Source of the DNA: a virus
IMG/VR virus record: IMGVR_UViG_3300031212_000021
Span: 1-23,690 of that record
Direction: 5' to 3' (one strand)
DNA length: 23,690 nucleotides
In this document: positions 1 through 23,690 of the stretch, one piece after another
Layout of the letters: each line of letters begins with the position of its first letter
Numbering within the stretch: the first letter of the stretch is position 1
Position numbers and translations under genes: made by a program
Notes under the pieces: model-generated
Database searches by the model: none
What the model saw: the letters and a program-made list of their open reading frames with translations, nothing else
What the model was told of the DNA's origin: nothing

Positions 1-678
1 TGGCGCTTCGAAGTGGAGGGCAGCGAAGACGACTGTGGCGAAATCAGTTCGCCCGTGTGGGGCCGCTTGCAGGCCCTTCTGGAAGAGTCGGTGTACACGG
101 CCGACGACGGCAAGACCTACACGATAGCCCTGACCCTGGTGGATGCGGGCTACGCAAACGACACCGTGACCGCGTTTTGCTCCGCGTACGCGTCGGGCGT
201 TTATCCGATATTGGGCCGGGAAAGGCCGTCGAAGAACCAGACCATTAAGGAGTTTGCGGAGTTCAAGACCCAGCAAGGCACCTACGGGTACCGGATCCTG
301 GTTGACCACTACAAAGACCGCCTGGCCGGTGTTCTTCGACGGGAATGGCTGGAAGACTCGGGCGCCCAAAAGCGCTACCACTTCAATGCCCCGGTCGATA
401 CTACCGACGCCCAGCTTAAAGAATTGACCGTGGAAAGCCGCCGCGAAAAGCTGGACGACAACGGCGCCGTGTCGTACTACTGGCACCGGCCGGGCAATGC
501 GCGCAACGAATTGTGGGACCTTTTGGTGTACGGGCACGCGGCCGTGGAGATACTGGCCTGGGGTATTTGCATTCAGCACTTCGAACTTCCTAGTGTTGAC
601 TGGCCCCGCTTTTGGGACTACATTGAGAAAGAGCAGCTATACTTCGACCCGCCATCCAAAGAAAAAGCGAAAATGTAA
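1..678 (+). CDS. Terminase large subunit, GpA-like, C-terminal part (5' truncated by window)
   Basis: Lambda GpA-type large terminase subunits package DNA into the prohead; the N-terminal half is the ATPase motor and the C-terminal half the nuclease that cuts the concatemer. Only about 225 C-terminal residues lie in the window. The reading frame is open from base 1 (WRFEVEG...), so the GTG at 13 is probably internal. The segment ALTLVDAGYANDTV near the start, followed by a Cys-rich turn and IKEF, matches the first acidic nuclease strand of GpA proteins; Asp in LVDAGY is the likely metal ligand. The closing LWDLLVYGHAA and WPRFWDYIE pattern also fits the family. The ATPase domain cannot be checked here. 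The gene ends at a TAATG overlap with the next gene, which matches the GpA-W-B order of lambda heads. Family assignment is by eye and fairly firm. Confidence 0.85.
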   Translation, partial: WRFEVEGSEDDCGEISSPVWGRLQALLEESVYTADDGKTYTIALTLVDAGYANDTVTAFCSAYASGVYPILGRERPSKNQTIKEFAEFKTQQGTYGYRILVDHYKDRLAGVLRREWLEDSGAQKRYHFNAPVDTTDAQLKELTVESRREKLDDNGAVSYYWHRPGNARNELWDLLVYGHAAVEILAWGICIQHFELPSVDWPRFWDYIEKEQLYFDPPSKEKAKM

Positions 679-935
679 TGGACCGCGAGTTTCTAAAGGC
701 ACGAATAGTGGCAACCAAAGCCGCCATAGTCGCGTACGAAGACGCGCTGACCGCCCTGGGAACCCAGGGGGGCGTGCAGTCATACACGTTAGACACCGGC
801 CAAACCCGCCAGACCGTGACCCGCGCGGACATTCCTGGCATGAATCGAATGATCGACTCCCTGTACAACCGATGCGTGACCCTGGAAACCCGCCTGACGG
901 GCTCCGGCGTCATAACAGCGAGGCCGGCATGGTAA
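678..935 (+). CDS. gpW-like head-tail joining / small head protein
   Basis: An 85-residue, mostly helical protein. Lambda gpW is a small head-completion protein that closes the packaged head and prepares it for the tail. Here a charged N-terminal helix (about residues 3-27) is followed by a short beta-like segment, SYTLDTGQTRQTVTRADI, and a second helix (about 52-73). That helix-hairpin-helix layout, and a hairpin ending in the 'ADI' turn, are typical of gpW-type proteins. Its position between terminase and portal is where lambda W lies. The start ATG overlaps the terminase stop (TAATG) and lacks a good ribosome site, so translation is probably coupled. The last bases overlap the portal start (ATGGTAA). 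An alternative is an unrelated small helical connector; the position is the stronger argument. Confidence 0.6.
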   Translation: MDREFLKARIVATKAAIVAYEDALTALGTQGGVQSYTLDTGQTRQTVTRADIPGMNRMIDSLYNRCVTLETRLTGSGVITARPAW

Positions 936-2632
936 GCAAGCCCAGCATACTTCAACGGGCAATCAACGCCGTGTGGGGTGCGTCGCACCCTGGCACGCAA
1001 GGCCCGGCGGACGGCATAACCAGCGTGGACAATTTGCAGCCGTGGAGCTACGCGGGGCAGACCCAGTTCGCGCCCTGGGAGAACTCCCTGTACGACGGCG
1101 GCAAGTTCGCCGGCGGCTTCGGGCCGACCCAGGTTCAGATGGTGGACTACTGGACCCTTCGCGCCCGGTCCGCCCAGCTCTTCAACGAGAACCACTACGC
1201 CCGCGGCATCATTCGCCGGCTAATCACCAACGTTATCAACACCGGACTAATGCCCGAAGCGTGCCCGGAAGAAGAGATACTGGGGCTGGCGGAAGACTCC
1301 CTGGCCGACTGGACAGAAGAGACGGAAACCCGCTTTGGCCTATGGTCGAAAAGCCCCCAGGTGTGCGACTTCCAGAAAGAATCGACTTTCGGGGCAGTTC
1401 AGCGCGCGGCGTATTCCGAGGCGCTTGTTTGCGGTGATGTCCTGGTCGTGCTCAGACAGAACCCGAAAACTAAACTGCCGCAAGTGCAACTGGTAAGCGG
1501 TAGCAGCGTACAAAGCCCGCTGGGTAGCAACGCCAGCATCCGGCGCGGCCATACAATCAAACACGGGGTGGAGTTCGACGCCGTAGGCCGGTCGACCGCC
1601 TATTGGGTCCGCCAGGAAACCGGCGAAACAAAACGAATCCCGGCGTACGGTGAAAAGTCCGGCCGGCGCATAGCCTGGCTGGTCTTCGCAACCGATAAGC
1701 GCCTGGACGACGTACGCGGCCAGCCGCTTCTGTCCATTGTTCTTCAATCCCTGAAAGAAATAGACCGGTACCGGGACAGCACCCAGCGCAAGGCCGTGGT
1801 CAATTCGTTTATGGCTATGTTCATCAAAAAGAACAGCGACAAGCCCGGGACGCTACCGATGACCGGCGGCGCCGTCCGCAAAGACAGCGTGCCCGTAAGC
1901 GATAGCACAACCGACGGCACGCCGCGCAAGTTTAACATCACCCAGCACGTCCCGGGCATGATCGCCGAAGAGCTACAGGAAGGCGAAGAGCCCGTAATGA
2001 AGGGCGGCGAAGGCACCGACGTTAACTTCGGCACGTTCGAAGAGGCGATAGTCTCGTCGATCGCCTGGTCGCTGGAATTGCCGCCGGAAATTTTGAAGCT
2101 ATCGTTCTCTAACAACTACAGCGCGAGCCAGGCCGCCATTAACGAAGTGAAAATGGCAATCCACCTCAAGTGGGGCGACTGGGGCGAAACCTTCTGCCAC
2201 CCCATATACGTTGAATGGCTGATCAGTGAAAACCTACGCGGCAAGATTTCCGCCCCGGGCCTTTTGGAAGCCTGGCGGGACCCGTTGAAGCACGACATGC
2301 TGGCGGCGTGGGTTTCGGCGGACTGGTACGGCGCTATTAAGCCCAGCACAGACATGCTCAAACAGGGCAAAGGCTCGAAGCTGTTGGTCGAACAAGGGTG
2401 GAGCACGAACGCGCGCGAAGCCCGGATAACCACCGGCACCAAATTCAGCAAAAACATGAAACGCCTGCGCCGCGAGAATGAGCAGAAAGCCCAGGCGGCC
2501 CGGCCGCTTTTGGAACTGCAGGCGGAGTTCGGGCAGCAAGGCGCGAACCAGGCCCTGTCGGCCGTATCGGATGCGGTCGTTGAAGCTGTCGCTGACGGTA
2601 TGGAGGAAAGCCGCGATGGCGCGTACAATTAG
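929..2632 (+). CDS. Portal protein, lambda gpB-like
   Basis: Forms the ring at the head vertex through which DNA enters and to which the neck attaches. The reading frame is open further upstream (from 497), but ATG 929 is chosen: it overlaps the gpW stop, has GCGAGG five bases upstream, and starts a typical portal N-terminus (MVSKPSILQRAINAV). This gives 567 residues, close to lambda gpB (533). Visible portal features include YWTLRARSAQLFNENHYA near residue 75, the central QLVSGSSVQSP region, and near residue 370 NFGTFEEAI followed by LELPPEILKLSFSNNYSASQAA, the conserved stretch of lambda-type portals. The C-terminus is a charged helix rich in Lys, Glu and Gln. Followed by the protease gene after 18 bp. 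Assignment is strong. Confidence 0.93.
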   Translation: MVSKPSILQRAINAVWGASHPGTQGPADGITSVDNLQPWSYAGQTQFAPWENSLYDGGKFAGGFGPTQVQMVDYWTLRARSAQLFNENHYARGIIRRLITNVINTGLMPEACPEEEILGLAEDSLADWTEETETRFGLWSKSPQVCDFQKESTFGAVQRAAYSEALVCGDVLVVLRQNPKTKLPQVQLVSGSSVQSPLGSNASIRRGHTIKHGVEFDAVGRSTAYWVRQETGETKRIPAYGEKSGRRIAWLVFATDKRLDDVRGQPLLSIVLQSLKEIDRYRDSTQRKAVVNSFMAMFIKKNSDKPGTLPMTGGAVRKDSVPVSDSTTDGTPRKFNITQHVPGMIAEELQEGEEPVMKGGEGTDVNFGTFEEAIVSSIAWSLELPPEILKLSFSNNYSASQAAINEVKMAIHLKWGDWGETFCHPIYVEWLISENLRGKISAPGLLEAWRDPLKHDMLAAWVSADWYGAIKPSTDMLKQGKGSKLLVEQGWSTNAREARITTGTKFSKNMKRLRRENEQKAQAARPLLELQAEFGQQGANQALSAVSDAVVEAVADGMEESRDGAYN

Positions 2633-2650
2633 GGAAACAGGAGGCAAGCC

Positions 2651-3832
2651 ATGTGGCTACTAGCAGCAGCGGTTCGAAAAGCGATAGAGCGAGCCCAGCG
2701 TAACGGCGTTGTGCCGTCGGTTGAACAGCAGATGCAATACGAAGCGCGGTACGGTTTCGACGAAGACGAAAACACCCGCGTGCTAAATATCGCCGGCGAT
2801 GTTGCGCAAATAACAGTTACCGGCGTTATTACGAACACCCCCAGTTTTATGGCTATGCTCTTCGGTGGCGGGAACGTTACCTACCCCGAAATTACCGGCG
2901 CGCTGGCGGAGGCGGGCGCAAACGCGGAAGTGAAACGGGTTGAGATGGCTATTGACAGCCCCGGCGGTTCCGTTGACGGGTTGTTCGACGCGCTGGCTGC
3001 CATGGAAGCGTTCAGCAAACCGATACGCGCGGTGGTTCGTAACCAAGCCTGCAGCGCGGCGTACTCTTTGGCGTCTAAAGCCGACGAGATTATCGCCAGC
3101 AACAAGGCGGTGCGGTTTGGCAGTGTGGGCGTGGTCGCCTCTTTTGACGTCGATGATTCAGAAGTGGATATTGCCAGCACCCAGGCCCCAAAGAAGCGGC
3201 CGAACGTAAGAACAGAAGAGGGCGTGGCTATGGTCCGGGAAGACCTGGACGCCATGCACGATATATTCGTGGAAGCTATCGCCACCGGCCGTGGCGTTAC
3301 TACCGAGAAAGTTAACGCCGAGTACGGCCAGGGGGGAACCTTCCTGGCCGGCGAGGCGCTAAAGCGTGGCATGATTGACGCCATTTCGGGCTCCGGCCTA
3401 AGCGTGGTAAAGTCGGCCCAAACAACCACTACCGCCCGCAGTGGCGGGGGTAATCCGGAGATCGGACCTATGGACCTGAACGCATTAAGGGCCCAGCATC
3501 CCGACGTTTACGCGGCGGCGGTGCAAGAAGGCGCAACCAGTGAGCGGGACCGCGTAAGCGCCCACCTCACTATGGGGAACGCCTCGGGCGACATGGTAAC
3601 GGCAATGAAGGCAGTCGAGGACGGTTCAGCAATGACCGCCGGCCTTCAGGCCAAGTACCTGGCCGCGGGAATGAACCGCAGCGACCAGGCAACACGCCAG
3701 GCAGACGACGCAGCCGCGTCGGCGGCCGCTGACGGCGCCAACTCAGGCGAGAACGGCAACGATGCCGCCGACCTCGTTTGTGGAGCCGTTGAAAACGCAA
3801 TGGGTATCGCGGGGGGCAGCCAACATGCCTAA
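2651..3832 (+). CDS. Head maturation protease, S49/SppA family (lambda gpC-like), with C-terminal scaffold
   Basis: Serine protease of the prohead that removes scaffold and portal tails during maturation. The ATG has AGGAGG six bases upstream. Residues about 45-250 form the S49 fold: IDSPGGSVDG (101-110) is the conserved SPGG loop, and NQACSAAY (131-138) carries the likely nucleophile Ser135. Lys171 or Lys172, in the position where lambda gpC has its SGSHK segment, is the likely general base. Residues about 274-393 are a low-complexity Ala/Asp/Gly-rich helical tail, separated by a Gly/Thr linker, which looks like the scaffold portion of lambda gpC. An in-frame ATG at 3470 with its own ribosome site would produce that part alone (separate entry). 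The end overlaps the decoration gene by 8 bp. Confidence 0.92.
   Translation: MWLLAAAVRKAIERAQRNGVVPSVEQQMQYEARYGFDEDENTRVLNIAGDVAQITVTGVITNTPSFMAMLFGGGNVTYPEITGALAEAGANAEVKRVEMAIDSPGGSVDGLFDALAAMEAFSKPIRAVVRNQACSAAYSLASKADEIIASNKAVRFGSVGVVASFDVDDSEVDIASTQAPKKRPNVRTEEGVAMVREDLDAMHDIFVEAIATGRGVTTEKVNAEYGQGGTFLAGEALKRGMIDAISGSGLSVVKSAQTTTTARSGGGNPEIGPMDLNALRAQHPDVYAAAVQEGATSERDRVSAHLTMGNASGDMVTAMKAVEDGSAMTAGLQAKYLAAGMNRSDQATRQADDAAASAAADGANSGENGNDAADLVCGAVENAMGIAGGSQHA
3470..3832 (+). CDS. Nested scaffold protein (Nu3-like), internal in-frame start in protease gene
   Basis: In lambda, Nu3 is the capsid scaffold and is translated from a start inside gene C, so it equals the C-terminal part of the protease. 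The same arrangement is visible here: an in-frame ATG at codon 274 is preceded by GGAG (3457-3460) at nine bases, just after a Gly-rich linker that ends the protease domain. The product would be 120 residues (Nu3 is about 130), beginning MDLNALRAQHPDVYAAAV, then charged and Ala-rich, as scaffolds usually are. The ribosome site and the domain boundary are seen in the sequence; that the product is made is inferred by analogy. Confidence 0.65.
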   Translation: MDLNALRAQHPDVYAAAVQEGATSERDRVSAHLTMGNASGDMVTAMKAVEDGSAMTAGLQAKYLAAGMNRSDQATRQADDAAASAAADGANSGENGNDAADLVCGAVENAMGIAGGSQHA

Positions 3833-4226
3833 CATCACAACCACAAACGTGGATATCGGCAACGTTATCCTGGAGGGCGCGGAGTTTCGCGACGATGAGG
3901 TCACCTTCGGCGGGGCGGGAACGCTCGTAGAAGGCACGATTCTTGCCCGCGATTCCGCTTCCGGCCTGTTGGTCCCGTTCGTAAAAGGCGGAGTAACTAA
4001 CGGCAACGGCGTGCCGAAGGCTATCCTGACGTACGGCGTGGAAGCTGTCGGCGCCGGCGACGAACCCGCGCGCGTTGCGGTTTCCGGCAAGTTCCGCAAA
4101 GAGCGGCTGGTGATTGACGCCGACGGCGACGCTTCAAACGTCGACGCGGTCGTAATCGATCAGCTTCGCGACTATTCACTTGTTCCGGTCGATGTTGACG
4201 AACTCAACATTCTGGGCAATCAGTAA
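3825..4226 (+). CDS. Head decoration protein, lambda gpD-like
   Basis: Small protein that trimerises on the outside of the expanded capsid and stabilises it against internal DNA pressure. An upstream in-frame start exists at 3762, but ATG 3825 is preferred: it has GGGGGG (3811-3816) at eight bases, overlaps the protease stop as is usual here, and begins MPNITTTNVDIGN, a normal N-terminus. The product is 133 residues (lambda gpD 110). The middle carries LARDSASGLLVPFV, then GVPKAILTYGVEAVGAG and VAVSGKFRKERLVIDAD, the beta-rich pattern of the HDPD family in which a 'cargo-like' domain reads as value, modifier and control parameter. Lies between protease and major capsid genes, as in lambda. 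Confidence 0.85.
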   Translation: MPNITTTNVDIGNVILEGAEFRDDEVTFGGAGTLVEGTILARDSASGLLVPFVKGGVTNGNGVPKAILTYGVEAVGAGDEPARVAVSGKFRKERLVIDADGDASNVDAVVIDQLRDYSLVPVDVDELNILGNQ

Positions 4227-4237
4227 AGGAAGCTGAC

Positions 4238-5332
4238 ATGAGCGGCAACACTACCCGGCGCATGATTAGCGCCTACTACCAGGAGGCGAGCCCGTCCGCA
4301 TTCTTTTCGGGAATGTTCCGGACCCGCCCCGAAAACTTCCACAGCTCGGAAGAAGTCGAAATCGACATCGTACGCAGCGAGGAAGACGTTTCAATCGTTA
4401 TCCAGGACCTAAGCACTGGGTACCGGATGAACTCGGACGACCTGTACACCAACAAGGGCTTTAAGCCGCCCATTCACAAGGAAGCGGTGCCTATCAATTC
4501 GTTTGATCTTATCAAGCGTATGCCGGGCGAGAACCCGTTTCAGTCTCCGGACTTTCGGGCCAATGTTATCACCCGCATGTTCGCGGGAATGCGTAAGGTA
4601 GAACGGAAGATTCGCCGCGCCATCGAGCTTCAAGCGTCGCAGGTATTGCAGACGGGCACCGTTACGTTAACCGACATTAACGGCGCCGCACTGTACACCC
4701 TGGACTTCGCGCCGAAAGCGTCGCACTTCCCGACCGCGGGCACGTCCTGGGCTACCGCCACTTTGGCGGAGAAAATCGGTGACCTGACCGCACTTTGCGA
4801 CCAGATCAGAGCCGACGGCCTGGCAGACCCCGACGAACTGGTCGTGGGTTCCGACGCCTGGGAAAACCTGTTGCAGACAACCGGCTTTCTTGAGCGGTTC
4901 GATGCACGCCGGGCAGACCTGGGCATGATCACCGCCATGGAAACCCGCGGCGGTGGCGGTATCTATCGCGGCGTAATCGAGCTGGGCAACTACAAGCTGG
5001 ACGTGTTCACCTACAACGGCCGATACAAGGACCCGCAGACCGGGACTTCTACGCCGTTTATGGACCCGGGCAAAGTAGTTATCCGTTCGAGCACGGCCCG
5101 CCTGGACGCGACCTTCGGCGCCATCCCGAATATCGGGGCGCTTTTGGGAGCAAACCAGCGGCTGGTTCCGGAACTGCCTTCGCGCATGAGTTCGGCGGCT
5201 AACGGAATGGACCTTTTCACAAACGTGTGGATGTCTACCGACGGCGAGCAGCTCTTCGGCGGCGTCGGGGCACGCCCCCTGATGGTGCCCACGGGCATCG
5301 ATACCTTCGGCTGCCTCGATACGCAGCTTTAA
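4238..5332 (+). CDS. Major capsid protein, lambda gpE-like
   Basis: Main shell protein, HK97 fold expected. 364 residues (lambda gpE 341). Start ATG has AAGGAAG (4226-4232) five bases upstream, the strongest-looking site in the head operon. Diagnostic gpE-family features: an N-terminal FFSGMFRTRP segment, VEIDIVRSEEDVSIVI (about residues 46-61, first strand of the E-loop region), PPIHKEAVPINSFDLIKRMPGENPF (about 77-101), RKVERKIRRAIELQ helix (about 119-132), and the C-terminal FMDPGKVVIRSS with later VPTGIDTFGCLDTQL. Followed by a GC stem-loop (5342-5363) which may lower expression of the genes downstream of this abundant protein. Confidence 0.93.
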   Translation: MSGNTTRRMISAYYQEASPSAFFSGMFRTRPENFHSSEEVEIDIVRSEEDVSIVIQDLSTGYRMNSDDLYTNKGFKPPIHKEAVPINSFDLIKRMPGENPFQSPDFRANVITRMFAGMRKVERKIRRAIELQASQVLQTGTVTLTDINGAALYTLDFAPKASHFPTAGTSWATATLAEKIGDLTALCDQIRADGLADPDELVVGSDAWENLLQTTGFLERFDARRADLGMITAMETRGGGGIYRGVIELGNYKLDVFTYNGRYKDPQTGTSTPFMDPGKVVIRSSTARLDATFGAIPNIGALLGANQRLVPELPSRMSSAANGMDLFTNVWMSTDGEQLFGGVGARPLMVPTGIDTFGCLDTQL

Positions 5333-5341
5333 CCGATAAGC

Positions 5342-5363
5342 GGGGCGGGCTACGGCCCGCTCT
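5342..5363 (+). terminator. Stem-loop with UACG tetraloop after major capsid gene
   Basis: Nine bases after the capsid stop lies GCGGGC-TACG-GCCCGC (5345-5360), a perfect 6-bp stem that extends by G-U, G-C and G-U pairs to 5342/5363, closed by a stable UNCG-type loop. The following bases (TCTTCGTTAG) are only moderately T-rich, so it is a weak terminator, an attenuator or an mRNA 3'-end stabiliser rather than a full stop. The structure is seen; its function is inferred from its place after the most highly expressed head gene. Confidence 0.55.
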
Positions 5364-5388
5364 TCGTTAGGCAAAGAGGGCAACAATC

Positions 5389-5769
5389 ATGCCAAGCAAC
5401 AAAGAGCTAACCACGGAAGCGCAAGGGCTGGCGGAAAAGCTGGAAATCTCGGTTGAAACCGACGGTATGAGCAACGAAAGCCTGGCGGACCTGGTGAAAG
5501 ACCTGCGCGCGAAAACAACCGACGCAGAGACAGACACCCAGGCCGACAAAGCGACCGAAGAGGCGAAAGCTAAAAAAGCCGCCCGCATGGAAAACAAAAA
5601 GCCGAAAGGGAAAAAGCCGGCTTTTTACGTTGCGGCGGGGAAGTCCCTGACCTCGAAGCGCGGCATTCTTTCCGGCGATACCTCGGACGAAGTGAAAGCG
5701 GAACACCTGGGCGGCGGTAAAGAAGCCCTGGACGCCTTCGTGAAGTCCGGCCACGTCCTGAAAGGCTGA
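5389..5769 (+). CDS. gpFI-like small acidic/charged head-neck protein
   Basis: 126 residues, in the place of lambda FI, which helps terminase dock on the prohead. Ribosome site GAGGG (5377-5381). Residues 1-47 are acidic and helical with an LADLVKDLRAK pattern resembling the SAP-like helix found at the start of FI-type proteins. Residues 48-75 are a Lys/Ala-rich tether (KAKKAARMENKKPKGKK). Residues 76-126 form a compact domain: FYVAAGKSLTSKRGIL, then GGGKEALDAFVKSGHVLKG. This C-terminal module is common in phage neck-region proteins annotated as hypothetical. The highly charged middle could bind DNA or the capsid lattice. Function is inferred from position only. Confidence 0.55.
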   Translation: MPSNKELTTEAQGLAEKLEISVETDGMSNESLADLVKDLRAKTTDAETDTQADKATEEAKAKKAARMENKKPKGKKPAFYVAAGKSLTSKRGILSGDTSDEVKAEHLGGGKEALDAFVKSGHVLKG

Positions 5770-5776
5770 ATGAAAA

Positions 5777-6163
5777 ATGGGCCTGCGTGATCTAGTAGAA
5801 CAGGACCTGGGCGCGATTCTTGAAGATAGCGCCACGGGTTTTGGCTGGCCCATTTCATTGACTGACCCCGACGGGCTGACCGACGAAACGTTGGTGGGGT
5901 TTTCTGACGACATAGCCCAGTCTATCGACCCCGACACCGGGGAGCTTGTAAGCGGCCGCCTGGCTTCGGTAGCACTCCGGATTTCTACATTGCACGCGGC
6001 CGGCTTTTCACTCCCGCGCGGCGTAGCAGATACCAGCAAAAAGCCCTGGGTCGTGAAGTTCAACGACATAAACGGGCGGCCCCACGTCTTTATTGTTCGC
6101 CAGGCTAACCCAGACCGGGCAGCCGGCCTTGTCGTGTGCATTTTGGAGGGCTACGACGAATGA
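5777..6163 (+). CDS. Head-tail connector protein, putative (FII/Mu gp37-like position)
   Basis: 128 residues starting MGLRDLVEQDLGAILED, a typical opening for small phage neck proteins, with AAAGG about 11 bases upstream. The second half is beta-rich: RISTLHAAGF, then PWVVKFNDINGRPHVFIVRQ and DRAAGLVVCILEGYD, the style of the head-tail joining proteins that plug the portal or adapt it to the tail. No catalytic motif is visible. It lies between the gpFI-like gene and the putative tail terminator; the stop overlaps the next start as ATGA. The family could not be named with certainty from sequence alone. Confidence 0.5.
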   Translation: MGLRDLVEQDLGAILEDSATGFGWPISLTDPDGLTDETLVGFSDDIAQSIDPDTGELVSGRLASVALRISTLHAAGFSLPRGVADTSKKPWVVKFNDINGRPHVFIVRQANPDRAAGLVVCILEGYDE

Positions 6164-6825
6164 CCCTCGAGCTAATCGACAAGCAGGACGCCGTGGAGAT
6201 TGTGCGCGACCAGATCGCCGCCATTCTTGCCCTGGAAGTCGCGTCCCAAATGTCGCTGGCCACCGCAGCCGGCAAGGACCCGGAACTTTGGAAGCTCCGT
6301 GTGTTCCAGGAGCGCGCGACGCCCTGGGAAAACCTACCCAGCAAGACCCAGGACCGGTCGCCCATCGTTAACGTTTGGTGGGATTCGTGCACGTTCGATA
6401 TGTCCGCCAGCAACGTTGTGGGACGGCAGAAAAGCAGCGCGTCCATTAACATCGACTGCTACGGGTACGGGAAGAGCGCGAACAATCCGGGCGGTGGCCA
6501 CGTTGCCGGCGACCAAAGCGCAGCCGAAGTAGCCCAGCGGGCCGTGCGCCTGGTGCGCAACATTCTGATGGCTGGCGAGTACACGTACCTGGCCCTTCGC
6601 GGCGTCGTTTGGCGCCGGTGGGTCGACAACATTTCTATTTTTCAACCGCAGCAAGACAGCGAGAACGTGCACCACATTGTAGGCGCGCGCCTGTCTTTTC
6701 GGGTAGAATTTAACGAATACAGCCCTCAAGTCCAGCCGGTGACGTTGGAGCTGTTGTCGGTTGACGTGAAACGAACCGAAAACGACGAAATTGTGGTCGA
6801 GGCCGACTACGATTACACGGCATAA
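6160..6825 (+). CDS. Neck / tail-terminator protein, putative
   Basis: 221 residues. An in-frame ATG at 6136 exists, but ATG 6160 is preferred: it forms an ATGA overlap with the upstream stop and has GGAGGG (6145-6150) nine bases away. Residues about 1-30 are a helix (LIDKQDAVEIVRDQIAAIL). The centre has IVNVWWDSCTFDMSASN and SINIDCYGYGKS, alternating strands, then a long helix AAEVAQRAVRLVRNILMAG, and the end is again beta (ARLSFRVEFNEYSP). A helix packed on a beta-sheet with a 'VRVEFNE' closing strand is the pattern of tail-terminator proteins. It directly precedes the sheath gene, where Mu-like phages place this protein. Function is inferred. Confidence 0.5.
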   Translation: MTLELIDKQDAVEIVRDQIAAILALEVASQMSLATAAGKDPELWKLRVFQERATPWENLPSKTQDRSPIVNVWWDSCTFDMSASNVVGRQKSSASINIDCYGYGKSANNPGGGHVAGDQSAAEVAQRAVRLVRNILMAGEYTYLALRGVVWRRWVDNISIFQPQQDSENVHHIVGARLSFRVEFNEYSPQVQPVTLELLSVDVKRTENDEIVVEADYDYTA

Positions 6826-6839
6826 CAGGAGAGCAAACA

Positions 6840-8336
6840 ATGGCACTTTCTAGCGCAGTCGATGCTTCCGCGGTTGCCCGCGTAGTCGGCATCAAAACGA
6901 CGTTTAAAGACTTGCGGGCGGGGGGCGTTTTGTTCTTGCCGCAGCGGGTCGCACTTATCGGGCAGGGCAGCACCGTCGCAACATACGACACCACCAAGTT
7001 CCAGATCACAAGCGCAAGCCAGGCGGGCAGCCGCTACGGCTTCGGGTCGCCCATACACCTGGCGGCCCGGCAACTGTTGCCGGTGAACGGTGACGGCGTG
7101 GGGACAATCCCGGTGACTGTCTACCCGCTGGAAGACGACGTCAGCGGCGTTGCAGCTTCGGGCGACATTACACCCACGGCCGACCAGACAAGCGCCGGGG
7201 CGTACACCGTCCTGGTGAATAACATCCGGTCGGAGCCGTTCGTGGTGAGCGTAGGCGACGCCGTGGGCGACATTGTAACGGCTGTGGCCGAAGCGATTAA
7301 CGCGGTCCTGGAAATGCCCGTGGTTGCTACCGGCAACGCAACCGACGTGGGCCTGGAAGCCAAGTGGGCCGGCGAAAGTTCAAACGGCATTTTCGTTGAA
7401 GTCGTGACACCCGAAACGGGCGCGGCTACCTTCGCGGTCACCCAGCTTTCCGGCGGCCTGCTAAACCCCGACGTTCAGACCGCTTTGGACCAGGTGGGCA
7501 ACGTGTGGGAAACCATGGCGCTTAACTGCCTGGACATTGACGACACCGTGGCCCTGGACGCGTTCAGCACCTTCGGCGAAGGCCGATGGGGCGCCCTGAC
7601 GCGTAGGCCCCTGGTCGTCTTCACGGGCAACACCGCAACGACCGTGGCAAACGCTATCGCCGTTCCGGAAGCCCGCAAGACCGACCGCACCAACGCCCAG
7701 CTAGTCGCCCCCGGGTCGAACGATCTTCCGTTCGCGGTGGCAGCCCGCCAGCTAGCCCGTGTGGTCGTGGTGGCAAACAACAACCCACCCCGTGATTACG
7801 GCAGCCAGGCAGCGACCGGATTGACGCCAGGCGCGGACGGCGTGCAGTGGGCCTATCCGCAGCGCGACCAGGCCGTGAAAGGCGGAAGCTCGACCATTGA
7901 AGTTAAGGACGGCGTGGTGAACGTGTCGGACACCGTGACGTTCTACCACCCGACCGGCGACCCCATCCCGGCCTACCGATATGTTTGCGACATCGTGAAG
8001 TTGCAAAATATCGTTTTCAACCTTGACCTGATTTTCGCAACCCCGCAGTGGGACGGCGCGCCGCTTATCCCGGACGACCAGCCGACCATTAACCGGGATG
8101 CCAAACAGCCGAAAGCGGCCAAAGCGGCCGTGGCTTCGCTGTTGGATAGCCTGGCACTGAACGCGCTTATCAGCGACCCGGAGAGCGCCAAAGCGGCGAC
8201 CCAGGCCGCGATTAACGACCAGAACCCGAAACGCCTGGACGTATTGACAACCGTACAACTGAGCGGCAACACGAACATCATTTCGGTGGACCTGGACTTC
8301 GGCTTCTATTTTGGCGTGCAGCCGCTAGTAGCCTAA
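6840..8336 (+). CDS. Contractile tail sheath protein, Mu gpL-like
   Basis: Outer contractile layer of the tail. 498 residues, nearly the length of Mu gpL (495). Start ATG has AGGAG (6829-6833). The N-terminus (VARVVGIKTTFKDLRAGGVLFLPQRVALIGQG) is the conserved Mu-type sheath opening, followed by ASQAGSRYGFGSPIHLAARQLLP. The middle holds an inserted beta domain (about 100-210), then YGSQAATGLTPGADGVQW, RDQAVKGGSSTIEVKDGVVNVSDTVTFYHPTG, and near the end DQNPKRLDVLTTVQLSGNTNIISVDLDFGFYFG, the C-terminal strand region that links neighbouring subunits. This makes the tail contractile and the phage a myovirus. Assignment is strong. Confidence 0.93.
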   Translation: MALSSAVDASAVARVVGIKTTFKDLRAGGVLFLPQRVALIGQGSTVATYDTTKFQITSASQAGSRYGFGSPIHLAARQLLPVNGDGVGTIPVTVYPLEDDVSGVAASGDITPTADQTSAGAYTVLVNNIRSEPFVVSVGDAVGDIVTAVAEAINAVLEMPVVATGNATDVGLEAKWAGESSNGIFVEVVTPETGAATFAVTQLSGGLLNPDVQTALDQVGNVWETMALNCLDIDDTVALDAFSTFGEGRWGALTRRPLVVFTGNTATTVANAIAVPEARKTDRTNAQLVAPGSNDLPFAVAARQLARVVVVANNNPPRDYGSQAATGLTPGADGVQWAYPQRDQAVKGGSSTIEVKDGVVNVSDTVTFYHPTGDPIPAYRYVCDIVKLQNIVFNLDLIFATPQWDGAPLIPDDQPTINRDAKQPKAAKAAVASLLDSLALNALISDPESAKAATQAAINDQNPKRLDVLTTVQLSGNTNIISVDLDFGFYFGVQPLVA

Positions 8337-8358
8337 CGAATAACCGGAGGAATTGACC

Positions 8359-8742
8359 ATGGCCGCAACTGGCGGAAGCATTGAATCGATTACGCTGGAC
8401 GGCCGGAACTTCCCGGTCGCCGCAGACGCCGAAGCGCAGCGCAAGTTGGGCGGCTTCGAAAACGAAGTGCAAGCCAACGGCAACGGCACCGCCCGTCTTA
8501 TCAAGACCCGCGTGCCCCTGTCGCTGGACGGCATGACCCTGGAAGTGGACGACGCCCGCGGGGACCATGAGTTTTTGCAGAACTTGTCGAACCGCTTTGA
8601 CTACTTCCCGGTAGCGATTACCTACGCGTCCGGGGTAACGTTCCAGGGCACCGCGCAAATTACCGGTGAACTGCAAGCAAGCAGCCAGAACGCCACCGCG
8701 GCCGTGTCGCTGATGGGCCCGGGCATTCTGACCGCACAGTAA
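8359..8742 (+). CDS. Tail tube protein, Mu gpM-like
   Basis: Forms the inner tube through which DNA passes. 127 residues (Mu gpM about 118). An in-frame TTG at 8353 exists, but ATG 8359 has GGAGG (8346-8350) at the right distance. The sequence IESITLDGRNFPVAADAEAQRKLGGFENEVQANGNG is the typical Mu-type tube opening; the remainder is strongly beta (SLDGMTLEVDDARGD, FPVAITYASGVTFQGTAQITGELQ). It immediately follows the sheath gene, the universal order in contractile tails. The stop is followed by a structured intergenic region. Confidence 0.9.
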   Translation: MAATGGSIESITLDGRNFPVAADAEAQRKLGGFENEVQANGNGTARLIKTRVPLSLDGMTLEVDDARGDHEFLQNLSNRFDYFPVAITYASGVTFQGTAQITGELQASSQNATAAVSLMGPGILTAQ

Positions 8743-8758
8743 GAGCGACGGGGGCACT

Positions 8759-8812
8759 GTGCCGTTCGGGACGCCCTACCCTTCGCCTCGGCTTCGGCCG
8801 GGGGAACGGCAC
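8759..8812 (+). promoter_or_regulatory. Three-way-junction RNA structure between tube and chaperone genes
   Basis: The 91-base gap between tube and chaperone genes folds well. An outer perfect 9-bp stem pairs GTGCCGTTC (8759-8767) with GAACGGCAC (8804-8812). Directly inside its 3' arm is a second hairpin, CCTCGGC-TTCG-GCCGGGG (8786-8803), 7 bp with a stable cUUCGg loop. A short GGG-ACG-CCC element (8768-8776) can fill the third branch. No T-run follows, so it is not an intrinsic terminator. It ends 21 bases before the chaperone ATG and could set chaperone expression relative to sheath and tube, or mark an mRNA end. Structure seen by pairing; role inferred. Confidence 0.6.
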
Positions 8813-8833
8813 CCACTCAATAGGGCAAAAACC

Positions 8834-9256
8834 ATGGATACGAAAGAGAACCCGGTGGCACTTGAAGTGGCCGAGGCGGAGTTCGACCGCTTCGCCGATG
8901 AAATGGACCTGGACCTGGACACGTCCCTGATGGACGCCGAAGACCTGGCCCAGTTCGCAAAACAGAAACGTCGGATCCTTCGCGCGATGGAGCGCGGCGA
9001 CCTGACGGTGAATGAGGGCGGCGAAGCGGTATACACGCCCAGCAACGCCCGGTCGAAGCATAGCGACCCCATCACGTTTCACGAACGCACCGGCGCTTCG
9101 CTTATGGCGATGGACGGGAAGAAAAAGGGCCACGACGTTGCGAAAACCTACGCCGTTATGTCCGATATGTGCAGGGTCCACCCGAACGTTTTTGCGGGCC
9201 TGGCCGGCAACGATGCGAAGGTATGCGAGGCGCTTTTCGCGCTTTTAATGGACTAG
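8834..9256 (+). CDS. Tail assembly chaperone, first reading frame
   Basis: 140 residues. The frame is open upstream to 8759, but that part codes through the stem-loop; ATG 8834 has AGGG upstream and gives a sensible acidic N-terminus (MDTKENPVALEVAEAEFDRF). Tail assembly chaperones coat the tape measure before tube polymerisation; they are small, acidic, helical and placed just before the tape measure gene, as this one is. Visible segments: DLAQFAKQKRRILRAMERGDLTVNEGGEAVYTP (about 40-72), then FHERTGASLMAMDGKKKGHDVAKTYAVMSDMC (about 81-113). The final codons CTT TTC GCG CTT TTA ATG GAC TAG lie in a zone where a -1 shift would enter the next frame (separate entry). Confidence 0.7.
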   Translation: MDTKENPVALEVAEAEFDRFADEMDLDLDTSLMDAEDLAQFAKQKRRILRAMERGDLTVNEGGEAVYTPSNARSKHSDPITFHERTGASLMAMDGKKKGHDVAKTYAVMSDMCRVHPNVFAGLAGNDAKVCEALFALLMD

Positions 9257-9465
9257 TCGGGGTTCCGTTGGTTCGGGTGGGTGCGGACTTTAAGCACCCC
9301 CAGCGGGGCCATATAGCGGACCGGGTATACGGCGAAATGCTTTTGCAGGTTTGCAGGGACTACCCGGGGTTGCCCGACCCACGTACACTAAAAGCCCGGG
9401 AGATTCGTTTTTTCTACGAGGGGCTCCGGGGCGAACTCACAGAGCACTCGAAGCCGAAGGGGTAA
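9244..9465 (+). CDS. Tail assembly chaperone, -1 frame extension
   Basis: After the chaperone stop the -1 frame is open to 9465 and reads as real protein: VGVPLVRVGADFKHPQRGHIADRVYGEMLLQVCRDYP in pieces, then DPRTLKAREIRFFYEGLRGEL near the end, a motif seen in small proteins just before tape measure genes in Mu-like phages. It has no good ATG start. A -1 slip at G-CTT-TTA (9241-9247), or at the similar G-CTT-TTC nine bases earlier, would join it to the first frame, giving a protein of about 210 residues. Two-frame chaperones made this way are conserved in tailed phages (Xu, Hendrix and Duda). The alternative is separate initiation at TTG 9268 or GTG 9277, for which GGGG at 9259 is a possible site. 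The slip heptamer is not canonical, so the mechanism is uncertain; the coding frame is not. Confidence 0.65.
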   Translation, partial: FNGLVGVPLVRVGADFKHPQRGHIADRVYGEMLLQVCRDYPGLPDPRTLKAREIRFFYEGLRGELTEHSKPKG

Positions 9466-9468
9466 AGC

Positions 9469-11163
9469 ATGGCGGGCCGCTTTTCAGTAGAAGCAGTATT
9501 TAAAGCGGTGGACCGCGTAACCGCCCCGGTTTCGCGTATGCAGACGAAGGTTCGGAAGTTCACCCGTGCTATGTCGCGCGGGTTGCGGTCCGCTGATCGT
9601 GCCGTTAGTCGCCTGGTTGGAAAGATGGGCAAGGGGGCGGCGCGGGTTGCAAAGTTCGGCGGCGCAATCCTGGCCGTCGGTTCCGCCGCGGCGGTTACCG
9701 CATTAAACCGAACGGCCGACGCGGCCGACGAACTGGCGAAGCAATCGCGGCGCCTTCAGTTCCCCATTGAAGACCTGCAAGAATGGAAGTTTGTGGCAGA
9801 GCAGTCCGGCGTATCCACGGGCCTTCTGGACAAGTCCCTGGGCGCGTTTTCGAAGCGTCTAGGCGAAGCCAAAGGCGGAATGGGCCCGCTAGTCACCGGC
9901 CTCAAAAAGATAAACCCGCAGCTTTTAAAGCAACTGCAGGGGACCGACGACGTGGCCAAAGCGTTCGAGATATACATCGACGCGATGCGCAACGCGGACA
10001 GTGCCACCGAAAAAGCCGCCCTGGCAAACGCGGCGTTCAGCCGGCAAGGTTTGAAGCTCGTCAACATTGCCGACAATAGTTCCGAAGCCATTGCCGCCCT
10101 TCGCAAAGAGCAGAACGAGAACGGCAACATAACCATGGCCCAGGCCAAAGCCGCCGAGGCTTACAACGACGCGGCGAACAGCTTAAAGCGCAGCCTGATG
10201 GGGCTGTTGCAGCAGGTGATACTCCCGATGACCCCCGCGATAACGAAGACCCTGAGCAAGTGGCGCGAGTGGATAGTGGCCAACAAAGACCTGATACGCA
10301 CCCGAATCACCGAGTTCCTGAAGGGCCTGTGGTCGCGTCTAAAAGCCGTGACCCGGGCGGTTATCGAGTTTAACGACAAGTACGACATAGCCGAAATGTT
10401 GGGCGCGGGCCTTGACAAGATAGGGAAGTTCGCGTCGTTTGTTGAGCGCAACGGCGAGATGATTTTCAAGATGGTAGCCGCTTTTGTCGCAGCGTCGGCC
10501 GCCCTGAAAGTGTTTTCAGCGATAATGGCGGTCGTTAACCTGGTCATGCTGGCGAACCCTATAACGTGGATAGTTCTGGGCATCGTGGCCCTGATCGCGG
10601 CTATCGTTGCGGCCGTCGTGTACTGGGACGAAATCAAGGCGGCTATGTCGTCGTTTGCCGCGTCGGTTATGAGTGACGTGGCGCCGGCAATCGACTGGCT
10701 TAAAAGCGGCGCGGAGAAAGTGACCGGCGCCTGGTCGGTCGTGTCCGATTTCTTCGCGGAGCTATGGGCCGGAGTGACCGCCAGCTTTTCAGACGCCTGG
10801 TCGATGATCAGCGGCATTGTGGACAAAGTAATGGGCGCCGTTAACGTCGTGAAGAACGCCGCCGGCAAGGTTTCCGACTTCGGTTCTGGCGTGGTGGATT
10901 CGACGACGGGCGCGGTGAAGAACGCAGCGTCCGGCGTTGCCGGTTTCTTTGGGTTCGGGGACGACGAAGAGAAGAAACAGCCCTCCGGAGGCCAAAGCGC
11001 GGCCGTGGTTCAAAGCCCGCAGGAGCGCGTCGCCCGTTCAATCGAAGAGCGCCGCCAGACCAGTTCGGCGGAAGTAACCATACGGGATGAAAGCGGCCGC
11101 GCGGAAGTAACCAAAGGCAGCATGGGCGCCGGCGTATCGCTACAACGAACGGGGGCCCTATAA
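9469..11163 (+). CDS. Tail tape measure protein
   Basis: Sets tail length and leaves the tube at DNA ejection. Ribosome site AAGGGG (9457-9462). 564 residues; at the usual 1.5 angstrom per residue this suggests a tail near 85 nm. The N-terminal 60 residues are very basic (VRKFTRAMSRGLRSADRAVSRLVGKMGKGAARVAK in pieces). A hydrophobic stretch lies at about 63-79, a long helical region follows (80-330), and a strong membrane-like block at about 331-386 contains MAVVNLVMLANPITWIVLG and IVALIAAIVAAVVYW, the segment thought to insert in the inner membrane at infection. The C-terminus carries DEEKKQPSGGQS and is charged. Stop overlaps the next ATG (TAATG). No lysozyme or peptidase domain is seen. 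Confidence 0.9.
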   Translation: MAGRFSVEAVFKAVDRVTAPVSRMQTKVRKFTRAMSRGLRSADRAVSRLVGKMGKGAARVAKFGGAILAVGSAAAVTALNRTADAADELAKQSRRLQFPIEDLQEWKFVAEQSGVSTGLLDKSLGAFSKRLGEAKGGMGPLVTGLKKINPQLLKQLQGTDDVAKAFEIYIDAMRNADSATEKAALANAAFSRQGLKLVNIADNSSEAIAALRKEQNENGNITMAQAKAAEAYNDAANSLKRSLMGLLQQVILPMTPAITKTLSKWREWIVANKDLIRTRITEFLKGLWSRLKAVTRAVIEFNDKYDIAEMLGAGLDKIGKFASFVERNGEMIFKMVAAFVAASAALKVFSAIMAVVNLVMLANPITWIVLGIVALIAAIVAAVVYWDEIKAAMSSFAASVMSDVAPAIDWLKSGAEKVTGAWSVVSDFFAELWAGVTASFSDAWSMISGIVDKVMGAVNVVKNAAGKVSDFGSGVVDSTTGAVKNAASGVAGFFGFGDDEEKKQPSGGQSAAVVQSPQERVARSIEERRQTSSAEVTIRDESGRAEVTKGSMGAGVSLQRTGAL

Positions 11164-12407
11164 TGGCTTGGTTGGATAGACTAAACGAGGCGGCCTACAC
11201 GTCGCCAGGCGGCACCCGGCAGACCTTCGAGTATGAAGACGTGCGGAGTGAATTTGATAAAAAAACCGGGGCGTTTGGTTTTGTAGACGCTAACGGCACC
11301 TACGTCCAGGACCGCGGCAACACGGGTCGCCGGTACCCGTTGCGCTTGTTTTTCTGGGGCCCAGATTACGACATTGCTGCAGCGTCATTCGAAGCGCTGT
11401 TGCTTGAGCGTGGCGCGGGTCGCCTTGAGCACCCCGCCTACGGCACCGTGGACGTGGTGCCGTTCGGTACCATTACGCGCCGGGACGACCTAAAGAGCGC
11501 CGGCAACCAGGCGGTGCTGGAAGTCATTTTCTTTGAAACTATCGGCATTATTTACCCGACCGGCCAGACCGACCCGGGTTCTTCGGTCCTGTCCGCCGTG
11601 GATGCGTACAACGCGGCCGTGTCGGAGCAGGTAGCCAGCGCCCTGGACTTGACCGCCCCGGCGTCCCTGGTAACGTTTAAAAGCACGTACGACGGGCTGT
11701 TAGAAACCGCCGAAGCGGGCCTGCGGGCGCTGGCCGACACCCAGGAAGCCGGCCAGCGGCAATTCGACGCAATAAGCGAATCGATAAACCGGGGCATTGA
11801 TGTCCTGGTTGCTACGCCGCTTGACCTGATTTTCCAGACCACTCTTTTGATTCAATCGCCGGCCCGTTCTTTGTCGGCCATATCCGCCCGCCTGGATGCG
11901 TACAAAGACTTGGCCGCGTCGCTTTTAACTGGCACCGGTGCCGCGGTACCCGCCAGCCCAGGCGTGCAAGACGCCAATGCGTTCTACGCCCGGGAGGCGT
12001 TCGCGTCGTCTTATGTTAGCGGTTCCGTGGTGTCGGCGGTGAACGCCCGGTTCGAAACCAAAGCCGCCGCCCTGACCGCCGCCGAGTCGATACTTGGCCA
12101 GCTTGCAGACGTTGAAGCGTGGCGCGAAGGTAACTACGCGGCCCTTGGCGCGATAGACACGGGCAGGGCGTACCAAAGGCTGCAGGAAGCCGTGGCGCTA
12201 ACCGCCGGCTTTCTCGTTGAAATATCGTTCTCGCTCAAACAGGAACGGGCCGTAGTCCTGGACCGGGCGCGAACCATCGTGGACCTTTCGGCGGAGCTTT
12301 ACGGGTCCGTGGACGACCAGCTAGATTTTCTTATTAATTCGAACAATCTGACCGGGTCGGAAATTTTAGAACTACCGAAGGGGCGCCGCATTGTTTATTA
12401 CGTCTAA
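11163..12407 (+). CDS. Mu gpN-like tail protein (DNA circularisation N-terminal family)
   Basis: 414 residues. The first 130 carry the family signature: WLDRLNEAAYTSPGGTRQTFEYEDVRSEFDKKTGAFGF in pieces, then DRGNTGRRYPLRLFFWGPDYD and RLEHPAYGTVDVVPFGTITRRDDL. Pfam names this domain after a supposed role of Mu gpN in DNA circularisation, but in contractile tails the protein sits at the baseplate centre, connecting hub and tube. Residues about 150-400 are helical, rich in Ala, Leu and Ser, with several heptad-like stretches, consistent with an oligomeric ring. Located after the tape measure and before the hub, exactly as N precedes P in Mu. The end overlaps the hub start by 17 bp. Confidence 0.85.
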   Translation: MAWLDRLNEAAYTSPGGTRQTFEYEDVRSEFDKKTGAFGFVDANGTYVQDRGNTGRRYPLRLFFWGPDYDIAAASFEALLLERGAGRLEHPAYGTVDVVPFGTITRRDDLKSAGNQAVLEVIFFETIGIIYPTGQTDPGSSVLSAVDAYNAAVSEQVASALDLTAPASLVTFKSTYDGLLETAEAGLRALADTQEAGQRQFDAISESINRGIDVLVATPLDLIFQTTLLIQSPARSLSAISARLDAYKDLAASLLTGTGAAVPASPGVQDANAFYAREAFASSYVSGSVVSAVNARFETKAAALTAAESILGQLADVEAWREGNYAALGAIDTGRAYQRLQEAVALTAGFLVEISFSLKQERAVVLDRARTIVDLSAELYGSVDDQLDFLINSNNLTGSEILELPKGRRIVYYV

Positions 12408-13614
12408 CGCCGGTGACACGTTTGAAAGCTTATCGCGCCGGGCGTACGGCACAGAGAAGTTCGCCCAGAACTTAGCGCAAGCGAACCCCGGCGTCCTGGA
12501 ACCGGTGGCACCGGGCACCGTCGTCACTATCCCGCAGATACCCGGCGACCCTACAAACAGCCCCACCCAGGCGCCGGCCGGCGACCCTAACGAAGTGGCG
12601 GTCCTGGTGGACGGCGTCCGCTTTCGCTTTTGGTCGGAACTTCGCCTGACCCGTTCAATGGACAGCATGGACACCCTGGAATTTACCGCGCCGTTCGAAC
12701 CGGACGACCCGGCGTTCCGGGAAACGTTCCGGCCTTTCAGCTTTAAGCCGCTTGTCGTGACCGTGGGCGGCGTCCCGCTATTTACCGGAACGCTTGTGGG
12801 GGTCGTCCCTTCGGTGTCCGGAGATAGCACCACAGTGGCAGTGTCGGGCTATTCGCGGCCGGGCGTTCTGGAAGATTGCACCCAGCCGGCGTCCGCCCCC
12901 GTCGAATTTAACGCCCAGGACCTACCCGGCATTGCGTCGTCTATTTGCCAGCCTTTCGGCATTGCGGCCGCGTTTAGCGGGCCGGGCGGCGCCGCATTCG
13001 AACGGGTAGCGGTTGAAACGGGCGAAAAAGTCATGGGGTTCCTGGGCGAACTGGCGCGCCAACGCGGTCTGGTTATATCCAGCGACCCAGACGGCCGCGC
13101 GCTTTTCCAGCGTTCCGTAAAGCCCGGGCAGCCGGTGGCCGTACTTCGCCAGGGCGCTTCGCCGGTCCTGGGCGTGTCGGCGTTCTTTTCGCCGCAACAA
13201 TACTACAGCCACATAACTGGCCTGGAGTCGGTCGTGATCGGTACCGGCGGTTCGCAGTACACCGTCCGCAACCCATACCTGGCCGGCGTGGTTCGCCCCT
13301 TGACGTTCAAAAGTCCCGACACCGAAGGCGGCACCATTAAAGAGTCTGTGGAAGCAAAAGCGGGTCGAATGTTCGGCAACATGGCCGCCTACGGTTTGCA
13401 AGTAAGCACCTGGCGCGACCCGGCGGGCGCGCTTTGGCGGCCTAATACCACCCTAAAGCTAGAAGCCCCGGGCGCCATGATCTATTCAAGTTATGAATTT
13501 GTGGTGCGTTCGGTCCGTTTTGACAGCGAAACCGACAGCGAAACCGCGGAACTCGACCTGGTTCTTCCGGGTTCGTTTAGCGGCGAAATACCGGAGTCGA
13601 TGCCTTGGGACTAA
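12391..13614 (+). CDS. Baseplate hub protein, Mu gpP-like, with N-terminal LysM/gpX-like domain
   Basis: Central hub of the baseplate (gp27-like) that holds the spike. The start is TTG 12391, inside the preceding gene, supported by AAGGGG about seven bases upstream and by the N-terminal domain it begins. Residues 1-50 (GDTFESLSRRAYG, then QANPGVLEPVAPGTVVTIP) match the LysM-like P2 tail protein X pattern: GDT start, YG, ANPG, PGT and a final hydrophobic strand. A Pro-rich linker (about 52-66) leads to the hub: VLVDGVRFRFWSELRLTRSMDSMDTLEFTAPF in pieces, FTGTLVGVVPS, AVSGYSRPGVLEDCTQP, and later RPLTFKSPDTEGG and VRSVRFDSETDSETAELDLVLPG. In P2 the X domain is a separate gene; here it is fused. 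407 residues (Mu gpP about 379). Confidence 0.85.
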   Translation: MFITSNAGDTFESLSRRAYGTEKFAQNLAQANPGVLEPVAPGTVVTIPQIPGDPTNSPTQAPAGDPNEVAVLVDGVRFRFWSELRLTRSMDSMDTLEFTAPFEPDDPAFRETFRPFSFKPLVVTVGGVPLFTGTLVGVVPSVSGDSTTVAVSGYSRPGVLEDCTQPASAPVEFNAQDLPGIASSICQPFGIAAAFSGPGGAAFERVAVETGEKVMGFLGELARQRGLVISSDPDGRALFQRSVKPGQPVAVLRQGASPVLGVSAFFSPQQYYSHITGLESVVIGTGGSQYTVRNPYLAGVVRPLTFKSPDTEGGTIKESVEAKAGRMFGNMAAYGLQVSTWRDPAGALWRPNTTLKLEAPGAMIYSSYEFVVRSVRFDSETDSETAELDLVLPGSFSGEIPESMPWD

Positions 13615-14147
13615 TCGGCCGCGTTCTGTCTTTCGTTAGAACTTCACGCAACGCCGCCCAGGTGGCCGACGTGAAAATGGACCCGGGCGGCGGCGGCGTG
13701 AACGTTACGGCGGAGCACTTCGCGCCCCCGGGCGATGACGCGTTCCCGCTAGGCACCGACTACGTATACGCCGGCGCAACCCCGCAACGCGGACGGGTCG
13801 CCGCCGTAGGGTATATTGACCCCCTAAACGCGCCCAAAGCGCGGAGGGGCGAAAAGCGCATATACTCCCGCGACTCCGCCGGCGCGGTGGTCGCCGACCA
13901 CTGGCTGAAAGCCGACGGTTCGGTAGTTACTGAAAACGAGAACGGGTCTGTGACGCTGGGCGCGGACGGGTCTATACTGGCGCAAAACGCGGACGGGTAT
14001 TTTGAACTGCAAGCGGGCGGGGCTTTTGTCGCAAACGGGGCAACGGCAACAACCGACGGCGATTTTGTAACCTCGGACGGGGTGAGCCTTCGGGACCACA
14101 CGCACATCGGGAACTTTGGATCACCAACCAGCAAACCAATTATTTAA
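13605..14147 (+). CDS. Baseplate spike protein, Mu gp45-like
   Basis: Cell-puncturing spike at the tip of the tail. TTG 13605 is taken as start: GGAG (13593-13596) lies eight bases upstream and the next in-frame ATG is only at codon 25, inside the conserved domain. 180 residues. The N-terminal OB-like part contains VADVKMDPGGGGVNVTAEHFAPPGDDAFPLGTDYVYA in pieces; this is followed by a repeated beta-helix-like stretch (VTENENGSVTLGADGSILAQNADGYFELQAGG in pieces). The C-terminus DHTHIGNFGSPTSKP has the His-x-His of Mu gp45 and P2 gpV, whose trimer coordinates iron at the needle apex. Overlaps the hub stop by 10 bp. Confidence 0.88.
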   Translation: MGLIGRVLSFVRTSRNAAQVADVKMDPGGGGVNVTAEHFAPPGDDAFPLGTDYVYAGATPQRGRVAAVGYIDPLNAPKARRGEKRIYSRDSAGAVVADHWLKADGSVVTENENGSVTLGADGSILAQNADGYFELQAGGAFVANGATATTDGDFVTSDGVSLRDHTHIGNFGSPTSKPII

Positions 14148-14159
14148 AGGTGTTTAAAA

Positions 14160-14567
14160 ATGGCAATCGCATACGTTACGGCATTAAGGAACTCAAGAAT
14201 GGCGGAAGTAACGGCAGAAATCGACGCCGGGTCCGCCGGCGGAACCATCAAAATTTACAACGGGACGCGGCCCGCGACGGGCGGATCGGCAACGACTTTG
14301 CTGGCGGAACTGACTTTTGCCAGCACTTCTTTCGGTGCGCCTTCGTCCGGGCGCATTACCGCCAACACTATCAGCCCCGACACCGACGCCAACGCGACCG
14401 GAACGGCAAGCTGGTTTAGAATAGCGGGCTCGAACGGGGCTTTTGTGGCGGACGGCACCGCGGGTTTAACTGGGTCGGGGGCTGACCTAGAATTAAATTC
14501 CGTTAGTATTGGCGCCGGGCAAAGAGTAGAGGTGACTTCTTTTTTAATTACCGAAGGCAACCCATAA
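14160..14567 (+). CDS. Conserved phage structural-type protein of unknown function
   Basis: 135 residues, ribosome site AAAGG (14146-14150). The layout is one N-terminal helix (AYVTALRNSRMAEVTAEIDAG, in the pattern 'short amphipathic helix then Gly-rich strand') followed by a beta domain: GGTIKIYNGTRPATGG, TTLLAELTFASTSFGAP, ITANTISPDTDANATGTASWFRI, and a final INTSISAGQ-like strand ending VEVTSFLITEGNP. I recognise this pattern from many small hypothetical proteins in phage tail gene clusters, but no role is established that I can name. It lies between the gp45-like spike and the repeat protein, in a place where Mu has no gene, so it may decorate the baseplate or bind the fibre. The A+T content is somewhat higher than in its neighbours. 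Confidence 0.7.
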   Translation: MAIAYVTALRNSRMAEVTAEIDAGSAGGTIKIYNGTRPATGGSATTLLAELTFASTSFGAPSSGRITANTISPDTDANATGTASWFRIAGSNGAFVADGTAGLTGSGADLELNSVSIGAGQRVEVTSFLITEGNP

Positions 14568-14581
14568 AAAAGGCGTAGGCT

Positions 14582-15946
14582 ATGACGGTTCTTGCGCTCG
14601 TTGAAAGCGGCGATAGCCGCGTCGAGTGTGGGGCGGTCGAAGCGCAGTGCACCGGAAAGGTAACGTACATTGCCGTTTCCGCGGTTAAGCTGGTGATGTG
14701 CGGCGACACTGGCGCGGAAGCTGGCGAGCCTGGCGCGTTTTGCACCGGGCTAGTAATCGGCGGAACAATTGAAGAACGGCCGGACGCGGTCGAAGCGATC
14801 GGCGCTTCCGACGTAAAAACCGGATTTGGCGACGTAACCGAAGGCCCCGACGTGGCCGACGGTTCGGGCCGCATCGTGACCACCGCAGCTGGCGACGTAA
14901 CCGAAGCCCGGGACGCGCCTAGCGGTTCGGGCCGCATCGTGACCACCGCAGCTGGCGACGTGACCGAAGCCCGGGACGCGGCCGACGGTTCGGGCCGCAT
15001 CGTAACCGTCGCAGCTGGCGACGTGACCGAAGCCCGGGACGCGCCCAGCGGTTCGGGCCGCATCGTGACCACCGCAGCTGGCGACGTAACCGAAGGCCCC
15101 GACGTGGCCGACGGTTCGGGCCGCATCGTGACCACCGCAGCTGGCGACGTAACCGAAGCCCGGGACGCGCCTAGCGGTTCGGGCCGCATCGTAACCGTCG
15201 CAGCTGGCGACGTAACCGAAGGCCCCGACGCGCCCAGCGGTTCGGGCCGCATCGTGACCACCGCAGCTGGCGACGTAACCGAAGCCCGGGACGCGCCTAG
15301 CGGTTCGGGCCGCATCGTGACCACCGCAGCTGGCGACGTGACCGAAGCCCGGGACGCGCCCAGCGGTTCGGGCCGCATCGTAACCGTCGCAGCTGGCGAC
15401 GTGACCGAAGCCCGGGACGCGGCCGACGGTTCTGGACGGGCCTTAAACCAGTTAGAGTTGGGGCCGTTAATTGCTGTTTTTAACGCGATAGTTAACGACC
15501 AGTACCAAAACCCCGGGAGCAAAACCCCGTTGCAGCTATCTCAAGAATTTCAAGCCGCCTACATATCGTACGGAAAAACGGGCTCAGTTCTTGGCGTCGA
15601 TATTGTGGCCGGCGGCAATCCGCCGGCGTTAAACCCGGCGTTTTTTGCTGACAACACGGCGGCCGGTATCGACCGAATAGCGGACAACATTGCCGCCTAT
15701 TGGCAAACCGTAATTACGCCAGGAGCGCCCGCGCACGGCGGAACCGTCGTTTTGTCTGTTGAAGTAGTTCCGGACGTACCGGCCTTGCGCGCGGCTATTG
15801 TGGAGGCATCAACCGCGCCCGAAACGGCGCCCGGAGGCACGACCAACGTACTGACCGCTATCCAGCGAGAGCTTAAAACTTGGGTTTTCATAGTCACTGA
15901 AAGGGTCACCGGCTTGCCGGTCGCTTTTTTTGAAAGTATCATATAG
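14582..15946 (+). CDS. Repeat protein with 21-residue tandem repeats, putative baseplate/fibre-associated
   Basis: 454 residues in three parts. Residues 1-82 contain four Cys (16, 23, 40, 54) in ECGAVEAQC and MCGDTGAEAGEPGAFC. Residues 83-286 are nine complete and one partial copy of a 21-residue unit of the form GDVTEARDAPSGSGRIVTTAA (21 residues; core GDVTE..D...GSGRIVT). Alternating Val/Thr strands and Gly/Asp/Ser turns suggest an extended beta or solenoid stalk. Residues 287-454 form an unrelated, more AT-rich globular part with QLSQEFQAAYISYGKTG and TNVLTAIQRELKTWVF. Ribosome site: AAAAAGG. It sits between spike and gp46 genes. Function unknown; an elongated surface or baseplate appendage is the simplest reading. 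Family not identified. Confidence 0.75.
   Translation: MTVLALVESGDSRVECGAVEAQCTGKVTYIAVSAVKLVMCGDTGAEAGEPGAFCTGLVIGGTIEERPDAVEAIGASDVKTGFGDVTEGPDVADGSGRIVTTAAGDVTEARDAPSGSGRIVTTAAGDVTEARDAADGSGRIVTVAAGDVTEARDAPSGSGRIVTTAAGDVTEGPDVADGSGRIVTTAAGDVTEARDAPSGSGRIVTVAAGDVTEGPDAPSGSGRIVTTAAGDVTEARDAPSGSGRIVTTAAGDVTEARDAPSGSGRIVTVAAGDVTEARDAADGSGRALNQLELGPLIAVFNAIVNDQYQNPGSKTPLQLSQEFQAAYISYGKTGSVLGVDIVAGGNPPALNPAFFADNTAAGIDRIADNIAAYWQTVITPGAPAHGGTVVLSVEVVPDVPALRAAIVEASTAPETAPGGTTNVLTAIQRELKTWVFIVTERVTGLPVAFFESII
14828..15439 (+). repeat. 63-bp in-frame tandem repeat, 9.7 copies
   Basis: Units begin at 14828, 14891, 14954, 15017, 15080, 15143, 15206, 15269, 15332 and 15395 (last copy incomplete). Spacing is exactly 63 bp, so every unit keeps the frame. 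Units differ at only a few fixed places: GTA or GTG for the first Val; GAAGGCCCCGAC or GAAGCCCGGGAC; ADG or PSG (the Pro as CCT or CCC); and GTGACCACC or GTAACCGTC. Variants recur in different combinations rather than drifting singly, pointing to duplication and recombination between units. Copy number may change by slippage and may be miscounted in short-read assemblies. Confidence 0.97.
15908..15931 (+). terminator. Terminator-like hairpin plus T7 run inside the 3' end of the repeat gene
   Basis: ACCGG-CTTG-CCGGT (15908-15921 region) forms a short perfect GC stem followed three bases later by seven T (15925-15931). This looks like an intrinsic terminator, but lies 15 bases before the stop codon of the repeat protein, so elongating ribosomes would normally mask it. 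It could make downstream baseplate expression depend on translation of the repeat gene, or mark the old boundary of an inserted gene. The stem is only 5 to 6 bp, so the effect may be small. Confidence 0.45.
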
Positions 15947-15967
15947 ATTTTAAACGGGACCAATGCA

Positions 15968-16417
15968 ATGAGCGGGCAGCAAGGCGACGTCCTATTATTC
16001 CAAACGAACGACGGCGGGGACGTGTCGGTGTTGGGCGGCCTGGTGAAAATGTCGGGCGGCCTGGAAACCGCAGCGTACCTGTCCCTGTTCGGCGGCAACG
16101 AAGGCGACAACGGCCAAGCGAACAACCCGGGCACCTGGTGGGGCAACGTTAACGAACCGGACCCGCAGCGCCAGTACCGAAGCGAGACCCAGCACCTGCT
16201 TCAGTCCCTTGTCGCCATTCCGGCCAATTTGCGCCGACTAGAACGATCGGCCGTTCGCGATTTGTCCTGGATGATTACGGCCGGTGTAGCCACCGACGTT
16301 TCGGCGGTCGCCAGCATGCCGGGGCTAAACAAAGTGCGGATAGCCGTTACCATAAACGCGGAAGGGTCGCCTTCTACCATTGAGTTTTTTGAGAACTGGA
16401 AGGCGGACGCGCTATGA
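15968..16417 (+). CDS. Baseplate wedge protein, Mu gp46-like (gp25-related)
   Basis: Small wedge component that starts sheath assembly on the baseplate. 149 residues. The opening GDVLLFQTNDGGDVSVLGGLVKMSGGLETAAYLSLFGGNEGD, in pieces, and NPGTWWGNV are the signature of the Mu gp46 family; the C-terminal half has LERSAVRDLSWMI and the strand VRIAVTINAEGSPSTIEFFENWKAD, the EPR-like domain region shared with gp25 wedges. The ribosome site is weak (GGGA eight to nine bases before ATG). The stop overlaps the next start in ATGA. Order gp46-gp47-gp48 is as in Mu. Confidence 0.9.
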   Translation: MSGQQGDVLLFQTNDGGDVSVLGGLVKMSGGLETAAYLSLFGGNEGDNGQANNPGTWWGNVNEPDPQRQYRSETQHLLQSLVAIPANLRRLERSAVRDLSWMITAGVATDVSAVASMPGLNKVRIAVTINAEGSPSTIEFFENWKADAL

Positions 16418-17610
16418 GCTTTACGACACCCACAACACAGCAGATTAACGACAACATAATCGCCCAGCTTGAAACGTCCCTGGGGCAAAGCATCCCGCTT
16501 TTGCCTCGCTCTTTTTTGCGCGTCCTGGCCAAAGCTTTGTCGGCGGTTTTCATCCTAATCTACAAGTACGCCGGCTTTTCGTTTTTACAGCAATTCGTTC
16601 AGACCGCCAGCATAGACCCTACGGTAATAAACGGCGTTACGGTTCGGCCTTTGATTGAATGGGGGCGCCTGGTGGGCGTTACCGATCCGGTCTCAGCGAC
16701 GGCGGCCGAACTTGTCGTGGACATAGCCGTAGAAGACCAGGCCGGCGTTTTGCCGTCCGGCACTCAGCTTTTGAACGCGGCCAACGGCGTCACCTACACC
16801 ACGATCGGGGCCGTTAGTTTAAACGCCGCCACCGTACAGGCTACTATTCGGGCGGCAAGCGACCAGGCCGGGGGCGGTGGACTCGGGGCTTTGGGGAACC
16901 TCGCAGTAAGCGACGAGGTGTCCTTTGCCAACCCGCTTTCAAACGTTGCCCGCACAGCCGTTGTGACTTCCGTTGCCGTGACGGCAGCGAACGCCGAAAG
17001 CACCGCAGCGTACCGCCAGCGGGTCATTGACAAGTTCCAGAAACGCCCCCAGGGCGGCGCCTACTCAGATTACGAAGGGTGGGGCGAGGGGGTCGCCGGC
17101 ATCGTTAACGTCTACCCGTACACCAGCGAGTTTCCCGGCCAAGTTGCGGTGTACGTCGAAGCCACTCCGGCCAGCAGCGGGGACCCAGACGGCATCCCGA
17201 CGGATGCGCAACTGCAAAGCGTCCTGGACGCCATAGAACTAGACGCCGACGGCCTAGCGTCCCGCCGCCCGGCCGGTGCGCTTGTGAACGCCTTCCCGAT
17301 TGAACGGGTCGAATTTCAGGTGACGGTTGACGGCCTGGATGTACTGGAACCGGCAACGGTTGAAGTCCGCGTGACCGACGCTTTAGAAAAATACTTTTTG
17401 TCCCGGGAACCTTATATTTTCGGCCTGTCCGTCCCGCCTAGAACGGACCGCATTTCACAGGGCCAAGTGGCCGGGGTAGTCAGCGACATTGTCAGCGCGT
17501 CCGGCGGCGTTTTCAACACCGTTACAGTTCGGACCGGAACCATAGCCGTCGCCATTTTCTCTTTAGGAACCGGCAAAAAGGCGAAGCTTGACTCGGTGAC
17601 TTTTTCATGA
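16414..17610 (+). CDS. Baseplate protein J family, Mu gp47-like
   Basis: Main wedge protein that surrounds the hub and carries the fibres. 398 residues; Mu gp47 is of similar size. Start overlaps gp46 (ATGA), with GGAAGG (16398-16403). Residues 1-60 are helical (QINDNIIAQLETSLGQSIPLLPRSFLRVLAKA in pieces). Family hallmarks: GRLVGVTDPVSATAAELVVDIA, LPSGTQLLNAANGVTYTT, the strongly conserved ESTAAYRQRVIDKFQKRPQGGAYSDYEGW region in pieces (about 195-222), and VNVYPYTSEFPGQVAVYVEA. The C-terminal part ends in a short beta domain (TVRTGTIAVAIFSLG). Followed by the gp48-like gene with a further ATGA overlap. Confidence 0.93.
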   Translation: MSFTTPTTQQINDNIIAQLETSLGQSIPLLPRSFLRVLAKALSAVFILIYKYAGFSFLQQFVQTASIDPTVINGVTVRPLIEWGRLVGVTDPVSATAAELVVDIAVEDQAGVLPSGTQLLNAANGVTYTTIGAVSLNAATVQATIRAASDQAGGGGLGALGNLAVSDEVSFANPLSNVARTAVVTSVAVTAANAESTAAYRQRVIDKFQKRPQGGAYSDYEGWGEGVAGIVNVYPYTSEFPGQVAVYVEATPASSGDPDGIPTDAQLQSVLDAIELDADGLASRRPAGALVNAFPIERVEFQVTVDGLDVLEPATVEVRVTDALEKYFLSREPYIFGLSVPPRTDRISQGQVAGVVSDIVSASGGVFNTVTVRTGTIAVAIFSLGTGKKAKLDSVTFS

Positions 17611-18422
17611 CTTTTTTTCGCGCGTTCCAGCACCTGTTGCCGAAGGCGCGCGCGTGGCTGCTAACGCCAGAGAAACCCCTCCGCAAACTGTTTGAAGGGC
17701 TGTCCGGCGTTGGGGCCGACGCCAAAGAGTTTATCGATAACGTTTGGCTGGACCTATTCCCGCAATCAACGCGCGAACTGGACAAGTGGGAGCAGCAATT
17801 CGGCCTGCCGTCTTCTGACTTAAACACCCAGGGCCGGCGCGAGCGTTTAGACGCGGAGTGGAAAGCCTTGGGCGGACAAGACCCGCGGTACTTCCAAGAC
17901 GCTTTGCGCGGTGCCGGGTTTGACGTTTACGTGCACGACTGGTGGGTGCCCGGGTCCGAAGCCGCCGTGGGTGCAAGCGCCGCCGCTACGCCCCGCAATC
18001 CGCTGCAGTACCTGGAACGCGGTTCGCCCGGTTTTGAAAGCCTGGTCGAATGCGGGGAACCGCTGGCGCAATGCGGTGAAGCGTTCGCGGAAGCCGGCAA
18101 CATCCTGGAGCCCATCGGGCTTGCGCTTGTTAACAAAGTGGTCGAAACAATCGCCGACACATTGCCGCTGTGCGGCGAAGCGTTTGTAGAATGCGGGGCC
18201 GCCGGCGCTATTGCAGGCGATTACGACCAGTTTATAAACCAGACTAAAGAGTACACTGTCCCGGCGTCGCCGACGTTTTGGCCGTTCTTTTTCTACATTG
18301 GCGGAGAGACCTTCCCGGAGCAAGCGACCGTGCCCGAAGCGAGGCGCGACGAATTTGAAAATCTATGCCTAAAGATCGGCCCAACGCAATTGTGGCTCGG
18401 GCTTTTGGTCCGGTTCACGTAA
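17607..18422 (+). CDS. Baseplate/tail protein, Mu gp48-like (DUF2313)
   Basis: Last baseplate gene before the fibre; in Mu and P2 (gpI) it joins the wedge to the tail fibre. 271 residues. N-terminus FFRAFQHLLPKARAWLL and FEGLSGVGADAKEFIDNVWLDLFPQSTRELDKWE in pieces are typical DUF2313, as is the C-terminus YTVPASPTFWPFFFYIGGE and ARRDEFENLCLKIGPTQLWLGLLV. Between them (about 145-200) is an insertion-like segment with four Cys in two CX6C pairs (149/156 and 189/196; VECGEPLAQCGEAF, LCGEAFVECG). This segment also resembles the Cys-containing start of the repeat protein. The start is in an ATGA overlap with no clear ribosome site, so coupled translation is likely. Confidence 0.9.
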   Translation: MTFFRAFQHLLPKARAWLLTPEKPLRKLFEGLSGVGADAKEFIDNVWLDLFPQSTRELDKWEQQFGLPSSDLNTQGRRERLDAEWKALGGQDPRYFQDALRGAGFDVYVHDWWVPGSEAAVGASAAATPRNPLQYLERGSPGFESLVECGEPLAQCGEAFAEAGNILEPIGLALVNKVVETIADTLPLCGEAFVECGAAGAIAGDYDQFINQTKEYTVPASPTFWPFFFYIGGETFPEQATVPEARRDEFENLCLKIGPTQLWLGLLVRFT

Positions 18423-18433
18423 GGAGATTACAA

Positions 18434-19390
18434 ATGGCCATTGTTCCAGAAACGCAATACGCGGGCAAAATCACGCCCGCAACTCCGGCCTACCCGCTAG
18501 GGTCGGCGCGAAACATCACCGTGCCAGGCGACGGCACCGGCACGCCCTGGGAGCAGGCGCTGGTGAATGACCTGTTCGGGTTCCAGCAAACACTGCTGGC
18601 ACGCGCAGCGATTACCGCGTCGGGCTTTCCTGACAGCGTGACGGCGCCGCAGTATTACCAAGCGCTGCAGACTTTGGGCGTTATGGATTACGACGCGGCC
18701 CGCACGTACCCGGTCGGGGCGTTTGTAAAAACCGCGGCGGCGGTCTACCAAGGTTTGACGGCGGGCAACGTCGGAAACAACCCGGACAGCGACGGCGGCA
18801 CTAATTGGGGTCCGTTGGCCACACTTGCCGCACTGGCCACGAAAGCGGACAAAGCGAGCGAAACGGCCATAACGGGGACCGCAACGTTTACAAACGCCAG
18901 CAACAACATAGCACTACCCGGCATCGGCTCCATCGGCCTTGAGATCGGCGACGTTGTGCAGGTAACGGGAACGGCGAGCAACAATAAGCTGTTCACGGTT
19001 GAGGTACTAACGGACAGTGGGAACGTTATTGTTAATCAGGCTCACGCGGGCGGCACGACTACAAAATCCTTAGTTAATGAAACTATAATCACAACCGTAA
19101 CGCTTTTGACAAAATGGTTTAACGCCGCCGCAGGCTTGGGGCAAGGATACGCAAACGTCACTGCGCAAAGGTCTTTGAATGTGACTTATACAAACAGCAC
19201 ACAAAGGTCTATTTCTTTATGGACCGGGCAGTCTGGTGAAGGCGGGGGTGGTCCGACTACAAAAGTGGATGGTCTTGGGCCTAGTGTAGACGGGGTAGCA
19301 AATGCACTTTTTACAAATTTTGCAACCGCGCCGCCGGGATCAGAATTTGAGTATTCTGGAAATACAGGTGCTATCTTTGAGCAACGCTAA
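18434..19390 (+). CDS. Tail fibre protein / receptor-binding protein
   Basis: Adhesin that recognises the host surface. Start ATG 18434 has AAGGAG (18421-18426) at seven bases; the frame is open upstream but that part overlaps the gp48-like gene. 318 residues. Residues 1-85 (RNITVPGDGTGTPWEQALVNDLFGFQQTLL in pieces, then ITASGFPDSVTAPQYYQALQTL) form the N-terminal attachment region common to Mu-like tail fibres. Residues about 90-130 have a YPVGAFVKTAAAVYQGLTAGN repeat-like linker. The C-terminal part, from about codon 190, is Asn/Thr/Ser-rich, Gly-rich near 270, and coded by clearly more AT-rich DNA (19000-19390). That is the usual mark of a swapped receptor-binding tip. Short for a fibre, so it may be only one part of the adhesin. 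Confidence 0.75.
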   Translation: MAIVPETQYAGKITPATPAYPLGSARNITVPGDGTGTPWEQALVNDLFGFQQTLLARAAITASGFPDSVTAPQYYQALQTLGVMDYDAARTYPVGAFVKTAAAVYQGLTAGNVGNNPDSDGGTNWGPLATLAALATKADKASETAITGTATFTNASNNIALPGIGSIGLEIGDVVQVTGTASNNKLFTVEVLTDSGNVIVNQAHAGGTTTKSLVNETIITTVTLLTKWFNAAAGLGQGYANVTAQRSLNVTYTNSTQRSISLWTGQSGEGGGGPTTKVDGLGPSVDGVANALFTNFATAPPGSEFEYSGNTGAIFEQR

Positions 19391-19402
19391 ATTGGGGACA
19401 AA

Positions 19403-19864
19403 ATGACTAAATACTATACAAACGAAAAAGGAAAATGGTTTGCTGACCCTATACTAGCGAACCAAACCGGCCTGATTGAGCGAACCGAGGAGGATTTCAA
19501 CTTCTTTTTGACAGAACAAAACACGCCTACAACCGACCAGCTTTTGCAGCAGCTAACGCAGGCGCGCAAAGAGCAAGAGCGCCAAGGCGTAACAATCAAC
19601 GGCATCCGCTACGCAGGCGACCCCGGCAACCGGCAGGCATTGCAAGAGGCTATTGAGTTTATGAATGACGCGGGCTTAACAGAGTTCCCGCGCTTTAAAG
19701 ATTCGGACGGCGCGTTCCACGCCGAGCACCCACTGGCCGACGTGATGGACGCTTATCGGGCCATAGGCGCGCGCCGGGTTCAGCTAATAACGACCGAGGG
19801 CGACTACGCGGAACAGGTGGTCGCCGGCACCTTAACCGATTTAACCGACCTGGTGTGGTCATGA
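19403..19864 (+). CDS. Tail fibre assembly-like protein (DUF4376)
   Basis: 153 residues directly after the fibre gene, with GGGGA upstream of ATG. Residues 1-45 (YYTNEKGKWFADPILANQTGLIERTEEDFNFF, in pieces) resemble the N-terminal segment found in proteins annotated as fibre assembly chaperones. Residues about 55-153 match the DUF4376 pattern: KEQERQGVTINGIRYAGDPGNRQALQEAI, then FKDSDGAFHAEHPLADVMDAYRAIGARR. The first 80 bases continue the AT-rich composition of the fibre 3' end, suggesting that fibre tip and chaperone moved together. The stop overlaps the next start (ATGA). A structural role cannot be excluded. Confidence 0.7.
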   Translation: MTKYYTNEKGKWFADPILANQTGLIERTEEDFNFFLTEQNTPTTDQLLQQLTQARKEQERQGVTINGIRYAGDPGNRQALQEAIEFMNDAGLTEFPRFKDSDGAFHAEHPLADVMDAYRAIGARRVQLITTEGDYAEQVVAGTLTDLTDLVWS

Positions 19865-20337
19865 ACAAAACTAAAATAGCGGTGGGCGTTTTTGCCCTGG
19901 TACTTATTGCGGCGGGCTATGCAATGAACGCCCGCGCGGATTCGGTACATATGGGGCTTGGCAAGTCTGTTGTAAACTCGCAGCTAGTAGTGGGCGAAGT
20001 TGGCTATGAGCGCAACGGGTGGGAAGTGCAAGCCGCGTTGATGGAAAGCGGCGACACGAAGAACGGCCAGCAGGACCAGTTATCAATCTATTCTGTTTCG
20101 TACATAACGGAACCGGGGTGGGGGTACAAGGGCGTAGAACCTTATATACGTCTAGGCGTTAGCCACAACACCGGCAGCGAGTTAGTCGGAACAAGTAACT
20201 TCCGCCTGGGTGCGGGCTTAAACTTTACCCGGGTGTTTCGACTTGAATACGTACACCACAGTTCCGCAGGCATCCACCAAACCAACACGGGCGTCGATTA
20301 CGTAATGCTTAATTACATAACGCCGGCGCCCTGGTAG
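19861..20337 (+). CDS. Outer-membrane beta-barrel protein, PagL-like (lipid A 3-O-deacylase family), putative
   Basis: 158 residues. An N-terminal signal peptide is clear: Lys-rich start, hydrophobic IAVGVFALVLIAAGYAM, and an Ala-x-Ala site (ARA|DS, cut after residue 26). The remaining 132 residues alternate polar and hydrophobic positions like an eight-stranded barrel, and end in Trp, as outer-membrane proteins often end in an aromatic residue. LEYVHHSSAGIHQTNTG matches the active-site region of PagL, which removes an acyl chain from lipid A. Pseudomonas PagL uses His126, Ser128 and Glu140; here His132, Ser134 and Asp146 have the same spacing (2 and 12), with Asp for Glu and Ser135 where PagL has Asn129. 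Placed between fibre chaperone and endolysin, and starting in an ATGA overlap. A non-catalytic barrel is the alternative. Confidence 0.65.
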   Translation: MNKTKIAVGVFALVLIAAGYAMNARADSVHMGLGKSVVNSQLVVGEVGYERNGWEVQAALMESGDTKNGQQDQLSIYSVSYITEPGWGYKGVEPYIRLGVSHNTGSELVGTSNFRLGAGLNFTRVFRLEYVHHSSAGIHQTNTGVDYVMLNYITPAPW

Positions 20338-20355
20338 CAGAACGGGGAAGCAACT

Positions 20356-20790
20356 ATGAAAATTAAAAAGGTAATAATTCACGCAGCCGACACGCCCGCC
20401 GACATGGACATTGGCACGGCGGAGATACGCCGCTGGCACGTCGAGGGCAACGGCTGGTCCGACATCGGGTACCACTACGTTATCCGGCGCGACGGCGTAA
20501 CCGAAACGGGCCGGGACCTGGACGGCGACGGCGACATAGAAGAGGAAGTCGGCGCCCACGTTTACGGGCACAACCGGGGCACCCTGGGCGTTTGTATGGT
20601 CGGGGGCATGCCGGGTTGCAACTTCACGTCCGCCCAGTGGCCCGCTTTGGCTTTTCTAATCCGGGACATACTGGAACGGCACGGCCTAGGCGTCGGTGAC
20701 GTGTACGGCCACAGAGACTTCGACAACGGCAAGACGTGCCCGACGTTCGACGCGCGGGCCTGGGCTTCGACTTTGGAGGTGCGCCGGTGA
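20356..20790 (+). CDS. Endolysin, N-acetylmuramoyl-L-alanine amidase (amidase_2, T7 lysozyme type)
   Basis: Cuts the bond between muramic acid and L-alanine in peptidoglycan for lysis. 144 residues, ribosome site GGGGAAG. The sequence follows T7 lysozyme closely: IIHAADTP (zinc ligand His9), EIRRWHVEGNGWSDIGYHYVI (Tyr39), RRDGVTETGRDL, GVCMVGG, and GHRDFDNGKTCPTFD with His119, Lys126 and Cys128, corresponding to T7 His122, Lys128 and Cys130. All catalytic and zinc residues are present. No signal peptide, so it needs the holin encoded next to it. An Asp/Glu-rich insertion (DLDGDGDIEEEVG, about 54-66) is larger than in T7. The stop overlaps the next start in GTGA. In T7 the homologue also inhibits RNA polymerase; nothing here shows that. 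Confidence 0.93.
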   Translation: MKIKKVIIHAADTPADMDIGTAEIRRWHVEGNGWSDIGYHYVIRRDGVTETGRDLDGDGDIEEEVGAHVYGHNRGTLGVCMVGGMPGCNFTSAQWPALAFLIRDILERHGLGVGDVYGHRDFDNGKTCPTFDARAWASTLEVRR

Positions 20791-21356
20791 AACTTTGGGA
20801 CGTTATCAAGACGGTGGGCAGCGGCATTATCAGGGAGGTTGTGCCGGGCGGCGGTATTCTGGTCGATGCGGTGAACGAGTTTTTGCCGGACGATAAGAAG
20901 CTGCCGGGCAACGCCACCGGCGGGGACGTTAACAACGCCCTGCAGTCGCTACCGCCGGCGGACCAGGCGCGGCTTCTGGACAAAGAGTTCGACGTGGACC
21001 TGGCCCAGATCAGACAAAGCAACGAGACGGTGCGCGCTATGCTGGAAGCCGACGCAAGAAACCCGCAGAGCACCCGGCCGCGTATCGCCCTGGGCGCTTT
21101 CCGGGTTGTCGCCTTCGCGGTCGTCGTCGCCGTTTCGGCCTGGGGGTACGGCGTCTTCAAGTCCGGCGACCCGCTGGCCGCCGCGTCGGCGTCCTGGCCG
21201 TTCATTCTTTCCGTTATTGGCCCTTTTGTTATACTGTTACACGCGTACTTCGGGGTTCTTCGAAGCGAGCAAAAGAACCGCCTCGAGGCGGCATCCGGGA
21301 GAACCGGAGCGACCGGCCTAGTCGGGGCAATTTCAGGGCTTATTAAACGGGGGTAG
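20787..21356 (+). CDS. Holin, three-TM type (GTA_holin_3TM-like)
   Basis: Forms the inner-membrane lesion that lets the endolysin reach the cell wall. The frame is open from 20736, but GTG 20787 is preferred: it overlaps the endolysin stop (GTGA) and has GGAGG (20775-20779) seven bases upstream. 189 residues. The N-terminal half is soluble (WDVIKTVGSGIIREVVPGGGILVDAVNEFLP in pieces, then charged helix to about 110). Two clear membrane segments follow, FRVVAFAVVVAVSAWGYGVF (about 111-130) and ASWPFILSVIGPFVILLHAYFGV (about 141-163), then a basic tail RSEQKNRLEAASG. The third segment of the family may be the weaker hydrophobic start. 'Holin of 3TMs' proteins, first seen in gene transfer agents, share this layout. 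Confidence 0.78.
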   Translation: MKLWDVIKTVGSGIIREVVPGGGILVDAVNEFLPDDKKLPGNATGGDVNNALQSLPPADQARLLDKEFDVDLAQIRQSNETVRAMLEADARNPQSTRPRIALGAFRVVAFAVVVAVSAWGYGVFKSGDPLAAASASWPFILSVIGPFVILLHAYFGVLRSEQKNRLEAASGRTGATGLVGAISGLIKRG

Positions 21357-21358
21357 GG

Positions 21359-21739
21359 GTGGGCGTAGTAGACGACCAGACGGACGCGCCCGCGAGCGAC
21401 GATATGCCCAGATTCAGCGACGTTGAGCTTACACGGCTTCGGGAAGAGTTCGAAAGCCACAGGGACCGGCAGGAGGAACGGTGGGGGCAATTGGCCCTAA
21501 TGGTCGAGCAGAACACCGAAGCGACCCGGGCGGTCGCCGTAAGCGTCGAATCTATCGCCCGAAGCACCGACGGCGTTGTGCAGCTCTACCGGGACTTCCA
21601 GGGCGCCGCCCGCGTCGGCATTGGCGTCCGTAGGTGTATAGCCTGGCTAATTGCCCTGGGCACCGGCGGGGCCGCTATCGCCGCCGCCATCATGTATTTT
21701 CTGGACAAGCTCGGAATACCCGTAGACCCCCCGGGCTAG
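21359..21739 (+). CDS. Single-TM coiled-coil membrane protein, possible second holin or lysis accessory
   Basis: 126 residues from a GTG start with a G-rich site just upstream (GGGGG, 21349-21353). Residues about 18-50 form a charged helix with coiled-coil character (VELTRLREEFESHRDRQEERW), 50-90 another amphipathic helix, and about 91-115 a single hydrophobic segment (CIAWLIALGTGGAAIAAAIMYFL in pieces). This topology, long helix then one C-terminal TM, resembles XhlA-type lysis partners and other holin accessories. No lipobox or signal peptide is seen, so it is not an obvious spanin. The stop codon lies in a CTAG shared with the convergent gene on the other strand. Role inferred from the lysis neighbourhood. 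Confidence 0.55.
   Translation: MGVVDDQTDAPASDDMPRFSDVELTRLREEFESHRDRQEERWGQLALMVEQNTEATRAVAVSVESIARSTDGVVQLYRDFQGAARVGIGVRRCIAWLIALGTGGAAIAAAIMYFLDKLGIPVDPPG
21736..21739. other. Convergent stop codons sharing CTAG
   Basis: The palindrome CTAG supplies TAG to the plus-strand lysis-accessory gene (21737-21739) and, on the other strand, TAG to the 93-residue gene (21736-21738). Only a weak potential stem (CGGG ... CCCG, about 21731-21750) surrounds it, with no T-run on either side, so no clear bidirectional terminator is seen at the point where the two transcription units meet. Confidence 0.85.
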
Positions 21740-22017
21740 TAGTCCACCCGCTCTTCTGTTTTGTCAGGCCCGCCGGCGTTGTGCATTGCCCGGTACCAGG
21801 CCACCGCCTCTTCGTCGTAGGGGTCGTTCGCCTTTCCGATATACTCCCGCGGGTCCGCTTCGGCGGCCGCGAACCACTGCTGCAGTCGCTTGTAGTCCGC
21901 CGGCAAGTCCAGCGAAAAGAGCAACACGTCGAAAGCGACCACGGCGCACCGCAGTTCCTCTTTCGTTACTGTTTCCGCCGACCTGGTGGCCGCGACTATC
22001 TCGTCAAGTGTTCGCAT
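21736..22017 (-). CDS. Small acidic protein of unknown function
   Basis: 93 residues. Two starts are possible, 22023 and 22017; 22017 is chosen because the run AGGGGGG is then seven bases away, whereas it is too close to 22023. The sequence starts RTLDEIVAATRSAETVTKEELRCAVVAFDVLLF in pieces and is helical, with WFAAAEADPREYIG and ending RVDY. I do not recognise a family with a known role; similar short proteins occur in phage early regions. It follows the 29-residue peptide on the minus strand, whose stop codon lies in the overlap with the start region (AATGA), and overlaps the convergent plus-strand gene by four bases. Probably part of the polymerase operon. Confidence 0.65.
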   Translation of the reverse strand: MRTLDEIVAATRSAETVTKEELRCAVVAFDVLLFSLDLPADYKRLQQWFAAAEADPREYIGKANDPYDEEAVAWYRAMHNAGGPDKTEERVDY

Positions 22018-22019
22018 TC

Positions 22020-22109
22020 TCATTCCCCCCTAAAGAAAAGCAACCGGACGACCCAGAGCAGGGCCACGGCGGGTAGGCAAAGCGCCCAAAGTAAAATGGT
22101 GCGTAGCAT
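22020..22109 (-). CDS. 29-residue membrane peptide
   Basis: A very short reading frame between the polymerase and the 93-residue gene. ATG at 22109 has GAGGGG seven bases upstream; that site overlaps the polymerase stop (TGAGGGG). The product MLRTILLWALCLPAVALLWV (continuing VRLLFFRGE) is almost entirely one membrane helix with positive ends. The stop TGA overlaps ATG 22023 and lies three bases before the chosen start of the next gene, so the two are probably translationally coupled. The ribosome site, the junctions and the clean helix make it plausible; it has no identified function. It could be a small toxin-like or inhibitory membrane peptide, or only a coupling leader. Confidence 0.5.
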   Translation of the reverse strand: MLRTILLWALCLPAVALLWVVRLLFFRGE

Positions 22110-22121
22110 ATCGGCAACCCC

Positions 22122-23690
22122 TCAGTCTTTCCGGTAACGGTAATCTTCCCATCCAGCCGCCCGCAGCGGCCACCAGGTTGCCCAGGATGGGCGTTCGGCC
22201 ATTATAGCTTCCATGGCCCCGACGCTGTACGCGGGGTCGTCGGGGACTTCCGCGCACCCTTCGTCGTGCGTATGCATGACAATCGGGTAGCCGGCCCGCT
22301 CACATCGTAGCAGGGCTTCGAACTGAATATCAGCCGAAACGGCCTGGTCGACGTTTTCAAACAGGCGGCCGCCGTAGGTGTCCATACGAACCCACCCGGG
22401 CGGCCCCTTCGTGGCGTTGCTGTTGTACCCTTCGAACGTGATCTGGTAGCACGGCCCGCGGTTCAGCTTATCGACGGCATCGACCAGGCGCGGGCGGTGG
22501 TAGTGCAGGAAGCGACCCGACGGGAGCCGGCAGAACAGGATATCGTCGGCCACACCGTAGGTTATGTCTAGGTACTGAAAGCACTGGCCGGGGTAAAGTA
22601 TCGCCTTTATGGCGGCGCCTTCCAGGCCGAAAAGCTCCGGCTTATAGTCCCATTTCCCGGGCCCGCACCAACGAAATTGACCGCCCCACATTTCGACTAT
22701 TTCCGGGGATTCGTCGCGCCACTTGAGCACGTCCGCTTTTATTTCCCCGTCGTCGTTGAAGTAGTCGTCGGCCCCAAAGTTCTTCCAGGCGCCTATCCAG
22801 CCGCCGTAGCCACCCGCCAGTTCGCGGATTTTCCCGACGCCCTTTCGCGCCGGGTGGTGCGTGCCGTGTTGCTTCTTATAAGCCAGGATTTCTTCGAACG
22901 GTATGCCGGTGGCGTTGCTGGCGGACGCTTCGTATATTTTGCCGTGGGTGTTGAACACGTCGATGCGCCACTGGCACCGAGATATACAGGCCGCCGCCAC
23001 GGCTTCGATGGCGGAGAAATCGACACAGACCAGCTTTTTACCCGGGGCGGCGATGAACAGCCCGCGCAGGATACCGCACAGGACCGCAACCGGGGCGCCC
23101 CATGCCCGTTCGACCCATGCCAGGTCGCCCGTGCGTATGTCTTCGACGGCCTGGCACACCGCTTCGATGGTCCAGTCGTTCAGTTCATGCCAAAGCCAGG
23201 ACCCGCACCGGGGGCAGCCGATTTCGGACACGTCCCGCCCGAATATCTTATTGCACCCCGTGTCTTCGCACCGGGCCGTCTTCGGGCCCTTCGCGGTAAT
23301 GTTCTGAAGCTGGACGCCGCCAGCGGCCGCCCGCCCGGTTCGGTCCGCGCCGCAATACTTGTACTGGTCGCGCAGCCGCCCGTCGCTGGACGTTTGCAGC
23401 CGCAACGACCGTAGCTTTTTGACGTTGGCCGCGCCCAGGCTATCCCGGGTTTCCAGAGCTTCGCGGACGTGGGCCGGTATGTCGCCGGTCTTCAAGACTT
23501 CCCGCACCGTGTCGGCTTTCATGTCGGGTTGCGGGTAGCCCTGGTCGGCCAGCCAGGCGCCGAACTTCGCGACCTCAGACACCGAACCAACGGCGCCCTG
23601 GGTGATTTCGCACAGCCGCAGGGTGTACTTGCGTTCGGCCTGGCCTAGAACTTGCAGGGCAGCGTCCAGGGTTTGCACGTCCACCTGGAC
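22122..23690 (-). CDS. DNA polymerase, family A (PolA-like), C-terminal part; 5' end outside window
   Basis: Replicative phage polymerase. The frame stays open to the right edge (VQVDVQT...), so the GTG at 23684 is probably internal. Numbering from that GTG: the TGR-LQN motif at about 112-130 (ADRTGRAAAGGVQLQNIT), motif A at 219-228 (VCVDFSAIEA, Asp222), motif B at 280-294 (RKGVGKIRELAGGYG, Lys285 and Tyr293; Lys281 stands at the usual Arg position), and motif C at 472-476 (THDEG, Asp474 and Glu475). All polymerase residues for catalysis are present. An unusual zinc ribbon lies at 139-160 (CX4C-X12-CX2C; Cys139, 144, 157, 160), between the LQN motif and the finger/palm start. The exonuclease domain, if any, is outside the window. 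Convergent with the structural genes. Confidence 0.92.
   Translation of the reverse strand, partial: VQVDVQTLDAALQVLGQAERKYTLRLCEITQGAVGSVSEVAKFGAWLADQGYPQPDMKADTVREVLKTGDIPAHVREALETRDSLGAANVKKLRSLRLQTSSDGRLRDQYKYCGADRTGRAAAGGVQLQNITAKGPKTARCEDTGCNKIFGRDVSEIGCPRCGSWLWHELNDWTIEAVCQAVEDIRTGDLAWVERAWGAPVAVLCGILRGLFIAAPGKKLVCVDFSAIEAVAAACISRCQWRIDVFNTHGKIYEASASNATGIPFEEILAYKKQHGTHHPARKGVGKIRELAGGYGGWIGAWKNFGADDYFNDDGEIKADVLKWRDESPEIVEMWGGQFRWCGPGKWDYKPELFGLEGAAIKAILYPGQCFQYLDITYGVADDILFCRLPSGRFLHYHRPRLVDAVDKLNRGPCYQITFEGYNSNATKGPPGWVRMDTYGGRLFENVDQAVSADIQFEALLRCERAGYPIVMHTHDEGCAEVPDDPAYSVGAMEAIMAERPSWATWWPLRAAGWEDYRYRKD

What the first reader, a model, noticed from the sequence alone, without database searches (positions are those of the whole stretch)
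14828..15439. Mosaic 63-bp tandem repeat inside a baseplate-cluster gene
Ten in-frame units differ only by a small set of two-state variants (GTA/GTG, GPDV or GPDA/ARDA, ADG/PSG with CCT or CCC, TT/TV). The variants are reshuffled between units: CCT-PSG always goes with GTA and ARDA (units 2, 6, 8), while CCC-PSG occurs with both backgrounds (units 4, 7, 9). Units 1-2 and 5-6 share the same pair order, suggesting duplication of blocks. The near-perfect identity means recent expansion or ongoing homogenisation. Copy number is a ready way to change the length of an extended protein, perhaps a fibre or whisker that reaches the host.
Basis: seen in the sequence. Interest (0 to 1): 0.7.

Follow-up and report, generated by a model that had tools for sequence, protein, structure and literature searches.

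The report
Tandem-repeat partner of phage garland proteins
A virus of bacteria carries, beside the gene for a small tail protein that relatives wear as a necklace around their tail fibres, a gene built of near-identical 21-amino-acid repeats; the same pairing recurs in many other phages, so the repeats may be the missing thread of that necklace.

Summary
The array is real: nine full 63-bp units plus a partial tenth (14831-15432), in frame in a 454-aa gene between Mu-like baseplate genes gp45 and gp46, with the mosaic variant pattern described. The important neighbour was missed: the gene 15 bp upstream (14160-14567, phrog_3758) is homologous to a solved protein of the 7-7-1 tail-fibre complex (profile E 1e-12) and to Milano gp127, a garland protein with the fold of T4 gp8. 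Among 40 further contigs with this garland gene, 26 have a protein of 20-22-residue period within 4 kb downstream (12 of 19 groups), against 0 of 227 control windows. The modal period is exactly 21. I propose that the array is the string on which gp8-like garland dimers thread, a component the Milano authors call unclear. The gene association is shown; unit-per-bead binding is inferred. Copy number differs in two pairs of near-identical contigs (5 vs 8; 2 vs at least 13) but not in four other sets, so ready copy-number change is only partly supported. The AlphaFold2 beta-solenoid for the array is not trusted.

The parts
14160..14567 (+). garland protein gene (phrog_3758; homologue of Milano gp127 and of PDB 9rkv chain A)
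   Evidence: PHROG E 3e-32; phmmer 9rkv_A E 4e-8, profile E 1e-12; tblastn Milano 37%
14582..15946 (+). tandem-repeat protein, 454 aa, proposed string
   Evidence: ORF; frame and units
14606..14656 (+). first heptad module (xG every 7 residues), Cys-containing
   Evidence: read from sequence; the N-terminal part matches AeroV_348 gp48 at E 5e-5
14699..14749 (+). second heptad module CGxxxxxAGxxxxxCTG
   Evidence: read from sequence; similar insert inside the L008 array
14768..14830 (+). diverged unit before the array (spacing 22 aa)
   Evidence: anchor spacing
14831..15432 (+). 63-bp tandem array, 9 full units plus partial tenth
15428..15943 (+). C-terminal domain, also found as a stand-alone gene at the gp45/gp46 junction of other phages
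13605..14147 (+). gp45-like spike gene
   Evidence: blastp matches in 15 loci at the gp45 place
15968..16417 (+). gp46-like baseplate wedge
   Evidence: phrog_180 E 3e-20
16414..17610 (+). gp47-like, baseplate J family
   Evidence: Pfam PF04865 E 1e-28
17607..18422 (+). gp48-like wedge (counterpart of BW3) with two heptad modules at 18051-18101 and 18171-18221
   Evidence: phrog_4920 E 2e-50, phrog_203; module positions

Best explanation
The repeat protein is a structural partner of the garland protein encoded 15 bp upstream. Its tandem array most likely acts as the string of a beads-on-a-string garland: each 21-residue unit is an extended segment that one gp8-like garland dimer grips, so unit number sets how many beads are threaded and how far the garland reaches. 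The C-terminal domain would fix the string at the baseplate (it is an older stand-alone gene at the gp45/gp46 junction), and the N-terminal heptad modules resemble those of the gp48-like wedge protein. Recombination inside the array keeps units alike and can change their number. Shown: sequence, gene order, garland homology, recurrent garland-array linkage, shared period and consensus. Inferred: physical contact, one unit per bead, which end is anchored, any effect of copy number. I hold the partnership at about 0.8 and the string with unit-wise binding at 0.5.
For: Garland homology of the upstream gene: phmmer to 9rkv_A E 4e-8, profile E 1e-12, tblastn Milano gp127 37%. Milano garland proteins have the fold of T4 gp8 and A511 gp105; in A511 such dimers thread as beads on an extended chain, and the authors say it is unclear what the string is in Milano (PMC10811340). 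A frame with 20-22-residue period lies within 4 kb downstream of the garland gene in 30 of 44 loci, within 4 kb upstream in 1 of 44, in random control windows in 0 of 227; without the discovery lineages 26 of 40 loci and 12 of 19 groups. Period exactly 21 in 41 of 59 periodic frames. Consensus T-[NE]-x-x-D-T-x-x-A-S-G-x5-G in 141 distinct units from 30 loci or records (D and G/A at two positions were required by my selection, the rest was not). In the window's own phage group, array and garland occur together in 4 lineages (window, L166, L028/L165, L017); 8 relatives (7 isolates L167-L172 and L176, and contig L021) have neither. Four more phages with the garland gene (Papyrus, Charlie, Pan4, VSN-002) have a neighbour with repeats of about 20-22 residues, VSN-002 judged by eye.
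Against: No structure or binding data. 14 of 40 non-discovery loci lack a 20-22 period frame by my threshold; 9 of these 14 have other periods (23, 24, 42, 44 or 65) and 5 have none. Milano and 7-7-1 themselves have garlands without an array: their gp126/gp104 hold one similar-looking motif whose match to the unit profile is not significant (7-7-1 E 3; Milano gp126 not listed). VP16T-type phages have the garland gene but at most one or two degenerate units, also not significant. The heptad modules occur in gp48 of phages without the garland gene, so they are not specific to it. Loci in the association test are related to each other and were the 80 most window-like of 424.
Confidence: 0.5

Rival explanations
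1. The array is the shaft of a separate fibre or whisker (beta-solenoid or trimeric beta-fibre) whose length is set by unit number; the garland protein merely decorates or caps it.
For: AlphaFold2 models the array as beta-rich, pLDDT about 80, and a structural second look finds single-stranded beta-helices, tailspikes and 7-7-1 fibre chains at Z 12-15. Position in the tail operon fits.
Against: Foldseek has no hit below E 0.001; [quoted passage not shown] a relative with diverged units, L166, reaches only about pLDDT 50-67 in the front part of its array and 30-40 in the rest. Repeats and garland co-occur far beyond this group, which a free fibre does not predict.
Confidence: 0.25
2. The array is a flexible, mucin-like spacer between the N-terminal modules and the C-terminal domain, with no site-by-site partner; copy number drifts neutrally.
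For: Unit sequences change between lineages while length is kept; weak Pfam Mucin-like match (E 0.001, under its cut-off).
Against: The exact 21-residue period and the T-[NE]-x-x-D-T-x-x-A-S-G consensus recur in many lineages next to the same gene; a pure spacer needs neither.
Confidence: 0.2
3. Copy-number differences between near-identical contigs are assembly artefacts, and the array of one phage is fixed. (This concerns variation only and can hold together with any of the functions above.)
For: Three of five contigs of the window's type end inside the array (L003, L006, L007; L002 and the window span it), two of them at unit position 51, just before a variant block. L004 (2 units) and L028 (5 units) could be collapsed.
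Against: L165 carries a unit variant absent from L028/L164, and the difference is exactly 3 units with flanks 99.9% identical downstream.
Confidence: 0.35

Closest known systems
Garland of Agrobacterium phages Milano (gp125/gp127) and 7-7-1 (PDB 9RKV)
   Same: Upstream gene is a sequence homologue; small garland protein; tail gene cluster
   Different: In Milano and 7-7-1 the gene between the two garland genes (gp126/gp104) has no tandem array; string not identified there
A511 gp105 / T4 gp8 connectors (BW3TFN)
   Same: Beads-on-a-string principle proposed here; the Milano garland has this fold according to the paper
   Different: In A511 the string is an extended chain of the wedge protein BW3, according to the Milano paper; here a separate tandem-repeat protein is proposed
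Mu-like baseplates of VP16T-type and SppYZU01-type marine phages
   Same: gp45-gp46-gp47-gp48-fibre order and homology
   Different: SppYZU01-type lack garland and repeat genes; VP16T-type have the garland gene and a gp46 with an N-terminal heptad module but no array
phrog_38872
   Same: Repeat regions of L028 and L017 match it (E 9e-11 and 1e-9)
   Different: Unknown function; the window protein itself was not listed; the L324 match lies outside its array

Membership tests
gp8-like garland protein (window 14160-14567) | sequence homology to a garland protein | tested here: met
   phmmer 9rkv_A E 4e-8; profile of 7 homologues E 1e-12; tblastn Milano gp127 E 8e-12. That 9rkv_A is the garland chain is inferred from its likeness to Milano gp125 and from the papers
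gp8-like garland protein (window 14160-14567) | homodimer in a ring around the distal fibres | not testable with these tools
   no virion structure for this phage
garland string | extended chain running across garland dimers | not testable with these tools
   no complex prediction available; genomic linkage only
garland string | gene linked to the garland gene across lineages (my own criterion, not from a paper) | tested here: met
   26 of 40 non-discovery loci, 12 of 19 groups, 0 of 227 control windows
trimeric tail fibre or tailspike | sequence similarity to known fibre families | tested here: inconclusive
   no Pfam or PHROG fibre family; only sub-threshold hits
trimeric tail fibre or tailspike | beta-helix or jelly-roll fold | tested here: inconclusive
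   AF2 beta-solenoid not trusted for near-perfect repeats; Foldseek E above 0.001
Mu-like baseplate cluster | gp44-gp48 homologues in order | tested here: met
   Pfam/PHROG hits and gene order in relatives

The most novel reading that the evidence does not exclude
Many tailed phages build their garland on a dedicated tandem-repeat string protein, one 21-residue unit per gp8-like bead, so that recombination inside the array changes the number of beads, and with it the reach or strength of host attachment, in single steps: a genetic ruler for the receptor-binding network.
Probability: 0.35. Interest if true: 0.85.

Novelty: new variant of a known kind. Interest (0 to 1): 0.72.

Why it matters
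The Milano authors write that it is unclear what serves as glue or string for the garland. A repeat protein encoded beside the garland gene in many phage groups is a concrete, testable candidate, gives a likely role to a large set of unannotated 21-residue repeat proteins, and offers a simple system in which repeat number could be compared with a countable virion structure.

Tried and rejected
Rejected: that the heptad modules are specific to garland binding, because gp48 carries them in phages without the garland gene. Rejected as a strong claim: that the C-terminal domain marks a special gp45 apex. All nine C-domain lineages first found have GNLG/GNFG near the gp45 end, but of 115 loci fetched by that apex motif only 24 had a C-domain within 4 kb. 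Set aside: fibre length against presence of the array (no clear pattern, for instance L166 has the array and a fibre frame of 525 aa, L172 has neither array nor long fibre). Foldseek in PDB and BFVD: no hit below E 0.001. Sequence searches with the array proteins of L351 and L314 in the PDB returned the repeat region of a large clostridial toxin (E 3e-8 and 4e-6); I read this as shared 21-residue period and composition, fetched nothing and did not follow it. Single-unit profile matches to Milano gp126, 7-7-1 gp104 and the gp46 extensions of the VP16T type: not significant. C-domain: no Pfam, PHROG, NCBIfam or PDB family (a phrog_26270 match at E 0.0065 and a PDB match at 0.09 disregarded). Plasmids: no match. 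Paper searches that did not help. A search for garland plus tandem repeat found one unrelated paper, and BW3TFN only the Milano paper; the A511 paper itself was not seen. Thirteen of 80 loci dropped out because no garland gene was called there; searches used coordinates instead.

Full report
The observation. ORF 14582-15946 (+) holds nine complete 63-bp units and a partial tenth, 14831-15432, all in frame. Identity at a lag of 63 bases is 0.885 inside the array and 0.284 in the window upstream of it, so chance is excluded. Three pairs of variant blocks show all four combinations, which means exchange or conversion with end points inside units. The antisense frame 14548-15522 is also open; a stop-free 63-bp unit keeps a frame open however often it is copied, so I give this no weight.

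The gene and its neighbours. The gene lies between a gp45-like spike gene plus a 135-aa gene upstream and gp46, gp47 and gp48 homologues downstream. The protein has an N-terminal part with two modules of xG every seven residues, a diverged 22-residue unit, the array, and a C-terminal domain of about 170 residues. The window is a 23.7-kb virus record and has no megablast match among 50,697 phage records.

The C-terminal domain. Homologues found by a DNA motif and profile search in L021, L025, L027, L030 and L041 are stand-alone proteins of 165-173 aa. In all five the gene directly follows the gp45-like gene and precedes the next baseplate genes. Twenty-four of 115 further loci fetched by a gp45 apex motif have a C-domain frame within 4 kb; all but one, L288, which is the contig of L166, are stand-alone size. 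So the array looks like an addition to an older baseplate gene. No library names the domain.

The array in relatives. L002 has the identical array in 12.8 kb at 99.99% identity; L003, L006 and L007 have partial arrays, identical as far as they go, and end inside it. L004 and L008 (about 88 and 85% DNA identity to the window in the aligned stretches) are 99.86% identical to each other over 4.4 kb, yet L004 has two units and L008 at least thirteen plus an inserted heptad module. L028/L164 and L036/L165 have five and eight units with 99.9% identity over 6.9 kb downstream. Vibrio phage 367.14 (L017) has 14 anchors and L166 has 16, with quite different unit sequences but a spacing of 21 residues nearly throughout. 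Against variation: L322/L323, L348/L350/L352 and L364/L366 do not differ in length. Two contigs of the window's type end at unit position 51, just before a variant block, which is what an assembler does at a branch, so low copy numbers may be collapses.

Gain and loss. Isolates L167 to L170, L172 and L176, related by gp47 and gp48, have gp45 followed by gp46 with neither gene between. Vibrio phage 97.13 (L171) also lacks both, while its relative 367.14, 83-86% identical on either side, has both in place of a different gp45 end. VP16T, VP16C and 1.009.O have the 135-aa gene and a gp46 with an N-terminal extension holding one heptad module.

The key neighbour. The 135-aa gene 14160-14567 matches phrog_3758. 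It is homologous to a protein of 7-7-1 in PDB 9RKV (phmmer E 4e-8, profile E 1e-12) and to Milano gp127 (tblastn 37%). In the 7-7-1 paper, PMC12796354 (outline and passages seen), garland proteins surround the distal parts of the fibres. In the Milano paper, PMC10811340 (section 12 read in full, other passages by search), gp125 and gp127 form the garland and share the fold of T4 gp8 and A511 gp105; the authors note that in A511 such dimers thread like beads on an extended chain and that it is unclear what the string is in Milano.

Testing the link. I fetched the 80 most window-like of 424 garland-bearing contigs and scored frames for internal period. Downstream of the garland gene, 41 of 59 periodic frames have period exactly 21. 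A 20-22 period frame lies in the 4 kb downstream in 30 of 44 loci with that much sequence, in the 4 kb upstream in 1 of 44, and in 0 of 227 random 4-kb windows of control loci; none of the 253 control loci holds a garland homologue, and 7 of their 6496 frames have a period of 20-22. For 18-24 the counts are 34 of 44, 1 of 44 and 8 of 227. Leaving out the lineages in which I found the pattern, it is 26 of 40 loci and 12 of 19 groups at 70% identity, Fisher p 6e-16. Of the 14 misses, 9 have periods of 23, 24, 42, 44 or 65 and 5 have none; of those five L302 has a 23-residue array upstream and L355 a 21-residue array starting 4.2 kb downstream. Unit consensus: T-[NE]-x-x-D-T-x-x-A-S-G-x5-G (D and G/A were fixed by the selection). 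Four cultured phages chosen from the hit list also have a periodic neighbour, though with low scores in Papyrus and Charlie, by eye in VSN-002, and without a control.

Mechanism. From this I take it that the repeat protein and the garland protein are evolutionary partners. That they touch, and that one unit holds one bead, is inference from the A511 precedent as told in the Milano paper. The AlphaFold2 model gives a beta-rich array at pLDDT about 80, but AF2 is known to do so for near-perfect repeats (PMC11795689; abstract and section 3.2.8 read), and a relative with diverged units gives a beta-rich model of much lower confidence. I therefore do not use the fold as evidence.

The heptad modules. 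A profile of the gp48 modules finds the same module in the repeat proteins of L166, L017 and L028/L165, weakly in L008, and in the gp46 of VP16T and VP16C; it does not list the window's own repeat protein, whose N-terminus matches a gp48 only by blastp (AeroV_348, E 5e-5). To the eye the type agrees between the proteins of each phage: CG in the window, QDG in Vibrio 367.14, CGHDLA in L028. This hints at a common partner or at concerted change, but gp48 has the module without the garland gene too, so it is a separate question.

Noticed in passing
L021:2633-3862 and 4955-6583: The gp46-like protein is fused to, and the gp48-like protein carries inside it, repeats of about 40 residues of a beta-propeller-like kind (my reading of the sequence, not a family match): the same decoration in two baseplate proteins of one phage.
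   Followed up: partly
window 14606-14749 and 18051-18221; L017 5914-6171 and 9165-9995; L028 588-1625 and 3264-4088: The heptad module has the same type (CG, QDG or CGHDLA) in the repeat protein and in gp48 of each phage.
   Followed up: partly
L017:5280-7538 against L171:5086-5374: Two phages of Vibrio mediterranei differ by a swap of the gp45 end together with the garland and repeat genes.
   Followed up: yes
window 14548-15522 (-): Open antisense frame of 324 aa through the array; expected for a stop-free repeat.
   Followed up: no
L298:5390-6883: Sphingopyxis phage VSN-002: the unannotated 1.5-kb gap after the garland homologue has an open, Gly-rich frame with repeats of about 21-22 residues by eye.
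   Followed up: partly
window 22122-23690 (-): Long open frame on the opposite strand running off the window end; a DNA polymerase is annotated at the like place in relatives, identity not tested here.
   Followed up: no

Follow-up and report, generated by a model that had tools for sequence, protein, structure and literature searches.

The window analyzed here (the whole stretch of DNA, 23,690 nt in length) is a linear 23.7-kb virus fragment in which an open reading frame on the (+) strand (19861..20337; ATG start, 158 codons plus stop) encodes a candidate outer-membrane lipid A deacylase of the PagL family. The genes ahead of this ORF specify baseplate and tail-fiber components, including a tail-fiber gene (18365..19390, (+) strand; phrog_26525 tail fiber, E = 9e-10) and a gene for a tail-fiber-associated DUF4376 protein (19403..19864, (+) strand; PF14301, 36.1 bits; phrog_10508 tail fiber protein), whose TGA stop codon shares bases with the ATG of the PagL ORF (ATGA). 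On the same strand, a gene for an N-acetylmuramoyl-L-alanine amidase, i.e., the endolysin (20356..20790; Amidase_2, E = 6.3e-17; phrog_822 lysis/amidase, E = 1.7e-47), begins 18 bases past the PagL stop codon and is followed by one for a holin-like membrane protein (20784..21356; phrog_1544, E = 9.8e-5). The counterpart of the latter in L014 matches phrog_1544 as well as the holin family phrog_3427, with GTA_holin_3TM falling below the cut-off. The late operon ends with a gene for a 126-aa protein (21359..21739, (+) strand) that combines a soluble N-terminal portion with a single membrane segment at its C-terminus and matches no family above the cut-off.

Given the ATGA overlap with a late gene and the lack of any promoter-like site on the (+) strand in the PagL region of the window, we take the PagL gene to be read together with the late operon. 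Since it overlaps the stop codon of the tail-fiber-associated gene and precedes the amidase and the holin-like gene, its expression is expected to be late, and this arrangement of the sequence indicates that it is most likely transcribed as part of a tailed-phage late operon. Further upstream, between baseplate-region genes, the window also hosts a 454-aa late ORF (14582-15946, (+) strand) made of many near-identical repeats (GSGRIVTxAAGDVTEARDAPS/GPDVAD), and the ends of the L020 contig likewise break within a repeat-rich stretch.

Members of the PagL family are enzymes that remove a fatty acid from lipid A, the anchor of lipopolysaccharide (LPS). The 158-aa protein starts with a short n-region (MNKTK) and continues with a hydrophobic stretch, an AxA cleavage site (ARA followed by DS), and a beta-rich body that closes with a C-terminal Trp158. 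A Sec signal peptide is predicted for residues 1-26 (19861..19938, (+) strand), with cleavage expected after ARA (24-26) and before D27. PagL (PF09411) is the sole Pfam match of the protein (28.1 bits, E = 2.5e-6), and the profile search that the initial annotation had called for thus yields a score above the Pfam gathering score of 23 bits; all six members of our first viral alignment also match Pfam PagL (best E = 7.9e-8). Among solved structures, phmmer returned a single sequence match, 2erv, which is PagL of Pseudomonas aeruginosa, and the Pfam search gave no match to LpxR (PF09982). The Pfam score, the dN/dS values, and the wide conservation described below exclude a chance or shadow ORF at this position.

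Two AlphaFold models, built from 10 and 22 sequences (pLDDT of 81 and 84, respectively), both predict a helix from residue 3 to residues 22-24 and strands from residue 28 onward in a beta-barrel pattern, in agreement with the signal peptide and barrel-like body that had first been noticed in the sequence. When the models were compared with the PDB using Foldseek, each had 2erv as its top match (E = 2.1e-5 and 1.1e-5, probability 1.00; TM 0.54-0.57 at 19-21% identity), ahead of the OmpA, OprF, Ail, and PagP barrels, so the suggested structural comparison with the Pseudomonas enzyme came out in favor of PagL. The LpxR structure 3fid was a weak match (rank 47, E = 0.1). In the models, H132 and S134 lie on one strand (126-134) and D146 at the start of the one that follows (145-155), which makes a spatial cluster of these three residues of the PagL kind plausible.

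The putative active-site segment (20254..20298, (+) strand) reads H132 H S134 S135 A G I H Q T N142 T G V D146. The phmmer alignment to 2erv_A pairs H132 with H126, S134 with S128, S135 with N129, N142 with N136, G144 with G138, and D146 with E140, and the spacing of His132, Ser134, and Asp146 proposed from the sequence is therefore exactly that of the PagL triad (His126/Ser128/Glu140). All six of these phage residues are invariant across 22 aligned viral sequences, down to 34% identity. The phage protein thus shares with P. aeruginosa PagL (2erv, PF09411) a signal peptide, a small barrel, and the His-x-Ser...acid motif, including the catalytic pair of the HxS signature (H132/S134), and differs from it in having (i) Asp in place of Glu140, a residue frequent in cellular PagLs, and (ii) Ser in place of Asn129, which is confined to the viral clade.

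To place these two substitutions, we tallied the residues at the corresponding positions across 50 PagL entries of cellular origin, all from the host phylum and with two loci entering twice. The acid position of the triad held E in 16, N in 15, D in 15, T in 2, and Q in 2 of them, i.e., the viral Asp146 supplies an acidic third triad member although an acid is itself not universal among cellular PagLs. The residue after the catalytic Ser was Asn in 49 entries and His in 1, while every viral member has Ser135 instead of the Asn of HxSN, a strong tendency of the PagL family rather than an established definition. On these counts, the change from Glu to Asp is ordinary, and that from Asn to Ser is a mark of the viral clade. 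The initial annotation had raised altered or lost activity for both. For Glu to Asp, this is not supported: a decayed enzyme on account of this change is rejected given the frequency of Asp in cellular PagLs, and no member of the viral clade departs from Asp. For Asn to Ser, the difference is genuine, but its strict retention under purifying selection speaks against decay; Ser135 is retained through both TCN and AGY codons. With the profile, the solved-structure match, the fold match, and the invariant catalytic positions all pointing the same way, the proposed PagL-like identity is supported, and the product is very probably a PagL-type hydrolase whose catalysis is predicted from its sequence.

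Searches of viral contigs uncovered relatives at 35-100% identity on many independent contigs. Most relatives belong to uncultured viruses of the environment, large phages among them; scanning bacterial genomes yielded three more, of which two lie in Denitromonas. Between closely related members of the viral clade, pairwise dN/dS ranged from 0.06 to 0.17, and these values together with the invariant motif residues indicate that the protein is maintained. In a tree of 70 sequences, built by a fast method from 152 columns and containing some long branches on the cellular side, all 23 viral-type sequences fell on one side of a branch with an SH-aLRT of 100, and the stem of the viral clade measured 2.56 changes per column. 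The viral sequences therefore form one well-supported PagL clade apart from the cellular PagLs, as judged by sequence comparison; this single clade and its long stem leave a recent capture of a host pagL gene unsupported. When five viral-clade sequences and one cellular PagL were used as tblastn queries against INPHARED (50,697 GenBank phage records), no credible match to a cultured phage was obtained. The protein matched phrog_15758 weakly (E = 0.002), and some annotated virus or prophage protein is therefore a distant relative. Two signal-peptide positions, Thr4 and Val8, do not vary in any of the 22 viral PagLs, which is unusual, as such a region normally drifts freely.

Across the relatives, the commonest upstream neighbor of the PagL gene was a DUF4376 or other tail-fiber-type gene. 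About half of the lineages have a peptidoglycan hydrolase gene on the downstream side, its product belonging to one of five Pfam families (Amidase_2, M15_4, M23, SLT, and Phage_lysozyme). In several large relatives, baseplate or tail genes adjoin PagL with no endolysin, and in a P2-like prophage of Denitromonas (L022) PagL sits between a tail-fiber-type gene and the tail sheath gene. At another locus (L023, Denitromonas halophila, ~8390-9233), PagL is seemingly the last prophage gene and is followed by the host MiaB-like and PhoH-like genes. These two Denitromonas prophages are the closest source of the gene that is open to cultivation.

Directly 3′ of the PagL gene, or overlapping its end, nine loci carry a gene for a membrane protein of 71-81 aa that has one span and a strongly conserved SNRINHxRLVWFA...FPWL core (L015:8471-8695, L007:4049-4276, L018:8471-8695, L027:6095-6319, L029:1147-1377, L030:8477-8722, L035:8493-8735, L036:8491-8727, and L037:8393-8608). 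This protein has no Pfam match and a marginal PHROG match only, and neither the window nor the L020 contig encodes it. It is possible that it acts as a functional partner of viral PagL.

The initial annotation had also remarked that no spanin lies nearby and had entertained a role in lysis. In the window, a linear fragment, the late strand indeed has no ORF of the lipoprotein type, and there is no match to two spanin PHROGs. The PagL-like protein itself does not resemble a spanin, which would have a lipobox or an N-terminal anchor plus a periplasmic coiled coil; it has an AxA signal, no lipobox Cys, and a beta-rich body. The last gene of the lysis cassette, encoding the 126-aa protein (21359-21739), shows a topology unlike that of a classic i-spanin, and a 134-aa protein with a membrane segment is also encoded 3′ of PagL in L024; C-terminally anchored proteins have been named as conceivable spanins (PMC6139136).

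Rz/Rz1-type pairs were detected in four PagL phages (L021, L026, L030, and L040), within ~2 kb of PagL in L030 and L040 and with the L021 i-spanin assigned by eye; the pairs lie at L030:8972-9584, L040:9262-9892, L102 (G550), and L103 and L107 (G546). These four phages contradict a spanin-substitute role as a general rule, and a general replacement of spanins by PagL is thereby excluded. The two spanin PHROGs and a lipobox scan detected no spanin in the records L020 and L037. The former (44 kb) is nearly complete, because its ends overlap over 5.2 kb at 94%, and the latter (43.6 kb) is probably complete, because it has an exact 99-base end repeat. Of the four known o-spanins, the relaxed lipobox scan picks up all but that of L021, which makes the absence of a spanin from the window and these two records likely but uncertain.

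Late expression, the predicted outer-membrane location, and the conserved lipase motif fit best with a change to the outer leaflet at lysis or just ahead of it. We therefore favor a protein that helps virion release by loosening the outer membrane, in line with the finding that Salmonella forms more outer-membrane vesicles when it expresses PagL and that deacylated lipid A builds up in them (PMC4958258). According to this model, the protein would be exported via Sec and folded into the outer membrane by BAM, where it would face the LPS leaflet. Ser134, activated by His132 and Asp146, would cleave a 3-O-linked acyl chain of lipid A late in infection, and the underacylated LPS would pack poorly, bending and weakening the outer membrane and making virion release easier. 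Where a phage has no spanin, PagL may do this by itself; beside Rz/Rz1, it may assist. Deacylation alone is expected to be mild, because PagL expression in Salmonella induced no envelope stress response (PMC4958258). According to the same paper, E. coli DH5alpha has no homolog of pagL. Counting against a lysis role are the large relatives with tail or baseplate neighbors and the four relatives that also carry spanins. Taken as a whole, the chain leading to a late outer-membrane lipid A 3-O-deacylase that helps virion release, with its predicted activity, appears to us evenly balanced between right and wrong. The narrower proposal that phages of the window lineage, L020, and L037 breach the outer membrane enzymatically, through deacylation of lipid A by an HxSS-type PagL, is doubtful.

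The main rival to the release-helper reading is a late lipid A deacylase that acts at the cell surface, where the change in LPS would stop superinfection by siblings or keep virions from sticking to debris and vesicles. The tail-fiber or DUF4376 gene upstream is the most constant neighbor, even where no endolysin adjoins, and the placement of PagL in L022 also suits such a role; however, tail-fiber genes frequently adjoin lysis genes anyway, and late expression comes too late for classic superinfection exclusion. PagL takes off one acyl chain and leaves in place the sugars, to which most LPS phages bind; this weakens the alternative further, and we consider an effect on superinfection or re-adsorption possible but rather unlikely. 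A change of the LPS that serves as receptor, another of the roles first proposed, is possible too. Improbable to a greater degree is a hydrolase of the outer membrane that has the PagL fold but acts on another substrate (such as a phospholipid or another acyl position), its specificity shifted by the change from Asn to Ser. Ser135 in every viral member, set against Asn in nearly all cellular PagLs, and the long viral stem fit this idea, but the remaining motif positions all fit PagL, and the best fold match is PagL and not PagP, LpxR, or an OmpA-type barrel. The phage-specific residue at position 135 could also mark an inactive barrel kept as an outer-membrane plug or receptor mask; invariance of the His/Ser/Asp/Asn/Gly motif in such divergent sequences is unexpected for a non-catalytic barrel and renders this very improbable. 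A lysogenic-conversion gene that alters the lipid A of lysogens and dampens innate immune detection, as had also been suggested, would accord with the prophage-borne relatives in Denitromonas genomes and with LpxR, a lipid A deacylase of another family whose gene is reported to lie close to antiterminator Q in prophages of E. coli (PMC13192938), but is scarcely credible for a gene that is translationally coupled to a late tail-associated gene, has no promoter-like site of its own, and occurs mostly in uncultured environmental viruses, large phages included, with no link to animals seen among the relatives.

We compared the phage PagL with known systems. The LpxR lipid A 3′-O-deacylase of E. 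coli prophages (PF09982) is likewise a phage-borne outer-membrane lipid A deacylase located near late genes (PMC13192938), and the general idea of such a phage-borne enzyme is therefore not new. LpxR belongs to another family, however: it is a 12-stranded barrel of 319 aa with calcium-binding residues in its active site (PMC6863877), and the 158-residue phage protein does not correspond to a 12-stranded, ~300-residue barrel with a calcium site. Two-component Rz/Rz1 spanins resemble the phage PagL in supplying a late outer-membrane product that is often encoded beside endolysin and holin, but they pair an inner-membrane protein with an outer-membrane lipoprotein devoid of an enzymatic motif, whereas the phage PagL is a barrel with a lipase motif. 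Mycobacteriophage LysB, a mycolyl-arabinogalactan esterase, compares in its manner of working only: it is an esterase from a phage lysis cassette that attacks the outermost layer of lipid (PMC5707550). This was shown experimentally for LysB, while the role of the phage PagL is a proposal and both protein and substrate are unrelated.

In the open literature that we searched, we found neither a phage PagL nor a virus-specific clade of PagLs encoded in late operons. What sets the sequences described here apart from cellular PagLs is their location in a phage late operon instead of a chromosome and their grouping in a clade of their own; the new element is a purely viral, conserved PagL lineage with Ser after the catalytic Ser, in late operons. 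With this lineage, the PagL family, which is known from the genomes of cells, gains members among uncultured phages. About 13% of surveyed phages have no recognizable spanin (PMC6139136), and for outer-membrane breach in such phages the viral late-operon PagL lineage is a concrete enzymatic candidate. If borne out, enzymatic breach by PagL would represent a third route besides spanins and disruptins, and a Gram-negative counterpart of LysB.
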